Below, piece after piece: positions 1 through 64,000 of a stretch of 64,000 bases of DNA. Position 1 is the first letter of the stretch. Every line of letters starts with the position of its first letter. Below the pieces are notes generated by a model. It searched no databases, had not been told where the DNA came from, and was given only the letters and a program-made list of their open reading frames with translations. A program made the translations under genes and the position numbers. Origin of the DNA: Pseudomonadota bacterium (GTDB lineage: Bacteria > Pseudomonadota > Gammaproteobacteria > Steroidobacterales > Steroidobacteraceae); the NCBI GenBank assembly GCA_018241505.1, contig JAFEDS010000013.1, positions 423,902 to 487,901 of the forward strand, in the 5' to 3' direction.

Positions 1-429
1 GAGCTTGGTGGCCGAAAAATAGGGATCGAGGCGCAACCCGGTCTTTTCGATGACCTCGTTCTCGTGGCCGGCGTCCTGCAGTGTCCTGCACTGCTCGGCG
101 GTGCGGCGGTCCTGCCAGACAATGGCGTTGTAAACAGGAATCCCGCTGCGCCGATCCCACAGCAGGGTCGTTTCCCGCTGGTTGGTGATGCCGATCGCGG
201 CGACCCGCTGTTGCCTGGCCCGGAGCTGTTTCAGGACCTCGCGCGTGGTGGAAATCGTCGTCGCCCAGATGACTTCCGGATCGTGCTCCACCCAGCCTGA
301 GGCGGGGTAGATCTGCTCGAATGGATGCTGGTCCTGTGCGACGAGGGTGCCGCGCGCCGTGAACGCGATAGACCGGCTGGAGCTGGTCCCTTGGTCGATA
401 GCCAGGAGAATCGGATCGGGGTCGCTCAT
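1..429 (-). CDS. glpK: Glycerol kinase, N-terminal part (runs off the window)
   Basis: The first 143 codons are present and the 3' end lies outside the window. The product phosphorylates glycerol to glycerol 3-phosphate with ATP in the cytoplasm. The N-terminus carries the FGGY-kinase phosphate-binding motif DQGTSSSRS. Further in are GWVEHDPEVIW, GITNQRETTLLWD and VWQDRRT, all characteristic of GlpK rather than other sugar kinases. The ATG reads out of CAT at 427-429; no strong ribosome-binding site is visible before it. The gene is separated by 78 nt from the next gene on the same strand, and nothing here indicates a glp regulon. Confidence 0.93.
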   Translation of the reverse strand, partial: MSDPDPILLAIDQGTSSSRSIAFTARGTLVAQDQHPFEQIYPASGWVEHDPEVIWATTISTTREVLKQLRARQQRVAAIGITNQRETTLLWDRRSGIPVYNAIVWQDRRTAEQCRTLQDAGHENEVIEKTGLRLDPYFSATKL

Positions 430-507
430 GCGATGCGACGATAGCACGTGCATATGACGGGGTCGCGCCATGATGGCTCGCGGCACCGCTGCGTTGTCCG
501 CCTCGCA

Positions 508-1911
508 CTATTCGGTCAGCAACCGCTTGGCCCGCCGCAGATCATCTTCCAGCGCTTGCATGAGCTCGGCCTTCCTGTCCCCTTCGCCGCGCAAAATTGA
601 AGAGGGGTGATAAGTGCAAATCACGAGCGCACCTCGTTGATGCCGGAGTATTGTCTGCCGCGCTTCTTCAATCTTTGCGGACGATCCGGTCACGGCACGG
701 ATAGCTGTGGCCCCCAACGCTACAATCACCCGCGGCGCGACGTTTGATATCTCGCGATCCAACCATGTGCTGCAGGCTCGAACCTCCTGCGCGTCCGGCC
801 GCTTGTGCAAACGCCGTTTGCCGCGCGGTTCCCATTTGAAGTGTTTCACCGAGTTCGTGACAAACAACTCGCCCCGATTGAGCCCGGCTCGCAGCAGGAT
901 TGTGTCGAGCATCTGGCCGGCGGGGCCCACGAAAGGGCGACCTTCGAGGTCTTCTTCATTCCCAGGCTGTTCACCGACGAGCATGATTGCAGCGTCCGCG
1001 GGTCCCTCACCCACGACGGCCTGCGTGGCGTGACGCCACAAATCGCAGAGCTTGCATGTCAGAGGCGAGTCGGCCCGTGGCGCGATCCGGTCCAGGCTGC
1101 GCGCAATCGCCTGCGGAATGCGCAAGTCATCAGGCGTTGCCGGGGTGGTCAACCTCCTGTGAGTCTTTACACCGCCTTCGTGGATCAATGATTTGATTTC
1201 GCCGGCTTCCGGCAGGTGTTGCCAGTACCGCTTGGGCATGTCACGTTGCATCACCGCCGGATTGATTCGGGCGACATTGCAGATGTTGCGATAGTAGGTG
1301 CGCCACAATGAATGGGTCGTGTCCGCGCGTGGCACGCTCGATTTCGGCGAATCAATGAACTCAACATGATCGCCATCCCAGTGGGCGGCGCCATCGGGTG
1401 TCGCGATCATCCAGCGCATGTTGGGAAAGCGCTTCAGGAAAAACGGGACGGCGCTGCGCAGGATTTCATGCGCGGGCTCGAACCAGGCGACGTAACGTTT
1501 GCCGCCGTCTCCAGTGTCCGTTTCATGAAACCGAACAAAGGCATGCATCTTGTGAACGTCGCGCTGAATCGCCTTTTCCCAGCTACGCGCGGTCCGCACA
1601 TCCGGGTCGGCGTCGTTGTCCAATAGATCGTGGTTTTGGTTCAGTACCCGCCAGGTGAGGCGATACATGAATTCCCAGCGGTGCGGATCGCGGTAGCAGG
1701 CCAGGTCTTCCAGGAGATGCAACAGCCGTCGCGAAATCACCGGCGTGCGCGGCGAATTATCCGGTGGTCGAGAGTCGCCGCCCGACGTATCCGCCAGTCT
1801 CCGCTCCCGCCAATCCGACCACTCCACATCCTCCGGTCGCACAGCCCCCGCCAGCAAAGGCCGGGCCGCGGCCCGCCATCCCTCAAAATCTCGCACCTCG
1901 TGCCGGTACAT
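508..1911 (-). CDS. UdgX-family uracil-DNA-binding protein fused to an N-terminal DUF4130-type domain
   Basis: 467 residues. The C-terminal half is a family-4-like uracil-DNA glycosylase fold of the UdgX type: GEQPG at 313-317, PFVGPAG near 326-332, the R-loop KRRLH at 365-369, and HPSSIL at 435-440. In characterised UdgX the histidine of KRRIH forms a covalent bond with the uracil site, and H369 occupies that place. Cysteines 286, 289, 380 and 432 are candidates for the 4Fe-4S cluster. The N-terminal ~230 residues match the DUF4130-type putative repair domain often fused to it. The gene lies 8 nt downstream of the radical SAM gene and is probably co-transcribed with it from the SOS box at 3142-3157. 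The family assignment is firm; the substrate beyond uracil-DNA is unknown. Confidence 0.92.
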   Translation of the reverse strand: MYRHEVRDFEGWRAAARPLLAGAVRPEDVEWSDWRERRLADTSGGDSRPPDNSPRTPVISRRLLHLLEDLACYRDPHRWEFMYRLTWRVLNQNHDLLDNDADPDVRTARSWEKAIQRDVHKMHAFVRFHETDTGDGGKRYVAWFEPAHEILRSAVPFFLKRFPNMRWMIATPDGAAHWDGDHVEFIDSPKSSVPRADTTHSLWRTYYRNICNVARINPAVMQRDMPKRYWQHLPEAGEIKSLIHEGGVKTHRRLTTPATPDDLRIPQAIARSLDRIAPRADSPLTCKLCDLWRHATQAVVGEGPADAAIMLVGEQPGNEEDLEGRPFVGPAGQMLDTILLRAGLNRGELFVTNSVKHFKWEPRGKRRLHKRPDAQEVRACSTWLDREISNVAPRVIVALGATAIRAVTGSSAKIEEARQTILRHQRGALVICTYHPSSILRGEGDRKAELMQALEDDLRRAKRLLTE

Positions 1912-1919
1912 GACGCGCG

Positions 1920-3140
1920 TCAGAACAGCGATTGCTGGGGGCTGGGCGTCACTCCGATAGCCGCCCGCAGATGTTGGCTCGATTGATCCCGCGGCGGGTG
2001 ATAGTCCGCAGTGGTAATGAAATGGCGTGCCTTGCGCAACACCGCGCCCAATCGCTTCAGGTCTGCATAGCGCAGACGTCCATGGCGGCGCGAGCGCACG
2101 ATGCGATCGACCACCTTCACTCCAAACCCGGGGACTCGTAACAACTCCTGGCGCTCGGCCGTGTTGACATTGAGCGGGAATCGCTCGCGATTCAACAACG
2201 CCCAGCTCGTCTTGGGGTCCATCTCCAGGTCCAGGTTGCCCGCGGGCATGGAAGCGACAATCTCCGGGGTGGAAAAGCCGTAGTACCGCATGAGCCAGTC
2301 GGCCTGATACAACCGGTGCTCGCGCATCAGCGGTGGCGACTTGTTCGGCAGTCGCGAGGATGAATGCGAGATTGGACTGAAGGCCGAATAGTAGATCCGC
2401 CGCAACTTGTAGGATCGATACAACGTGTCCGCGGACTGAATGATCTTCGCATCGGAGCTCTCATCCGCGCCTACGATCACCTGCGTGCTCTGCCCGGCTG
2501 GCGCAAACTTCGGCGCCCGAACCCCATCCTCACGCGACTCATCCACTCGGACGCAAATCGTCCCCATAGCCCGTTTGATGGAGGTTTCGTTCTTTTCCGG
2601 TGCCAGAGCGCCCAGCGCTTCGCCGGTCGGCAGCTCGATATTGACGCTCAGGCGATCGGCGTAGCGGCCCGCCGCGGCAATCAGGTCCTGGCTGGCTTCG
2701 GGAATGGTTTTCAGGTGAATGTAGCCGCCGAACTCATGGTCGCAACGCAGGCGGCGTGCCACTTCCACGAGTTGCTCCATGGTGTAGTCGGCGGATCGAA
2801 TGATCCCCGAGCTCAGGAATAATCCCTCAATATAATTACGGCGATAAAAGGAGAGGGTGAGATCGACAACCTCCGCAACGGAGAATCGTGCCCGGGGAAC
2901 ATCGCTCGAGCGGCGATTGATGCAATAGAGACAGTCGTAGAGGCAGAAATTGGTGAGTAGGATCTTGAGCAGCGAGACACAGCGGCCGTCGGGGGTATAG
3001 CTGTGACAAATGCCCATGCCGGTCGTCGACCCCATGCCGCGCCCCTGCGCGGACGAGCGTTTCGGCGCGCCACTGCTGGCGCAGGACGCGTCGTACTTGG
3101 CGGCGTCGGCGAGGACGGCTAATTTGGCCTCCAGGTCCAT
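1920..3140 (-). CDS. Putative DNA modification/repair radical SAM protein (UDG-linked type)
   Basis: 406 residues. The radical SAM motif CxxxCxxC is at C66, C70 and C73 (NFCLYDCLYC) and would bind the SAM-cleaving 4Fe-4S cluster. The N-terminal ADAAKYDASCASSG and GICHSYTPDGRC stretches are typical of the radical SAM family that travels with UdgX genes. The C-terminal ~50 residues contain a helix-hairpin-helix (LLRVPGFGVKVVDRIV), which suggests DNA binding. The chosen ATG gives the usual family N-terminus, although a LexA-type box starts only 2 nt upstream and leaves no room for a Shine-Dalgarno site, so the message may be leaderless. The reaction catalysed is not known. Confidence 0.9.
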   Translation of the reverse strand: MDLEAKLAVLADAAKYDASCASSGAPKRSSAQGRGMGSTTGMGICHSYTPDGRCVSLLKILLTNFCLYDCLYCINRRSSDVPRARFSVAEVVDLTLSFYRRNYIEGLFLSSGIIRSADYTMEQLVEVARRLRCDHEFGGYIHLKTIPEASQDLIAAAGRYADRLSVNIELPTGEALGALAPEKNETSIKRAMGTICVRVDESREDGVRAPKFAPAGQSTQVIVGADESSDAKIIQSADTLYRSYKLRRIYYSAFSPISHSSSRLPNKSPPLMREHRLYQADWLMRYYGFSTPEIVASMPAGNLDLEMDPKTSWALLNRERFPLNVNTAERQELLRVPGFGVKVVDRIVRSRRHGRLRYADLKRLGAVLRKARHFITTADYHPPRDQSSQHLRAAIGVTPSPQQSLF

Positions 3141-3141
3141 G

Positions 3142-3157
3142 CTGTATATTTATACAG
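3142..3157. promoter_or_regulatory. LexA (SOS) box
   Basis: CTGTATATTTATACAG fits the gammaproteobacterial/betaproteobacterial LexA consensus CTGT-N8-ACAG with an AT-rich core and perfect outer arms. It lies 1-2 nt upstream of the radical SAM start codon and 32 nt upstream of the divergent dehydratase gene. LexA bound here would block the radical SAM/UdgX promoter and possibly the divergent one. The sequence match is direct; the regulation is inferred. Confidence 0.8.
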
Positions 3158-3189
3158 ATCACGCGCGGTGTGCAAGCGAATAGAGAGCC

Positions 3190-4149
3190 ATGACTAAATT
3201 AATCAATGCGATAACAGCGGCCCACGCGGCCATCCGTCCCCAGGTTCCAGTGTCTCCCCTGCAGTTGAGCGGTACGTTGTCGCGCACCTTGGGCTGTACG
3301 GTGCTGCTCAAGAACGAGCATTTGATGCCCACGGGCTCGTTCAAAATCCGCGGTGCCACGAACAAGATGCGCCTCCTTGGCGATGAGGCTCGGCGTAAGG
3401 GCGTTAACACGGCTTCGTCGGGGAATCATGGGCAAGCCGCTGCGCTCGCCGGATCGAAAACCGGCGTGAAGGTCACCGTCTACGTGGCTGCGTCCGCGGC
3501 GAAACCGAAAATCGATGCCATCCGGGCATTGGGCGCCGAGTTGATACTCGTCGATGGGCCGCCCATCGAGGCAGAGCTGCTGGCGCGCCGCCACGCCGAA
3601 GAGCAGGGCAAGATATACATCTCACCCTACAACGATCTCGATGTGGTCGCGGGCCAGGGAACCCTGGGCATGGAGTTGGTGGAGCAGGCGCCCGATCTCG
3701 ATGCCGTGTTCATTTCCGTGGGCGGTGGCGGGTTGATCGGTGGTGTGGGTACGGCCCTGAAGAATTTGAGCCCGCGTACCCGGGTTGTTGGAGTCTGGCC
3801 CGAGAACTCACCGTGCATGTTGCGGGCAATGGAGGCGGGTGGGATTGTTGATGTGGAAGAGCAAGACACCTTGTCCGATGGCACCGCGGGCGCCGTGGAG
3901 CGCGGATCGGTGACTTTTCCGTTGTGTCAGGAAGTGATCGATGAGCCGGTCACGGTGGCGGAGCCCGAAATCGGCCGCGCGATGCGGATGATTGCGCAAG
4001 GCGAGCATTGGATCGTGGAAGGGTCGGCCGGGGTAGCATTGGCAGGGTTGGTCAAACGCGCCGAGGCGTATCGGGGTAAGAAGGTGGCCGTTGTGGTGTG
4101 TGGGCGAAACATCGCACTGGAGAAGTTTCTCCAGGCGATTGAGCTATAG
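3190..4149 (+). CDS. Threonine/serine dehydratase-like PLP enzyme (fold type II)
   Basis: 319 residues, the length of catabolic threonine dehydratases and serine racemases that lack an ACT regulatory domain. The PLP lysine is K52 in SFKIRGA. The phosphate-cradling glycine loop SVGGGGLIGG is near residue 180, and SSGNHGQAAA near 77 is the substrate-binding asparagine loop. The likely reaction is deamination of L-threonine to 2-oxobutanoate or of serine to pyruvate. 2-Oxobutanoate is a propionyl-CoA precursor, which would connect to the prp genes at the far end of the window, but that link is speculative. The gene is divergent from the radical SAM gene and convergent with the thiolase gene 5 nt downstream. 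Serine racemase cannot be excluded. Confidence 0.85.
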   Translation: MTKLINAITAAHAAIRPQVPVSPLQLSGTLSRTLGCTVLLKNEHLMPTGSFKIRGATNKMRLLGDEARRKGVNTASSGNHGQAAALAGSKTGVKVTVYVAASAAKPKIDAIRALGAELILVDGPPIEAELLARRHAEEQGKIYISPYNDLDVVAGQGTLGMELVEQAPDLDAVFISVGGGGLIGGVGTALKNLSPRTRVVGVWPENSPCMLRAMEAGGIVDVEEQDTLSDGTAGAVERGSVTFPLCQEVIDEPVTVAEPEIGRAMRMIAQGEHWIVEGSAGVALAGLVKRAEAYRGKKVAVVVCGRNIALEKFLQAIEL

Positions 4150-4154
4150 CGTTC

Positions 4155-5336
4155 TCACTTGCAGACTTCGAACAGGCCGGCAGCCCCTTGGCCGCCGCCA
4201 ATGCACATCGTCACTACAACGTATTGGACGCCACGCCGCCGGCCCTCAATGAGAGCGTGTCCCAGCATTCGCGCGCCTGAGGCGCCGTATGGGTGCCCCA
4301 CCGCAATCGCACCGCCGTCCACATTCAACCGCTCGTCCGGGATCCCAAGCTTGTCACGGCAGTACAACACCTGAACGGCAAAAGCCTCGTTCAACTCCCA
4401 GAGCCCGACATCCTGCAAATTGACGCCCGTACGTTCCAACAGCCGCGGGATCGCGAACACCGGCCCAATACCCATCTCATCCGGTTCACAACCGGCAATG
4501 GCGAAGCCACGGAAGATTCCCAACGGCTCGATGTTCCGTCGCTCCGCCAGCTTGGCATCCATCACAACGCACGCGCCCGCACCGTCGGAGAACTGACTCG
4601 CGTTGCCGGCGGTGATGACGCCACCCGGTAGCGCGGTGCGGATTTTGGAAACCCCCTCGAGGGTCGTATCGGGCCGGATGCCTTCATCGCGGCTGAGGAG
4701 CACTTCGCGGGTGCCAATGCGGGAGCTCTTTTCATCCACCACGCCCATGGTGACTTTCATAGGCGCGATTTCCGCTTCGAACCGGCCTTCGGACTGCGCC
4801 TGGGCGGCACGGACCTGGCTGCGAACACCATACTCATCCTGGCGCTCGCGCGAGATGTTGTAACGCTTTGCCACCTGTTCAGCCGTCTGCAGCATGGGCC
4901 AGTAGACTTCCGGCTTGTGCTCAACGAGCCAGGGGTCGGCACGCATGTGCGGGTTCAGCTCGTTCTGCACACACGAAATTGACTCGAGGCCGCCGGCTAC
5001 AATCACCGGTATCTTCTCCGTCATGACTCGCTGGGCCGCCATGGCCACAGTCTGCAGTCCCGACGAACAGAAGCGGTTAACCGTGACGCCCGCGGTTGTC
5101 ACTGGCAGGCCCGCGCGCAGCGCGATCTGGCGCGCGACATTGCCGCCAGTCGTGCCTTCACCCAGCGCGACGCCCATCATGACGTCTTCCACTTCAGCCG
5201 GATCGATTTTGGCGCGTTCGACCGCGTGTTGAACCGCATGCGCGCCCAGAGTCGCGCCATAGGTCATGTTGAGAGCGCCGCGCCACGATTTGGCAAACGC
5301 AGTGCGGGCTGTGGAGACAATGACGGCGTCGGTCAT
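4155..5336 (-). CDS. Acetyl-CoA C-acyltransferase (thiolase)
   Basis: 393 residues, full thiolase length. The nucleophilic cysteine is C90 in NRFCSSGLQ, the histidine lies in [14 protein letters not shown] near residue 346, and the proton-relay cysteine is C378 in [10 protein letters not shown]. It cleaves 3-ketoacyl-CoA with CoA in the last step of beta-oxidation. Its ATG overlaps the stop of the upstream multifunctional gene (5333-5336), so the two are translationally coupled and form an FadAB/FadIJ-like pair. The start is fixed by this overlap. Biosynthetic acetoacetyl-CoA thiolase activity is less likely given the partner. Confidence 0.93.
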
Positions 5337-7444
5337 GAGGCGGATCCCGAGTTCGAACGGTCAAGGGAGGAGAAGCTTTCGCCCGCTTCCGCGAGGCGCA
5401 CCAGCAGCGGCGCCGGCGGAAACTGCTTGTAACGCGTGATGGCATCCACCACTTCGCCCAAACCCATACTGTCGGCATAAAACATCGGCCCGCCGCGCCA
5501 GATCGGAAAGCCGTAGCCATTCAGATAAACGAGGTCGATATCGGATGCCCGCTGAGCGATGCGCTCATCGAGAATTGTAGCGCCCTCGTTGACGAGGGAG
5601 TACACGAGGCGTTCGACGATCTCCGCATCGGCAACCTTGCGCCGCGTGACGCCCAACTCCTGCGAGTGTTTGACAATGAGGGCATCGACCTCGGCATTCG
5701 GCTGCGGATTGCGGTCCCCCGGACGGTAGTCATACCAGCCCGCCCCGGTCTTCTGGCCGAAGCGCCCCTTTTCGCACAGGCGGTCGGCGATAGCCGGGTG
5801 TGCCGGCTGTCCGTGTTCGGCGTAATGCCGCTTGCGAATGGCCCAACTGATGTCGTTGCCCGCCAGATCGCTCATCCGGAACGGCCCCATGGCGAAACCG
5901 AACTTTTCAATCGCCTTGTCCACCTGCGCCGGCAGGCAGCCTTCCTCGAGCAGGGCGGAGGCTTGCGCGAAATATTGATGGATCATGCGATTGCCAATGA
6001 AACCGTCGCACACCCCGGAGACCACGGCCAGCTTGCGGATTTTCTTGGCGAGCTGCATTACGGTTGCAAGCACATCGTTGGCAGTGGCGTCGCCGCGAAC
6101 AACCTCCAACAGGCGCATGACATTCGCGGGGCTGAAGAAGTGCAAGCCCACGACGTCGGCTGGGCGGCGTGTGAACTGCGCGATTCGGTTTACGTCGAGT
6201 GTCGAGGTGTTGGTTGCCAATATGGCCCCGGCCTTGGCTACGGAGTCAATCTCCTTGAAGACCTTTTCCTTGACACTCATGTCCTCGAACACGGCCTCGA
6301 TGATGAGATCCGCATTGCGCAGATCGCTGTAGGCGACCGTCGTTTTCAACAAACCCATGCGCTTTTCGAGATCGTCGACGGACAGCTTGCCCTTCTTGGC
6401 GGAGCTTTCGTAATTGCGGCGGATGGTCGCCACTCCCTTCTCCAGGGCAGCGGCATTCATTTCCAACAGCGTGACGGGGATGCCGGCGTTGAGGAAATTC
6501 ATGGTAATGCCACCCCCCATGGTGCCGGCGCCGATCACGGCGACGGACGCCATCTTGCGGGTGGGAGTGTTGCCGGGGACGCCGGTTACTTTGCCGGCCG
6601 CGCGCTCGGCAAAGAAAATGTGGCGCAACGCCTTCGACTCGGGCGCCTCCAGCAGGCCGATGAAGATTTCCCGCTCCTTGCGCTTGCCGGTGTCGAAGTC
6701 GGGCGCGGTGACGCTGTGCTCAATGGCGTCGAGACAGGCGAGCGGGGCAGGGAAGGGGCCGGCCTTCGCTTTCACCATGTTGCGCGCAAAACCCATGAAG
6801 GCCTCATGGTTGGGATACTTCACCCGCATTTCACTGATGCGCCTGGCTGGCACATTTTGCGCCACGACTTCGGCGGCAAACGCTTGGGCCGCCGCCAACA
6901 GCTCGCTATCCGGTACGACGCGATCGAAGAGTGGAGTTGACGCAAGATCCGCGGCGCGCACCGGTTCGCCACCGGCAATCATGTTGACCGCAATTTCCAA
7001 CCCGACCACCCGGGGCAGACGTTGAGTGCCGCCGGCGCCCGGTATCAATCCAATCTTGACCTCAGGCAGGCCGACGCGCGCCGATTCCTTCGCAACCCTG
7101 AACTGGCAGCCGAGCGCGAGCTCGAAGCCGCCACCGAGGCAGGTGCCCGAGATGGCCGCGATGGTCGGTTTGCTGCTGCGCTCGAAGCGCCGGATCATAT
7201 TGTCCAGCGAGGGTTCGGCGCTTGCCTGCGGTGTGTTGAATTCCTTGACGTCGGCACCGCCGGAAAAGAATTCGTCCGAACCAATGAGGACTACCGCGGT
7301 GACGGCGGGATCCGCTTCGGCTTTTGCGAGCTCATTGACCAGATGTTGTCGAACGGCGTGGGACAACGCATTGACGGGCGGATTGTCGAGCTTGATGACG
7401 GCCACTGCGTTGGCAGGGCCGGAGGAAGATTTGGGGGTCGCCAT
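5333..7444 (-). CDS. Multifunctional enoyl-CoA hydratase/3-hydroxyacyl-CoA dehydrogenase (FadB/FadJ type)
   Basis: 703 residues. The N-terminal crotonase domain (about 1-270) has the oxyanion-hole region [10 protein letters not shown] and [16 protein letters not shown]. The Rossmann NAD-binding domain starts near residue 298 with [13 protein letters not shown], and the dehydrogenase motif [11 protein letters not shown] follows. The C-terminal 3-hydroxyacyl-CoA dehydrogenase domain is duplicated as usual. The protein hydrates 2-enoyl-CoA and oxidises 3-hydroxyacyl-CoA with NAD+. It is encoded directly upstream of the thiolase with a 4-nt overlap and downstream of an SDR gene on the same strand. 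Substrate chain length cannot be read from sequence. Confidence 0.93.
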
Positions 7445-7513
7445 TGGGTGGGGGCTCGTTTCAACAGTCGAACCATTATCGCCTGCGGCGCCTGCTTGTC
7501 AAAAGACGTTGCT

Positions 7514-8311
7514 TCAGTCGCCGAGCGAGGGCGTCGAGGACAGCGTGCCACCGTCGATTACGATCTTCTGACCCGTGATATACCGCCCGGCGGGCGAACC
7601 CAGAAATACGATAGCGCCCGCGACGTCGTCGGCCTCACCGAGGCGCCGCAGCGGCGTGCCGGCTTCCGCGGCAGCGGCAATTTTCGGATTGGCCCACAGC
7701 GCCTTGGCAAAATCCGTTCTGATGATGCCCGGCGCCACACAGTTGACGCGCACATTGTGCGGCCCGTACTCCACCGCGAGATTGCGGGCGAGCTGGAAAT
7801 CCGCCGCCTTGGAGATGTTGTAGGCACCGATCAGAGGGCTGCCGCGCAAACCGCCGATCGACGACACGATGATAATCGCGCCGTCGCGGCGCTCGATCAT
7901 TTCCGGTGCCACCATCTGGATCAGCCAGTGATTCGACAGGATGTTGTTATCGAGGATCTTGCGGAACTGCTCGTCCTTGATGCTGGCGAGAGGGCCGAAG
8001 TGCACGTTGGTCGCGGCGTTGCAAACGAGAATATCGATCCTGCCAAATTCGCCACGGGCGCGTTCCACGAGCTGCGCGAGCGCTTCCTTGGCCGAAATGT
8101 TGGCTTCAACGGCAATGGCTCGGCCCACGCGTGGATCGGACTTGCGCCGCTCATTGATGGCATTGGCCACTGCCTGGCAGGCGTCGAGCTTGCGCGAGGA
8201 TACGACGACGTGCGCGCCTTGCTCGGCGAAGCGCTCCGCCGCGGCGCGCCCGATGCCCCGGGAGGATCCGGTGATGACAGCGACTCGGCCGGTGAGATCG
8301 AAGAGAGACAT
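7514..8311 (-). CDS. SDR-family NAD(P)-dependent oxidoreductase
   Basis: 265 residues, a classical short-chain dehydrogenase. The cofactor motif TGSSRGIG is at 14-21, the NNAG-equivalent is CNAA near 98, the catalytic serine is in IVSSIGG (150-151), and the YxxxK pair is Y164/K168 in GAYNISKAA. The C-terminal ITGQKIVIDGG is the usual SDR ending. It lies 69 nt upstream of the beta-oxidation pair on the same strand, so it may act on hydroxyacyl or alcohol intermediates of the same pathway, but the substrate is not determinable. It is divergent from the ComB-like gene. Confidence 0.9.
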   Translation of the reverse strand: MSLFDLTGRVAVITGSSRGIGRAAAERFAEQGAHVVVSSRKLDACQAVANAINERRKSDPRVGRAIAVEANISAKEALAQLVERARGEFGRIDILVCNAATNVHFGPLASIKDEQFRKILDNNILSNHWLIQMVAPEMIERRDGAIIIVSSIGGLRGSPLIGAYNISKAADFQLARNLAVEYGPHNVRVNCVAPGIIRTDFAKALWANPKIAAAAEAGTPLRRLGEADDVAGAIVFLGSPAGRYITGQKIVIDGGTLSSTPSLGD

Positions 8312-8384
8312 GGGGAGGCTCCTGCCTGTGCGTCGCTATATACTGCAGGCTTCCCTCACTCACTCGCAAGTCACCGCCGCCACC

Positions 8385-9104
8385 ATGCCCCATCTGCAAG
8401 TCCTGTTGAAAAAGGAAGATCTGCTGCCGGTCCATCTCGAGGATCGCGTCGTCATTGTGTTGGATATTCTGTTCGCCACCTCGACCATGGTCCACGCCTT
8501 CGCGCACGGCGTTGCCGGAATCTGGCCGGCACTCAATACTGACGATGCCAATGTCGTGGCCGCCGGAGTCGGGGACTGCATCAAATCGGGCGAGTACCTG
8601 GCGGAACACCTGCCCGGATTCTCGCCAGCCTTCCCGTTGCTGTTGGGTCGGGAGCCGTTGCACGGCAGGAAGTTGGTTTACTGCACGACGAACGGGACCG
8701 TGGCATTGCGTGCGTCGATCGGCGCGCAGGATGTGTACGTCGGTTGCCTGTTGAACGGTGCGGCACTGGCGTCTCATATCAGGAAGGTACATCCGGACTC
8801 ATCGGTGTTGATTGTCTGTTCCGGGTCGATCGGCATGTTCAACCTGGAGGACTTCTATGGCGCCGGCCACTTTGTGGAGCTGCTCGAGGGGGAGGGCAGT
8901 TATCAATTGAACGACGGTGCCCGCGGGGCGCGGCTGCTGCGGCGCGCGTATGACCCGAAGACGGTACTGACGGGCAGCCGCGTCGGTTTGATGATGCGGG
9001 ATAAGGACCTGGTGGATGAGGTCGAGTACTGCGCTCAATTTGACATATTGGACGTCGTGGGCCGCCTCGACTCCGAGGGAGTGCTGCGGCAGGTCAAAAG
9101 CTGA
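8385..9104 (+). CDS. ComB-like (2-phosphosulfolactate phosphatase family) protein
   Basis: 239 residues from the ATG at 8385, the usual length of the ComB family. Recognisable blocks are VVIVLDILFATSTMVHAF near the N-terminus, CTTNGTVAL in the middle and CSGSIGMFNLEDFYGAG after it, which correspond to the DVxRATTT, TNGT and ED-AG blocks of ComB. In methanogens ComB dephosphorylates 2-phosphosulfolactate for coenzyme M synthesis. Most bacterial members have no coenzyme M pathway, none of its other genes is seen here, and the physiological substrate is unknown. Translation from the longer upstream frame was not chosen because it would run through the SDR gene on the other strand. Confidence 0.75.
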   Translation: MPHLQVLLKKEDLLPVHLEDRVVIVLDILFATSTMVHAFAHGVAGIWPALNTDDANVVAAGVGDCIKSGEYLAEHLPGFSPAFPLLLGREPLHGRKLVYCTTNGTVALRASIGAQDVYVGCLLNGAALASHIRKVHPDSSVLIVCSGSIGMFNLEDFYGAGHFVELLEGEGSYQLNDGARGARLLRRAYDPKTVLTGSRVGLMMRDKDLVDEVEYCAQFDILDVVGRLDSEGVLRQVKS

Positions 9105-9134
9105 GGGGCTATCGGCTGATATGATCACATATGT

Positions 9135-9154
9135 TACTATATAGATCGATAGTA
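9135..9154. promoter_or_regulatory. Inverted repeat, probable MarR operator
   Basis: TACTAT-N8-ATAGTA lies in the AT-rich gap between the ComB-like gene and the MarR gene, 23 nt upstream of the MarR start codon. MarR-family regulators typically bind 16-20 bp palindromes overlapping their own promoter, and this is the only clear inverted repeat in the gap. The assignment is positional inference. Confidence 0.45.
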
Positions 9155-9177
9155 TCCATTGTGATTACCCCGTTCCC

Positions 9178-9618
9178 ATGGAAGATCGCCTGCGCAACTG
9201 CGGATTCCTCCTGAAGGAGGTCAGCCGCCGCTACGTCCAGCGCTTCGAGGTCCGCGCGCGCGAGATTTCCCTGAATCTCGCTCAAGCCAAGGCGTTGGTG
9301 CGCCTGGAAAAAAACCAAGGCGTAAGCCAGGCGCGGCTGGCCGAGCTGGCCGAGGTCGATCCCATGACCATGGTGCGCATTCTCGACCGCATGGAGGCGG
9401 AGGGGCTGCTGGAGCGCCGGCCCGACCCGGCCGACCGCCGCGCCCGCTGCCTTTACCTCACACCCAAGGCCAGGCCGATTCTCAGCGAAATCTGGCGTCT
9501 CAGCGATGAGATTCGCGCCGAGCTGTTCGCGGGGGTGAGCAAGGCCGAGCGCGACCAGTTCATGACCGTGCTCGAGCGCCTTTACGACAACATTCTTTCA
9601 TTGAGCGAGCGATCATGA
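9178..9618 (+). CDS. MarR-family transcriptional regulator
   Basis: 146 residues. The winged helix-turn-helix covers about 50-110: SQARLAELAEVDPMTMVRIL as the recognition region and DPADRRARCLYLT as the wing, with the DR dyad typical of MarR proteins. It is the first gene of an apparent operon, overlapping the EmrA-like gene by 4 nt (ATGA at 9615-9618). It is therefore the likely local repressor of the pump, released by a phenolic or other hydrophobic ligand as in EmrR/MprA. No strong ribosome-binding site precedes the ATG. Confidence 0.92.
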   Translation: MEDRLRNCGFLLKEVSRRYVQRFEVRAREISLNLAQAKALVRLEKNQGVSQARLAELAEVDPMTMVRILDRMEAEGLLERRPDPADRRARCLYLTPKARPILSEIWRLSDEIRAELFAGVSKAERDQFMTVLERLYDNILSLSERS

Positions 9619-10691
9619 GTGAGCCGGGCAGGCGCCGCTGGTTGCGATTATTCCTGATGATCGGCGTGCCGGCGCTCGCTCTCATCGGGGCGGCCTATTT
9701 TTATTGGACGGGCGGTCGGTATGAGAGCACCGACGATGCCTACGTACAGGTTGCCAGCGTCGCTGTCAGCTCCAACGTCGCCGGCCGGGTGTTGGAAGTC
9801 GATGTCCACGACAATCAAGCGGTGCGCAAAGGCGATGCGCTGTTCAGTCTCGACGGCGAGCCGTTCCGGATTGCGGTGGAAGAGGCCGCCGCGCAACTCG
9901 CAAGCGCACGACTGCAGGTCGATTCGCTCAAGGCCGGCTATCGGCAGCACCAGGCACAACTGGCCGCAGCGCGCGAGACCCTGGCGTACCAGGCGCGCGA
10001 AACAGATCGGCAAAAGCGGCTGCTCGCCGCGGGCATTTCTTCGCAATTGCAGGTAGACCGCGCTGTTCACGCCTTGGAAGGTGCGCGCAGCGAGTTGGCC
10101 GCCGCGCAGCAGGCGTCGAACGCCGTTGTTGCCAACCTGGGTGGCGATCCGAACGTCGATGTTGACCGGCATCCGACCGTTCAGCACGCTCAGGCGTTGT
10201 TGGATCGAGCCCGGTTGAATCTGACGTATACCGTTATCAAGGCACCGGCCGACGGCATCGTTACGCGCGTCGAGCAACTGCAGGCTGGCACTTATATCAG
10301 CGCGTCAACTCCCGTATTTGCCTTGGTCGTGGCCAATGACACCTGGGTAGAGGCCAACTTCAAGGAGAACCAGCTCGCCCACATGCGGGTAGGGCAGCAG
10401 GTTGAAGTGCGGGTCGACAGTTACCCGGGGAAGAAGTTCGCGGCTACGGTGGCCAGCGTCAGCCCCGGCACGGGTTCGCAGTTTTCGTTGTTGCCGGCGG
10501 AAAACGCCACCGGCAACTGGGTGAAGGTGGTGCAGCGGCTGCCGGTGCGGATTGAGCTGAAGAACCTGGATCCGGATTTTCCGTTGCACGGCGGCCTGAG
10601 TGCCACCGTGAGTGTCGATACGCGATACCAGCGGCACTTGTTTGGCTCGGGCGAAGCGCCGCGCCGCAGAGAGCTCGCGGCGGCTGAGTGA
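9615..10691 (+). CDS. EmrA-like membrane fusion (HlyD-family) protein
   Basis: 358 residues. A single N-terminal membrane helix (about 14-31) is followed by ESTDDAYVQ, the conserved start of the EmrA/HlyD biotinyl-lipoyl domain, then a coiled-coil hairpin (about 90-180) and a beta-barrel. It bridges the inner-membrane MFS pump and the outer-membrane channel encoded next. Both ends overlap neighbours by 4 nt (ATGA and GTGA), so MarR, EmrA and EmrB are translationally coupled. Confidence 0.92.
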   Translation: MSEPGRRRWLRLFLMIGVPALALIGAAYFYWTGGRYESTDDAYVQVASVAVSSNVAGRVLEVDVHDNQAVRKGDALFSLDGEPFRIAVEEAAAQLASARLQVDSLKAGYRQHQAQLAAARETLAYQARETDRQKRLLAAGISSQLQVDRAVHALEGARSELAAAQQASNAVVANLGGDPNVDVDRHPTVQHAQALLDRARLNLTYTVIKAPADGIVTRVEQLQAGTYISASTPVFALVVANDTWVEANFKENQLAHMRVGQQVEVRVDSYPGKKFAATVASVSPGTGSQFSLLPAENATGNWVKVVQRLPVRIELKNLDPDFPLHGGLSATVSVDTRYQRHLFGSGEAPRRRELAAAE

Positions 10692-12193
10692 ACGCACGCG
10701 CCCCCCACCGCATCCTCATCACCATCACGGTGATGCTGGCCTCGATCATGCAATCCCTGGACAACACCATCGCCAACGTGGCGCTGCCGCGCATCCAGGG
10801 CTCGCTGTCGGCCAGCCAGGACCAGATGAGTTGGGTGCTCACCTCCTACATCATCGCCGCGGCGATCATGACCCCGTTGAGTGGCTGGCTTGCGGGCCGG
10901 ATGGGCCGCCGCCGCGTATTTCTGACCTCCATCATCGGCTTCACCATTACGTCCGCCCTGTGTGGAATGGCGCAAACGCTGCCGGAAATAGTGATTGCGC
11001 GGCTGCTGCAAGGCCTGTGCGGGGCGGCGCTGGTCCCGATGTCACAGGCCATCCTGCTCGACATCAATCCGCCGGAAAAGCACGGCCGCGCCATGGCGAT
11101 CTGGGTGATGGCGGTGACCGTCGGCCCCATCCTGGGGCCGGCGCTCGGCGGCTGGCTCACTGAAAACTACAACTGGCGCTGGGTCTTCTACATCAACGTC
11201 CCGTTCGGCCTGCTGTCGGCCTTCGGCACCCTGGCCTTCATTGCCGAGACGCCGCCGCGCCAGTCGCGCTTTGACTTCTTCGGCTTCGCCACCCTGAGCC
11301 TCGCCATTGGCGCATTTCAGCTCATGCTCGACCGGGGACAGTTGCAGGACTGGTTCAATTCCACCGAGATCTGTATTACCGCGGCCATCGCGGCCTCGTC
11401 CATCTACCTGTTCGTGGTGCACATGCTGACCACGAAGCAAACACCGTTTGTGAGCGCTGCCCTGTTCAAGGATCGCAACTTCCTGACCGGCAGTGTCTTC
11501 ATATTCATAGTCGGCGCGGTGCTGTTTGCTGTGCTGGCCTTGTTGCCACCGCTGTTGCAGGACCTGATGAACTATCCCGTGGTGTTGACGGGTCTGGTGA
11601 CTGCTCCCCGTGGGGCTGGCACGTTCGGCGCCATGTTCCTCGTGCAATGGTTGATGCGCCACAAAGTGGATGTGCGCATCGTCATCGCCGCGGGCTTTCT
11701 CGTTACCGCGGTGTCGTTGTACATGATGACGGGCTTCTACCTGCAGATGGATGCAAGCCGGGTCGTCTGGTCCGGTCTTCTGCAAGGCCTGGGAGCGGGT
11801 ATGGTCTATGTGCCGCTTGCGGCCGCCACCTTTACAACGCTGGCTCCGATCCTGCGCAACGAGGGCACAGCCATGTTCAGTCTCATCCGCAACATCGGCA
11901 GCAGCATTGGAATCTCCATCGTCACGGCGCTGCTGACCCGAAACACACAGATCATGCACGCGCGGTTGGCTGAGAATGTCACTCCTTACTTCAACCCGTG
12001 GCATGCGGCGCCGCCGTCGACTGCAACGGCGGCTGCAATGGTGAATCACACGGTCACCAGTCAGGCGGCCATGATCGCGTACAACAACGATTTCAAGATG
12101 ATGTTGATTCTGACTCTGTTTGCGGTGCCGGCGGTGCTGCTGTTGCGAACAGCAAAGCAGGCCGCTCCCGAGCCGGCGGTGGTGGTCGAATGA
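10688..12193 (+). CDS. EmrB-like MFS multidrug transporter (DHA2 family, 14 TM)
   Basis: 501 residues starting at GTG 10688, set by the GTGA overlap with the EmrA-like gene. Helix 1 has LDNTIANVALPRIQGSL, the DHA2 motif D1. The motif A loop GWLAGRMGRRRVF and motif C-like GPILGPALGGWL follow. It is a proton-driven drug exporter that works with the preceding membrane-fusion protein and the following outer-membrane lipoprotein. Its stop codon overlaps the ATG of the channel gene. The substrate is unknown. Confidence 0.92.
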   Translation: MNARAPHRILITITVMLASIMQSLDNTIANVALPRIQGSLSASQDQMSWVLTSYIIAAAIMTPLSGWLAGRMGRRRVFLTSIIGFTITSALCGMAQTLPEIVIARLLQGLCGAALVPMSQAILLDINPPEKHGRAMAIWVMAVTVGPILGPALGGWLTENYNWRWVFYINVPFGLLSAFGTLAFIAETPPRQSRFDFFGFATLSLAIGAFQLMLDRGQLQDWFNSTEICITAAIAASSIYLFVVHMLTTKQTPFVSAALFKDRNFLTGSVFIFIVGAVLFAVLALLPPLLQDLMNYPVVLTGLVTAPRGAGTFGAMFLVQWLMRHKVDVRIVIAAGFLVTAVSLYMMTGFYLQMDASRVVWSGLLQGLGAGMVYVPLAAATFTTLAPILRNEGTAMFSLIRNIGSSIGISIVTALLTRNTQIMHARLAENVTPYFNPWHAAPPSTATAAAMVNHTVTSQAAMIAYNNDFKMMLILTLFAVPAVLLLRTAKQAAPEPAVVVE

Positions 12194-13620
12194 TGGCAAG
12201 GCAAGCTGCATGGGTGGCGCTGCTGGGCCTGACAGCAGTGGTCACGGGTTGCAAGGTGGGCCCTGACTTCAAGCGCCCGGACCCACCCGCCGCCGAGCGA
12301 TATACCTCACGGAAGCTGCCGGTGGAGTCGTCGAGCCTCGATCAGCAGATCACGCTGGGAGCGGCCCTGGACCGGGAATGGTGGCATCTGTTCCAGTCCG
12401 ATGAGATTGACGGCGTGGTTGAGCGGGCCCTGCAAGGCAATCGCTCACTCAGGGCAGCCAATGCAACGCTGGCGCAGGCGAACGAGCTGGCCAATGCGCA
12501 GGCGGGCTCGTTGTATCCCCAGCTCAACATGACGGCGGGCCTGGGCAGGCAGAAGTACGGCGCGCAGTTTTTCGGCACCTTCCAGAAGCTGCCGCCATTC
12601 ACTTACTACGCGCTCGGTCCAACAGTCAGTTATGCACTGGATTATACCGGCGGGGCGGCTCGATCCGTTGAGCAGGAGTTTGCACAGGCGGAATATCAGA
12701 AGCAGCGACTCAACGCCGCGTACCTGATGGTGAGCGGCAACGCGGTCATGCAATGTCTGCGGATTGCCTTGCTGCAGGGAGAGATCGCCACTGCCGAGGC
12801 TATTCTCGATGAGGACCGTCAGAATCGGAAGCTCGTGCAGGTTGCTTTCGAGGCGGGGTCCGTCTCCCGCACCGATGTTGTCAGTGCCGAGAGCCAGTTG
12901 GCGAGTGATGCGACCTTGTTGCCCCCTCTGCGCCAGCAGTTGAGCGAGGCCCGGCATGCCCTGGCCGTCATCATGGGACAGTTACCGGGCAATGAGGCGC
13001 CGGCCGGGTTTGATCTGTCGCGTGTAACACTGCCCCACAACCTTCCCGTGAGCCTGCCGTCCGAGCTGGTGCACAACCGCCCGGATATCCTGGCCAGCGA
13101 GGCTCAATTGCACGCTGCGACGGCAGCGGTAGGTGTTGCGACCGCGAATCTCTACCCGCACATTGTTGTGTCAGGCTCTCTCACCCTGCAGTCGACCATC
13201 CTGCGCCGCCTGTTCGAGGGCCAGAACAATGCCTATAACGGCATTGGCTCGCTTACGGCGCCCCTGTTCGATGGCGGAACGCTGCGCGCCGAGAAGCGGG
13301 CGGCCGTGGATGCCCTGCAGGCCAGCACTGCCAAGTATGAACAGACCGTTCTTGCGGCATTTGGCCAGGTCGCCGATGCACTGGATGCGTTGGACCACGA
13401 TGCCGAGCAGCTCGATGCACAGGCGCATTCTCAGAGCGCAGCTCGCGAAAACGTGGATCTGACCCGCAGGAGTTACAACGAGGGCAATGTCGGGGTGCTC
13501 CAGGTGCTGGACGCCGAGCGCCTGTATCAGAACGCTCGCCTCGGTTATGTACGAGCGCAGGCGCAACGCTACATGGATACGGTACAATTGTTTCTCGCCC
13601 TCGGGGGAGCTGCCACTTAA
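12190..13620 (+). CDS. Outer-membrane efflux lipoprotein, NodT/TolC family
   Basis: 476 residues from the ATG at 12190, which overlaps the EmrB stop; a second in-frame ATG follows directly at 12193. The signal peptide ends in the lipobox VVTGC, so the mature protein is lipid-anchored. GPDFKRPDPP after the cysteine is typical of NodT-type channels, and the two repeats of the outer-membrane efflux family follow (LYPQL near 115 and NLYPHI near 318). It completes a MarR-EmrA-EmrB-channel operon. An alternative start farther upstream would extend into EmrB and lose the signal peptide, so it was rejected. Confidence 0.92.
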   Translation: MMARQAAWVALLGLTAVVTGCKVGPDFKRPDPPAAERYTSRKLPVESSSLDQQITLGAALDREWWHLFQSDEIDGVVERALQGNRSLRAANATLAQANELANAQAGSLYPQLNMTAGLGRQKYGAQFFGTFQKLPPFTYYALGPTVSYALDYTGGAARSVEQEFAQAEYQKQRLNAAYLMVSGNAVMQCLRIALLQGEIATAEAILDEDRQNRKLVQVAFEAGSVSRTDVVSAESQLASDATLLPPLRQQLSEARHALAVIMGQLPGNEAPAGFDLSRVTLPHNLPVSLPSELVHNRPDILASEAQLHAATAAVGVATANLYPHIVVSGSLTLQSTILRRLFEGQNNAYNGIGSLTAPLFDGGTLRAEKRAAVDALQASTAKYEQTVLAAFGQVADALDALDHDAEQLDAQAHSQSAARENVDLTRRSYNEGNVGVLQVLDAERLYQNARLGYVRAQAQRYMDTVQLFLALGGAAT

Positions 13621-13629
13621 AGCGAGACC

Positions 13630-14418
13630 ATGCCGGCTGTCATTGAAACGCACGATCTGGCGAAGAATTACGGACAGTTTGGCGCATTGCACGGGCTCAA
13701 CTTGTCGATGCCGGAGGGCAGTGTATTCGCCCTCGTGGGAGCGAGCGGTGCCGGCAAGACCACCACTATCAAGATCCTTCTGAACATGATGGTGCCCAGC
13801 CGCGGTCACGCGACCGTGCTCGGAACGGACACACGTTCCATCGGTCCCAGCCTGCTGTCACAGGTCGGCTACGTCTCGGAAAGCCAGGCGCTGCCGGGTC
13901 GGTTGCGAGTGGAACAGTTTTTCGACTATCTGCGGCCCTGCTATCCGAGTTGGGACTCGCGGCTGGAGCTGCAATTGCGAAGCCAGTTGCGCCTGCCGCC
14001 GGCCCGCAGAATCAACGCGCTGTCGCACGGGATGCGGCTCAAGCTGGCGTTGGCGTGCGCGATGTCGTTTCGACCGCGCCTGCTGGTGCTCGATGAGCCG
14101 TTCAGCGGCCTCGACGCACTGACGCGCGATGAAATGATCGGGGAGTTCCTGCGCGAGCCGCGCGAGATGTCGATTCTGATCTCATCCCATGAGCTGGACG
14201 AGGTCGAGCGCCTGTGCACGCATGTTGCCTTCCTCGATGAAGGCCGGCTCCTGTTTCAAGGAACCCTTGCCGAGCTGCGCGAGCACGCTCGCGAAGAAGT
14301 CTTTGCACGAAGAGGACATCCGCGGGCCGGACATGCGAGGGACGAGTTCGAGGAGGGGCACGGCTCTCTGCGGACGATTTTCGTGTCAATGGTCGCTGCC
14401 GCGCGGGCGAGCCGATGA
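13630..14418 (+). CDS. ABC transporter ATP-binding protein
   Basis: 262 residues. Walker A is GASGAGKTT near 37-45, the signature is the variant LSHGMRLKLALA, Walker B is LLVLDEPFSGLD, and the switch histidine is in ISSHELDE. The pattern is that of ATPases serving ABC-2 exporters. It starts 9 nt after the channel gene, so it may be read through from the MarR operon, and overlaps the permease gene by 4 nt. The tail (after about 220) is short and charged without a recognisable domain. Confidence 0.9.
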   Translation: MPAVIETHDLAKNYGQFGALHGLNLSMPEGSVFALVGASGAGKTTTIKILLNMMVPSRGHATVLGTDTRSIGPSLLSQVGYVSESQALPGRLRVEQFFDYLRPCYPSWDSRLELQLRSQLRLPPARRINALSHGMRLKLALACAMSFRPRLLVLDEPFSGLDALTRDEMIGEFLREPREMSILISSHELDEVERLCTHVAFLDEGRLLFQGTLAELREHAREEVFARRGHPRAGHARDEFEEGHGSLRTIFVSMVAAARASR

Positions 14419-16001
14419 TCTGGGCTGTCCTCAGGAAGGACTGGGCGCTGCTGTGGCCGCTGGCGGTCCTGGTGACCCTCATTCAGGTTGCGTTGGAATG
14501 GGCGACCTACCAGTTTGGCTTCTTTGGTGTATCGCCGGTGGCCCGCGAAATCATGCGGCTGTTGACCCCGGCCTGGTTCATCGGCGTCATTTCACTTGCG
14601 GTGGTGGCCGTTCATGAAGACACCATTCCCGGGGTCGACCAGGACTGGCTCATCAGGCCGTTGAGCCGCACGGACCTGCTGCTCTCCAAGTTGCTGTTCG
14701 TGGCGGTCACGGTCTGCGGCCCCATGCTCGTTGTCAACATCGTGGATGAGATGGCGTTGGGATTTCGGTTTGCGCCGTCCTTCGGTTTCGCGCTCTACAA
14801 GGAGCTCTACCTGTTCGTCTGCCTGTTGGTTCCGGCCGCGGCGGTGGCGGCTGCGACCCGCAATGCCGTCGAGCTGGTCGTACTGATCGCGGGTCTCGTG
14901 CTGTTGTATGTGCTGTGCGTCGGGCTGAGCGCGCTGGTATTCGGTCTGGACCGGTGCCCCACTTGCGATACGAGCATCCTGTGGATCCAAAGCCTGCTGG
15001 AACACTTCGGCATCCTGGTTGGCTCCGCCGTCGTACTCGGATTCCAGTACTACGAGCGCAGGACGTCGCTTTCGCGGCTCGTCCTCGCCGCCGGTGTCGT
15101 ATTGCTCGTGATTATCCAGTTGCCGTGGAATGTTGCTTTTGCCATCCAGACATGGATGGGGACGCCCATCGGTACGGCTCCAGCCATGCTTCAGGTCACA
15201 GCGGGAGAAACCACCGTTGCCTCATCCACGGCGGGTGGACGCAGTCGGCAGGAGAATGCGAAGCGGGCCGCCCAGGCGTTGCTGCAGGGAGATGTGGATG
15301 CCGCCGTGGAGATTCAGCAGAGCTCGAGCCGGAACCGCGGCGCGCCGGTAACACTCAGCTTTCCGCTCCAGGTCAAAGGAATGGGCCACGATGAATTCCT
15401 GGCCGTGGACCGGGCTGACTTCGCGCTGCTCGATGCCAGGGGCCAAACCCTCTATCGAGGCAGGCGCGCCGAGAGAAAATCCGCGCCCTTGAATACCGAT
15501 GCGGCCGGCGCTGCAATCCAGGCGTTCGAAATGCCTGCCGCCGACTATCAAAGGATCCGCGAGCGGGCGGTGAGTCTGGTTGTGGATTATTCGCTCACGG
15601 TGCGAGCGGTCGTTGCCCAGCACAAAATGCGCGCGACCGGGGATGAGTTGCGCTCGCCGGAGATTGGCATCTGCCGCTCCGATGCCGATCCCAGCTCATC
15701 AATCATCCGCTGCCGTCAGATCGGCCGCGCGCCCAACTGCTACACCACGACCTTGTATGGGCCGGATGGCCGGCACAACCCGGAAGTGCGCACCTGTGGT
15801 TCCGACTACCGCCCCTACATTCCCGCACCCATGAACATCATCAGTTTTGCCGGAATGGAAATGCCCATTCGCGATTCCTACGGTGTTGCCCATTACGATG
15901 TGGATGGCTCGCAGATTCAGGATTCGTACATCGTCATGAAGGTCTATGAGACCGGCGGGCACTTTCAACGCCGCGTGACGTCGCATTTTCAGCCCGAGTA
16001 G
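14415..16001 (+). CDS. ABC-2-type permease with a C-terminal soluble domain of unknown function
   Basis: 528 residues. About six hydrophobic segments occupy residues 10-255, with an early VHEDTIPGVDQDWLIRPLSR loop reminiscent of ABC-2 permeases that handle antibiotics or membrane lipids. After the last helix (near 250) comes a soluble stretch of ~270 residues, presumably periplasmic, with a cysteine-containing RSDADPSSSIIRCRQ region and no family I recognise. It is translationally coupled to the ATPase gene (ATGA, 14415-14418). The substrate and the role of the soluble part are unknown. Confidence 0.75.
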   Translation: MIWAVLRKDWALLWPLAVLVTLIQVALEWATYQFGFFGVSPVAREIMRLLTPAWFIGVISLAVVAVHEDTIPGVDQDWLIRPLSRTDLLLSKLLFVAVTVCGPMLVVNIVDEMALGFRFAPSFGFALYKELYLFVCLLVPAAAVAAATRNAVELVVLIAGLVLLYVLCVGLSALVFGLDRCPTCDTSILWIQSLLEHFGILVGSAVVLGFQYYERRTSLSRLVLAAGVVLLVIIQLPWNVAFAIQTWMGTPIGTAPAMLQVTAGETTVASSTAGGRSRQENAKRAAQALLQGDVDAAVEIQQSSSRNRGAPVTLSFPLQVKGMGHDEFLAVDRADFALLDARGQTLYRGRRAERKSAPLNTDAAGAAIQAFEMPAADYQRIRERAVSLVVDYSLTVRAVVAQHKMRATGDELRSPEIGICRSDADPSSSIIRCRQIGRAPNCYTTTLYGPDGRHNPEVRTCGSDYRPYIPAPMNIISFAGMEMPIRDSYGVAHYDVDGSQIQDSYIVMKVYETGGHFQRRVTSHFQPE

Positions 16002-16154
16002 CGCCAGCTTCTGCTCAGCCAGAGCAACTTTGCCGGCGCGGAACAGTCAGATCCAGCGCCGAAACTGTGAAATTCGGCGCGTACCGCCGTTTGGAGATCG
16101 ACTCCGGGCATGCCATCATTCGCAATTGTCATCCGCTCGCAGCCAGGAGCACCT

Positions 16155-16202
16155 ATGCCCACCCTCTACCTGCTTCCCAGTGCCATGGTTGCTGTCGGCT
16201 GA
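16155..16202 (+). other. 15-codon upstream ORF ending directly before the next start codon
   Basis: ATG at 16155 is preceded by a good ribosome-binding site (AGGAG at 16145-16149, spacing 5). It reads MPTLYLLPSAMVAVG and stops with TGA at 16200-16202. The in-frame ATG of the following 846-residue gene starts at 16203 with no gap. The large gene itself has no ribosome-binding site, so it may be translated by termination-reinitiation from this leader. A nonsense mutation in a once-longer N-terminus is the alternative. Confidence 0.45.
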
Positions 16203-18743
16203 ATGATGGTGGCCAGCGATCGCCTGCCGCAGGCCGCCGGGCTCTGGCGCCCCCTGCTGGTTGCCCTCGTCGCGTTGCTCGCGGCGGTTGCGGTGCATGC
16301 CGATCCCGCTCCCTTCGACCTCGTCGGCCCGAACCTGACGGTGACCGTGACTCGTGGGGGCAAGACGTTGCCCATCACACAGGTGCCGAACCTGGCACCC
16401 GGCGATCGGCTGTGGATTCAGGCTGACTTTCCGGCGGACCAGGACGCGCACTACCTGATGGTCGCGGCCTTTCTGCGCGGCGCCACCAATCCGCCGCCCC
16501 AGGACTGGTTTTATCCCTGTGAGACCTGGAAGCCCAAATGCGTCCAGAAAGGGTTGACCGTCACGGTCCCGGCGGACGCGCAACAGCTTCTCGTCTTCCT
16601 CGCTCCCGAAACGGGCGGCGATTTCCGCACGCTCGTGAGTGCCGTGCGGGGCCGCCCCGGCGCTTTCGTCCGCAGCTCGCAGGATCTGAACCAGGCCTCG
16701 CTGGATCGCGCACGACTGGAAAAATATCTCGCGGCCATCCGCTCCATAAATGACAAGGATCCGTCCAAGCTCAAGGAAGTAGCGCCCCTGCTGGCGCGCA
16801 GCCTGGCCATCAAGTTGGATGACAAGTGTCTGGACCGCAGTGCGCTGGTACAGGCGCCGTGCCTCATGCAGGGACAGAGCTCGTTGATTCTCAACGACGG
16901 CCACAGCGCGTCGATTGTCGAAGCGCTGACATCCGGGCCCGCGAGCGATCTGGCCATGGAGGCCAGCTTCACTCCGCAGTTGAGCTACGGCTACTACAGT
17001 CCCTACATTGCTTCCGTACTCGACATCGCGCGCATTTTCGATTCATTCCGGACCGCGCAGTACCAGTACATTCCGGCCCTCGCCATGCAACAGGGCGAGC
17101 AGCTCGCGTTGTACATGAACGCGCCGCCGTCGTTCCACAATCCCAAATCGGTCATCGTGGTCGCATTGCCGGCCGTCGAGCAGGCGCAGCTCCCGCCGTT
17201 GCATGCGGTGGACCCCAAGGCCACCTTCTGCATGCGCAAGTCAACTCTGGCACTGCCGGTCGAGGGCGCGCCGTTGGTGTTCTCAACATCGTACGCACAT
17301 GACCTGACATTGCGGGTGACCCGCGATGACGGCAAGACTGTGGAGTTGCCCGCGAAAGCGGATCCGCAGCTCGGCGGCTTCCTCATTGACACCAAGGAGC
17401 TCGGGGCGACCAACGTGGGCGATCGGGTGCGCGCGTCGCTTCAGGGTTACTGGGGTTTCGAAAAATACAATGCGCCCAGCTTCGAGCTGGTGAATGTGCA
17501 CAACCAGTCGTGGGCGCTGGCCACTCCGGATGAAGGCGCGTTGATTGTCGGGCGTGACAAGACCGTGCGGCTGCAGGCCGGCAATGTCACTTGCCTCGAC
17601 AGTGTCCTGCTGAAAGGCGAAGACGGCACCGAGCACGAGGCGCAGTGGAAGCTGGTCAAGCCGGGCGAAGTGGAGGTGACCTTACCTCTGCAGACCGCCA
17701 AGCCGGGTTCCATGACATTGCTGGTGTCGCAATACGGCACTTCTCAGGCGCAGCAGCTCCACCTGCAGGCCTTCTCCGAGGGGGCGCATCTCGATGGCTT
17801 CACCTTCCGGGCCGGTGACAGTCAAGGTGTGCTGAAGGGAAGCCGCCTGGACCAGGTTACGAAGCTCATCCTCCAGGGTGTCGAGTTTGTCCCCGGCAAG
17901 CTGGATACCAACAAGGGAGGCGACGAGCTCGCCATGGTCACGCGCGATACCCAGCCCGTGACGAGCGCGAAGCAGGGCGACACGTCGATTGCCAAGGTGG
18001 TGCTGAACGACGGCCGGACTCTCGATCTCAATGTGGCTGTCAGCGCGCCGCGTCCGCGCGTGACGTTGATCGGCAAGGGTGTACGGACGGCAACGTCCTC
18101 GGCCGAGAGCAACATCGAGCTCGCGAACGCCGATCAGCTCCCACAGGATGCGAAACTGACATTCTCCGTGCGCGCCCAGACTCCCGCCACTTTTGTACGC
18201 GATGAGCAGATCGAGGTGGCCATGGCCGATGAGTCCGCATCGACCACCTTGAGCATTGCCAATGGCGGCATCACCCTCGAGAATTCAAAGGTGGCGGTGG
18301 CCACGCTCGATCCCACCAAGGCGCTGGGCTCTTCCGCCTTCGGGCCGCTGCTGTTTCGGACGATTGTGAACGGCGTGCCCGGGGACTGGCAGCCGCTGGC
18401 GACGCTCGTGCGCCTGCCCCTGTTGCGCGAGCTGCAGTGCCCGGCGTCCGCGGAGCTGGCTTGCAAGCTGTCCGGTTCGAATCTTTTCCTCGTGCAATCA
18501 GTGTCCAGCGATGCCGACTTCACGCACTCCGTGGATGTCCCGGACGGTTTCCCCGGCTACTCGCTGCCTGTTCCACATCCGGTCAATGATGTGTTGTATG
18601 TGAAACTGCGTGACGATCCAACAGCGGTCAGCCGCGCGACTCTGGCGGCGCAGCAACTTCCTCCGTCGCCGCAGGAGGTGGCGCGTGCCGCGGACCGGCA
18701 GGCGGCGGCCACCGCTCCCGCGCAGGACTCTACCCAACAGTAG
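16203..18743 (+). CDS. Large secreted protein of unknown function
   Basis: 846 residues. A hydrophobic segment (about 16-34, PLLVALVALLAAVAVHA) looks like a signal peptide cleaved after VHA, giving a periplasmic or surface protein. I do not recognise a catalytic family. The mature part starts with a beta-rich domain (FDLVGPNLTVTVTRGGKTLP), followed by a helical stretch (about 150-260), then several beta-rich segments resembling tandem Ig-like folds. The tail is alanine/glutamine-rich (APAQDSTQQ). Four or five paired cysteines (CETWKPKC, CLDRSALVQAPC) suggest disulphides. It lies 201 nt downstream of the ABC permease gene; whether they work together is open. Confidence 0.8.
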   Translation: MMVASDRLPQAAGLWRPLLVALVALLAAVAVHADPAPFDLVGPNLTVTVTRGGKTLPITQVPNLAPGDRLWIQADFPADQDAHYLMVAAFLRGATNPPPQDWFYPCETWKPKCVQKGLTVTVPADAQQLLVFLAPETGGDFRTLVSAVRGRPGAFVRSSQDLNQASLDRARLEKYLAAIRSINDKDPSKLKEVAPLLARSLAIKLDDKCLDRSALVQAPCLMQGQSSLILNDGHSASIVEALTSGPASDLAMEASFTPQLSYGYYSPYIASVLDIARIFDSFRTAQYQYIPALAMQQGEQLALYMNAPPSFHNPKSVIVVALPAVEQAQLPPLHAVDPKATFCMRKSTLALPVEGAPLVFSTSYAHDLTLRVTRDDGKTVELPAKADPQLGGFLIDTKELGATNVGDRVRASLQGYWGFEKYNAPSFELVNVHNQSWALATPDEGALIVGRDKTVRLQAGNVTCLDSVLLKGEDGTEHEAQWKLVKPGEVEVTLPLQTAKPGSMTLLVSQYGTSQAQQLHLQAFSEGAHLDGFTFRAGDSQGVLKGSRLDQVTKLILQGVEFVPGKLDTNKGGDELAMVTRDTQPVTSAKQGDTSIAKVVLNDGRTLDLNVAVSAPRPRVTLIGKGVRTATSSAESNIELANADQLPQDAKLTFSVRAQTPATFVRDEQIEVAMADESASTTLSIANGGITLENSKVAVATLDPTKALGSSAFGPLLFRTIVNGVPGDWQPLATLVRLPLLRELQCPASAELACKLSGSNLFLVQSVSSDADFTHSVDVPDGFPGYSLPVPHPVNDVLYVKLRDDPTAVSRATLAAQQLPPSPQEVARAADRQAAATAPAQDSTQQ

Positions 18744-18762
18744 TCGTTCAGGGTCTACACTC

Positions 18763-18799
18763 CCCGTTGTCCGGCTTCTCAATAACGAAAGACAACGGG
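18763..18799 (+). promoter_or_regulatory. Inverted repeat over the ribosome-binding site of the GlcG-like gene
   Basis: CCCGTTGTC (18763-18771) pairs perfectly with GACAACGGG (18791-18799). The right arm runs into GGGAGAAG just before the ATG at 18808. The structure could sequester the ribosome-binding site, act as an operator, or end the upstream message; no T-run follows, so an intrinsic terminator is less likely. Confidence 0.4.
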
Positions 18800-18807
18800 A
18801 GAAGATC

Positions 18808-19602
18808 ATGCCTATTCGAACTCACCATGCGATCGTCGGGATCGGTTTGGCTGGGAGCCTCGCTCTGGGCACAACTACTGCCATGGCGGACAACGGTTGT
18901 GCGGGCCTGCCCGATCACCACACACTGCAAACGGCGTTGGAATACGCACGCGCGCAAAGTAACGGCGGATTCAACCTCGACATGTGGGCAACGGTCGTGA
19001 ATCGCGACGGGGTCGTTTGTCAGGTTGCCTTCACCGGCGCCAATCGTGGCGCACAATGGCCCGGCAGCCGCGTCATTTCCGCTCAGAAAGCCAACACCGC
19101 GAACGCCTTCAGCCTGCCGGGACTTGCGCTGTCCACGGCCAACCTGTATGCCGCGGTTCAGCCGGGCGGTTCGCTGTATGGATTGCAGCACAGCAACCCG
19201 GTCGACACCGCGGTTGCCTACCAGGGACCTGCATCCAACTTCGGCCAGGATGACGATCCCATGACGGGCCGCCGCATCGGCGGCGTGAACGTGTTCGGCG
19301 GCGGGCTCGCCTTGTATAACTCGAAAGGTCAGCTCATCGGTGCGGTCGGTGTCAGTGGCGACACTTCCTGTGCCGACCACAACATCGCCTGGCGCACCCG
19401 GCACCGCCTGAACCTGGATTTCATTCCAGGCGGTGTCAGTGACAACCACGATGACAACATCAACTACAAGGGCCTGGTGAGCGTACCCAGCCTGGCGAAC
19501 GACTTCTCACATCCCATCTGCAAGATCGCGGGAGTCGACGGTGTGTCGCAGATCAGTGCGAACCTGCCGGCCGTGCAGAAGGTCGGGGCTGGAGGGCACT
19601 GA
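18808..19602 (+). CDS. Secreted GlcG/HbpS-family (haem-binding-like) protein
   Basis: 264 residues from the ATG at 18808, which has GGGAGAAG as ribosome-binding site. The signal peptide ends at TAMA before DNGC. The rest matches the GlcG/HbpS fold: ALEYARAQ early, VVNRDGVVCQV, then FGGGLALYNSKGQLIGAVGVSG and a following cysteine-histidine pair (SCADHNIAW). HbpS of Streptomyces binds haem and senses redox stress; many relatives have no assigned role. It is longer than typical cytoplasmic GlcG because of the export signal and insertions. It is convergent with the amidohydrolase gene, 3 nt apart. Confidence 0.82.
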   Translation: MPIRTHHAIVGIGLAGSLALGTTTAMADNGCAGLPDHHTLQTALEYARAQSNGGFNLDMWATVVNRDGVVCQVAFTGANRGAQWPGSRVISAQKANTANAFSLPGLALSTANLYAAVQPGGSLYGLQHSNPVDTAVAYQGPASNFGQDDDPMTGRRIGGVNVFGGGLALYNSKGQLIGAVGVSGDTSCADHNIAWRTRHRLNLDFIPGGVSDNHDDNINYKGLVSVPSLANDFSHPICKIAGVDGVSQISANLPAVQKVGAGGH

Positions 19603-19605
19603 GGC

Positions 19606-20901
19606 TCACTCCAGCGCCGTGGGGTGTCCGTTGAGCCGATAGACGACGCCCCCTTTCATGACAAATCCGGCGTGCCGCAGGGCGTCGGGTTGGGTGGTGG
19701 GGTCGGCCGGTATCGCCACAATATCGGCCAGCCTCCCGGGTTGAATCGACCCCACTTTGTCAGAGCGCCCCAACAGGTCCGCGGCGTTCCACGTGGCCGC
19801 GAGAATGGCGTCCATTGGCTTCATTCCGTTCGCAATCAGGAGTGCGAACTCCAGTGTGTGGTCGCCCTCGCCGAGATCGGTACCGTAGGCGATTTTCACG
19901 CCTGACTTGACAGCCAATGGCAGGTTCTTCTTCGGTAGGAGGTCGTTGGCGAGCTCCTTGGGGGCCGTGCCCGGCGTCAGCAACTCGGGGTGGTCGTGCG
20001 CCACTGTGTAGAACACGTCGTAAACTGTCAGCGTGGGAACGAGGTACGTTCCGTGCGACTTCATCAGTGAAAAGGTCTGGGCAGTTGCAAATGATCCGTG
20101 CTCGACCGAGTCGACGCCGGCGATCACGGCATTTTCAATGGCTGCCGCGGGGTAGATGTGCGCCGCCACCTTCATTCCCAACGAGTGGGCCGTTTCCACG
20201 GCTGCGCGCATCTCATCGTTGGTCATGAGCTGCTGGCGCGGATCGTCGCCGGTCGATGCGATTCCACCGGACGGCATCAGCTTGATTACATCGGCTCCAC
20301 GTTGCCTGTGCTCGCGGACACGCAGGCGTGCTTCATCAGGGGAGTCGACGATGCCATTGCGCCACCCTGGATGAGACAGAGCGTGGTCGACACCGTTGTA
20401 AACATCGCCGTGACCTGCCGTGGGCCCCAATGGTTCAAGGGCGACCATCAGGCGCGGGCCAGGAATCTTTCCGGCGTTGATGGCATTTCGAAGCGCGACA
20501 CTGTCATCGCCGCCACCAACATCACGTGCGCTGGTGAACCCCTGCTGGAGCATCTGGCGCACAAATACTTCGCCGTCGAACGCGCGATCGATGTCGTTGT
20601 GGGTTACCCAGTATTCCGTGGCGTTCGTTCGACTGGGGAGCATCGCCGCGACATGCACGTGGCAATCGATGAACCCGGGCAACACGGTTGCCCCTGACAG
20701 GTCGATGACCTGGGCACCCGGCGGCGTCGTGAAGCCATTTTCGACCGCGGTGATGGTGTCGTCGTGAATGGTGATGGAAACGTTTTTACGAGGGCTGGGT
20801 GAGATGCCGTCGATCAGTGTGCCCGCGTGAATCACGGTATCCGCGCCGAAGGCATTCTGAGCCAGGAACAGGGCTGCAAAGGCCACGAGGGAGTCTTTCA
20901 T
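19606..20901 (-). CDS. Secreted metal-dependent amidohydrolase (imidazolonepropionase/prolidase-like)
   Basis: 431 residues with a signal peptide (cleavage likely after NAFG). The metal-binding HxH is in DCHVHVAAM. Further histidines are in AAHIYPAAA and DSVEHGSFA, and the last ligand aspartate is in AYGTDLGEGDHTLE. This is the pattern of amidohydrolases such as Xaa-Pro or Xaa-Arg dipeptidases that are exported in gammaproteobacteria. It probably hydrolyses a dipeptide-like or cyclic amide substrate in the periplasm. The gene is divergent from the methyltransferase gene. Confidence 0.87.
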   Translation of the reverse strand: MKDSLVAFAALFLAQNAFGADTVIHAGTLIDGISPSPRKNVSITIHDDTITAVENGFTTPPGAQVIDLSGATVLPGFIDCHVHVAAMLPSRTNATEYWVTHNDIDRAFDGEVFVRQMLQQGFTSARDVGGGDDSVALRNAINAGKIPGPRLMVALEPLGPTAGHGDVYNGVDHALSHPGWRNGIVDSPDEARLRVREHRQRGADVIKLMPSGGIASTGDDPRQQLMTNDEMRAAVETAHSLGMKVAAHIYPAAAIENAVIAGVDSVEHGSFATAQTFSLMKSHGTYLVPTLTVYDVFYTVAHDHPELLTPGTAPKELANDLLPKKNLPLAVKSGVKIAYGTDLGEGDHTLEFALLIANGMKPMDAILAATWNAADLLGRSDKVGSIQPGRLADIVAIPADPTTQPDALRHAGFVMKGGVVYRLNGHPTALE

Positions 20902-20954
20902 GAAGTGCCGCGTTGCAAATCGGGGCGCCAGTATAGCTGCTATTATTTCCGGTC

Positions 20955-21776
20955 ATGGGGCCGCTTTTGACATTGAAAGTCCACGCAGCATTGCAGGCGG
21001 CGGCCCGCAAGGGACTCGCGACGGTCGAATGCTCGCTCGATCTCGATCGCTCCGGGACCTCGGTCGAGGTGAGTGCGGAACACTGGAGCTGGCAGGGAAC
21101 CCGCTATCCCTTCCTGGGCGCCTGCAAGGACAGAACCATCTACTATTGGGCCGGACAGGACTTTCAGCCCGCGGCACGCTACTCCAGCTCACTCATCAAG
21201 TTGGTGCCCACGCAGTGGGGGCCTCCCACCTTCGAAATCGACGGCATCAAAATGTTGCCCACGGCGAAAGCCTCACCGTACGAGGACGCAAAGCGCAAGG
21301 TGGCGCTCATCCGGCCCCGCGGCAAGCAGATCCTGGATACCTGCGGTGGCCTCGGTTATTTCGCTTCCTGGTGTCTGCTGGGGCAGGCGGGACGGGTGCT
21401 GTCGTATGAGAAGAACGAGGATGTGGTTTGGTTGCGGGGCCTGAACCCGTGGTCGCCAACAGGCGAGGGCTTGAGCCTCGTGCGCGGCGACGTTGCTGTT
21501 GAAATCGCTTCCTTGCCGGATCAATCATTTGACGCCGTGTTGCATGACCCTCCCAGGTTTGGTATTGCCGGTGAGTTGTATTCGCAGGCCTTCTACGATC
21601 AACTTGCACGTGTGTTGCGCCCACGGGGGATCCTGTTCCACTACACCGGGACGCCAAACAAACTCACCAGCGGACGGGATGTCCCCAATGAGGTTGCCGG
21701 GCGATTGCGCAAGGCGGGGTTTGCAGCGGAGCTGCACGGCGACGGTGTGCTTGCCACTCGGGGCCATGGCCGCTAG
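20955..21776 (+). CDS. Class I SAM-dependent methyltransferase, archaeal-type (COG2521-like)
   Basis: 273 residues. An N-terminal domain of ~110 residues (ending in GIKMLPTAKASPYEDA) precedes a Rossmann methyltransferase. Its SAM-binding glycine motif is ILDTCGGLGYFAS (126-138), the acidic residue of strand 2 is E152, and the catalytic-type DPPR is at 198-201. DPP(Y/F/R) motifs go with methylation of amino groups in nucleic acids or proteins. The overall look matches the predicted methyltransferases mostly known from archaea. The gene ends on the same CTAG as the convergent catalase-like gene. Confidence 0.75.
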   Translation: MGPLLTLKVHAALQAAARKGLATVECSLDLDRSGTSVEVSAEHWSWQGTRYPFLGACKDRTIYYWAGQDFQPAARYSSSLIKLVPTQWGPPTFEIDGIKMLPTAKASPYEDAKRKVALIRPRGKQILDTCGGLGYFASWCLLGQAGRVLSYEKNEDVVWLRGLNPWSPTGEGLSLVRGDVAVEIASLPDQSFDAVLHDPPRFGIAGELYSQAFYDQLARVLRPRGILFHYTGTPNKLTSGRDVPNEVAGRLRKAGFAAELHGDGVLATRGHGR

Positions 21777-22999
21777 TCGAACACCTCATCGCCAGTAGGT
21801 TCGTAGTGGGGGATCGCATTCATCTGGTGACGGAATGTCGACAGCGCGAGGTACATGCGCTTGCGTGCCCGGCTCTGGTTCCCCAGTGGCCGATGCTCCG
21901 CGATGCAATGCCATGGGTTGTACGATAGCTGCTTTTCGAAGTTGATCTGCGCCGGTGAGTCGAATTTCTGCCGCGGAATGCGTAGTGTGGCCACCGAAAC
22001 GCGCGGTGACAGCTTCTCCGGCCACAAGACCGCCGCATTCTCAATCGGCATTAGGAAGGAGTCCGTCTGTAGCTGGACGCGAAAATCCAACTCCACGTCC
22101 GCGCCGTTGAGCGCTTTCACCATCGCCTCACGCAAATAGTTGTCCGATGGCCGAAAGGGCAGTCGGGGTATGGGTGTGCGCCGGCTGGTCTTCGGCCACA
22201 CTGAATACTGCATCGCCTGGCCTTCGCCGAGCAGGTAGGGTACGCAGCTAAAGTAGGGTGCCTCAAACGGACTGCTCTGCGTCTTCACCCACAGCCCCTG
22301 CATGATGAAATCCAGCAGGTGGGGGCGATGGAGATTCACGAAGTAGAAAGTGGAGGCGTTCCTGAGGCTTTCCTTCTGCAGTTGGGCGTTTGCCCGCACG
22401 TCCGGAGTCACGAATGTCGGCGTGGACACACCTGTGAAGTCTTGAGTGTACTTCTCTTCGTCCATGAGCTTTGGTCCTGGGACGCCCAGCAGCTTGATGC
22501 TGATGCTCATGAAACCGACATCGTCGATGTCCGGGGTAATGTAGGGACCCGGTCCGGAGAATCGCACCCACGCTCGATAGGTCCGCGGTTGGGCGAACAC
22601 ACCCTGCCGGAACTTCTGCGGCAGGTCAGGGTGAACGATGAATTCGGCACGCACGATGCCGTGGGTCTTGGTGTTGCCGCCGCGTTCGAAGCCACGCGGC
22701 TTCCACAGTCCCTGCATCTGTTTGCGGAAGGTGTCGATAATGGATTCGACGCATGCTTCTTCGTCGGGCAGTAGTTTTTCTTCAGCCAACGCCAGGTGTT
22801 CGTTGGTGCGCTGTCGATTGATCAATGCGGTGGTGAAGCGTGCGATCGGGTCCCGTAGTACGGCGTCAAATGGTGGGCGCAGAAGCCGGTCGAAGCGACG
22901 TTCAAACTGCAGGAGCTTGAACGTTGAGTCCGACACGAAGTTGAGGAAACGGGAGCCGGTGTTGGCGGGCGGAATAGGGCGCGCTGTGTTGGAGTCCAT
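21773..22999 (-). CDS. Catalase-like haem protein
   Basis: 408 residues, shorter than a true catalase (~480+). It has the reduced catalase core: H113 in TKTHGIVRAEF as candidate distal histidine, YRAWVRFSGP (141-150), VGFMSISIKLLGVPGPKL, and a C-terminal RKRMYLALSTFR whose Y383 would be the proximal haem ligand. Such catalase-family proteins include allene oxide synthase-like and peroxidatic enzymes, and hydrogen peroxide dismutation should not be assumed. No signal peptide is visible. It is the last gene of the six-gene operon, 9 nt after the DyP gene, and shares its TAG stop (CTAG 21773-21776) with the convergent methyltransferase gene. Confidence 0.82.
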   Translation of the reverse strand: MDSNTARPIPPANTGSRFLNFVSDSTFKLLQFERRFDRLLRPPFDAVLRDPIARFTTALINRQRTNEHLALAEEKLLPDEEACVESIIDTFRKQMQGLWKPRGFERGGNTKTHGIVRAEFIVHPDLPQKFRQGVFAQPRTYRAWVRFSGPGPYITPDIDDVGFMSISIKLLGVPGPKLMDEEKYTQDFTGVSTPTFVTPDVRANAQLQKESLRNASTFYFVNLHRPHLLDFIMQGLWVKTQSSPFEAPYFSCVPYLLGEGQAMQYSVWPKTSRRTPIPRLPFRPSDNYLREAMVKALNGADVELDFRVQLQTDSFLMPIENAAVLWPEKLSPRVSVATLRIPRQKFDSPAQINFEKQLSYNPWHCIAEHRPLGNQSRARKRMYLALSTFRHQMNAIPHYEPTGDEVFD

Positions 23000-23008
23000 A
23001 GGATTCTC

Positions 23009-24505
23009 TCATTCGGCGGCGAGCCAGCGTAGGGCGCGAATGCCGGGCAGGAAGAAGTACGCCCCGCCGGCGACCGTGACGAACTGAGGCAGGTTTTCCA
23101 GCCGGCGGGTGGGGCCGTCAGCCGCGGGTAACGAGAAGTAGTCGCAGCGCAGCCCCCCGGATCCCGGTGTGCGATTCCCGAGCAACGGATCGCTTTCGTT
23201 GTGCAACCCATTGAAGTGGGCGCTCATGATCCACGCGCTCTGCACAAACTCGAACTGCCGCTGGATGTTGGCGTTGAGGCACATGAAGTGGAGCCCCGTA
23301 TCCACGGGTGCTGGTAAGCGAAGCGCTGCTTCGGGAGTTACTTGTACGCCGTATTCACGTCCCCGACGCAGAACGCGATGAAATCGAGTCGATGCGGCAA
23401 GATCGCGTGCGCGGGCATCGGGGTTGAGGCCGAGGGTGCGTATCAACCGGGAGAGGAGACCCGCGCCGCCGGTTGGGAGATCCGCGGTGCGCGGGTTGGT
23501 GCGCCGAATGTGCGCGCCAATCGGGCAGCGATGGCCAGAAGGGTCGGATTCAAATGTGAAGTCGTTGGGGTCGGGCGCGGGTGCGCCGCCTTTGGCCGAT
23601 GCGCTTGCGACTGCTGTCGTCGGTCGCTCAACCGCTATTGATTCCCCACTTCGCGTGCGCCCAACCAACTGCGAGGCCAGCCACTCGCGCTCAACGTCGA
23701 CTCCTCCAGCGCGCGAATTGAGCACCTGCCAAAACCCCCGGACGTCCTGCCGCAATTGGCGGATAACCAGGTACGTGCCATTGCGCCCGAGATCGGCGCT
23801 GTTGGGACTGTCCTCCGCTCGGGGCAGCAACTCCTGTGGGTCGCGGCTCGCGTCGAGCACAGGGCGGGGCGTGTAGAGACCGTACTCGTTTGGGTAGCCC
23901 AGAACAAACTCACCAAGGCAGCTCAGGTTGCGGTAGGCGCGCTCCTCTTGATCTGCTACGGGTATCGCGCGCTCCCAGTCGATTTGTGGCTGCGAGAGCC
24001 CGTCCGCAAATCCAAAGGGCTCAACGCCGCCCATATCGGTAGTTGAGAGCCTATAGACGACGTCGAAGCCGGCGGCACAGGCTGACTCAATGCCACTCTG
24101 CAGCCCGGTCAAATGGCCGGGCATGGCGTACAAGAGCACCGCGACGTGCGGCTCGCGCTCGCGGCCACCCCAATCCCAACGTTCAGGCGCGCTTTCTCCC
24201 ACATCGCCGAGGCGCCGGGTGCGGTTGGCATCGCCGGCCATTCCCTCCAGGAACTCTTCTGAGAATCCGCCCACCGCGTCGGAGCTCACGCCGAGCGCAT
24301 CCATGCCTGCGCGCGTCAGCGCAATCTGCAGCGCAGTGGGAGGCACAGGCTGGATTGTGACCGCGCTGGTCACCTCAACCTCACTCAGCCAGCGACGAGC
24401 AGCAGCCGGATCCTTCACCCGCAACAGGAGGATTACGGCTTCGGTGTGGTGCTTGAACCCAAACCGCAGCAGCCCCTGGATGTCGTCGAGGTTGACTTCG
24501 CTCAT
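23009..24505 (-). CDS. DyP-type peroxidase
   Basis: 498 residues from the ATG at 24505, chosen because it forms an ATGA overlap with the upstream gene; an in-frame start five codons earlier (24520) is less likely. The DyP signature GFADG is at 165-169 with D168 as distal acid, H332 in PIGAHIRRTNPR is the proximal haem ligand, and R380 in RFHRVLRRG is the distal arginine. It should use H2O2 to oxidise dyes, phenolics or lipidic substrates. No Tat or Sec signal is present, so it is cytoplasmic or encapsulated/exported by another route. It is the fifth gene of the operon. Confidence 0.9.
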   Translation of the reverse strand: MSEVNLDDIQGLLRFGFKHHTEAVILLLRVKDPAAARRWLSEVEVTSAVTIQPVPPTALQIALTRAGMDALGVSSDAVGGFSEEFLEGMAGDANRTRRLGDVGESAPERWDWGGREREPHVAVLLYAMPGHLTGLQSGIESACAAGFDVVYRLSTTDMGGVEPFGFADGLSQPQIDWERAIPVADQEERAYRNLSCLGEFVLGYPNEYGLYTPRPVLDASRDPQELLPRAEDSPNSADLGRNGTYLVIRQLRQDVRGFWQVLNSRAGGVDVEREWLASQLVGRTRSGESIAVERPTTAVASASAKGGAPAPDPNDFTFESDPSGHRCPIGAHIRRTNPRTADLPTGGAGLLSRLIRTLGLNPDARARDLAASTRFHRVLRRGREYGVQVTPEAALRLPAPVDTGLHFMCLNANIQRQFEFVQSAWIMSAHFNGLHNESDPLLGNRTPGSGGLRCDYFSLPAADGPTRRLENLPQFVTVAGGAYFFLPGIRALRWLAAE

Positions 24506-25800
24506 AGCAACTTCAACCAAGCGAGTGCCTGTGCGGCACTCAGGTCATGTTGCTCCAGGCCCTGCCGGATCCGCGCATTGCGCTCCATATCGCACAGGGT
24601 GAGTCCCGGGTACGCCTTGTACCAGACCTGGGTGGGTAGCTGATGCCGCCGCTGAAAATACTTGAAGAAGCTTTCCCGCCGCGCCCCGCGCGTGAGCAGA
24701 AAGTCAGTGTGGGGCCAGCCGACCCCGCTACTGAAGGCGACATTCAGTCCCCAGGCGACTTTGTTGATGAAGTCATCCATGTAGGCCTGATGGCCGCCGT
24801 CGTAGTTGCTCGCAAACAGTACGCGACGCTTGCCATCCACAAACACCCACCGCGCGAAGTGAATGGTTTGTACGCGGCCCAGGTAGCCTCGATTGAACAG
24901 GTGCCGCGCGGTGAACTGGATGACAGCGAATACCGCAGGTGTCAGCCAGCGGCGCAACGCACCTGGTTTGACAGATCCGAATGCGGTGTACTGGTTGGTA
25001 ACGTCCTGGTCTTCCAGTGTCTGCAATTCCAGCAGCAATGAAGCTGAGGGGCGCGGACAGAGCTCCGGATCGCTCGTCTCCAGGCGCCGCAACCGCAAAA
25101 TCAATAGCGGCGACAGTACGAGCAAAAAGGGGGCCGCGAGCAACGCGACGAGCAGGGTGGCTACGAGGTTCATCCATTTCGCGAACAACCAACTGAGTGG
25201 AGTCGGAGCCGCCGGCGTGAGCGTCAGTCGCCGCTTGTCCACCTCCGTCCTCACGAAGTTGACCATTTCCCGCCACCGTGTACGCGCATCGTCCGCGGAC
25301 TCGAGGGGAGTGCGGTCCACTCGCGCCGATAACACTTGCTGCAGAATGCTTTCCTGTTGGATCTGCTGCACTGTGCGGCCCACCCAATTGACGTAGCTGG
25401 CGGCAACAGGCAGATCGTGAGCGCGCAGCCACGCCAGCAGATCGCCCTCGGGCGGGAAGTCCGCGCACAGGCCAAAGATCTGCCGCAACCCAGCCGGCGA
25501 GCGGGTCACCATTTCGGCCAGACAATCTGCCGCCGCACCGTCACAATCGCCCATGAAGGCCAGATAGATCGGCAGCCGCGGCCGGGGCACGCCGTACACC
25601 TCAATGTCCGCAAGAGTCGGATCGTCGAGAATCACAAACCGCGCAAAGTGCAATTGCGGGAATTGAGCGAAGGGCAGCAGGGCATTGCCGGGGTCGGCCA
25701 CTCCGGGCGAGGCATTCATGCTCAGCAGCAGTGCCCGCAGCGGCGGCAGCCGGTCCGCCGCAATCGGTGCCACGACCGTGAACTGCCCCTGGGGTGTCAT
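24502..25800 (-). CDS. Unknown protein with duplicated alpha/beta unit and a membrane segment
   Basis: 432 residues; not a family I can name. The sequence shows an internal repeat. LHFARFVILDD (50-60) followed by LPIYLAFMGDCDG (76-88) resembles IHFARWVFVDG (313-323) followed by RVLFASNYDGGHQAY (326-340). Between the halves a hydrophobic stretch (about 204-236) predicts one or two membrane passes. The HFAR units look like a ferredoxin-like/dimeric alpha-beta barrel strand, the fold of DyP peroxidases, and the gene is coupled to the DyP gene by ATGA. I infer a membrane-associated partner of the DyP or catalase-like enzyme. Confidence 0.7.
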   Translation of the reverse strand: MTPQGQFTVVAPIAADRLPPLRALLLSMNASPGVADPGNALLPFAQFPQLHFARFVILDDPTLADIEVYGVPRPRLPIYLAFMGDCDGAAADCLAEMVTRSPAGLRQIFGLCADFPPEGDLLAWLRAHDLPVAASYVNWVGRTVQQIQQESILQQVLSARVDRTPLESADDARTRWREMVNFVRTEVDKRRLTLTPAAPTPLSWLFAKWMNLVATLLVALLAAPFLLVLSPLLILRLRRLETSDPELCPRPSASLLLELQTLEDQDVTNQYTAFGSVKPGALRRWLTPAVFAVIQFTARHLFNRGYLGRVQTIHFARWVFVDGKRRVLFASNYDGGHQAYMDDFINKVAWGLNVAFSSGVGWPHTDFLLTRGARRESFFKYFQRRHQLPTQVWYKAYPGLTLCDMERNARIRQGLEQHDLSAAQALAWLKLL

Positions 25801-25802
25801 GG

Positions 25803-26240
25803 CTACTGCTGGAATTGCAGGCAGAAGTCGATCAGCCGGTCCTTGCCCCAGTACACCTTGCCCAGATAGAAGCCAGGGGAAAGCAGCCGGATTTCATCGC
25901 GGATGCGCTCCGCGACCAGGGAGGTTTGGGAGTAATCCAACACAATGCACTCCTTCCCATCCAGCCAGCTCGGTCCCTTGTAGACTTTCGCAATGATGGC
26001 TTCGACTCCGAAGGCGGTAATGCGGTTCTTGAGAAAGCCGCCGGCGGCATCGAACACCTTGCCTTGCCAGCCGAAGTGATTGATGACCTGTGCAATGAGG
26101 GTGGAGTAGCGGGTGCCGGGTGCAATGATGGCCGTGCCGTCGGCGGGTCCGTTTGGAATGTCGCCGGCGGAGTTGGCTCGGAACAGGTCGTCCAGTTGCG
26201 CCTGCGACATCGCCAACAGTTGTTTCGGATCGTAGTTCAT
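25803..26240 (-). CDS. Small protein of unknown function (possibly GXWXG/DUF4334-like)
   Basis: 145 residues, no signal peptide or membrane segment. The pattern of an early FGWQGKVFD, a central DGKECIVLDYS and a C-terminal SPGFYLGKVYWGKDRLIDF resembles small beta-barrel (lipocalin-like, GXWXG/DUF4334) proteins; this is a weak resemblance only. It starts inside the GMC stop (ATGA, 26237-26240) and ends 2 nt before the next gene. Its place in the operon suggests a lipid- or substrate-binding helper, which is inference. Confidence 0.65.
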   Translation of the reverse strand: MNYDPKQLLAMSQAQLDDLFRANSAGDIPNGPADGTAIIAPGTRYSTLIAQVINHFGWQGKVFDAAGGFLKNRITAFGVEAIIAKVYKGPSWLDGKECIVLDYSQTSLVAERIRDEIRLLSPGFYLGKVYWGKDRLIDFCLQFQQ

Positions 26241-28105
26241 GGGGGTGCTCGCTTTGCTTCTTGCAAGAGGGTTTCGGCTGCCTTTTCCGCGATCATGTAG
26301 ACCGCGCTGACCACGAAGAAGCCGGGGATCCTGGGAAACACGGAGGCGTCGACGATGCGCAACCGGCGGGTTCCGTGCACCGCAAACGAGCTGTCAACCA
26401 CGCCGCCATTGGCTCGGAGTCCGATCGGACAGGAGCAGGAGGCGTGATGCCCCCAGGCGTTGTTGCGGACGTACTCGGCCAGTGCCGGCGCTGTGCGCGC
26501 CTGTGGGCCCGGCGCGCATTCTTCTGCGAACAGCCCGCATTCGAGCAGCGGGCGATTCAATTCGCGAATGAATTGAATGGTGTCCACGACCGCGGCGAGG
26601 TCGTGGCCCTGCGTGTCGTCGCCTTCCTCGAAGTAGTGAAACTCGATGCGCGGCGGGTCTCGGGGGTCCGCCGACTGCAACGTGACGGTTCCGGCGCTGT
26701 TGTGGGTATGGGCTTTCAACAGGGCCCAGGTCAGCCGGTCGTTGTACTTCCGCAGGTTGGCGGAGAAGCCGGGATAGTAGCCGTCGAACTGCGTGGGCAG
26801 CGCCATGCAGAAGATGTCAGGATCGGGGAGGTTGGGTGATGAGCGCCGGACAAAGGCGAGGGCGGCGCCGTTTGATGAATACAGCCCGTCACGATGCTCG
26901 TGCCAACGTTGCCAGACAGGATCGCCCCGCTCGAAGCGGGCACCCTCGAGCAACTTCCAGGGCTCGCGCATGCGATACGTGACCGCGACTTCGTAGCGGT
27001 CCTGCAGGTTTCGGCCGACGCCGGGCAGGTCGACGCGGACCGCGATCCCCTGGCGCCGAAGTTGCGCGGCGGGCCCGATGCCCGACAACATCAACAACTG
27101 GGGTGTGTTGAATGCCCCGCCACACAGGATCACCTCCCGCCGCGCGTGCACTTCACGACGCTCGCCCGGTGCAGGGGAGGCATTACAGTGAGCCTTGTAG
27201 AGCCGGGAACCTTTCAGGTACTCGACTCCGCAAGCGGCCCCCTCAGCGTCAAAGAGCACTCGGGTTGCGAGTGCATTCAACTCAATGTGCAGCCGGTCGC
27301 CGTGCTTTGCTGCCACATCGAGAAGCCGCTCCCGCGATCCGATACGCTGGCGCGAGCAGGTTGAGACGGGCGTGTAGCAAAGTCCCTCGAAGTCCTTCGC
27401 CCGCCACGGGCGGGCATTGGGATCCGCGGCGCTGTGAATCCATTGGGCGATCCTGGCAAGCGGATGCTTCAGGCGGCGGGCAAACTCGACGCTGGTCACC
27501 GCAATCATATTCAGCAACGCCTCGTCGCCGAGCGCTTCGGCTTCCAGTTCCTTGGGAGGTCTTTCGGTTTGCAGCCAGCCATCCCAGCCGTGTCCCGTGG
27601 GATCGAGTCCCAGATGCCGCAGAATCCGCCATAGGGGTCTGTGATGGCAGGCCTCGAGCTTGCGTGCATGCCGGCGCATACTGCGGGCGCTCCAGGAGCC
27701 GTCGCCTGTGAGTGCGCGGATGTGATTCCAGTCGGAATCATGCGCAAGCATGAAGATCATTGCGTTGTGTGCTGTACAGCCACCCAGCGTGGCCGCTCGC
27801 GGATACAACACGCCGCCGGTATGGGGGTCGGCTTTGAAATCGCGCTTCTGTTGCGTGTCATCCGAGTAGTGACGCACTGTGAAGTCCCAGCGCATCGCCG
27901 GGTTCTCACACGCGAAGGCGTGGAAACCGGGGACCGAGTAATCATCCGGCAGCCGTGGATCCGCCGTTTGCAGGTGATCGCCGCCCGCCTCGAGAACAAA
28001 CACCCGCATCCCGGACTCGGCCAGCCGGGCGGCGAGGGTTCCACCCCCCGCGCCCGATCCAACAATTACGTAGTCCCAGCCGCCTTCCGCATCGCTCATG
28101 GACAT
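26237..28105 (-). CDS. GMC-family FAD-dependent oxidoreductase
   Basis: 622 residues. The FAD dinucleotide-binding motif VGSGAGGGTLAARL is near 15-28, with the ribose-binding FVLEAGGD after it. The second GMC signature region is LCGGAFNTPQLLMLSGIGP near 325. The C-terminal catalytic histidine lies in GHHASCSCPIG, followed by LRIVDASVFPRIPGF. Such enzymes oxidise alcohols, sugars or sterol-like hydroxyls and pass electrons to O2 or a cytochrome. The gene begins 3 nt after the di-haem cytochrome gene, so an electron link between the two is plausible. No signal peptide is visible. Confidence 0.9.
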   Translation of the reverse strand: MSMSDAEGGWDYVIVGSGAGGGTLAARLAESGMRVFVLEAGGDHLQTADPRLPDDYSVPGFHAFACENPAMRWDFTVRHYSDDTQQKRDFKADPHTGGVLYPRAATLGGCTAHNAMIFMLAHDSDWNHIRALTGDGSWSARSMRRHARKLEACHHRPLWRILRHLGLDPTGHGWDGWLQTERPPKELEAEALGDEALLNMIAVTSVEFARRLKHPLARIAQWIHSAADPNARPWRAKDFEGLCYTPVSTCSRQRIGSRERLLDVAAKHGDRLHIELNALATRVLFDAEGAACGVEYLKGSRLYKAHCNASPAPGERREVHARREVILCGGAFNTPQLLMLSGIGPAAQLRRQGIAVRVDLPGVGRNLQDRYEVAVTYRMREPWKLLEGARFERGDPVWQRWHEHRDGLYSSNGAALAFVRRSSPNLPDPDIFCMALPTQFDGYYPGFSANLRKYNDRLTWALLKAHTHNSAGTVTLQSADPRDPPRIEFHYFEEGDDTQGHDLAAVVDTIQFIRELNRPLLECGLFAEECAPGPQARTAPALAEYVRNNAWGHHASCSCPIGLRANGGVVDSSFAVHGTRRLRIVDASVFPRIPGFFVVSAVYMIAEKAAETLLQEAKRAPP

Positions 28106-28108
28106 CCG

Positions 28109-30568
28109 TCAGAAGGTCTTCAGGAACGTAATCAGTGCGCGCTTGTCATCGTCGCTCAGCTCCGGCTCCTTGCCGAACGACTGCTCGTCCTTGCTGAGCC
28201 CATCCTGGTCATTGAACTGCCGGGTGCCGAAATAGTGGCCGCGATTGCCGACCAGGTCCGGGCACTTGCTGAGCGCCAACAGGGGCCGGGCGAGGTTGGA
28301 CAGCCTGCTTTCCAATTTCTCATCGGACTGGCCGATGCTGCCGAGCAGGTCTGCCTGCAACGTCAACAACACCTTGGTCACTTCACGGTAGTGGTTGACC
28401 CGGGCCGCGGCGGTGTCGCTCTCGGGCAGCAACCTGAGGTTGGCGAGCAGCCCCACCGGCATGCCTTTGGGGATGGGCCCGATCTCAATGTCGCCGCCCT
28501 GGCTCACAAATCGAGGTAACCACCAGTGTGCGTCCTTGCGCAGTGGCTGCAGTGCCTCCGGCACGAATCCCACCGGGATGGTCAACTGACTGACCTGGGT
28601 CGTCCGGTCGATTGCGCCGGGAATCTTGTTGCCGAGGACCGCATCCTGGTCGCGCTTCTCGGGCCACAGCATCTGCTCAATGGAGGCATCAAACACCTTC
28701 ACGCGGCTCGCGACTGAAGGATCGGGGTCAAAAGGCCCGACCGAGTTGTTCAGGAGGAAGGGCGCTGTCGACCACATGCTGATGAGCGACGGCACGCGCG
28801 TGTAGCCACGGCCGCCGCCAGGCATTTCGTACTGGAAGGGCTCGCCGGTGAACGGATCGTACAGGGTCACCGCGCCCACGCTCGGCAGTTGCTTGTACGA
28901 ATGAGACGAGAAGTTGTCCCAGATGTTGCCGGCAATCCCGTTGGTGGCCAGCGGGCTGCAGGCATTCGTACGCAACAGGGTGACGGGTATGCGAGCGTCC
29001 GTTGACAGGTAGTTACCATCCAGGAAATCCGCAGCGGCCACGATCGCGCGCATGAGCGTCTTGTATTGATCCGACTGTGTCCAGGTCCAGTAGCGCTTGA
29101 AGCATTCGAGATACAGCGAGCCCGCGCACCGCTCCGAATCGAGATTCAGATCCGGCGGCGGTGGCGGCGCCTTGCTGGAATGGCAGCGCGCGCAGGTGTC
29201 CGCAAACACCTCCTTGCCATGAGCCAGGAGCTTCGCGTCGCTGCTCAGGTACTGACTGCCGCCGGGCGCGTCCTTCAACCGGTCCGGCCGTGCCGCTTTG
29301 AGGAAGAAGAGTGCCTGGTTGCCGGTACCGGCTTCCGTGGCCTGCCAGTAGCTGGAGTTCTTCTGCGCAACCGCAATCTCAATCGGCGAGATGGGCTTGC
29401 CGCCCACCACCGGATTGAAGTGCGTCAACCATTCCTCGCTGAACAGGCCGATGTTGAGATACACGCGGTTCAGGGCGCCGAGCAGGCCCACTGAGTCGGC
29501 GCCATCCTTGAGCACGTGCGGTGTGCGCACGACACCGTTGGCAGCATCATAGTAGCCGGCCAACTGCTTGTTGTTGAGCTCGCCGCCGGCGAGCTTCTCG
29601 TGCCAGAGTTTCTGGGCGAGCCCCAGGCGCGAGACGAAGTCGTACACCGCGTTCATGGTGCGCGGATTGTTGATGTTGTCCGTGGAGATCAGCGAGGTGT
29701 CCATGGAGCCCGGCCGGTAGGTCTTCACCAACTGGTACATGAAGTTCTTCTGACCTTGCGGATGATTCGAGTTGAATATGAACAGGCGGTCGACCCACAT
29801 GTACTGGGCACCCACCGATGAGCTGAGATTGGCGTAGGTCGGGGCGCCGGGATCGGCCGGCGGCGCGACGGGACTCGGTCCCACGTGGCAGAAGCCGCAC
29901 GACATGCCGACCCGGTAGGGGCGGATGAGATCCTTGCGGTTGTAGTAGGAAGGATCGGTGTAGTAGCGCTCGGGATCCCACTCCTTCGCCGCCTTGGCGT
30001 CGAAGTCGGGATTGGGAAACAGCCGCAGCCCGAGGATGCCGGTGGCGTAACCGTAGTAGGAACCCACAGGCTCGGTTTTCCCGCGCGCGCCGGTAACGAC
30101 GCCCGGGTATTTCTTCTCGTTCTCGAAGGGGTCGGCCGGACAGTCCTGGCCGCGCACATCGAGCCACAGGCCGTGGCGCGCCGGATCCGGGCCTGTTGGA
30201 TTCTGGAAGCAGGGCTCGTTGACTAACCCGAGATAGGTCCAGCGATTGGCGCGCGAGTAGCCGAGGCTGGGATGCGAGCTGATGGCCTTCAACAGATCGA
30301 ACGCCCCGAAAGTGTACTGCGTCATCTCGTTCCAGAAGCGGTCGTTGCCGCCGGTCCAGACGAGCCACATGTTGCGACCCTTGATTTCCTCCGCACTGAG
30401 GGCAAGCCCGCCATCCATGTCGTGGAAATAGTCCTCATCGGCATGCGGGAACGAGGCGGCGGTCCGGCCCGCGGCCAGAGCCTCGTCCTTGACGGCCCCG
30501 GATTGGGGTTTGGGCTGGCAGGCCGCCAGTAGCAGGCACAGCACCGCCAGTGTTGTTCTCAACCTCAT
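28109..30568 (-). CDS. Di-haem c-type cytochrome lipoprotein (RoxA-like haem placement)
   Basis: 819 residues from the ATG at 30568, which has a GGGGGAG ribosome-binding site and starts a clean signal peptide with lipobox LLAAC (C17); the frame is open 40 codons further but without such a signal. Two haem c motifs are CGFCH (224-228) and CARCH (459-463). The long region before the first haem, and ~235 residues between haems, differ from MauG/CcpA peroxidases. They recall the rubber oxygenases RoxA/RoxB, where the first haem is near residue 190. It would sit on the outer or inner membrane facing the periplasm. It is the first gene of the operon. Substrate unknown. Confidence 0.8.
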   Translation of the reverse strand: MRLRTTLAVLCLLLAACQPKPQSGAVKDEALAAGRTAASFPHADEDYFHDMDGGLALSAEEIKGRNMWLVWTGGNDRFWNEMTQYTFGAFDLLKAISSHPSLGYSRANRWTYLGLVNEPCFQNPTGPDPARHGLWLDVRGQDCPADPFENEKKYPGVVTGARGKTEPVGSYYGYATGILGLRLFPNPDFDAKAAKEWDPERYYTDPSYYNRKDLIRPYRVGMSCGFCHVGPSPVAPPADPGAPTYANLSSSVGAQYMWVDRLFIFNSNHPQGQKNFMYQLVKTYRPGSMDTSLISTDNINNPRTMNAVYDFVSRLGLAQKLWHEKLAGGELNNKQLAGYYDAANGVVRTPHVLKDGADSVGLLGALNRVYLNIGLFSEEWLTHFNPVVGGKPISPIEIAVAQKNSSYWQATEAGTGNQALFFLKAARPDRLKDAPGGSQYLSSDAKLLAHGKEVFADTCARCHSSKAPPPPPDLNLDSERCAGSLYLECFKRYWTWTQSDQYKTLMRAIVAAADFLDGNYLSTDARIPVTLLRTNACSPLATNGIAGNIWDNFSSHSYKQLPSVGAVTLYDPFTGEPFQYEMPGGGRGYTRVPSLISMWSTAPFLLNNSVGPFDPDPSVASRVKVFDASIEQMLWPEKRDQDAVLGNKIPGAIDRTTQVSQLTIPVGFVPEALQPLRKDAHWWLPRFVSQGGDIEIGPIPKGMPVGLLANLRLLPESDTAAARVNHYREVTKVLLTLQADLLGSIGQSDEKLESRLSNLARPLLALSKCPDLVGNRGHYFGTRQFNDQDGLSKDEQSFGKEPELSDDDKRALITFLKTF

Positions 30569-30643
30569 CGCCGTCGCTCCCCCATCGTCTCGTTCTAGCC
30601 TGTCATCAAGCGCGGATTTATCGCACGCAGTGGCGTGATTTGA

Positions 30644-30823
30644 ACAGGTGACAGCTTCGCGGGCGAGCCGGATTGTTGGTCCAGGCACTACCGGCTCGAT
30701 GCGGCAACCAATAACACCAACGACTCGGATTACAACGTCAACTGGGGGAGCAACGGCGGGGTACCTGCGAACCCGGTCACATTCAACCAGGCGGGTAACA
30801 TATTGGGCACGCCCGCACCTTGA
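30644..30823 (+). pseudogene. Possible remnant of a secreted or outer-membrane protein gene (C-terminal end)
   Basis: A 59-codon open stretch after an in-frame TGA (30641-30643) ends at TGA 30821-30823 and lacks a convincing start. It encodes a protein-like, Asn/Gly/Asp-rich sequence (NNTNDSDYNVNWGSNGG, PVTFNQAGNILGTPAP) unlike the Arg/Ala-rich shadows of the other frames. That composition is common in surface or secreted proteins such as TonB-dependent receptors. It may be a decayed gene end in the 287-nt gap upstream of the cytochrome gene, but chance cannot be excluded. Confidence 0.3.
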
Positions 30824-30855
30824 AGCTGCAGGGCGGCATCAGGTTCTGGAAGCGC

Positions 30856-31305
30856 TTACCAGCGGCTGGGCAAAGGTGTGACGCCGCGCACAAAACGGCG
30901 GGCGTGGAAGATTGGCTTCAAGGCCAGGGTGAGCTTGGTCATGCCATCGGCATATTGAGCACCCTGCAGGCGGTAACCGGTCCGCGTGCGGATGGCGCGC
31001 CAGGCCCGTCCGAAGCCATCGGTGCTGCAGCGGTGTGTGATTCCGGAAGGCGGCACCATGCGCCACCAGCTCGGATGCGCGAAGCCGTGGCGGGTCAGAT
31101 CGAAGGGCATTCCCGAAATGTTGAAATTCATTTCGATTTCTTCACGGTCCGGGAAGTCCTGCAGAGCGCTTTGCGGCAGAAAGGTCAACCGTACCTGGTT
31201 GAACCGGACGCCGCTGTAGTGGGCTGTCAGCGCCTGACATTCCTCGTCGCCGTAGCGGAATATCAGCAGCCGGCAGCCATCGTCGTATTGGTACGCTTCG
31301 CTCAT
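30856..31305 (-). CDS. Hypothetical protein
   Basis: 149 residues if started at the ATG at 31305 (MSEAYQYDDGCRLLIFRYGDEE). The frame is open farther upstream to 31512, but that part is arginine-rich and shadow-like. No signal peptide, membrane segment or known motif is visible. The composition is mixed alpha/beta with three tryptophans, including the pair in AHPSWWRM. It stands alone between the cytochrome operon and the sensor kinase. A real gene is likely from the protein-like middle, but the function is unknown. Confidence 0.5.
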   Translation of the reverse strand: MSEAYQYDDGCRLLIFRYGDEECQALTAHYSGVRFNQVRLTFLPQSALQDFPDREEIEMNFNISGMPFDLTRHGFAHPSWWRMVPPSGITHRCSTDGFGRAWRAIRTRTGYRLQGAQYADGMTKLTLALKPIFHARRFVRGVTPLPSRW

Positions 31306-31583
31306 GTCGGTATTCTTCAACAATTGTTCATAAGCTCGTTGAGTGTGCGAGCCGGACACCCGAAACGCATCATCCTGCGGTCTGCGGCGCCTCAGGAATC
31401 GCGCCGGCTGCCAATGCGTTGTGGTGATTTTCACTAGCTGCGACGCGACAGTGCCGCGGAACGTTGCCGCCGCCGCACTGCGTGTGTCACCCTGACAGCC
31501 TGCCGGCTCCAAGCCTGCAGGGCCATCATGCCTTGCTGCAACGCTTCCGGACCGGTCGCAGTGCGCAGATAAAGGAACTCGTT

Positions 31584-34259
31584 GTGGCTACTGCATCGCA
31601 CCAGGTGCTGCCGCTATGTTGCAGTGCCTTTTTTCGTTCGCCGCCGGCCTTTGCCGCCCTCCAAGCATGGGTTATGGAGGATCTGCTGGAGCGCGCGCTG
31701 GCCGACCGACCGGTGCGCCTGTGGATTCCCGCCTGTGGTACGGGCGAGCAGGCCTATTCCATCGCAATGTTGCTGAGCGAGTATTTCCACGGCTACGGGC
31801 GCCAGCCGAATGTCAGGATTTTTGCAACCGACACGGAGGCCAACTCCATCAAGGTGGCGCGGGCGGGGGTGTATTGCGACTCGGACCTGCAGGGCGTGTC
31901 CGCAGAGCGGTTACAGCAGTTCTTCCAGCGCCATGGCACCCACCGCTACCGGGTGAGTCCCGCGCTGCGCGACAGTGTTGTGTTTGCCATACATGATTTT
32001 GACAATGATCCGCCGCTCTCCCGGCTGGACTTTATCGACTGTCATAGCGCCCTGGCGCGCCTGCCCCAGCAAAGTCGCACGCGGTTGTATGCGTTGTTGC
32101 ATTTTGCACTCAATGCGGGCGGTCACCTGTTGCTGAGTGCCGATGAGGCCATCAGCCCTTCAACGGACCTGTTCCAGGTCGTGGACGTGGAGGGCTACAT
32201 CTTCCGGCGCCTCGGGGGCGCACATGAGCCGATCCCGCTGGAGGTGCTGGAGCACTCGGTGGAAGTAGCGCACCATTCACACGAGTCCGGTACCTGGCCG
32301 GCCGACACTGCCCGGCGCCGCCCGGGCTGCCTCACCACGCAGGAAGAGTTCCAGTCGGCGCACGAGGATCTCGTCGCCGCACGCGAGCAACTGTTGTCTC
32401 TGAATGAAGAGCTGACCGCCATCAACAGTCAGCTTGCCGCGCGGGTTGCCGAGCTCGAGGGTGCGCGGAACAACCTGGCGGATCTGTTGGGTGCCGCCCA
32501 CCTGGCGGTGCTGATCCTGGATGCGGAGCTGCGTATCGAGCGGTTCACGGCCTCGGCCGGCCAATTGTTGAATTTATGTGACAGTGACCTGGGCCGTCAG
32601 TGGACGGCCGTGGCGCGTGGCTTCGATGAGCAGCTCGCCATCGACGCCCAACTCACCATTGAGACCCGTACACCGATCGAAAAAACCGTCGTCAGTCCGC
32701 ACCACAAGTGCTTCCTGCGACGGGTACAGGTCTATCGCGGGGAGGGCGCCAAAGTGGGCGGTGTCGTGGTCAGCTTCGTCGACATCACCCGGCAGATTGA
32801 ATCCGATGCGCAGCTACGGCGGTTTGCAGCCATGTTGCGGGATTCGGCCGATGCCATTGTCGTGATGGATTTCGGTGGCCGCATCGTCGCCTGGAATCGG
32901 GGTGCCCAGCGGCTCTACGGCTATCCCCAAGCGGAAGCCCTGAAGCTCAACGTACGCGACCTCATGACCGGGGATCGTCTCGACTCGACCCTGGAGGTGA
33001 TGCGGCGGGTTGCCCGTGGCGAAGCCATGCCATCTTTTGATACTCAACGGCGCACCCGGGACGGCCGGATCGTCGATGTTTCCGCCACTGTTGCGTTGCT
33101 GTTCGACGCGGCCGGAAACCCCGAATCACTGGCGGCGACAGAACGTGACATCACGGCGCGCCGGCGGGCGGAAGACGAAACGCGGATGCTGAACGCGCGG
33201 CTGGAGCAGCGAGTCGCCGAGCGCGCTGCGGACCTGCAGCACAGTGAAGAGCAGATCAGGGCCATTCTGGATGCAACCGCGGATGCCGTCGTGACCATTG
33301 ACATCCTGGGCCGGATTGCCACTTTCAACCGGGCGGCGGAGCGGATTTTCGGCTACGCGGCCAATGAGGTGATTGGCGAGAACGTCAATGTCCTCATCCC
33401 GCCCCAGGAACGGGTCGGCCATTACGGCTACAAGGCGACCGCCACGCGCTCCTTCTACACCCGCCTCATCGGGCGCAGCCACGAAATTGCCGGGCGCCGC
33501 AAGGATGGCAGCGTGTTCCCCATCCAGCTCAGTGTGAATGCAGTCGAGGGCCGGGACCTGTTTGTCGGCGTGGCCCGTGATATGACCGAGCACAAGGCGC
33601 TGCAGAAAGAGATCATTGATGTGGCCATGCTCGAACAGCGCCGCATCGGCCAGGAGCTGCACGATGGCACCCAACAGGAGCTCACGGGCCTGGGTCTGCT
33701 GGCCATGAGCCTGGCGGAGTCATTGAGCCGCAACAATGCGACGGCCGCGAGCCAGGTGGCTTTCCGCGTCGCGCGCGGAATCGAACAGTGCAACCAGCGG
33801 GTCCGCTCACTGGCCCGCGGCATGGTGCCGGTGCCCATCGATCGCGAGGGTCTGATGACCGCGCTCGCGGAGTTGGCGCGACAGACCACCGAAATCCACG
33901 GCATTCCCTGTGGCTTTGAATGCCCGGCGCCGGTGGAGCTGGTGCACGACAATGAGTCGACCCACCTGTATCGCATCGCCCAGGAGGCGGTCAGCAACGC
34001 CACCCGCCATGCCAGGGCGAGTGCCATCTGGATCCGTCTCGAGCAGGTGGATGGACGTTTGCTGCTGGAAGTACAGGATTCCGGCATCGGCCTGCATGGG
34101 GCGCCCAACAGTGGCAAGGGCGTGGGACTGCGGCTGATGGAGCACCGTTGCGCCATGATCGGCGGCAACTTTTCCATCGAGCCGCGGCAGGATGGGGGAA
34201 CCTGCATCGCCTGCTCGGTGTTGCGCACGCAGAGCCACAACAACCGGGAAGCGAATTGA
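31584..34259 (+). CDS. CheR-like/PAS hybrid sensor histidine kinase (NarL-type)
   Basis: 891 residues from GTG 31584, chosen for its AAAGGA ribosome-binding site; a TTG at 31464 would add 40 unlikely residues. Domains: a CheR-like methyltransferase domain (about 15-210, SAM motif PACGTGEQAYS 49-59), a coiled coil (255-300), PAS regions near 300-405, 415-525 and 555-670, a HisKA_3 dimerisation domain with phospho-acceptor H693 in QELHDG, and a HATPase (about 780-885, DSGIGL). The usual CRN of CheR reads CHS at 153-155 and no CheB domain is present, so the methyltransferase part may be only a sensor. It is followed 2 nt later by its response regulator. The signal is unknown. Confidence 0.85.
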   Translation: MATASHQVLPLCCSAFFRSPPAFAALQAWVMEDLLERALADRPVRLWIPACGTGEQAYSIAMLLSEYFHGYGRQPNVRIFATDTEANSIKVARAGVYCDSDLQGVSAERLQQFFQRHGTHRYRVSPALRDSVVFAIHDFDNDPPLSRLDFIDCHSALARLPQQSRTRLYALLHFALNAGGHLLLSADEAISPSTDLFQVVDVEGYIFRRLGGAHEPIPLEVLEHSVEVAHHSHESGTWPADTARRRPGCLTTQEEFQSAHEDLVAAREQLLSLNEELTAINSQLAARVAELEGARNNLADLLGAAHLAVLILDAELRIERFTASAGQLLNLCDSDLGRQWTAVARGFDEQLAIDAQLTIETRTPIEKTVVSPHHKCFLRRVQVYRGEGAKVGGVVVSFVDITRQIESDAQLRRFAAMLRDSADAIVVMDFGGRIVAWNRGAQRLYGYPQAEALKLNVRDLMTGDRLDSTLEVMRRVARGEAMPSFDTQRRTRDGRIVDVSATVALLFDAAGNPESLAATERDITARRRAEDETRMLNARLEQRVAERAADLQHSEEQIRAILDATADAVVTIDILGRIATFNRAAERIFGYAANEVIGENVNVLIPPQERVGHYGYKATATRSFYTRLIGRSHEIAGRRKDGSVFPIQLSVNAVEGRDLFVGVARDMTEHKALQKEIIDVAMLEQRRIGQELHDGTQQELTGLGLLAMSLAESLSRNNATAASQVAFRVARGIEQCNQRVRSLARGMVPVPIDREGLMTALAELARQTTEIHGIPCGFECPAPVELVHDNESTHLYRIAQEAVSNATRHARASAIWIRLEQVDGRLLLEVQDSGIGLHGAPNSGKGVGLRLMEHRCAMIGGNFSIEPRQDGGTCIACSVLRTQSHNNREAN

Positions 34260-34261
34260 GC

Positions 34262-34927
34262 ATGGAACCCAGAACGTCGGGGACGGGCCGCGTCAGCATT
34301 GCCATCGTCGACGATCACCCGCTGGTGCGGGAGGGCCTGGCAGCCCGTATCTCGGCGCAGCCGGACATGGAGGTGTGCGGGGAAGCGGATGACATCGAGT
34401 CGGCAATGGAGTTGATTGCCGCGAGCCGGCCGGCGCTGGTGATTGTGGATATTGCGCTTCGGGACGGGCACGGCATCGACCTGATCAAGCGGATCGTGGC
34501 CGCGGGCATCGACACCCGCATGCTCGTGGTCAGCGCCTATGACGAGTCACTGTTTGCCGAACGGGCCTTGCGCGCCGGGGCCCTGGGCTACATCAACAAG
34601 CAGGAGCTGCAGGGCAAGGTCGTTGAAGCGCTGCGGACGGTTTTGCGCGGCGAGCGCTATCTGAGCTCAGCCATGGCACAGCGCCTGATTGCGCAGGCCA
34701 TCGGCAGCAGGGCCGCGCAAGGCGGCACGGAGGCGCTCACTGACCGCGAGCTGCAGATATTCCAACTGGTGGGGCGCGGCAAGAGCACTCGGGAGATTGC
34801 CAACGAGCTGAATGTCAGCGTGCACACGATCGATTCTCACCGCGAACACATTCGCGCCAAGCTCGACTTGCGCAGCGGCACCGAGCTCATTCAGCGCGCG
34901 GTGCAGTGGCACATTGAAAACGGCTGA
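34262..34927 (+). CDS. LuxR/NarL-family response regulator
   Basis: 221 residues from the ATG at 34262, 2 nt after the kinase stop. The receiver domain (10-125) has acidic pair D17/D18, phospho-acceptor D63 in VIVDIAL, the conserved S91 in VVSAYD and K113. The helix-turn-helix covers about 157-215 (LTDRELQIFQLVGRG and the recognition helix VSVHTIDSHREHI). It is the cognate partner of the upstream kinase. Target genes cannot be read from the window; the divergent oxidative operon upstream and the DUF1345 gene downstream are neighbours to test. Confidence 0.93.
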   Translation: MEPRTSGTGRVSIAIVDDHPLVREGLAARISAQPDMEVCGEADDIESAMELIAASRPALVIVDIALRDGHGIDLIKRIVAAGIDTRMLVVSAYDESLFAERALRAGALGYINKQELQGKVVEALRTVLRGERYLSSAMAQRLIAQAIGSRAAQGGTEALTDRELQIFQLVGRGKSTREIANELNVSVHTIDSHREHIRAKLDLRSGTELIQRAVQWHIENG

Positions 34928-34977
34928 CGCAGGTCCCGCACTGGCTATCTCGGCCCATCCGGTCTCACAATGCGGGA

Positions 34978-35709
34978 ATGAGAGGGCGAAGAAACCGCCG
35001 GGTGTCCCGGCCCAATCCCGCTTCCGCCGCGGCCCGTTCGGGCCAGCGCTCGACCTGGAACATGCTGGTGTGGAACCACATCAAGCTGTGGCTGGCCACT
35101 CTCGTGGGTATCGTCCTGGTTTTTGCTTTGCCCTCGCGTTGGGACTGGATCGTCAGGGTTCTCGCGGGTTGGAACGGAGCGATCTTTGTTCTGGTGCCCT
35201 TAACCTATGTGTGGATGCGCAAGCTCGATGCCGGGGCGCTGCGCGCCAAATACCAGGAAGAGGATCCAACTGCGCCGATGATCCTGCTCGTAACGGTGAT
35301 CGGTGCGCTCCTCAGCGTGCTCGGCATCATTGCGTTGCTATCGACGGCCAGACAGGTCCCTCCCGGCGAGCGCGCGGCCCATTCCGTACTTGCATGTATG
35401 ACGATCGTGAGTTCGTGGGCGCTGGTGCACACCATGTTCACCATCCGCTATGCCGATATGTTCTACAGCGTGTTGGGCGACGATCCGCCGCCGCTTTCAT
35501 TTCCCGACACCACGGAACCGCTGTTCTGGGACTTTGTGTACTTCGCGTTCACCATCGGGGTGGCGTGTCAGACGGCGGACGTGTCAACCCGTCAGACTGA
35601 CATGCGCAAGATGGTTACGATCCATAGTGTGATCGCGTTCGTGTTCAATCTCGTCATCCTGGGCTTCGCGGTCAACGTTTCCGCGGGGTTACTCAACGGC
35701 AATCAATGA
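34978..35709 (+). CDS. DUF1345 integral membrane protein
   Basis: 243 residues with a basic N-terminus and about five hydrophobic helices. The pattern fits the DUF1345 family: [14 protein letters not shown], then [34 protein letters not shown] and [17 protein letters not shown]. No biochemical role is established for the family. It starts 50 nt after the response-regulator gene. Its end overlaps the end of the convergent dehydratase gene by 7 nt (35703-35709), leaving no room for a terminator between them. Confidence 0.85.
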
Positions 35710-37508
35710 TTGTGGCGCGGGGTGCCCTTTGTGCTTGCGATGCGCTGGTACTTCACAGCCGGCTCGAGCACGGCGCCTGATTCTATTTGCCCGACCGCGG
35801 CCCGTTGCATTTCCTGCCAGGGAGTCTGGCTCTGCGGGTACACGTAGCCACCGGCTGCCTGCAGTGCCTCGTAGCGTTTCTGCAACTCCGCTTCCGCCAC
35901 CAGCATGTTGACCTGGCACTTGCGTAGGTCGACCCGGATCCGGTCGCCGGTGCGCAGGATCGCGAGCCCGCCGCCAACCGCGGCTTCCGGCGATGCGTTG
36001 AGAATCGACGGTGAGCCCGACGTGCCCGACTGTCGTCCGTCGCCGATGCAAGGCAACACGTGAACTCCTTGCTGTATGAGTTGGACCGGCGCGCGCATAT
36101 TGACGACTTCCGCGGCGCCCGGATAGCCGATGGGCCCGGTGCCGCGCATGAACAGGATGCACTGGGAGTCGATGTTGAGTCCCGGGTCGTCGATGCGCGC
36201 GTGGTAGTCCTCCGGACCATCAAACACAACAGCACGGCCTTCGAAGGCGTCCGGATCGTCGGGGTTGCGCAGATAGCGATCGCGAAACTCCGCCGAGATC
36301 ACGCTCGTTTTCATGATGGCCGAGTCGAACAGGTTGCCGCGCAGGACGAGGAAGCCCGCCCGGTCCGCGAGCGGCCGCTCGAACGGCCGGATTACGGCCT
36401 CATCCCGGATGACCGCGGCCGCACAGTTCGCAGCGAGGGTCCGGCCATTGGCCGTGGGCGCATCGCCGAAAATCAGGCCGTTCTTCAACAACTGCGCGAC
36501 GACGGCGGGCACGCCGCCCGCGCGATAGAAGTCCTCGCCCAGGTACTCGCCCGCCGGCTGCAGGTTCACGAGCAGGGGAACATCGTAACCGTACTGTTGC
36601 CAGTCATCTATCGTAAGCTCCACGCCGATGTGGCGCGCGAGCGCAATCAGGTGCATTGGGGCGTTGGTCGAGCCGCCCAGCGCGGAGTTTACTCGAATGG
36701 CATTGAGAAACGACTCGCGCCGCAGGATGTCGGATGGTTTGCGATCCGTGTTGATCATCTCGACGATCTGCCGGCCCGTTTCGTAGGCACACTCCTGCCG
36801 GTCACGATGAGGCGCGGGGATAGCCGCCGAGCCGGGCAGCGACATCCCGAGTACCTCGGCGAGGCTGTTCATGGTGGTGGCCGTACCCATGGTGTTGCAG
36901 TAACCCGTGGAGGGTGCCGCCGCAGCCACGAGCTTGATGAACGTTTCGCGATCTATATCACCGGCCGCGTAGCGTTCGCGCGCACGCCAGACAACGGTCC
37001 CCGAGCCGATTCGTTTGCCGTCCGCCCAGGCGCTCATCATCGGGCCGACCGACAAGGCAATGGCGGGAATATCAACAGTGGCCGCCGCCATCAGGCACGC
37101 CGGTGTCGTCTTGTCGCAGCCGACAGTTAGGACCACCCCGTCGATGGGGTACCCGTACAGCACTTCGACGAGTCCCAGGTAGGCGAGATTGCGATCCAGA
37201 CCCGCGGTCGGCCGTTTGCCCGTTTCCTGAATCGGATGTACCGGAAATTCTATAGGCACACCGCCCGCATCGCGTATACCCTCACGCAGCCGCGCAGCCA
37301 GGACGAGGTGATGGCGGTTGCAGGGCGACAGGTCCGAGCCCGTCTGGGCGATTCCCACAATGGGACGCCCCGACTGCAGCTCGGTGAGCGTCAGCCCGAA
37401 GTTCATATATCGTTCGAGGTACAACGCGGTCATGTCCGCGTTGTGAGGATCATCGAACCAGGCCCTGGATCGCAGGGTACGAGGTGTGGAATGCGCTGGC
37501 TTGTTCAT
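35703..37508 (-). CDS. Pentonate dehydratase (IlvD/Edd family, XylD/AraC type)
   Basis: 601 residues. The N-terminal RSRAWFDD and [13 protein letters not shown], and the C-terminal [16 protein letters not shown], resemble D-xylonate dehydratase XylD of Caulobacter and L-arabinonate dehydratases. Fe-S cluster cysteines are expected at C63 (SPCNRHH), C131 (GCDKTTPA) and C204 (YCNTMGTA). The enzyme converts a pentonate to its 2-keto-3-deoxy acid in the non-phosphorylative pentose route. The neighbouring arabinofuranosidase favours L-arabinonate as substrate, but xylonate, galactonate or fuconate cannot be excluded. The probable operator ACTCAGACAA lies 2 nt upstream of the start codon. Confidence 0.88.
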
Positions 37509-37510
37509 TT

Positions 37511-37520
37511 ACTCAGACAA
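37511..37520 (-). promoter_or_regulatory. Pentose-regulon operator copy 1
   Basis: TTGTCTGAGT, read towards the dehydratase gene, ends 2 nt before its start codon. The same 10-mer in the same orientation precedes the GH51 gene (40248-40262) and the AraD1 gene (41298-41312). Its position suggests a repressor site overlapping transcription or translation start. The divergent mutarotase gene starts 36 nt away on the other side. Confidence 0.55.
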
Positions 37521-37556
37521 ATTGCCATAGCCCCCCGGGGTTGGCAAGATGCCCCG

Positions 37557-38687
37557 ATGGGGCTGTACTCTAAGATTTCGTGGGCCGCGGCACTTGCCGT
37601 GGCGGTGCCGTTCAGTGCATCGGCGGGTGTACAGGTAAGCAGTTCCCCTTGGGGACACACCAATGAGGGGACCGTGGAAATCTACAAACTGAGTAACGCC
37701 CATGGAGTCGAGGCTCGCATCGCCACCTACGGCGCCACGCTCGTTTCCCTGACGGCTCCGGACCGGTCCGGAAAGCTTGCGAACATTGTGTTGGGCTTTG
37801 ACAGCCTGGAAAAGTACGTAGCGGCAGGGGTCCCGTACTACGGTGCCACGGTCGGGCGCTACGCCAATCGGATTGCGAAGGCTCGGTTTACCCTGGACGG
37901 CAAGACCTACACGTTGGCGGCCAACGATGGTCCCAACAGCCTGCACGGTGGCAAGCGGGGCTTTGACAAGCGAATCTGGAAGGCTGAAGAGGTTCCGCCG
38001 GCGCAGGGCGGGGGCGTGCGCATGACGCTCGTCAGCGCCGATGGCGACGAAGGTTATCCGGGAGAGGTGACCGCGCAGGTGGTCTACAAGCTCGACGACC
38101 ACGACAACCTCGAAATCGACTACCACGCCACGACGACGGCCCCCACGCCGCTCAATCTCGTCAATCATGCCTACTTCAACCTGACGGGCGACCCGGCGAA
38201 TACGGTGTTGGATCACGTGGTCACCATCGATGCCGATCGGTTTACTCCGGTTGATGCGACCCTCATACCCACGGGCGAGTTGCGTCCCGTGGCCGGAACA
38301 CCCTTCGATTTCCGTACGCCGCATGCGGTCGGTGCCCGGATCGGTGCCGCTGACGAGCAATTGCGGCTGGGCCGCGGCTACGACCACAACTGGGTTCTCA
38401 ACAAAACGGGCTCCGGGGTGACGCAGGCGGCCACGGTTACCGAGCCGAAGAGCGGCCGTTCTCTCGAAGTTCGTACCACGCAGCCCGGCGTGCAGTTCTA
38501 CACAGGCAATTTCATGGACGGGAAACCGTCCGGTGTGGGAAGCGTGTATGGGTATCGGACCGGACTGTGTTTTGAAACCCAACACTTCCCGGATTCCCCA
38601 AACCATCCTGCCTTTCCTTCGAGTATCCTGCGTCCAGGTCAGGTCTACTCCCAGAAGACGATCCTGGCGCTGCGGGTTATGAAGTAG
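37557..38687 (+). CDS. Secreted aldose 1-epimerase (mutarotase)
   Basis: 376 residues from the ATG at 37557, giving a signal peptide (AAALAVAVPFSASA). Conserved galactose-mutarotase blocks are GRYANRIAKARF, the histidine of NSLHGGKRGFD, NLVNHAYFNL, the DHNW histidine/tryptophan and the catalytic glutamate in CFETQHFPDSPNHP. It interconverts alpha and beta anomers of aldoses in the periplasm, which would feed arabinose or another aldose to the symporter or to a periplasmic dehydrogenase. It is divergent from the pentonate dehydratase gene and convergent with the GH51 gene (3 nt apart). Confidence 0.92.
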   Translation: MGLYSKISWAAALAVAVPFSASAGVQVSSSPWGHTNEGTVEIYKLSNAHGVEARIATYGATLVSLTAPDRSGKLANIVLGFDSLEKYVAAGVPYYGATVGRYANRIAKARFTLDGKTYTLAANDGPNSLHGGKRGFDKRIWKAEEVPPAQGGGVRMTLVSADGDEGYPGEVTAQVVYKLDDHDNLEIDYHATTTAPTPLNLVNHAYFNLTGDPANTVLDHVVTIDADRFTPVDATLIPTGELRPVAGTPFDFRTPHAVGARIGAADEQLRLGRGYDHNWVLNKTGSGVTQAATVTEPKSGRSLEVRTTQPGVQFYTGNFMDGKPSGVGSVYGYRTGLCFETQHFPDSPNHPAFPSSILRPGQVYSQKTILALRVMK

Positions 38688-38690
38688 CGA

Positions 38691-40229
38691 TTAACGCAGG
38701 CTCAGCACGACCACTGATTTCGCGGGAAGCGTAACAGAGAGCCTGCCCTCCTCGAGCGCGGCGCCGTTGAAGCGGGAAGGCTTCACGGCGTCCGGGCTCT
38801 CAAACGTGTTGTGCGCATCCAGCGCCGCAGCAGTCAGAATCTCGCCCTTTACCGTCCGGACTCGCGCACCTGCGATGGAGAGGCTGATGGGCGCTGCTTT
38901 ATGCGGGTCGAGGTTGACGAGCGCAACGGCGATCTCGCCCGTAGTGGTCCGCGCCGCCGACACACTGACTCCCGGTACGGATGTAGCGCCCAGCCTGTAG
39001 GCTGGTGCCTCGAAGTCGGTCGGCAGAAGCGTCGCGTCCTGGAACGGCCGGAACATATGAAAGACATGGTACGTCGGTGTCAGGAGCATCTTCGGCCCAT
39101 CAGTCAGGATCATTGCCTGCAGCACATTCACCATCTGGGCGATGTTGGCCATGCGGACGCGGTCGGCATGGCGATGGAAGATGTTGAAATTGACAGCGGC
39201 CACCACTGCGTCGCGCAGCGAATTCTGCTGGAACAGGAATCCGGGCTCGCGGCCGGGCTCGGTGTCGTACCACGTTCCCCACTCATCGACGTCGAAGGCG
39301 ACCCTTTTCCCGGGGTCGGATTTGTCCATCCCCGCGGCATTCGCGCGGATGAAGTCATCCATCTTCAGGGTGTGTGCCAGGGTGGAGATCCACTGGTCCT
39401 CGCCGAAGCCGATGGCCGGCCCCTTGTTGCGCCAGTTCTCGCCGGGAATGGTGTAGTAGTGGAACGTGACAGCACTCAGGTCGAGTCCCGCCTTCGCCGT
39501 CAGGAGCTCGGACCAGGACGTGTCTTCGTCGTGGCCGCCGCTGGCGATGATTTGCGGACGTGCGCCCTCGGGTGTCTTCAAAAAGGTGGCGTACTGGCGG
39601 AACACGTCGAGGTAGTACTGCGGGGACATGTTTCCGCCGCAGCCCCAGGTTTCGTTGCCTACGGCGAAGTAGGCAACTTTCCAAGGCTCCGGGTGACCAT
39701 TGCGGGCCCGTTCGGCGCTGAGGGCAGTGGGTTTGTCGGAGGTCAGGTACTGCAGCCACTCCGCCATTTCGCGCGGCGAGCCCGTCCCCACGTTGCCGTT
39801 GATATAGGCATCGGCGCCGATCAACTGCACGAAGTCCATGAATTCGTGCGTACCGAAAGCGTTGGTCTCGGGGACTCCACCCCAGTTGGTGTTGAGTGTA
39901 GTCGGTCGGGAAGCCCGCGGACCGATGCCGTCCCGCCAGTGATATTCGTCCGCGAAGCAGCCGCCCGGCCAGCGTACAACAGGAACATGCAGCTCGCGCA
40001 GCGCGGCAATGACATCGTTGCGCAAGCCGCGGGTATTCGGGATCGCCGAGCTCTCTCCGACCCAGACGCCGGCTTCGATGCCGTGTCCCAGATGTTCGGC
40101 AAACTGTCCGTAAATGTGCCGATCGATCTTCGCGCCGGGCTGGTCGGCATGGATCGTCCCCGCTGCAGGTGTTTCGGCGCCACTCACGCCCACCAGGGAT
40201 GCGAGGACAGCCATCAGGAAAATTCGCAC
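38691..40229 (-). CDS. Secreted alpha-L-arabinofuranosidase, GH51
   Basis: 512 residues with a signal peptide (cleavage near SGA-ET). The (beta/alpha)8 core has the GH51 block RWPGGCFADEYHWRDGIGP (86-104), the acid/base E193 in GNETWGCGG, and the nucleophile E316 in DVDEWGTWY. A C-terminal beta-sandwich completes the family length. It releases terminal L-arabinofuranose from arabinan or arabinoxylan side chains outside the cytoplasm. It is divergent from the GntR regulator gene, with the shared operator 18 nt upstream of its start. Confidence 0.94.
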   Translation of the reverse strand: MRIFLMAVLASLVGVSGAETPAAGTIHADQPGAKIDRHIYGQFAEHLGHGIEAGVWVGESSAIPNTRGLRNDVIAALRELHVPVVRWPGGCFADEYHWRDGIGPRASRPTTLNTNWGGVPETNAFGTHEFMDFVQLIGADAYINGNVGTGSPREMAEWLQYLTSDKPTALSAERARNGHPEPWKVAYFAVGNETWGCGGNMSPQYYLDVFRQYATFLKTPEGARPQIIASGGHDEDTSWSELLTAKAGLDLSAVTFHYYTIPGENWRNKGPAIGFGEDQWISTLAHTLKMDDFIRANAAGMDKSDPGKRVAFDVDEWGTWYDTEPGREPGFLFQQNSLRDAVVAAVNFNIFHRHADRVRMANIAQMVNVLQAMILTDGPKMLLTPTYHVFHMFRPFQDATLLPTDFEAPAYRLGATSVPGVSVSAARTTTGEIAVALVNLDPHKAAPISLSIAGARVRTVKGEILTAAALDAHNTFESPDAVKPSRFNGAALEEGRLSVTLPAKSVVVLSLR

Positions 40230-40247
40230 TGCGTCTCTCCGGCGGTT

Positions 40248-40262
40248 AATAACTCAGACAAT
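40248..40262 (-). promoter_or_regulatory. Pentose-regulon operator copy 2
   Basis: ATTGTCTGAGTTATT, read towards the GH51 gene, ends 18 nt before its start codon. It is identical over 15 nt to the copy before the AraD1 gene (41298-41312) and shares 10 nt with the copy before the dehydratase. It lies in the 115-nt divergent region that must also hold the GntR promoter, so it may autoregulate the regulator. Confidence 0.6.
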
Positions 40263-40344
40263 AAGCCAGTCCCGGGCGGCGCGGCAAGGGCGTATAGTAG
40301 AAAGGTCGCGTTTTCGGACGCACCAACACATAAAGAAAGAGCGC

Positions 40345-41088
40345 ATGCCCGGACCGCAGACGCCCGCCGATCCCCCCGTCAAAGCCCTGCGACTGCACGG
40401 TACGATCGCCCGCAAGCTCGGGATTGCCATCGTGTCCGGCCAGTACGCCCCCGGCGATCTGCTCGACAGCGAAATTGCCGCCAGTGAGCAGTTCGCTGTG
40501 TCACGCACGGCCTACCGGGAGGCAGTGAGGATCCTGGCTGCCAAGGGCCTGGTGGATGCGCGTCCCAAGGTGGGCACGCGGGTCAATCCGCAGTCGAAGT
40601 GGGCGCTGCTGGATCCGGATGTGCTCGAGTGGACTTTCGAGTCCGAGCCGGATCTCATCCTGCTGAACAGTCTGTTCGAGCTGCGCAATGTGGTGGAATC
40701 CGCGGCGGCGGGGCTGGCGGCGTTGCGCCGGACCGCGGCTCAACTGGAGGCCATGCGCGTTGCCCTGGATGCCATGGCAGCCAATACGCTGGCGACACCG
40801 GAAGGGCGCCAGGCGGATCTCGATTTTCATACCACGCTGCTGAACGCGACCAACAATCCGTTCATTATTTCGCTCACCAGTGGAGTGAGCGCGGCCATCA
40901 GCACCACCACGATCTTCAAGCAGCGCAAGCGGCCGCTGCGCCGTGACCCCATGCCGGATCACCTGAAGGTATTCACGGCGATTGCCGCCAAGGATGCGGC
41001 CAAAGCGCAGAAGGCCATGAGCGAGCTGATTGAGCTCGCCCGGATGGACACGCCCAGCTCGCGCAAGGGTGACAAGCGCCGCGCCTAG
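40345..41088 (+). CDS. FadR-subfamily GntR transcriptional regulator
   Basis: 247 residues from the ATG at 40345. The winged helix-turn-helix spans about 12-80 (GDLLDSEIAASEQFAVSRTAYREAVRILAAKGLV, split by the turn), and the all-helical FCD ligand domain covers about 95-235, with the metal/ligand histidines in DLDFHTTLLNATNN and the later DPMPDHLKVF. Regulators of this type usually sense a sugar acid or keto-deoxy acid and repress catabolic genes. It sits in the middle of the pentose island and is the natural candidate to bind the TTGTCTGAGT sites. A hairpin follows its stop at 41139-41166. Confidence 0.92.
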   Translation: MPGPQTPADPPVKALRLHGTIARKLGIAIVSGQYAPGDLLDSEIAASEQFAVSRTAYREAVRILAAKGLVDARPKVGTRVNPQSKWALLDPDVLEWTFESEPDLILLNSLFELRNVVESAAAGLAALRRTAAQLEAMRVALDAMAANTLATPEGRQADLDFHTTLLNATNNPFIISLTSGVSAAISTTTIFKQRKRPLRRDPMPDHLKVFTAIAAKDAAKAQKAMSELIELARMDTPSSRKGDKRRA

Positions 41089-41100
41089 CCTAGTGGATTG

Positions 41101-41166
41101 GCGCGGCACTGGCCGCGCGGAGCCCGGGCTTCGTTTCCGCCAGCAAAAAGCGTGGTTTTTGCTGGC
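41101..41166 (+). terminator. Hairpins after the GntR gene, probable terminator
   Basis: Two perfect inverted repeats follow the GntR stop: GCGCGGC/GCCGCGC (41101-41107, 41112-41118) and GCCAGCAAAAA/TTTTTGCTGGC (41139-41149, 41156-41166) with a 6-nt loop. The second has A5/T5 at the loop rather than a T-run after the stem, so it is not a textbook terminator. A third GC-rich imperfect repeat follows to about 41220. The AraD1 gene has its own promoter region beyond. Confidence 0.5.
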
Positions 41167-41297
41167 TGCGTTCGTGCAATGGCGCCTGCGGCGCGTCGGG
41201 GCGCGCGCCGCAGCGTTGGCGCCCCGCGTGGTTGGTCGCGCCGTGGGCGGCTCCCCATCGTTCGGCGCGCATCGTCCCGCATCGCCGGGGTCGCTTT

Positions 41298-41312
41298 ATT
41301 GTCTGAGTTATT
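41298..41312 (+). promoter_or_regulatory. Pentose-regulon operator copy 3
   Basis: ATTGTCTGAGTTATT, in the orientation of the AraD1 gene, ends 14 nt before its start codon. It is the exact 15-nt counterpart of the site before the GH51 gene. The core is a weak imperfect palindrome around TCTGAG. Confidence 0.6.
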
Positions 41313-41326
41313 TTAGGATCGCGTGC

Positions 41327-42319
41327 ATGTCACTGCGATTGGTGCAACTGCTGGATGATGCCGGGAAGCGCAGCGTGGCCGCCGCCACGTCGGGCACTCT
41401 TGGCCGGCAGGTGACCGGCGCGACTTCGGTCTATGCGCTCGCCAATGAGGCCATCGCGGCCAACACGTCCTTGTCCAACCTGTTGGCTGCAAAAGGGTAT
41501 GGCGCTGAGATCGATCTGGCCGAAGCCCTGGAAGCGCGGCGCATCCTGCCACCCGTCGATCACCCGGACAGTGCCCGCCTTCTGATGACCGGTACCGGTC
41601 TGACACATCTGGGCTCGGCCGATGCGCGCGACCGCATGCATGCCAAGGCGCATTCAGCCGACGCGTCCGACTCCATGAAAATGTTCCGGATGGGGCTCGA
41701 GGGGGGTAAGGCGCCGGACGGGCGGGTCGGCGTGCAACCCGAGTGGTTTTACAAAGGGGATGGCCGGGGCGTTGTCGCTCCCGAAAGCCCGTTGCTGTCA
41801 CCGGAGTTCGCGGCCGACGCGGGTGAAGAGCCTGAGCTGGCCGGTATCTATGTCATTGCCGCAGACGGGACACCCTGCCGGCTCGGCTTTACGCTGGCCA
41901 ACGAATTTTCCGATCACGTCACCGAGCGCACCAACTACCTGTACCTGGCGCATTCCAAGCTGCGTCCGGCTGCCCTCGGCCCGGAGCTGCTGATCGGCGA
42001 CTTGCCGGCGGATATCCGCGGTACCGCGCGCATCACTCGCGCGGGGCGGACGATCTGGGAGAAGCCTTTCCTGACTGGAGAGGCCAACATGTCGCATTAC
42101 GTTCGCAATCTCGAGCATCACCACTTCAAATATGACCTGTGCCGCCGGCCCGGAGATGTGCACGTGCATTTCTTCGGGACCGCGACCCTGTCGTTCGCCG
42201 ACGGCATCCAGGCGCGCGACGGCGATGTTTTCGAGATCGAAGCGCAGCCGTTCCGGCTGCCCTTGCGCAATCCGTTGCAAACAGTGGCACCGCCACGAGC
42301 GGGTGTCCGCATTCTCTGA
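41327..42319 (+). CDS. AraD1/GguC-family protein (FAH superfamily), probable 2-keto-3-deoxypentonate dehydratase
   Basis: 330 residues from the ATG at 41327. It carries the strongly conserved AraD1 blocks GTGLTHLGSADARDRMH, DSMKMFRMGLEGG, VQPEWFYKG, NEFSDHVTERTNYLYLAHSK and GDVHVHFFGTATLSFADG. The fumarylacetoacetase-like fold binds a divalent metal. Relatives act on 2-keto-3-deoxy-L-arabinonate or D-xylonate to give 2-oxoglutarate semialdehyde, which is the step after the dehydratase encoded at 35703-37508. It is probably co-transcribed with the symporter gene 24 nt downstream. Confidence 0.85.
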   Translation: MSLRLVQLLDDAGKRSVAAATSGTLGRQVTGATSVYALANEAIAANTSLSNLLAAKGYGAEIDLAEALEARRILPPVDHPDSARLLMTGTGLTHLGSADARDRMHAKAHSADASDSMKMFRMGLEGGKAPDGRVGVQPEWFYKGDGRGVVAPESPLLSPEFAADAGEEPELAGIYVIAADGTPCRLGFTLANEFSDHVTERTNYLYLAHSKLRPAALGPELLIGDLPADIRGTARITRAGRTIWEKPFLTGEANMSHYVRNLEHHHFKYDLCRRPGDVHVHFFGTATLSFADGIQARDGDVFEIEAQPFRLPLRNPLQTVAPPRAGVRIL

Positions 42320-42343
42320 CAGTGCCTGAAGGGGGGAGAGCAG

Positions 42344-44098
42344 GTGACAGGCGGGGTATTCAACACCGCGGACTGGCTCGTAGTCGGCCTGTTTGTGCTG
42401 GTGATGCTGGCGATTGTCCTGTATTCCATGCGCGTGCGGGCGCGCTCGGGACAGGACTATTTTCTCTCGGGCCGCGACAGCAACTGGCTGCAGATCGGCA
42501 CCTCCATCTTTTCATCCAACATCGGCTCCGAGCACCTGGTCGGGCTCGCCGGTGCCGGCTTTGCCACCGGCATGGCCATGGCGCACTGGGAAATCCAGTC
42601 GTGGCTGATTCTGGTGCTCGGCTGGGTGTTTGTACCGTTGTACGACCGGATGAAAGTGTTCACCATGCCGGAATTCCTCGAGTTGCGCTTCAGCCGCGGC
42701 TCGCGCAACGTGCTCAGCATCCTGACCATCGCCAGCCTGGTGCTCACCAAGATCGCTGTGACCATCTACGCGGGCGATGTCGTCGTGCGTACCTTGTTGG
42801 GCATCGAGTCGGTCGACATCCTCGGCGCGCGTGTCGATGTATTCTGGGTGATCGCCCTGGGGCTTGCGGCGACGACGGGTCTCTATACGGTGTTGGGCGG
42901 CTTGCGCGTGATCATGTACACCGCCGTGTTGCAGGCGCCGGTGCTCATACTCGGGTCGTTGTCGATTCTGTTCTGCGGCCTGAGCGAGTTGGGTCACGGC
43001 GATCTGCTGGCGGGGTGGCGCGCGACCGTGGCGGCCGCCGGTGACAACATCCACCTGATCCGGCCGTTCAATGATCCTGACTGGTCGTGGGCGGCCGTAT
43101 TGCCGGGCTCCGCCATCATCGGCTTCTGGTACTGGTGCACGGATCAATACATCGTGCAGCGGGTGCTCGCCGGCCGCAATCAACGCGAGTCGCGCCGCGG
43201 CAGTATTCTCGCGGCGTTCCTGAAGCTGACTCCCGTGTTCATATTCCTCGTACCCGGGATGATCGCCTTCGCGCTCACGCGCATGCCCGGTGCCGGTTTT
43301 TCGACCAGCGGTGATGCCGCCTATACCTCGCTCGTCGCGCAGATCCTGCCGCACGGCCTGCGTGGCATGGTTGCCTGTTCGATGATCGTGGCATTGATGG
43401 CTTCGCTGGCCTCGAAATTCAACGCGGCTGCGACGCTCGTCACCATGGACTTCTTCCGAGAACGCCATCCGGATGCCAGTGGCAAAACCGAGGTGGTGAT
43501 CGGGCGTATCGCCACCGCGGTGATTGTCGTCATGGGCGTGTGTTGGGTGTTGGTGATCAAGAGTCTGCACTCCGACCTGTACGTGTATCTGCAAAGCGTG
43601 CAGGGCTACCTTTCACCCGCCATTGCGGTGTTGTTCCTGCTCGGGGTTTTCTGGAAGCGGGCGACCCCGGCGGCTGCGTTGTGGGCGTTCATCATCGGGG
43701 TGGTGGGGGGCTTCGCCCGCCTGGCCGCCGATCTCGTCATGCGCAGCGACGGCGCGCTGGTCACTTCCCTGAAGCAACAGCGCTTTCACGGGGTCATCAC
43801 ACGGGAGCAGTACGCCGCGGCGCTGGCTCCCATCCACGCCCGCCATGGCTGGATATTTGATTTCTGGAGTATTCATTGGCTGTATTACACCCAGATACTG
43901 TTCCTTGCGACCGCTGTGTTGATGATTCTCCTCAGCTTCGTCACACGTCCGTGTGCGCCTGAGGCACTGCGCTTTACCTGGTATGGGGCGACCGCGCAGG
44001 AGAAGGCGGCCACACGGGCGAGCTGGACAACCCTGGATGTTGCACTGAGCTGCGTCGTGCTGGTGGCTGTTGGGGTGTTCTACCTCTCGTTCTGGTAG
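42344..44098 (+). CDS. Sodium:solute symporter (SSS family, sugar type)
   Basis: 584 residues from GTG 42344, preceded by a strong GGGGGGAGAG ribosome-binding site. It has about 14 hydrophobic segments and the SSS/SGLT landmarks DYFLSGRDSNWLQIG, SNIGSEHLVGLAGAGFATG and GGLRVIMYTAVLQ. It should import a monosaccharide with Na+ across the inner membrane. The gene context points to L-arabinose or another pentose; the protein resembles SglT more than the proline or pantothenate symporters. A loop of ~50 residues before the last helices is hydrophilic (LKQQRFHGVITREQYAAAL). Confidence 0.9.
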   Translation: MTGGVFNTADWLVVGLFVLVMLAIVLYSMRVRARSGQDYFLSGRDSNWLQIGTSIFSSNIGSEHLVGLAGAGFATGMAMAHWEIQSWLILVLGWVFVPLYDRMKVFTMPEFLELRFSRGSRNVLSILTIASLVLTKIAVTIYAGDVVVRTLLGIESVDILGARVDVFWVIALGLAATTGLYTVLGGLRVIMYTAVLQAPVLILGSLSILFCGLSELGHGDLLAGWRATVAAAGDNIHLIRPFNDPDWSWAAVLPGSAIIGFWYWCTDQYIVQRVLAGRNQRESRRGSILAAFLKLTPVFIFLVPGMIAFALTRMPGAGFSTSGDAAYTSLVAQILPHGLRGMVACSMIVALMASLASKFNAAATLVTMDFFRERHPDASGKTEVVIGRIATAVIVVMGVCWVLVIKSLHSDLYVYLQSVQGYLSPAIAVLFLLGVFWKRATPAAALWAFIIGVVGGFARLAADLVMRSDGALVTSLKQQRFHGVITREQYAAALAPIHARHGWIFDFWSIHWLYYTQILFLATAVLMILLSFVTRPCAPEALRFTWYGATAQEKAATRASWTTLDVALSCVVLVAVGVFYLSFW

Positions 44099-44223
44099 GG
44101 CTCGTGTCTTGACAGTCCGCAAGGTGGTGCAGCATCCTGCCGCCTCCTTTCCCGGAGCTTTCGATAATAGATTCGGTCACCCAAGAACCGGCTACGAGGG
44201 ACCTGACACCATCCCGGGCCGGC

Positions 44224-46131
44224 GTGCTGATACTTCTGCAGATTCTGTGCGCGCTCGGCTTGGCTCTGGGGGTCGTCCTGTTTCTGCCGGTGTCCTTGCG
44301 CAGCCTGTCCGGGGAGCTGCGGAATTTTACTTTGCTGCTGGGAGCAGGCTACCTGCTGTGCGCGGGCCTGCTGATTTGGCGCGAACGCAGCCGGCGGCCG
44401 CCCGGATTTGAAACGCTCGTCAGCTCGTTCGCGCTCGGCTTCCTGCCGGCCACTCTCTACGCATTGCACATTCACGACAGCGTTCCCAACAAGTTGCTGT
44501 TCGCGGAATTGTTGTGGGGCGGTGTGCTCGCGACGGTCACGGTTGCGCTTCGGCGGCAACCGGCGCTGCGCCTGGGCCTGCTAGCGATATTGGGGGTGCT
44601 GGGCCTCGTCCTGCCCATCGCACGCCATACCGAGCCTCATGTCGTGCCGGCTGTGCGTGTTTGGCGCCTGGACACGGCGTTGTACGGCCTCGAGGTTACC
44701 GAGTATCGCAAGCTGATTTCGCCGTCGCCCGCCACGGGCGGGGCGGTTGCCGCATTCCGCGATGACTTCGTGGTCGTCAACGGGGTAGGCGACCTGTTTC
44801 TGTTGAGCCGTGATCCGGCTACGCACGAGCTCAAATCTCAACAACTGAAGCCCTCGGTGCCCATCAACTGGCACGATTTCGAGCACACCTTCGGTCAGGT
44901 GGAAGATGTCACTTATTTCAGGACCGCGGACGTTCTCGTGCAGGAGCTGGGTGCGAAAGTCCGGCTGTTCGCTTCCCATCACTATTGGAAGGCTGAGCAG
45001 AAGTGCTTTGTGGTCCGGGTGTCCATGCTGGAAACCGACAGCGACCGTCTGGCCCAGGCCGACACCGGCGCGGCCACCTGGAAAACCATATTCGAGTCGA
45101 CGCCCTGCATCGCGCTGGACACCGCCGGTCCGCTGATGCATTTCGGCGGGATCCAGATCGGCGGCCGCATGGGCCTGCTGAGCCCGACCGAGTTGCTGCT
45201 TGCCGTGGGCGATCATGAGCATGACGGAGTCAATAATCCGGATCGGCTGCCGCAGGATGATGTCAGCTCCTACGGCAAGACCATTCTCATCAACCTGACT
45301 GACTTCTCCCATCAACAGTTCTCCAAGGGGCATCGCAATCCGCAGGGATTGTTTGTCGACGGGCCGGAGGCGATCTGGGAGACGGAGCATGGCCCCCAGG
45401 GAGGCGATGAGCTCAATTTCATCAAGCGGGGTGCCAACTACGGTTGGCCGTCCGTCAGCTACGGTACTGAGTACGGCGCTCACTTCTGGCCCGGCGATCC
45501 CACACCGGGGTCGCACGAGGGTTACTCAGAGCCGTTCTATAGCTGGGTTCCCTCCATTGGAGTGTCGAGCCTGCTCGTCTTGCACGGCCCCGAGTTCAAG
45601 TTGTGGGCTGGCGATGTCCTCATCGTCTCGCTTCGCGATGGCGCTCTCTACAGGGCGCGAGTTCGCGACCAACGGATCGTGATGATGGAGCGCATGCCGT
45701 TCGGTCGGCGCCTGCGGGATATTGCGGAAGGCTCCCACGGTCACTTGCTGATGTGGACCGACCGCGGCGCGATACTCGATGTTGAGGTTGATAGTGGTGT
45801 GGGCGGTGGCGAGACCGTATTCAAGGCTTGCAATGGTTGTCACGTAATCGGCGACGGTGAGTCCAACGGCATCGGCCCGGACCTGCGCAAGGTTGTCGGC
45901 CGCAAGGTCGCCAACATGGCTGGCTTCCGCTATTCACCGGCGATGCAGAACCTGGGAGGCAAGTGGACGCGCGAGCGCCTGGACCAGTTCCTCACCGATC
46001 CGCAGGCCTATGTGCCGGGTACCAAAATGCGCTTTCCCGGGATTGCCGATGCGGCCCAGCGCCACGATCTGATCGAGTTCCTGGCCAGCGGGGCGAACAA
46101 CAAGCCGCCGCCGGAGGATCCGGTCGACTGA
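44224..46131 (+). CDS. Membrane-anchored PQQ-type sugar dehydrogenase fused to cytochrome c
   Basis: 635 residues from GTG 44224; no other start is in frame and the ribosome-binding site is poor. Four to five hydrophobic helices (about 1-140) anchor a soluble-glucose-dehydrogenase-like beta-propeller (about 155-515) with GHRNPQGLFVDGPEAIWETE, EHGPQGGDELN and GANYGWPSVSYGTEYG. A class I cytochrome c domain follows: CNGCH (536-540) and axial Met M602 in GTKMRFPG. It probably oxidises a sugar in the periplasm and hands electrons to the respiratory chain. In this island it could replace the missing arabinose dehydrogenase. Sorbosone-dehydrogenase-like activity is an alternative. Confidence 0.82.
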   Translation: MLILLQILCALGLALGVVLFLPVSLRSLSGELRNFTLLLGAGYLLCAGLLIWRERSRRPPGFETLVSSFALGFLPATLYALHIHDSVPNKLLFAELLWGGVLATVTVALRRQPALRLGLLAILGVLGLVLPIARHTEPHVVPAVRVWRLDTALYGLEVTEYRKLISPSPATGGAVAAFRDDFVVVNGVGDLFLLSRDPATHELKSQQLKPSVPINWHDFEHTFGQVEDVTYFRTADVLVQELGAKVRLFASHHYWKAEQKCFVVRVSMLETDSDRLAQADTGAATWKTIFESTPCIALDTAGPLMHFGGIQIGGRMGLLSPTELLLAVGDHEHDGVNNPDRLPQDDVSSYGKTILINLTDFSHQQFSKGHRNPQGLFVDGPEAIWETEHGPQGGDELNFIKRGANYGWPSVSYGTEYGAHFWPGDPTPGSHEGYSEPFYSWVPSIGVSSLLVLHGPEFKLWAGDVLIVSLRDGALYRARVRDQRIVMMERMPFGRRLRDIAEGSHGHLLMWTDRGAILDVEVDSGVGGGETVFKACNGCHVIGDGESNGIGPDLRKVVGRKVANMAGFRYSPAMQNLGGKWTRERLDQFLTDPQAYVPGTKMRFPGIADAAQRHDLIEFLASGANNKPPPEDPVD

Positions 46132-46144
46132 TTGCCGCCAGGAT

Positions 46145-46828
46145 CTAGCGCGAGGCGCGCGCGTTACGGGCGATGGCCTCGAGGCCGCCCAGCGCAAACT
46201 CCACCATGTGGCGAGTCAGCTCATCCATCGACTCGGGACCAAACGACAACACCGGAAAAGCCCGCTCAATGCGTTGAGGGGTGATCAGCAGCATCACCCC
46301 GAACGGGGCCATGATGTTGATGCAGGCTCGCGCGACCGCCGGATGATCTTCCGGTAGCTGCGTCAGCTCGCTGACGATTCCGCGCAGAATGGCCGCCCGG
46401 CCGCGCATTTCCTTGTTGCGAATTTCATCGAAAATCGGGGTGGGGGAGATCATTTCCCGGCTGATGAGCCGTACGGCCCACGTGGAAGACAAGGATCCCG
46501 CCAGCTTGGCCGCCAGAAGCTGGATGAATGCTGTGAGCTTGCGCTTCGGATCGGTCTCCTTGGCTACGGCGAGCGCCAGTGCTTCCGACGGAGCCAGTTG
46601 CCGGCGAGCCTCGTGGATCACTTCCTTGTACAGGTTCTCCATTCCGCCGAAGTGATACACCACCGCGGCGGCGTTCGCCCCGCTGCGCTGGCAAATTTCC
46701 TTGCCGGTGGCCGCGGCGTAGCCTTTTTCGGAGAACACCTGCCCGGCGGTTTCCAGAAGCTGTTCCCGTGTACCCGAGCCCCGGCGGCCGCGCCCCGTGC
46801 GTTTCGCAACAATATTCCTCGCAGCCAT
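46145..46828 (-). CDS. TetR-family regulator, CecR (YbiH)-like
   Basis: 227 residues. The TetR helix-turn-helix is at about 20-65 (LLETAGQVFSEKGYAAATGKE, ANAAAVVYHFGG), and the C-terminal domain (SREMISPTPIFDEI) matches the DUF1956/CecR type. In E. coli CecR is encoded next to ybhGFSR and controls that exporter in response to drugs. Here it is divergent from the same gene set, and an 18-bp palindrome sits between them, so direct control is likely. The ligand is unknown. Confidence 0.88.
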   Translation of the reverse strand: MAARNIVAKRTGRGRRGSGTREQLLETAGQVFSEKGYAAATGKEICQRSGANAAAVVYHFGGMENLYKEVIHEARRQLAPSEALALAVAKETDPKRKLTAFIQLLAAKLAGSLSSTWAVRLISREMISPTPIFDEIRNKEMRGRAAILRGIVSELTQLPEDHPAVARACINIMAPFGVMLLITPQRIERAFPVLSFGPESMDELTRHMVEFALGGLEAIARNARASR

Positions 46829-46897
46829 GCGTCTACAGGTCAGTGACCTTCAGTGGCAAACCGATCCTTCGGACTATACCACTACCCCACATTGGTT

Positions 46898-46915
46898 AAA
46901 TTCAAATTTGAATTT
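46898..46915. promoter_or_regulatory. 18-bp perfect palindrome, probable TetR (CecR-like) operator
   Basis: AAATTCAAATTTGAATTT is a perfect palindrome in the 148-nt divergent region between the TetR gene and the exporter operon. It is the only AT-rich block there. Length and symmetry fit a TetR dimer site that could control both directions. Binding is inferred from position. Confidence 0.65.
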
Positions 46916-46976
46916 GACTGGAGGCCGCGCGGGGCCTTAAGGTGCCCGCGAGCTTGCGCAGGGAAATCGAAGCAAA

Positions 46977-48122
46977 ATGTCCAAAGCCCGTCTCAGCATT
47001 CTGTTCGTGGCCGCTGCCGCAGCCATTGCCGTTGCCGTGTGGTGGCTGGCCGGCCGTCACAAGAGCGCAGGCTCTCTCGTCTTGTACGGCAACGTGGATC
47101 TGCGCCAGGCGGATCTGCCGTTCAACGCGAGCGAGCGCGTGACCGAGGTGTTGGTTCAGGAAGGCGATCACGTCAAAGCCGGGCAGGTGATGGCCCGCCT
47201 CGATCCCACGCGTATGCAGCCCCAGGTGGCCAAAGCGGAAGCCGAGGTGGCGGCGCAACAGGAGGTGGTGAACCGCCTGCACGCCGGCACACGCCCCGAA
47301 GAGGTGGCGCAAGGACGTGCCAACGTGTTGTCCGCGGAGGCTGACGGCGCCAATGCCAGGAGTCAGTACGACCGCCTCGTGGAGTTACAACGCAACTCGG
47401 CAGGCCGCGCGGTCAGTAAACAGGACATCGACAGCGCGAAAGCCGCGCTCGATGTCGCCCAGGCGAAGTTGGCTGTCAGCCGCAAGGCCCTCGATCTGCA
47501 GATCGCCGGTCCGCGCAAGGAAGACATCGCTCAGGCGGAAGCGCAGTTGCGATCGGATGAGGCCCAACTCGCGTTGCTGCGGCGACAGTTGGCTGACATG
47601 GAGCTGCATGCGCCGATCAATGGGGTAGTGCGTTCGCGTTTGGTTGAGCCCGGGGAAATCGCTTCACCCCAGAAGGCGGCCTTTACGCTCGCGATTACCG
47701 ACCCGAAATGGATCAGGGCCTACGTGTCGGACCCCGACCTGGGTGCTGTTCGGGAAGGGCTCAGGGCGACCATCACCACCGATGCGTTCGCGTCTCATCC
47801 GTTTGAGGGCTGGGTGGGATTCATTTCGCCCACCGCGGAATTTACCCCCAAGACCGTACAGACCGAGGAGCTTCGTTCCAGCCTGGTTTATGAGGTGCGG
47901 GTGTTTGTTAAGGATCCCGGTGACCAGTTGCGGCTGGGGATGCCTGCGACCATTCACCTCGACCGCAGATCGGGTGTTGGTGGTGGCGCGAGCCCGAACG
48001 CCGCCGCGGGTCCCAACGGAGCCGCGGGTTCCAATGCCACCGCGGGTCCGAACGCCGCCGCGAGTCCCAATGCCGGCACCGCTGCGGCCACCGATCCCAC
48101 CAACAACGCAGCCGCGCAATGA
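46977..48122 (+). CDS. ybhG: HlyD-family membrane fusion protein, YbhG-like
   Basis: 381 residues. One N-terminal membrane helix (SILFVAAAAAIAVAVWWLAG, 7-26) is followed by the biotinyl-lipoyl half motif (GNVDLRQADLPFNASERVTEV), a long coiled-coil hairpin (about 75-205) and the barrel domain. It links the ABC exporter to the outer-membrane channel encoded at the operon's end. The protein is about 50 residues longer than E. coli YbhG because of an Ala/Pro/Asn-rich tail (about 337-381) made of 18-bp repeats. Its stop overlaps the ATPase ATG by 4 nt. Confidence 0.88.
   Translation: MSKARLSILFVAAAAAIAVAVWWLAGRHKSAGSLVLYGNVDLRQADLPFNASERVTEVLVQEGDHVKAGQVMARLDPTRMQPQVAKAEAEVAAQQEVVNRLHAGTRPEEVAQGRANVLSAEADGANARSQYDRLVELQRNSAGRAVSKQDIDSAKAALDVAQAKLAVSRKALDLQIAGPRKEDIAQAEAQLRSDEAQLALLRRQLADMELHAPINGVVRSRLVEPGEIASPQKAAFTLAITDPKWIRAYVSDPDLGAVREGLRATITTDAFASHPFEGWVGFISPTAEFTPKTVQTEELRSSLVYEVRVFVKDPGDQLRLGMPATIHLDRRSGVGGGASPNAAAGPNGAAGSNATAGPNAAASPNAGTAAATDPTNNAAAQ
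47988..48077 (+). repeat. Five tandem 18-bp units coding an A[GS][PS]NxA repeat
   Basis: Five imperfect copies of an 18-bp unit encode ASPNAA, AGPNGA, AGSNAT, AGPNAA and ASPNAG at the C-terminus of the YbhG-like protein (residues 338-367). Codon differences between copies show the array is not brand new. The extra tail is unordered and presumably periplasmic. Confidence 0.85.
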
Positions 48123-49966
48123 TCAGCACCGTCGGTGCGGCGCCAGCGGTCCTGTCGGCGCGCGACATCCACAAGCGGTTCACGCCGAAAAAGCTGCCGC
48201 CGGTGCAGGCACTGGAAGGTGTCTCGATGGAGGCGCCACGCGGCATGCTGACGGCGCTCGTCGGGCCCGACGGCGCCGGGAAAACAACTCTGATCCGGCT
48301 CGCCGCGGGGCTGCTGCGTGCGGACAGCGGCCAGCTCGACGTACTGGGCATCGATGTTGCCAAGGACCCCCAGCAGATCCAGGACCGGATCAGCTATATG
48401 CCGCAACGATTCGGCCTGTATGAAGACCTCACCGTGGCCGAGAACCTGGATCTGTATGCCGATCTGCACGGGGTGAGTCCCGAGGAGCGCGCGCAGCGTT
48501 ATCCCCGTTTGATGGAAATGACCAACCTCGGGAGGTTCACGAGCCGGCTGGCCGGCAAGCTCTCCGGTGGCATGAAGCAGAAGCTCGGACTCGCCTGCAC
48601 GTTGGTGCGCTCGCCGGACCTGTTGCTGTTGGATGAGCCGACCGTCGGTGTTGATCCGCTGTCGCGCCGTGAATTGTGGGAAATCGTGCGCGACCTGGTT
48701 CATTCGCAGGGCCTGACAGTGCTGCTGAGCACCGCCTACCTGGACGAAGCGGAGCGCTGTGGGCATGTTATTGTTTTGCATCAGGGTAAGGTTCTGGCGC
48801 AGGGGCCACCCGAAGACATCACGGCGATCGCGCGGGGTCGCGTGTTTGTTGCCGAGTTGGCAGTGGGGCAGAGCCCACGGGGCGTGCAATCACGATTGCT
48901 CGACGCGGCTGATGTGATTGACGCCGTGCCGGATGGCGGGCGCGTGAGGTTTGTGCGGGCCGCCGCGACGCCGACCGGCGCTGACGCCGTTGGCGGCGCT
49001 GGTGCGACCGCCGATGCGGTGGCATCCGCCGGTGCCGCGCCGCTGAACGGGCTCGCGGCTGTCCTCAACGGCGCCCGCATCACTCGAGCTGTGCCGCGCT
49101 TCGAAGATGGCTTCATGTCCCTCCTGCGTCGCGTAGCCGATCAGGAACACGCCTCCGCGATATCACTGGACCGTCCGCCGGCTGACACCAACACTGAAGT
49201 GGCCGTTCGTGTCCGCAACCTCGTACGCAAATTCGGTGCCTTCACAGCCGTCGATCACATCAGTTTTGATGTTCAACGCGGTGCGATCTTCGGTCTGCTC
49301 GGTCCCAACGGCGCCGGCAAAACCACAACCTTCCGCATGCTCTGCGGCCTGCTGCCCGCGACTGACGGCGAATTGCATGTCGCAGGCGCAAACGTACGCA
49401 ACGCTCGCGCATCGGCGCGCGCTCACCTCGGGTACGTCGCTCAAAAATTCTCCCTCTATGGCGCTCTCACCGTAGACGAGAACCTGGAATTTTTCGCCGG
49501 CGCCTACGGACTGCGCGGCACGCGCAAGGCTGCCCGTATCCACTGGGCAATCGAGCAGTTCGAGTTGGGTCCGCATGCGAAAGAGACCAGTGGCCAACTT
49601 CCCGGCGGCTTCAAACAGCGGCTGGCCATGGCGGCGGCACTGTTGCATGAGCCCGATATCCTGTTCCTGGACGAGCCGACGAGTGGGGCGGACCCCCTCG
49701 CGCGACGGGCCTTCTGGCGCCGGATCACCGCCCTGGCGGAGCAGGGTGTGACCATTATTGTGACCACTCATTTCATGCAGGAAGCGGAATACTGCGACCG
49801 GATTGCCATCATGGATGCCGGCAAGGTCCTGGCGGAAGGGCCGCCCGGTGAAATCCGGCACCTGGCTGACAAGCAACCGGGTGAAGAGCCGTCAATGGAG
49901 GACGCGTTCATTGCAGTCGTGGAGCGATCGCGGCGGCAGAACGGCACGAGCGAGGCGGCGGCGTGA
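48119..49966 (+). CDS. ybhF: ABC exporter ATPase with two fused nucleotide-binding domains, YbhF-like
   Basis: 615 residues. Domain 1 has Walker A GPDGAGKTT (49-57), signature LSGGMKQKLGLA and Walker B LLLLDEPTVGVDP. Domain 2 has GPNGAGKTT near 400, LPGGFKQRLAMA and LFLDEPTSGADP. The linker (about 280-360) includes an Ala/Gly-rich patch (GGAGATADAVASAGAAP) that is absent from most relatives. Both catalytic sites look intact. It powers export by the two permeases encoded next. The start overlaps the YbhG-like stop, and the end forms a GTGA overlap with the first permease. Confidence 0.92.
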   Translation: MISTVGAAPAVLSARDIHKRFTPKKLPPVQALEGVSMEAPRGMLTALVGPDGAGKTTLIRLAAGLLRADSGQLDVLGIDVAKDPQQIQDRISYMPQRFGLYEDLTVAENLDLYADLHGVSPEERAQRYPRLMEMTNLGRFTSRLAGKLSGGMKQKLGLACTLVRSPDLLLLDEPTVGVDPLSRRELWEIVRDLVHSQGLTVLLSTAYLDEAERCGHVIVLHQGKVLAQGPPEDITAIARGRVFVAELAVGQSPRGVQSRLLDAADVIDAVPDGGRVRFVRAAATPTGADAVGGAGATADAVASAGAAPLNGLAAVLNGARITRAVPRFEDGFMSLLRRVADQEHASAISLDRPPADTNTEVAVRVRNLVRKFGAFTAVDHISFDVQRGAIFGLLGPNGAGKTTTFRMLCGLLPATDGELHVAGANVRNARASARAHLGYVAQKFSLYGALTVDENLEFFAGAYGLRGTRKAARIHWAIEQFELGPHAKETSGQLPGGFKQRLAMAAALLHEPDILFLDEPTSGADPLARRAFWRRITALAEQGVTIIVTTHFMQEAEYCDRIAIMDAGKVLAEGPPGEIRHLADKQPGEEPSMEDAFIAVVERSRRQNGTSEAAA

Positions 49967-51078
49967 GTTCCGGGCAGCGTGTCATGGCGCTCATTGTCAA
50001 AGAGACCCGCCAGGTCCTGCGCGACCCTTCGAGTATCGCCATTGGCGTGGTCATGCCGATGATCCTGATCCTGCTGTTTGGCTACGGCCTGTCGCTGGAC
50101 GTAAAAAATGTCCCCGTGGCCCTGGTGGTGGAGGATCCCTCACCCACGGCCACGGAGCTCGTGGCGGGATTCCAGTTGTCGCCTTACTTCAACGCACAGA
50201 TTACCTACTCGCTGCCGCCGGCCGAGCGGATGATGCTCGAGCATTCGGTGGACGCCATCGTGCGGATTCCGTCTGATTTTGCGCGTCACGTGAATGAAGG
50301 AAGTGCGCAGGTGCAGGTGTTGTTGCACGGTGGCGATGCCAATCGCGCGCGGATCATCCAGGGATACGTCCAGGGTGCGATTCAAGCCTGGAACGTCCGG
50401 CAAGCGGCGGAGGGCAAGGCGATGTCCACCGGGTCGGTCGCCATTCAGAGCCGGTTATGGTTCAACGACGCCAACGAGAGCCACTACTTTCTCGTACCGG
50501 GGCTCATCGTGCTCGTGATGACACTCATTGGCGCGTTGCTGACGGCGATGGTCATGGCCCGGGAATGGGAGCGCGGGACCCTGGAGTCGTTGTTTGTGAC
50601 ACCGGTGCGCAGTGAAGAGATTCTGCTGGGCAAGACCATTCCGTATTTCCTCCTGGGAATGATCGGCCTGGCGCTGTGCATTGTGTCGGCAAAATTCCTG
50701 TTTCATGTGCCTCTGCGCGGCACGCTGCCCGTGCTCCTGGGGGCATCGATTCTGTACGTTCTGGTTGCGCTCGGTATCGGACTGTTGATCTCGTCCTCAG
50801 TCAAGAATCAGCTCGTGGCGAGCCAGCTCGCGTTGCTCGCGACGTTCATGCCGGCAATGATGTTGTCGGGCTTTCTATTCGACTTGCGCAGCATGCCGAC
50901 CGCCATCCGGCTCGTCACCTACCTGCTGCCCGCGCGCTACTACGTCACGTTGCTGCAGACGATCTTCCTGGCGGGCAATGTCTGGAGCGTGATTGTCCCC
51001 AACATGCTGGTTTTGCTTGCAATGATTGTGTTACTGGGAATCGGAAGCCGTGCGGTGACCCGCAAGCGGCTGGACTGA
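49963..51078 (+). CDS. ybhS: ABC-2 permease, YbhS-like
   Basis: 371 residues from GTG 49963 (GTGA overlap with the ATPase stop). The N-terminal helix (MILILLFGYGLSLDV) is followed by a large periplasmic domain (about 45-175) and five C-terminal helices (from VPGLIVLVMTLIGALL). The cytoplasmic motif MAREWERGTLESLFVTPV is the usual ABC-2 coupling element. It forms the heterodimeric channel with the next gene product. The substrate is probably a drug or lipidic compound, as for YbhFSR. Confidence 0.9.
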   Translation: MSSGQRVMALIVKETRQVLRDPSSIAIGVVMPMILILLFGYGLSLDVKNVPVALVVEDPSPTATELVAGFQLSPYFNAQITYSLPPAERMMLEHSVDAIVRIPSDFARHVNEGSAQVQVLLHGGDANRARIIQGYVQGAIQAWNVRQAAEGKAMSTGSVAIQSRLWFNDANESHYFLVPGLIVLVMTLIGALLTAMVMAREWERGTLESLFVTPVRSEEILLGKTIPYFLLGMIGLALCIVSAKFLFHVPLRGTLPVLLGASILYVLVALGIGLLISSSVKNQLVASQLALLATFMPAMMLSGFLFDLRSMPTAIRLVTYLLPARYYVTLLQTIFLAGNVWSVIVPNMLVLLAMIVLLGIGSRAVTRKRLD

Positions 51079-51084
51079 TGCAAC

Positions 51085-52203
51085 ATGTTTGACACCTTGC
51101 TGAGAATTCTCGCGCTCACCCGCAAAGAGCTGCTGGCCGTCCTGAAGGACCGGCGTGCCCGCATGAGCCTGTTCATTCCACCGATCGTGCAAGGCCTGAT
51201 ATTCGGTTATGCGGCCACCTACGATCTGAATCACGTCGCGTATGCGGTGCTCGATCAGGACCGCACCGCGGCCTCTCGTGAGCTGCTTGCCGGTCTCGAC
51301 GGGTCGGGAGTTTTCGAGCGCGTAGCCAATTTGCACAGCGCCCAGGATATCCGCACCTACATCAATGAACGTCGCGCCGTGTTGGTGGTGCAGATAGAGC
51401 AGAATTTCGAGCGCAAGCTGCAATTGGGTCAGACCGCCGATGTGCAGGTCATCAGCGACGGCCGCAATTCGAACACCGCGGCCACTGCGTCGAGCTACAT
51501 TACCGCGGTCGTGGGCCGCTTCAATGACAACTGGCGCACCCAGCACGGCATGTCCGGGCCGGTACTCACCTCCACCGACCGGGCCTGGTACAACCCCAAC
51601 CTCGAAACCCGTTGGAACATGATTCCGGGCTTGATCGGCACCCTCGCCATGATACAGACGCTGATGCTGACCGCGATGTCCGTGGCGCGCGAACGGGAGC
51701 AGGGGACTTTCGACCAGCTTCTGGTCACTCCCTTCCGCCCATTTGAAATTATGGCCGGCAAGGCCATGCCGTCCATGCTCGTGGGAATTACACAGGCCAC
51801 GGGCGTGTTCCTGGTCGCGCAGCTCTGGTTCAGGATTCCATTCGCGGGCTCCATAGTGACGCTGTTCTCAGGGCTGATGTTCTTCCTGCTGGCAGCCATC
51901 GGCATCGGCCTGCTGCTGTCGGCCGTGGCCGCCACGATGCAACAGGCCATGTTGTTCGCGCTGTTGATCATCATGCCGTTCTCGTTGCTGTCCGGGCTCA
52001 CGACTCCTCTCAACAACATGCCGAGTGTCTTGCAGTATTTCACGGCCATCAATCCGCTCAGGTATGCCATTGACATTGCGCGGCGCGTATACCTGGAAGG
52101 CGCCGGCTTGCCGTTGCTGTCTCACGATCTGCTGCCGCTGGCGGTGATCGCGATCATCACCCTGAGTGGCGCATCGTGGATGTTCGGCCACCGGATTACC
52201 TGA
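51085..52203 (+). CDS. ybhR: ABC-2 permease, YbhR-like
   Basis: 372 residues with the same layout as the preceding permease: helix 1 near 30-45 (FIPPIVQGLIFGYAATY), a periplasmic domain (about 50-175), then five helices beginning at IPGLIGTLAMIQTLMLTAM. The coupling motif VAREREQGTFDQLLVTPF is clear. The gene starts 6 nt after the YbhS-like stop, and the pair are paralogues that form the export pore. Confidence 0.9.
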   Translation: MFDTLLRILALTRKELLAVLKDRRARMSLFIPPIVQGLIFGYAATYDLNHVAYAVLDQDRTAASRELLAGLDGSGVFERVANLHSAQDIRTYINERRAVLVVQIEQNFERKLQLGQTADVQVISDGRNSNTAATASSYITAVVGRFNDNWRTQHGMSGPVLTSTDRAWYNPNLETRWNMIPGLIGTLAMIQTLMLTAMSVAREREQGTFDQLLVTPFRPFEIMAGKAMPSMLVGITQATGVFLVAQLWFRIPFAGSIVTLFSGLMFFLLAAIGIGLLLSAVAATMQQAMLFALLIIMPFSLLSGLTTPLNNMPSVLQYFTAINPLRYAIDIARRVYLEGAGLPLLSHDLLPLAVIAIITLSGASWMFGHRIT

Positions 52204-52215
52204 AGGCTCACACCG

Positions 52216-53670
52216 ATGATCTCGTTCAAGCGACTGACTATTGTGGCACTGGCCAGCACACCACTGGGCTGCGCCGTCGGGCCCAACTTCAAGAAGCCGG
52301 ATCCGCACACCCCTGCGGGTTGGTCAGCCACGGCGGCCTCGGGTGCCGTTAGCAGTGATCCGGCGACGGTGGTCAATTGGTGGACTACGTTCCAGGAGCC
52401 AACACTGTCGTCTCTGATTGCGCGCAGCACGGACTCTAACCTCGATCTGCGCGCAGCCGTTTTGCGTATAACCGAGGCACGAGCGCAGAGGGACGTAGCG
52501 GGAGCCGCCTTCTTTCCGACTCTGTCGGCAAACGCTTCGTTCACGCGTGAGCGTCTGAGCGAAACCACCACGACGGGGGCGGCCTTCACCCACTTTGGCG
52601 GTGCCCCGATTCCGGGCGTCCCCGCCATCAATTTCCCCAATCCGTACAACCAGTTTCAGTTGGCCGGCAGCGCCACCTGGGAGCCGGATCTGTTTGGGCG
52701 TGTGCGGCGCTCGGTAGAGGCGGCGAATGCCGATCTGCAATCCTCCGTGGAAGATCAGCGCGCGGTGCTGGTGTCGCTTTGTGCGGACGTGGCACGCAAC
52801 TACGTTGAATTGCGCGGGGCGCAACTGCGCAAAGAAGTGACTGACCGAAGTCTCGCCACCCAAAAGGAGCTGTACGATCTGACCCGGCAGCGCCAGGCGG
52901 TCGGCCTCACCACGGACCTGGATGTGGCCAACGCCGGCGCGCAGCTCGACAGCACCCGGGCCCTGGTGCCGCAGCTCGAGCAGGAAGTGACCCGGGACAT
53001 CAATCAGTTGAGTCTGTTGATGGGGCAGGCGCCGGACTCGCTGCGAGCCGAGTTGGAGTCCGCCCGGCCGGTACCGCAGGTACCCCCGGTGTTGCCCATC
53101 GGGCTGCCGTCCGATCTTGCCCGGCGCCGCCCGGACATCCGCCAGTCGGAAGCCAAGCTGCATGCCGCCACTGCGCGAATTGGCGTGGCTGTGGGCGATC
53201 TGTTTCCGCGCCTTACCCTGACCGCGACCGGGGGGACGCAATCCCAAGGCGCCTCCGACCTGCTGAAGTGGGCGAGCCGGTTCGGGAGCATCGGGCCGAC
53301 ATTCGAGCTGCCGATATTCGATGGCAGCCGTTGGGCGGCGGTGCGGCTGCAGAATGTGCGGGCCCAGGAGGCGGCCCTCGACTACGAACGCACGGTGTTG
53401 GCGGCGTTGCACGAAGTTGAAAACGCGTTGGCGGCCTACAAGTCGGATCGCGACCGCGGCGTCTCGTTGGCGGCCGCGGTAGACCAAAGCCGCGATGCAC
53501 TGGGTCTGGCGCGGGCCCGCTACTCGAGCGGCGTGGCCAACTTTATTGACGTGCTCGATGCCGAGCGCTCCCTGCAACAGAACGAGCTCGCACTGGCAAC
53601 CAACACGACCGCCATATCAACAGATCTCGTCGCCATCTACCGGGCGCTGGGGGGCGGCTGGCAGACCTGA
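52216..53670 (+). CDS. Outer-membrane efflux lipoprotein, NodT/TolC family
   Basis: 484 residues. A signal peptide with lipobox TPLGC is followed by AVGPNFKKPDP, the standard NodT-type N-terminus. The repeated TolC-like motifs are AAFFPTLSANASF near 96 and DLFPRLTLTATGG near 328. It starts 12 nt after the YbhR-like gene and completes a self-contained exporter from cytoplasm to outside; E. coli ybhGFSR has no dedicated channel gene. It is one of three such channels in the window and clearly distinct in sequence from the other two. Confidence 0.92.
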   Translation: MISFKRLTIVALASTPLGCAVGPNFKKPDPHTPAGWSATAASGAVSSDPATVVNWWTTFQEPTLSSLIARSTDSNLDLRAAVLRITEARAQRDVAGAAFFPTLSANASFTRERLSETTTTGAAFTHFGGAPIPGVPAINFPNPYNQFQLAGSATWEPDLFGRVRRSVEAANADLQSSVEDQRAVLVSLCADVARNYVELRGAQLRKEVTDRSLATQKELYDLTRQRQAVGLTTDLDVANAGAQLDSTRALVPQLEQEVTRDINQLSLLMGQAPDSLRAELESARPVPQVPPVLPIGLPSDLARRRPDIRQSEAKLHAATARIGVAVGDLFPRLTLTATGGTQSQGASDLLKWASRFGSIGPTFELPIFDGSRWAAVRLQNVRAQEAALDYERTVLAALHEVENALAAYKSDRDRGVSLAAAVDQSRDALGLARARYSSGVANFIDVLDAERSLQQNELALATNTTAISTDLVAIYRALGGGWQT

Positions 53671-53725
53671 CCGGCGCCGGATGCTAGTATCCGGGCCATC
53701 CGGTCACTGCAAAAAGGACAAACCG

Positions 53726-55252
53726 ATGGCTGACTCAGGGGATTCGACGCTCGGGCGACGTGAGTTTGTACAGGGTGCCGCGGCAGGGGCTGCGTTGGTC
53801 GCAGCGGCGCCAGGTATCGTCATGGCCGCTTCCCAGGGCGACAAGAAGGCTGTCCTGGCCCAGATACCGAAAATGCACGCCGAGAACATCAAGCGGCTGC
53901 AGGATTGGATAGCGCTGCCCTCCATAGCGGCCCAGAACCTCAACTTCCCGCAGGGTCCCGAATACATGGCCAAGCTGGCGCAAGCGGCGGGCTTCACGGG
54001 TGTGAAGATCATCCCCACGTCGGGCAAACCCGGTGTTTTCGGCAAAATCGATGCCGGCGCCCGGACGACCGTGGGTGTCTACTTCATGTACGACGTGAAG
54101 CACTTTCTGCCGGAGGAGTGGAGCTCACCGCCCCTCGAGGCGCGCCTGGTGGAAAAGCCCGGCCTGGGCACGGTCTGCATGGGCCGCGGCGCGGTAAACC
54201 AGAAAGGACCGGAGAATTCGTTCCTGAGTGCCTTGATGGCATTCAAGACTGCCGGCAAGAAGCTGCCGGTCAATCTCGTGTTGGTGTGTGAGGGTGAGGA
54301 AGAAATCGCCTCGCCCCATTTCCGCGAAATTGTCATGCATCCCGAGGTGCTGCCCGAGCTGAAGAAGTGTGTAGGAATCTTCATTCCCGAGGCCGGACAG
54401 GATCGCGATGGCGGGGTCGAGGTGAGCCTCGGCGCCAAGGGGGTGGTGGAGCTGGAGTTGGTTTCCAGCGGAGAGAAGTGGGGCCGGGGCCCGGCGAAGG
54501 ATGTGCATTCGAGCCTCGAGGCCCAGGTCGATTCGCCCACGTGGCATCTGGTGCAGGCGCTCCACACCCTGGTTGAGAAGGATGGCCACACGCCCGCGGT
54601 GGCGGGATTCTTCGACAAAGTGCGGCCGCTGACGGCCGCGCAGAAGCAGATGATCCAAGAGCATGCGGCCAAGACCTCCGAGAGTACGGTAAAGCAGGTG
54701 CTCGGCGTGCGGCACTGGGTTCACGATGCCAACTGGCAGGACTCGCTGGAGCTGCTCGTTTCCAAGCCGACCATCAACATCGAAGGGCTGGTGGCCGGTT
54801 ACACCGGGCCCGGCGGCAAAACGGTCCTGCCGCACCGCGCCGTGGCCAAAATCGACATGCGCCTCGTTCCCGACATGACGGCCACCGATACGCTCGCCAA
54901 GCTCAAAGCGCATCTGGCCGCGCAAGGCTACCCGGATATTGAAGTCAACATGAGCGGCGGTTACAACCCGACGGAAACCGACCCCAACAGCAAGCTGATC
55001 AAAGTGCAACTGGCCACCTACAAGAAGCTCGGCATCGACCCGCAGTTGTGGCCGCGATCCGCCGGCTCCTGGCCGGGCTGCGTGTTCACGGAAGCACCGG
55101 TCAGTCTGGCCGCGGGCCACTACGGGTTGGGACACGGCACCGGCGCGCACGCGCCCGATGAGTACTACCTGATCGAGTCCACCAATCCCAAGATCCAGGG
55201 ACTCGATGGCGCCATTGCCTCGTTTGTTGAGTTCCTGTACGCGCTGGCCTGA
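53726..55252 (+). CDS. Tat-exported M20-family hydrolase with altered metal-ligand positions
   Basis: 508 residues from the ATG at 53726, with AAAAAGGA as ribosome-binding site. A twin-arginine signal (RREFVQGAAAGAALVAAAPG) starts at residue 11. The M20 dimerisation and catalytic architecture is clear: GRGAVNQKGPENSFLSAL (153-170), EGEEE (189-193) and GHGTGAHAPDEYY near the end. The first HxD ligand reads M121-Y-D123, and the usual ligand aspartate of the GRG-x-x-D block reads N158. This may be a subfamily with a different or single metal. It probably cleaves a peptide-like amide in the periplasm; substrate unknown. Confidence 0.82.
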   Translation: MADSGDSTLGRREFVQGAAAGAALVAAAPGIVMAASQGDKKAVLAQIPKMHAENIKRLQDWIALPSIAAQNLNFPQGPEYMAKLAQAAGFTGVKIIPTSGKPGVFGKIDAGARTTVGVYFMYDVKHFLPEEWSSPPLEARLVEKPGLGTVCMGRGAVNQKGPENSFLSALMAFKTAGKKLPVNLVLVCEGEEEIASPHFREIVMHPEVLPELKKCVGIFIPEAGQDRDGGVEVSLGAKGVVELELVSSGEKWGRGPAKDVHSSLEAQVDSPTWHLVQALHTLVEKDGHTPAVAGFFDKVRPLTAAQKQMIQEHAAKTSESTVKQVLGVRHWVHDANWQDSLELLVSKPTINIEGLVAGYTGPGGKTVLPHRAVAKIDMRLVPDMTATDTLAKLKAHLAAQGYPDIEVNMSGGYNPTETDPNSKLIKVQLATYKKLGIDPQLWPRSAGSWPGCVFTEAPVSLAAGHYGLGHGTGAHAPDEYYLIESTNPKIQGLDGAIASFVEFLYALA

Positions 55253-55266
55253 GGCAACGAGTCAGT

Positions 55267-56127
55267 ATGTTCAGGTCAATCTGGATGAGCGTGGCGCTGT
55301 TGCTTCTGGGCAGCGCCCCCTTGCAGGCGGCTGAGGACAGCCAGGCCGCCCGCGACGCGTTTATTGAGCAGATGCGCGCGCTCAATTGGGTCAAGGGGCC
55401 GGCCACCGTCAATGTGGAAGGCGACTCAAAGCTCGTGATTCCGGATCAATACGTGTATCTGGATGCGGGCAATACCCGGAAGTTCCTGGAGCTGCAGCAC
55501 AATCTGGGGAATGGCCGTGAGGTCATGGTCGCGCCCCGGAACATGGAGTGGGCGGCGTACCTCGAGTTCTCCGCTGAAGGCTACGTCAAGGACAACGAGA
55601 AGATCGATGCCCCGGCGTTGTTGAAAACCTTGCAGACCAACACCCAGGCTGGCAATGCCGAGCGCAAGCGACGCGGTTGGACCGAGCTGCGCCTGGTTGA
55701 CTGGGCGACGCCTCCTGTTTACAACACGGCGACGAAGCGGCTGGAATGGGCCACCATTCTCGAGTCGACGGATGGCCGTGCAGTCAACTTCTCGACCAAG
55801 ATACTGGGCAGACGCGGCTACACGACCGTGATCATGGTCACCGATCCCGCCAACCTCGGCGCGGCGGAGGACAGCCTGGACCACGTGCTCACGGGTTATT
55901 CATTCAATCCCGGCGAAACCTATGCGGACTGGCGTAGCGGCGACAAGGTGGCCGAATACGGGCTGGCGGCGTTGATAGTGGGTGGTGTTGCCGCGGTCGC
56001 CGCCAAAAAGGGCTTGTTCTCCGTGCTGGCCGGCTTTCTGGCCGCGTCGTGGAAGTTCATTATGATTGGCGTCGTGGCCGCGGTGACCTGGGTGCGTAAT
56101 CTTTTTACGCGCAAGAGCCGCGGGTGA
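55267..56127 (+). CDS. DUF2167 membrane protein
   Basis: 286 residues with a signal peptide (SVALLLLGSAPLQA), a DUF2167 body (NWVKGPATVNV near the start, EYLEF-like YLEFSAEGYVKDNEKIDA and GWTELRLVDWATPPVYN) and two C-terminal helices (VAEYGLAALIVGGVAAVA, and FIMIGVVAAVTWVRNLF). Family members are periplasmic domains anchored by C-terminal helices and often appear near stress-response genes; no activity is known. It is followed by a GTGA-coupled small membrane protein gene. Confidence 0.88.
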   Translation: MFRSIWMSVALLLLGSAPLQAAEDSQAARDAFIEQMRALNWVKGPATVNVEGDSKLVIPDQYVYLDAGNTRKFLELQHNLGNGREVMVAPRNMEWAAYLEFSAEGYVKDNEKIDAPALLKTLQTNTQAGNAERKRRGWTELRLVDWATPPVYNTATKRLEWATILESTDGRAVNFSTKILGRRGYTTVIMVTDPANLGAAEDSLDHVLTGYSFNPGETYADWRSGDKVAEYGLAALIVGGVAAVAAKKGLFSVLAGFLAASWKFIMIGVVAAVTWVRNLFTRKSRG

Positions 56128-56846
56128 GCTCATTCGAGGTATGGCTGCCCGTTGGGGCATTCGTGCTGTACCTGTTTGATTCCAGCCTCCGGCTCTACGC
56201 AAACGAGTTGCTATTCCTGCGCTACGGGCGCGGCTGGGTATTGGTGCAGAGCTTGCCCCTGGTTGTGGCCGGGAACCGGGTCTATTTACCTAATCCACTG
56301 ACTCCGGGGATACCTGGATTCAAAGTACGCTGGTCGGAATCGGACCCGCGCCAGCAGCGGGAGGACAGCGCAAAGCTGGAACGGTTCTTCGGGGCGTTGC
56401 GGCCGGTGCAGTATCTGGTCACCGTGTTGTTGGCTCTGTTGTGCGCCTTGCCGGTGACGCTCGCGATTTACGGCACGGACGCACAGCTACTGGCACTCGT
56501 TGCGCTCTTTTATTGCGTAATACTCGCCACTCTCGTTTATATCTTCACACGCCGCCAGGAGCTGCGACTGACCGGCCGGGCGTTCGCCTCGTTGTGTTTT
56601 GACTCGCTGGCCTGTGCCCCGTTTGCCATCAACCTGGTGAGGAAGCTGGCACTGGGGCGTCCCCTCGTGGGCAATCCCATTGCCTTTGCCGGCGAAACAT
56701 TCGAGCCAGCCGAATTCGACCGGCTGGTCGATGCCGTGGCTGGGCGGGTCGCCGCGGATCTGCTGCGGGAGGATGAGCCGACCGCCCGGCGCCAGGAGCT
56801 GGAGGCGTTTCTTGACAAATTGCAGGCTATGCGCCGGGCTCGATGA
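56124..56846 (+). CDS. Membrane protein of unknown function
   Basis: 240 residues from GTG 56124, fixed by the GTGA overlap with the DUF2167 gene. An N-terminal hydrophobic segment (VWLPVGAFVLYLFDSS), two central helices (LVTVLLALLCALPVTLAI and LLALVALFYCVILATLVYIF) and a C-terminal helical, charged region are visible. I do not recognise the family. The coupling suggests it works with the DUF2167 protein in the same membrane. Confidence 0.75.
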   Translation: MSSFEVWLPVGAFVLYLFDSSLRLYANELLFLRYGRGWVLVQSLPLVVAGNRVYLPNPLTPGIPGFKVRWSESDPRQQREDSAKLERFFGALRPVQYLVTVLLALLCALPVTLAIYGTDAQLLALVALFYCVILATLVYIFTRRQELRLTGRAFASLCFDSLACAPFAINLVRKLALGRPLVGNPIAFAGETFEPAEFDRLVDAVAGRVAADLLREDEPTARRQELEAFLDKLQAMRRAR

Positions 56847-56976
56847 TGCGGCACCGGGGAACATGCGCAGGCCAACCTGGGGGGCGGAGGTGGACAATTT
56901 AGGTAGTTCTCCCGATTTGTCTTGGCCTTGCCGACTCTATTGTGCCATCAGGAAGTCAGTTACCCAGGTTGACGCA

Positions 56977-57249
56977 ATGCCACGCTATGTCGTTGAACGC
57001 AGTTTTCCAGATGGCCTGCAGATCCCAATGGACGAAAACGGGGCGCGCACGTGCCTGACGGTAGTCGAAAGCAACGCGGCCGACGAGGTGACCTGGGTGC
57101 ACTCCTACGTGAGCATCGACAAGAAAAAGTCGTTCTGCATCTACGACGGGCCCTCGCCGGAGGCCATCCGGCGCACCGCCAGCCGCAACAAACTGCCGAT
57201 CGAGCACATCACCGAAGTGCGCATTCTCGACCCGTACTTTTACAAGTAA
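56977..57249 (+). CDS. DUF4242 small protein
   Basis: 90 residues from the ATG at 56977. PRYVVERSFPDGLQIP near the start, WVHSYVSIDKKKSFCIYDGP in the middle and AIRRTASRNKLPIEHITEV near the end are the DUF4242 pattern (small ferredoxin-like fold, SCO4226-type, for which nickel binding has been described). The histidine and cysteine in the central block are candidate ligands. It stands alone, 130 nt after the previous gene and convergent with the DoxX-like gene. Confidence 0.88.
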   Translation: MPRYVVERSFPDGLQIPMDENGARTCLTVVESNAADEVTWVHSYVSIDKKKSFCIYDGPSPEAIRRTASRNKLPIEHITEVRILDPYFYK

Positions 57250-57258
57250 CCCAGGCAA

Positions 57259-58032
57259 TCACTCTTCGCCAGGCGACAGCTCGACGCCAGTAACGGGTAT
57301 TGCATCGGCGAGGTAAGTTGCGACCGCCCATGCCGCGCCCGTGAGGGCGAGGTTTATAGCATTCATCACCCAGTTCAAGTGCGTTCTGGGGCCGGTCAGT
57401 ATCAACGGCAGATGTACCAGAATACTGAACGATCCAAACATGGCGGTGATACAGACGGCGGCCAGGCGCGCCCTGACGCCCGTCAGAAACGCAACACCGG
57501 CGGCGATATGCCCAATACCGGTAGCCACCGCCCAGAATTTCTGGCCTCCCGGCAACCATGCGGGAACCATGGAGGCTGTGAAGTCCAGGTACAGGAAGTG
57601 GGCCATTCCAAATATCACCAGGCACACGCCCATCAGGGTGACCGCTGCGTTTCCCGGCCCCGGATTGCGGGTGAGCCAGGCGTAGGAGGCCAGTCCGCCA
57701 GCGACCAGGGTGGCTTGCTCGGCGCCGCCGCTCCAGTTCGCGAACGAAGCGGGATGTTGGATTATCAGCGGGCCGTGCATGAGTATCACAACACCGGTGT
57801 ATAGGGCCGCCAGTGCGGTTGCTCCAAACACGGTCGCGCGACGGCCCCTGGTGTCGTTGACACAAGCACCGGCAACGACAAGGGCGGCGGCAAACAGGTA
57901 GGCCAGCAACGTGCGCGCGGGGAACCAGGCAGCAACCGGTTGCCACTGGAGCGCGAAGTCGCCCCACGCGATGCCCACAACTCCCAGCGTGATCGCTCCC
58001 AGTCCATAAAAGCGAATGCCAACCGGTACCAT
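57259..58032 (-). CDS. DoxX-like multi-pass membrane protein
   Basis: 257 residues from the ATG at 58032. About seven to eight hydrophobic segments are present. The C-terminal part (ATGIGHIAAGVAFLTGVRARLA, split by short loops) looks like DoxX/DoxD-type proteins. It follows the third efflux operon by 86 nt on the same strand. The open frame continues upstream to 58824 but only as a shadow of the MFS gene in another frame. Function unknown; DoxX proteins are linked to thiosulphate or oxidative-stress redox in other bacteria. Confidence 0.75.
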   Translation of the reverse strand: MVPVGIRFYGLGAITLGVVGIAWGDFALQWQPVAAWFPARTLLAYLFAAALVVAGACVNDTRGRRATVFGATALAALYTGVVILMHGPLIIQHPASFANWSGGAEQATLVAGGLASYAWLTRNPGPGNAAVTLMGVCLVIFGMAHFLYLDFTASMVPAWLPGGQKFWAVATGIGHIAAGVAFLTGVRARLAAVCITAMFGSFSILVHLPLILTGPRTHLNWVMNAINLALTGAAWAVATYLADAIPVTGVELSPGEE

Positions 58033-58118
58033 GGCGCCTCCCGTGCAGCTTGCGTGCATGGTGCGGCGGGCCGCGGCGGCGGGGAGGGACCATTTACCTC
58101 CAAAACAAGGGAGCCACT

Positions 58119-59645
58119 TCAGGCGGCGCCCCCACCGCCGCTGGCCGCTCCCCGCCGCACCAACAGCAGGAGGGGCAGCAGGCACAGGAACGCGACCCCA
58201 AAGAACTTGAATGTATCCAGATAGCTCAGCAGGACCACTTGCTCGGTTGCGATCCTGGAGACTCGTGCGAGCGCATGAGGGCCGGTCGTGGCCGCGCCGG
58301 CCGCGTGACTGAGTTGTGCCATGAAGGCGTTGTAGGCGGGATCGAGCGGTTGCAGGTGCTCGACAATCCGGCTCTGGTGGAACTGCTGCCGGCGGGTGAC
58401 CAAGGTCGACGCAACCGATATCCCGATACTGCCACCAAAATTGCGTGCCAGGTTGATCAGTGCGGAGGCGTAGTTGGTCCGGTCCTTGGGGACATCGCGG
58501 AAGCCGAGCGCATTGATGGGCAGGAACAGGAACGCCAGTCCCACTGCCTGCATGGTGCGGCCGAGTGCCAGGACCCAGAAAGGCACGTCCAGGTAGAAGT
58601 TGGTCATCCACCAGACAGCACCCCCACAGACCACGATTCCGAACGCAATCATCAGGCGCAGGTCGACCTTGTTGACAATCCTGCCCATGAGCGGGAACAG
58701 CACCACCAGCAGCAGCCCGCCGGGAGCGATGATTTCGCCCGCTTCCGTGGCGCGATAGCCCATCAGTTCCTGGGCGTAAGCGGGGACGAGATAGGTACTG
58801 CCGAGGACCATGAATCCGAAACACAACATCAACACAAAGCCGACACTGAAGTCACGGCGCCGCAGCAGGTGCAAGTTCACGATGGGGTGCTCGTGCGACC
58901 ACTCCCACCAGATGAGAAACACGAAGCCGACGGCCGAGGCGATCGTCAGGTACGTGATGAGCCCCGAGGCAAACCAGTCATCTTCCTGTCCCCGGTCCAG
59001 AACCACCTGCAGGCTGCCGAGCGCCAGTGCGACCAGGCCCAGTCCGAGCCAATCCATCTTCCTGTTCTCGGCGCGCGCGTTCTCACCGGGTGTGTGCAAC
59101 AGGAAGCCAATCAGGAATATCAGCGCCGCCCCCACCGGGACATTCATGAAAAACACCCAACGCCATTCATACGTGTCCGTTATCCAGCCACCGATGGAGG
59201 GGCCGATGGCGGGAGCGAATACCACCGCCATGGCATAGATTGCAGTGGCCATTCCCCGTTGCTCGGGTGGAAACGCGTCGTTGAGAATCGCCTGCCCGGA
59301 GGGCTGCATTCCGCCGCCTGCTGCGCCCTGGATTGCGCGCAGCACCACCAGCATTCCCAGATTCACCGACAGCCCGCACAGCAACGAGGCAATCGTGAAT
59401 CCGGCTATGCAGGTCAAGAAGAAGCGCTTGCGCCCGAAGTGTTCCGACAACCAGCCCGAAATGGGCATGACAATGGCGTTCGTGACCAGGTAGCTGGTCA
59501 GGGTCCACGTGGATTCGTCCTGGCTGGCGGACAGATCACCGGCAATGTGGGGGAGGGCGACGTTTGCTACGGAGATGTCCAGCACCTCCATGAAAGCGGC
59601 TATCGCCACTACGGGTGCGATGAGCCATGGATTAGTGCTGGCCAA
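58119..59645 (-). CDS. EmrB-like MFS multidrug transporter (DHA2 family, 14 TM)
   Basis: 508 residues. DHA2 landmarks are MEVLDISVANVALPHIAGDL in helix 1, GWLSEHFGRKRFF (motif A) and GPSIGGWITDTYEWRWVFF. It overlaps the EmrA-like gene by 14 nt and is encoded third in the channel-EmrA-EmrB order. It is clearly a paralogue of the 10688-12193 transporter, not a recent copy. The C-terminus is glycine/alanine-rich (RRGAASGGGGAA). Confidence 0.92.
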   Translation of the reverse strand: MASTNPWLIAPVVAIAAFMEVLDISVANVALPHIAGDLSASQDESTWTLTSYLVTNAIVMPISGWLSEHFGRKRFFLTCIAGFTIASLLCGLSVNLGMLVVLRAIQGAAGGGMQPSGQAILNDAFPPEQRGMATAIYAMAVVFAPAIGPSIGGWITDTYEWRWVFFMNVPVGAALIFLIGFLLHTPGENARAENRKMDWLGLGLVALALGSLQVVLDRGQEDDWFASGLITYLTIASAVGFVFLIWWEWSHEHPIVNLHLLRRRDFSVGFVLMLCFGFMVLGSTYLVPAYAQELMGYRATEAGEIIAPGGLLLVVLFPLMGRIVNKVDLRLMIAFGIVVCGGAVWWMTNFYLDVPFWVLALGRTMQAVGLAFLFLPINALGFRDVPKDRTNYASALINLARNFGGSIGISVASTLVTRRQQFHQSRIVEHLQPLDPAYNAFMAQLSHAAGAATTGPHALARVSRIATEQVVLLSYLDTFKFFGVAFLCLLPLLLLVRRGAASGGGGAA

Positions 59646-60846
59646 TGCCGGCCCTCGCCACAGGTTCCTCAGGCTCGGCGTAGCCTTGCAGGTTGGTGCG
59701 CACTATCTTGTCAATTTCCGCCGCGACTCCCGTGTCCTGGTCGGCGTAAACATGGGTTTGCATCGCCGCCGGCCACGCCGGCGAATTCGCTAACGCCGCG
59801 CCCGTTACGTCGTGGACATTGATATCCACCTTGGTCGACAGCCCAAGGTACAGCGGATGATCGCGCAACTCCCGCGCATCCAACCCAATCCTCACGGGCA
59901 ACCGCTGAACAATCTTGATCCAGTTTCCGGTCGCGTTCTGCGGTGGCAGAACCGCGAGCGACGCGCCCGTTCCGGCGGTGAGCCCCAGCACCCGCCCGTG
60001 ATATTCAACGTCCGATCCGTAGACATCGGCCGTGATGGTGACCGGCTGGTTGATCCGGATGTTTGCCAACTGCGTCTCTTTGAAATTGGCATCAATCCAA
60101 ACCGAATCCAGCGGCGCGATCGCCACCATCTCGGTGGCCGGCGTGACCTGTTGGCCCAACTGCACCTCGCGACGCACGAGGTAGCCGTTCAAGGGAGAAC
60201 GGACGCTGGTTCGATTCCTGGCGAGCCAGGCATTACGCAGATTCGACTCGGCCAGCAGCACGCGCGGGTGCGTTGCCGGTTGCGTGCCGGAGATTTGTGC
60301 GCGCACCGATTCCAGCGAAGCACGGGCCTCTCTGATGCCCGCTTCGGCATTCCGGGAGTCCTCCTCCGCACGTTCCAACTCCTCCTGCGATACACCTCGG
60401 GATGCGATCAGCCCGCGGTCGCGGGCCAACTCCTTGTTCGCACGGACCAGTTGCGCTTGTTGGGCATACACCACGGCCTCCTGACGCTTCTCGTCCGCGA
60501 ATAGTTGAACCACATCGCGCACAGTCTGTGCCAGATTTGCTTTCGCCTGCGCCAGCGACACCTCCGCATCCTTTGCGTCCAACTGAACTAAAAGCTGCCC
60601 AACCTTGACCGGCTGCGTCTGGTCGACGCCGATATACGTAACCGTTCCGGTGACCTGCGGTTGCAATCGGATCATATTGCCGTTGACGTAGGCGTCCTTG
60701 GTCGTGACGTGATATTGGCCGTAGAGATAGTGATAGATCAGAACGCCAATGATGGCGACTACGGCTACGCCGCCGAAGATCCAGAGGAACTTGTAGTTGC
60801 GCTTTCGTTCGCCTTGGGGGCGCTCCTTACCCTCATTCTCGGCCAT
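59632..60846 (-). CDS. EmrA-like membrane fusion protein
   Basis: 404 residues from the ATG at 60846, which gives a short basic cytoplasmic head, one membrane helix (FLWIFGGVAVVAIIGVLIYHY) and YHVTTKDAYVNGNMI, the standard EmrA entry. A coiled-coil hairpin (about 100-210) and the barrel follow. It overlaps the upstream channel gene and the downstream EmrB-like gene by 14 nt each. The frame is open 23 codons farther upstream but without EmrA-like sequence. Confidence 0.92.
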   Translation of the reverse strand: MAENEGKERPQGERKRNYKFLWIFGGVAVVAIIGVLIYHYLYGQYHVTTKDAYVNGNMIRLQPQVTGTVTYIGVDQTQPVKVGQLLVQLDAKDAEVSLAQAKANLAQTVRDVVQLFADEKRQEAVVYAQQAQLVRANKELARDRGLIASRGVSQEELERAEEDSRNAEAGIREARASLESVRAQISGTQPATHPRVLLAESNLRNAWLARNRTSVRSPLNGYLVRREVQLGQQVTPATEMVAIAPLDSVWIDANFKETQLANIRINQPVTITADVYGSDVEYHGRVLGLTAGTGASLAVLPPQNATGNWIKIVQRLPVRIGLDARELRDHPLYLGLSTKVDINVHDVTGAALANSPAWPAAMQTHVYADQDTGVAAEIDKIVRTNLQGYAEPEEPVARAGIGQH

Positions 60847-62299
60847 GAGGTGCACTCGGGTTCTGCTGCGAATTCCACCAACCACCGCCGAGTGCGTGGA
60901 ATAGGTTCGCCGCATCGGCGAAGCGTTGTACGTCTGCTTGTACCTGTGTCAGCAGGCCATTCTGATATTGCTGCTCGGCCGTCAGCACCACGAGCTCACT
61001 TACACGGCCCCTCTGAAACTGAACGCGCGCCAGGTCACGGTTCTCCCGTGCCGCAGCCAGCGCCGTGGTCCGGGCGTTGTAGCCATCAGTGTCATGTTGC
61101 AACGCCTGCATTGCATTGGCGACATCCACAAAGGAATCCAATACCGTGCCTCGGTATTGGGCCTGTGCCTGCAGAAAGCGTTGCCGTGCTTCCTTCTCAC
61201 GCGCTTGCAATGTGCCGCCGGCGAAAAGCGGTTGCGTGACATTCAGACCTACAGACCACATTTGCGCGGCCTTGGTAAACAGATCGCCCGTTTTGTTTGA
61301 CTGCTGTGCATACTGTGCTGAGATATCAAATGACGGAAATCGGGCGGCCTCGGCGACACCGACTTCCGCGCTTGCCTGGTGCAGGGTGTCTTCCGCTTCC
61401 AGCACGTCCGGCCGCTGCCTGACGAGCTGGCTCGGAAGCGAGAGCGGCAGTTGCCGCGGCAGACTGAAATCACGCAAGGCGAATCCCGGCAGTGCGCCAT
61501 TGTCAGGTGTCTTACCCAGTAGCCTCAGCAGGGCGTTGTGATAGACGTCGCGTTGCTTTTCCAGTCCTGGCAGGTTGGCGCGTGCGTCTTCGAGCTGTGC
61601 CTTCGCTTGCAACGAGTCACTGTGTGCGATTTTGCCGGCGTTCTCGAGTGTCTGGGTCAGATCGAACTGTTCCTGCAAGTCACCGACCAGCGAGCGGGTT
61701 ACCTGGATCTGCTCGTCGGCCGCAGCCTGGTTGAAAGCGGCCAGCACCACCTGGTTGACCAGTGTGATGTATACATTCAATGCCTCATGTCCTACCTGGT
61801 CGGTTTGCGCCGACTGGGCTTCAATCGAGCGGCGGATTCGGCCAAAGACATCGAGGTCATACGCCAGCGAGGGTCCGACGTTGAATTGGTTGGCCGTGAC
61901 CTGCAACATCTCGGGCGGCTCGTACAGCACGCTGCCGTTGACTCGCGCACGAACGGCTCTTGCACCCACCGTGACCTGGGGAAGAGCGGTTCCCGAAACG
62001 GCCTGCAGTTCGTATTGTGCGGCCAGCAGGTTGTGCCGCGCGCCTTCGAGGTCAGGATTCGCCCGCAACGCTTCCTGTACGAGCGTGTTGAGCGAATCAG
62101 AGTGAAACAGGGTGTACCAATCGGCTGCAACTTCGCCGCCGTACACGAGGCTGACGGCCCCTGGGTGTTGCGACGGTTGAGGATACGCGGACGTGGGTGC
62201 GTTCGGACGTCTGTAGTCCGGACCCAGCGTGCAACCGGCCAGGGCAACCGCGACGACGCATGCCGCATAGGTTGGTCGATTGAGTGTTGCCCATTCCAT
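60833..62299 (-). CDS. Outer-membrane efflux lipoprotein, NodT/TolC family
   Basis: 488 residues if started at the ATG at 62299; a TTG at 62320 would add seven residues. The signal peptide ends in lipobox ALAGC and is followed by TLGPDYRRPNAP. The two TolC-like repeats are present (GTALPQVTVGARAV and AARFPSFDISAQ). It is the first gene of the third tripartite pump. No ribosome-binding site is clear before either start, and no regulator gene is adjacent. Confidence 0.9.
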   Translation of the reverse strand: MEWATLNRPTYAACVVAVALAGCTLGPDYRRPNAPTSAYPQPSQHPGAVSLVYGGEVAADWYTLFHSDSLNTLVQEALRANPDLEGARHNLLAAQYELQAVSGTALPQVTVGARAVRARVNGSVLYEPPEMLQVTANQFNVGPSLAYDLDVFGRIRRSIEAQSAQTDQVGHEALNVYITLVNQVVLAAFNQAAADEQIQVTRSLVGDLQEQFDLTQTLENAGKIAHSDSLQAKAQLEDARANLPGLEKQRDVYHNALLRLLGKTPDNGALPGFALRDFSLPRQLPLSLPSQLVRQRPDVLEAEDTLHQASAEVGVAEAARFPSFDISAQYAQQSNKTGDLFTKAAQMWSVGLNVTQPLFAGGTLQAREKEARQRFLQAQAQYRGTVLDSFVDVANAMQALQHDTDGYNARTTALAAARENRDLARVQFQRGRVSELVVLTAEQQYQNGLLTQVQADVQRFADAANLFHALGGGWWNSQQNPSAPHGRE

Positions 62300-62339
62300 A
62301 GGTGGTTGCTTGGGGGGCAAGCAAACCGCAGTCCTGCGG

Positions 62340-62404
62340 GAGCGCTACGGTAGCGCTCGAGGGCTACGGCGAGGGGCGACTGCCCCTCGCCAAGCTGTAC
62401 AGCT
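62340..62404. terminator. Cluster of three hairpins between prpD and the efflux operon
   Basis: Perfect inverted repeats are GAGCGCTAC/GTAGCGCTC (62340-62358), GGCGAGGGGC/GCCCCTCGCC (62368-62391, 4-nt loop) and the palindrome AGCTGTACAGCT (62393-62404). They lie between the prpD stop and the channel gene start on the minus strand. The strong stems fit transcription termination after prpD, although no T-run is present; the first could also be an operator for the pump. Confidence 0.5.
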
Positions 62405-62417
62405 CAGAAGGGGTGAA

Positions 62418-63875
62418 TCATCCCACCCCGTTGGTCACCATAGCGGCCACCAGCTCATTCACCGGCATCTGATCCAGCTTAGGATCGGCAAACACGGCCT
62501 TCACGCGCTCGGCCTGCTTCGGCGAGAACCAGGCATCCACGGACGACTCAAATTTCTTCACTAGTACCGGCATACCTTCAGCACGACGCTTGCGGTGTCC
62601 GATCGGGAAGTCCACAGCTATGCGCCCGGTGGATGAACCGTCTTTAAAGAACACCTGGACCGCGTTGCCGATGTAGCGCTTGTCAGCCGCGTAGTACTCC
62701 TGTGTGAAGGTGGCGTTTTCACGCACCTGCATCTTTCCCCGGAGCGCGTCGATACGTGGGTCGCGAGCGACGGCGTCCTCGTAGTCTGCAGCGGTGAGGC
62801 GACCGAAGATCAGCGGCACAGCAACCATGTATTGAATGCAATGGTCGCGATCGGCGGGGTTAGCGAGCGGGCCGGTCTTGTCGATAATGCGAACGCCGGG
62901 TTCCTGCGTCTCAATTACGATCTTGTCGATCTGGTCGATACGATCCTTCACTTGAGGGTGAAGCGTCATCGCGGCTTCAACAGCCGTCTGCGCGTGGAAT
63001 TCCGCGGGGAAGGAAATCTTGAAGAGCACGTTCTCCATCACGTAGCTGCCAAACGGCTGAGGAAGCGAGAACGGCTTGCTCTTGAAGAGGACGTCGTAGA
63101 ACCCCCAGGTCTTCGCCGACAGTGCGGACGGATATCCCATCTCCCCGGTGAGCGAGATAAACGCATGTCGAATTGCACGACTGGTGGCATCACCCGCAGC
63201 CCAACTCTTGCGCGACCCCGTATTCGGCGCGTGCCGATAGGTACGCAGAGCACCGCCATCGATCCAAGCGTTGGAGACAGCGTTGATTACCTGATCGCGA
63301 GTACCACCCAGCATTGCCGTCACGACGGCCGTGGAAGCGACGCGCACGAGTATGACGTGGTCGAGTCCCACACGATTGAAGCTATTCTCGAGGGCGAGCA
63401 CACCTTGAATTTCGTGGGCTTTGATCATTCCAGTGAGCACGTCGCGCACGGTGGGGGGCGCCTTACCCTCCATTACAGCTTTGCGGGCGAGGTAGTCGGC
63501 TACCGCGAGAATTCCACCCAGGTTATCGGACGGGTGCCCCCATTCGGCCGCTAACCAAGTGTCGTTGAAGTCGAGCCAGCGGATCATTGCGCCGATGTTG
63601 AATGCGGCCTGTACAGGGTCCAACTCGTATGATGTGCCTGGCACGCGAGCGCCACCCGCCATCACGGCACCTGGGACCACGGGGCCCATGAGCTTTGTGC
63701 AGGCGGGATACTTCAAAGCTTGAAAGCCGCAGGCGAGGGTGTCCATCAGGCAATAGCGTGCCGTTTCGTACGCTTGCGCACTCGTAATTTTGTAGCTCTG
63801 CGCATAGTCAGCTATAGCCACCAACGCGGAATCCGGTGCGGGACGTTCTGCTGACTTGATATCGTGGGAAGACAT
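62418..63875 (-). CDS. prpD: 2-methylcitrate dehydratase (MmgE/PrpD family)
   Basis: 485 residues, full PrpD length. Signature blocks are [36 protein letters not shown] and [19 protein letters not shown], with [18 protein letters not shown] in the second domain. It dehydrates 2-methylcitrate to 2-methylaconitate in the methylcitrate cycle, which burns propionyl-CoA from odd-chain fatty acids, Val/Ile or threonine. It lies 53 nt downstream of the end of a citrate-synthase-family gene, the usual prpC-prpD order. Confidence 0.93.
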
Positions 63876-63928
63876 GTTTCAAACACTCACTTGGTTTCAG
63901 ATGTCAGATGGTACGTTCGAACGTGCAG

Positions 63929-64000
63929 TCACTTGCGTTCGTCGATAGGCACAAACTTCAGGTTCTCCGGCCCAACGTAGTTGGCGGCAGGGCGGATGAT
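63929..64000 (-). CDS. prpC: Citrate/2-methylcitrate synthase, last 23 codons (runs off the window)
   Basis: Only the end is visible, reading RPAANYVGPENLKF and then VPIDERK before TGA. A YxGP motif followed by a short VPI-x-x-R tail is the usual C-terminus of citrate-synthase-fold enzymes. Placement directly upstream of prpD identifies it as the probable 2-methylcitrate synthase. The catalytic residues lie outside the window. Confidence 0.8.
   Translation of the reverse strand: MIRPAANYVGPENLKFVPIDERK

What the first reader, a model, noticed from the sequence alone, without database searches (positions are those of the whole stretch)
21773..30568. Candidate undescribed oxidative module: di-haem cytochrome lipoprotein, GMC flavoprotein, two unknowns, DyP peroxidase, catalase-like protein
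Six minus-strand genes are spaced by -4 to +9 nt, so they are almost certainly one operon. They combine three haem proteins of different classes with a flavin oxidase and two proteins I cannot assign. A GMC enzyme can make H2O2 or reduce a cytochrome, and DyP and catalase-like enzymes use peroxides. The set looks like a pathway that oxidises a hydrophobic substrate (terpenoid, polyisoprenoid, lipid or lignin-like) and handles the peroxide. Only the cytochrome has an export signal, so the cell-compartment logic is unexplained.
Basis: partly seen in the sequence, partly recalled or inferred. Interest (0 to 1): 0.78.

Follow-up and report, generated by a model that had tools for sequence, protein, structure and literature searches.

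The report
Conserved six-gene redox operon, probably lipid-oxidising
Six adjacent bacterial genes for haem and flavin enzymes form a real, widely shared set, of which no description was found, that most likely oxidises a lipid-like molecule at the cell membrane, although the substrate has not been shown.

Summary
Six minus-strand genes at 30568-21773 have gaps of +3, -4, +2, -4 and +9 nt. The set is conserved far beyond relatives. A scan with P3 matched 225 stretches, of which 80 loci were kept. Of the 46 kept loci with at least 9 kb on both sides, 37 hold all six families, in several proteobacterial groups, Verrucomicrobia and a Solirubrobacterales record.

The two unknowns now have predicted folds. 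P3 resembles Tcur_1030, a lipocalin-like barrel. P4 is a tandem ABM/SchA-like barrel with a long hydrophobic helix. P4 is tied to the DyP: in 299 genomes, all 20 with P4 also have a P5-type DyP.

The peroxide logic is weakened. The 'catalase' has Asn at the catalase distal His (59 of 59), and the GMC enzyme has Phe for BetA's second catalytic Asn (65 of 66).

Lipid hydrolases lie near the set in 11 of 80 loci and in sister clusters. Best reading: a membrane-linked lipid-oxidising module, with chemistry and substrate inferred. Nine searches of open-access papers found no description.

The parts
28109..30568 (-). P1: large di-haem c-type cytochrome, predicted lipoprotein
   Evidence: two CxxCH motifs kept in 70 of 70 homologues; lipobox-like pattern in residues 9-45 of 51 of 70 (rough pattern); NCBIfam di-haem cytochrome c peroxidase match at 26.9 bits, cut-off 150
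26237..28105 (-). P2: GMC-family FAD oxidoreductase with His554 kept and Phe597 at the second catalytic position
   Evidence: Pfam; conservation in 66 members; alignment to E. coli BetA
25803..26240 (-). P3: 145-aa protein, predicted lipocalin-like barrel, without a Pfam or NCBIfam match
24502..25800 (-). P4: predicted tandem ABM/SchA-like ferredoxin barrel with a central hydrophobic helix (residues 202-243); partner of the DyP
23009..24505 (-). P5: DyP-type peroxidase with the Asp, Arg and proximal His kept
   Evidence: D168, R334, R335 and H376 in 63 of 63
21773..22999 (-). P6: catalase-fold haem protein with Asn in place of the distal His
   Evidence: profile hits 3e4w and coral AOS 1u5u ahead of catalases; N109 in 59 of 59, Y383 and R379 in 59 of 59; register

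Best explanation
The six genes are one conserved redox module that oxidises a lipid-derived, probably fatty-acyl or similar hydrophobic, substrate at the inner membrane. Shown at sequence level: the gene set, its conservation, and two tightly coupled sub-pairs (P1+P2 and P4+P5). Inferred: P4 anchors the DyP at the membrane and helps it reach the lipid, and the DyP drives a peroxide-dependent one-electron oxidation; P6, which has a catalase fold but no distal His, rearranges or cleaves the oxidised or hydroperoxy lipid instead of removing H2O2; P3 carries the hydrophobic intermediate; P2 (GMC) oxidises a product and its electrons end on the exported di-haem cytochrome P1. How electrons cross from a P2 without an export signal to an exported P1 is not explained.
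For: Six-gene set in 37 of 46 untruncated P3 loci across classes and phyla, and in a genome of another class at 46-63% identity. In 30 thinned loci the distance matrices of all 15 protein pairs correlate, highest for P1-P2 (r 0.92) and P4-P5 (r 0.90), 0 of 500 permutations each (shared species history not removed). P4 genomes are a subset of P5-type DyP genomes, 20 of 20, the own genome included, with DyP fused or within the roughly 1.5 kb held in 18 of 19 other loci. Lipid hydrolases near the set in 11 of 80 loci: patatin in 6, Tle1-like in 3, alpha/beta hydrolase in 3 (one locus has two), in 10 of the 11 within 0.4 kb of a set gene; the own genome's patatin density (5 in 7.9 Mb) would give about 0.9 patatin in the 1.38 Mb searched, a rough yardstick. 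Also patatin in Rhizobium, NGR234 and (fused to GMC) Mesorhizobium clusters and LCAT-like in G045. The window genome has a homologue of the cluster patatins elsewhere. P3 model lipocalin-like. P6 profile matches 3e4w (E 5e-9) and coral allene oxide synthase 1u5u (E 2.5e-7, best stretch 62 residues) ahead of catalases (best E 0.003). In giant fusions a P450 sits before P4-DyP, where Agrobacterium has the catalase-like gene.
Against: No substrate or activity is shown. No such hydrolase was found in 69 of 80 loci (only relatives of nine query proteins were sought) nor in the window. No lipoxygenase was found in the genome, but the control for that search rang nowhere, so it shows nothing. P4's best fold matches act on aromatic polyketides, not lipids. 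P6 lacks the distal His and Thr that coral AOS uses. Cupriavidus and a relative (6 loci) carry P1-P2-P3 without P4-P6 in the stretch held, in L065 next to what looks by eye like a molybdenum-hydroxylase pair, so the set is partly separable. P6 is the least coupled member (r 0.46 with P1).
Confidence: 0.45

Rival explanations
1. The module tailors an aromatic or polyketide-like small molecule. P4 is an ABM/SchA-type accessory protein or decarboxylase, DyP and GMC oxidise the aromatic product, and P3 binds it.
For: P4's best fold matches are WhiE-ORFI and the polyketide decarboxylase Abx(+)O; ABM proteins work in aromatic polyketide pathways (PMC6689052, passages).
Against: A shared fold shows no function.
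Confidence: 0.2
2. The module is a repair or detoxification system for lipid hydroperoxides made by stress, not a pathway with a dedicated product.
For: Peroxidase and catalase-related enzymes together with phospholipase-like proteins; catalase-related enzymes elsewhere act on fatty-acid hydroperoxides (PMC5617202, PMC11719350, passages).
Against: Patchy distribution, own genome counted: P3 in 3 of 299 phylum genomes and P4 in 3 of 60 relatives, unusual for a general defence; a GMC enzyme and a di-haem cytochrome are not obviously needed for repair.
Confidence: 0.2
3. The module degrades exogenous aromatic or lignin-like compounds, DyP being the key enzyme.
For: DyP family and a GMC partner.
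Against: In the window only P1 looks exported (by eye and hydropathy); hydrolases near the set are lipid-type in part of the loci.
Confidence: 0.08
4. The genes are merely neighbours with separate roles in oxidative stress.
For: Cupriavidus loci have P1-P2-P3 without the others in the stretch held, and some clusters split into two divergent units.
Against: 37 of 46 loci with all six, in several gene orders; correlated divergence; tight spacing.
Confidence: 0.05

Closest known systems
Coral allene oxide synthase / catalase-related hydroperoxide enzymes (PDB 1u5u; PMC5617202)
   Same: Catalase-type haem protein; the P6 profile matches it better than true catalases (E 2.5e-7 against 0.003), though over a best stretch of only 62 residues.
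   Different: Distal His67 is Asn109 and, in the same register, Thr66 is Gly108 in P6; no lipoxygenase domain; separate gene.
DyP-type peroxidases
   Same: P5 keeps Asp, Arg and His and matches solved DyPs (best 8re3, E 1.8e-40).
   Different: Travels with P4, a partner for which my paper searches found no description.
WhiE-ORFI / SchA-CurD-like ABM proteins (PDB 9lmn)
   Different: 10% identity, no sequence-level match, central hydrophobic helix, DyP partner.
RoxA-like di-haem cytochromes (Pfam PF21419)
   Same: Large di-haem c-type proteins; PF21419 members sit beside P1 homologues in some clusters.
   Different: The window P1 has no PF21419 match; 2 of 25 homologues do; profile comparison aligns only 26 columns around the haem motif.
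NGR234 pNGR234a catalase/di-haem cytochrome/patatin cluster, and Rhizobium cytochrome/GMC/patatin cluster
   Same: NGR234 has a P6-like catalase, a RoxA-like di-haem cytochrome and a patatin; Rhizobium and S. fredii CCBAU 45436 have P1-like and P2-like proteins and a patatin-like protein.
   Different: No P3, P4 or P5 match in those stretches; the NGR234 cytochrome is not a P1 match and its catalase keeps the distal His.

Membership tests
Monofunctional catalase (P6) | distal haem His | tested here: not met
   Asn109 in 59 of 59 module members aligns with the His of catalase 6pt7
Monofunctional catalase (P6) | proximal Tyr with Arg four residues before it | tested here: met
   R379 and Y383 in 59 of 59; motif recalled
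Catalase-related allene oxide synthase (P6) | profile similarity to 1u5u | tested here: met
   E 2.5e-7, best stretch 62 residues; profile built with three relatives from outside the module
Catalase-related allene oxide synthase (P6) | distal Thr66-His67 | tested here: not met
   Gly108-Asn109 in 59 of 59, in the register; residues from PMC5617202 passages
DyP-type peroxidase (P5) | catalytic Asp in GxxDG, distal Arg, proximal His | tested here: met
   D168, R334, R335, H376 in 63 of 63; motif recalled
DyP-type peroxidase (P5) | curated family score | tested here: not met
   TIGR01413 74.8 bits, cut-off 100.5; Pfam Dyp_perox_C 18.9, cut-off 20
DyP-type peroxidase (P5) | peroxidase activity | not testable with these tools
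   no assay
GMC oxidoreductase (P2) | GMC N and C domains | tested here: met
   Pfam 8.6e-21 and 3.2e-25
GMC oxidoreductase (P2) | second catalytic Asn or His | tested here: not met
   Phe597 in 65 of 66; BetA has Asn there; its catalytic role is recalled
RoxA-like cytochrome (P1) | PF21419 domain | tested here: inconclusive
   no match in the window protein, match in 2 of 25 homologues; no rubber oxygenase among the 53 PDB profile hits
ABM/SchA-like barrel (P4) | tandem ferredoxin-like barrel fold | tested here: met
ABM/SchA-like barrel (P4) | sequence-level family match | tested here: not met
   no Pfam or NCBIfam match, no convincing PDB profile match
Lipocalin-like barrel (P3) | beta-barrel fold | tested here: met

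The most novel reading that the evidence does not exclude
A previously undescribed, widespread bacterial lipid-oxidation pathway. A membrane-anchored ABM-barrel/DyP pair oxidises an acyl chain; a catalase-fold enzyme that gave up its distal His, or in other lineages a P450 beside the same pair, reshapes the hydroperoxide; and a GMC/di-haem cytochrome pair finishes the oxidation. It would be a bacterial oxylipin-like route without lipoxygenase.
Probability: 0.25. Interest if true: 0.82.

Novelty: new variant of a known kind. Interest (0 to 1): 0.62.

Why it matters
P3 relatives were found in 225 stretches of a one-genome-per-species collection, so the module is not rare, yet three of its six window proteins (P3, P4, P6) have no Pfam or NCBIfam match. 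It offers a testable case of two known haem folds in unusual settings: a catalase fold without its distal His, and a DyP that travels with an ABM-like partner. If the lipid reading is right, it adds a bacterial oxylipin-type chemistry with no lipoxygenase.

Tried and rejected
Simple H2O2 cycle (GMC makes H2O2, catalase removes it): set aside for lack of the catalase distal His and of the second GMC catalytic residue. An early thought that Thr112-His113 of P6 was the Thr-His pair of coral AOS was dropped: position 113 is Gln in 31 and His in 27 of 59 and the HMMER register puts the catalase His on Asn109. P1 as a RoxA rubber oxygenase: not supported. The 143-aa protein of the S. fredii cluster as a P3, and NGR234 L016 11260-11955 as a P4: no match. 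P3 as a DUF4334-like protein (recalled idea): no such Pfam match in 42 members. Lipoxygenase in the own genome: none found, but the control was silent. Phage records: no match to P4. Promoter and terminator scan: nothing above chance. A second copy of P5 or P6 in the own genome: none found at E 0.001. Papers: nine searches gave no description of the set in their listings; the library is open-access PubMed Central only, and most listed papers were not opened.
Full report
Observation. The window lies in an unnamed draft genome of 7.9 Mb in 46 contigs. A methyltransferase-like gene on the plus strand converges on P6 and overlaps its end by 4 nt; among the 83 loci scanned it is next to the set only in G005, the same-genus genome (fetched twice, as L010 and L022).

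Family assignment. Pfam and NCBIfam recognise P2 (GMC) firmly, P5 (DyP) by models under their cut-offs, P1 only weakly, and P3, P4 and P6 not at all.

Conservation. G005 has all six in the same order at 70-86% identity, and G294, of another class of the phylum, has all six in the same order at 46-63%. G129, of another order, has P3-P4-P5-P6 and a divergent GMC-type protein upstream. A scan of genome contigs with a P3 alignment found 225 matched stretches; the best 80 were kept as loci. Forty-eight of 80 hold all six families; of the 46 with at least 9 kb on both sides, 37 do, with P1 in 46, P2 in 42, P4 in 41, P5 in 41 and P6 in 40. The nine misses are L034, L074 and L079 (no P2), L065, L072, L078 and L084 (no P4-P6), L093 (no P2, P4-P6) and L090 (no P6). 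Many kept loci are Variovorax, so the counts are not independent. By record title the all-six loci include Variovorax, Rhodanobacter, Rhodoferax, Rhizobacter, Leptothrix, Novosphingobium, Sphingomonas, Sphingobium, Phenylobacterium, Litoreibacter, Acidisoma, Paraburkholderia, a Verrucomicrobia MAG, a Pyrinomonadaceae MAG (P1 cut by the contig end) and a Solirubrobacterales record; I did not check for mis-binned contigs. Gene order varies: P1-P2-P3-P4-P5-P6 in 26 loci (30 if four with overlapping open frames are read so); divergent P3-P4-P5 and P6-P2-P1 units in the nine loci of two patterns, mostly titled Alphaproteobacteria; P3-P6-P4-P5 in three Verrucomicrobia or Spartobacteria loci.

Coupling. 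In 30 thinned loci all 15 pairwise distance matrices correlate; the strongest pairs are P1-P2 (0.92) and P4-P5 (0.90), the weakest P1-P6 (0.46), each with 0 of 500 permutations as high. Shared species history is not removed. In one sample of 299 genomes of the phylum, P4 occurs in 20 and P5-type DyP in 24, the own genome counted; all 20 are among the 24 (lists compared by eye). In the 19 P4 loci other than the window's, 18 have DyP fused or within the roughly 1.5 kb held, in L129 and L133 as a cut-off match; in the last genome, G330, a DyP match lies on the same contig within 3 kb. Five of the 19 are P450-P4-DyP fusions, and two show a catalase-like gene inside the stretch held; G294 and G129 have theirs further out. 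Plasmids show the same: P450-P4-DyP giants in Novosphingobium, Pararhizobium and Sulfitobacter; P4, DyP and P450 as separate genes in Skermanella; catalase-like, P4 C-terminal half and DyP in Agrobacterium. Read by eye, the P450 I-helices lack the usual acid before Thr; the comparison motif is recalled, so this is only a hint of peroxide-type P450s.

Active sites. P5 keeps Asp168, Arg334, Arg335 and His376 in 63 of 63. P6 keeps Arg379 and Tyr383 in 59 of 59. In HMMER's alignment of the P6 profile to catalase 6pt7 the distal His falls on Asn109; Asn109 is in 59 of 59 module members, while three relatives outside the module (NGR234, Agrobacterium, G045) have His. P6's best structural relatives by profile are 3e4w (E 5e-9) and coral allene oxide synthase (E 2.5e-7, best stretch 62 residues), ahead of catalases (best E 0.003); the profile includes those three relatives. 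Only 1 of 28 members matches Pfam Catalase. P2 keeps His554, aligned with BetA's His, but has Phe597 where BetA has Asn, in 65 of 66. P1 keeps both haem motifs in 70 of 70. Export was judged by eye and hydropathy: P1 has a lipobox-like pattern in 51 of 70, although the window P1 gives no hydropathy peak over the threshold used; 19 of 66 P2 and 6 of 63 P5 homologues give such a peak somewhere, the window's do not.

Lipid link. Among the 80 P3 loci, patatin-like proteins are in L026, L079, L080, L092, L097 and L101, Tle1-like phospholipase proteins in L085, L095 and L099, and an alpha/beta hydrolase in L066, L074 and L097: 11 loci in all. L101, L092, L079, L066, L095 and L085 were typed with Pfam; the others by similarity to these. 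In 10 of the 11 loci a hydrolase frame lies within 0.4 kb of a set gene; in L026 it is 4.2 kb away. The own genome's density of patatin matches (5 in 7.9 Mb) would give about 0.9 in the 1.38 Mb of these loci against 6 seen; this is a rough yardstick from one genome, and the hydrolase queries were chosen because they recurred. The other 69 of 80 loci show none of these in the stretch held, and neither does the window. G129 also has the alpha/beta hydrolase, G045 an LCAT-like lipase, Rhizobium and NGR234 patatins and Mesorhizobium a GMC-patatin fusion. The window genome has a homologue of the cluster patatins on contig 22, not near the module; among 60 relatives (7 with any match at E 0.001) the only other close one is in G005, the one other same-genus genome with P4. 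Both are the largest genomes of the sample, so this is weak.

Interpretation. I favour a membrane-linked lipid oxidation module at 0.45. The set, the P4-DyP bond, the loss of the catalase distal His and the GMC change are shown at sequence level; the substrate, the order of steps and the electron path are inferred. Fatty-acid hydroperoxide chemistry by catalase-related enzymes, and catalase fusions with lipid dioxygenases in cyanobacteria, are described in PMC5617202 and PMC11719350 (passages only); ABM proteins in polyketide pathways in PMC6689052 (passages); haem-binding ferredoxin barrels in PMC4835899 (abstract and outline). Against the favourite: P4's nearest folds act on polyketides, the hydrolases are in a minority of loci, and Cupriavidus keeps P1-P2-P3 next to a molybdenum-hydroxylase-like pair (L065, by eye).

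Novelty. Nine searches of the open-access library listed no paper that appeared to describe this set; subscription papers are not covered. The enzymes belong to known superfamilies, so I rate the set a new variant of a known kind, with a categorically new pathway as the bolder reading.

Noticed in passing
L004 6721-11052, L005 6784-11055, L007 6691-11553 (plasmids), L117-L119, L121, L122: Giant single proteins join a P450, the P4-type barrel and a DyP in that order; one search listed no paper on such fusions.
   Followed up: partly
L019 12786-17474: Mesorhizobium protein of 1562 aa that joins a GMC oxidoreductase to a patatin-like domain (just under Pfam's cut-off), beside a P1 homologue.
   Followed up: no
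L065 10440-13186 (Cupriavidus): P1-P2-P3 is followed by a large protein and a small ferredoxin-like one that look by eye like a molybdenum hydroxylase pair, so P1 may take electrons from more than one dehydrogenase.
   Followed up: no
L078 10597-13674, L067 2245-3813, L018 6408-9846: RoxA-like di-haem cytochromes sit directly upstream of P1 homologues; PF21419 was matched in L018 and L078, and the L067 protein aligns with them.
   Followed up: partly
window 20955-21776: Methyltransferase-like gene on the plus strand converges on P6 with a 4-nt overlap; seen beside the set only in the same-genus genome.
   Followed up: partly
P6 position 113 (window 22661-22663): The residue after the invariant Thr112 is His in 27, Gln in 31 and Tyr in 1 of 59 homologues; the reason for this two-state position is unexplained.
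   Followed up: no
window 18610-19602: ORF whose later part looks like an exported protein, perhaps of the HbpS/GlcG kind (recalled, by eye).
   Followed up: no
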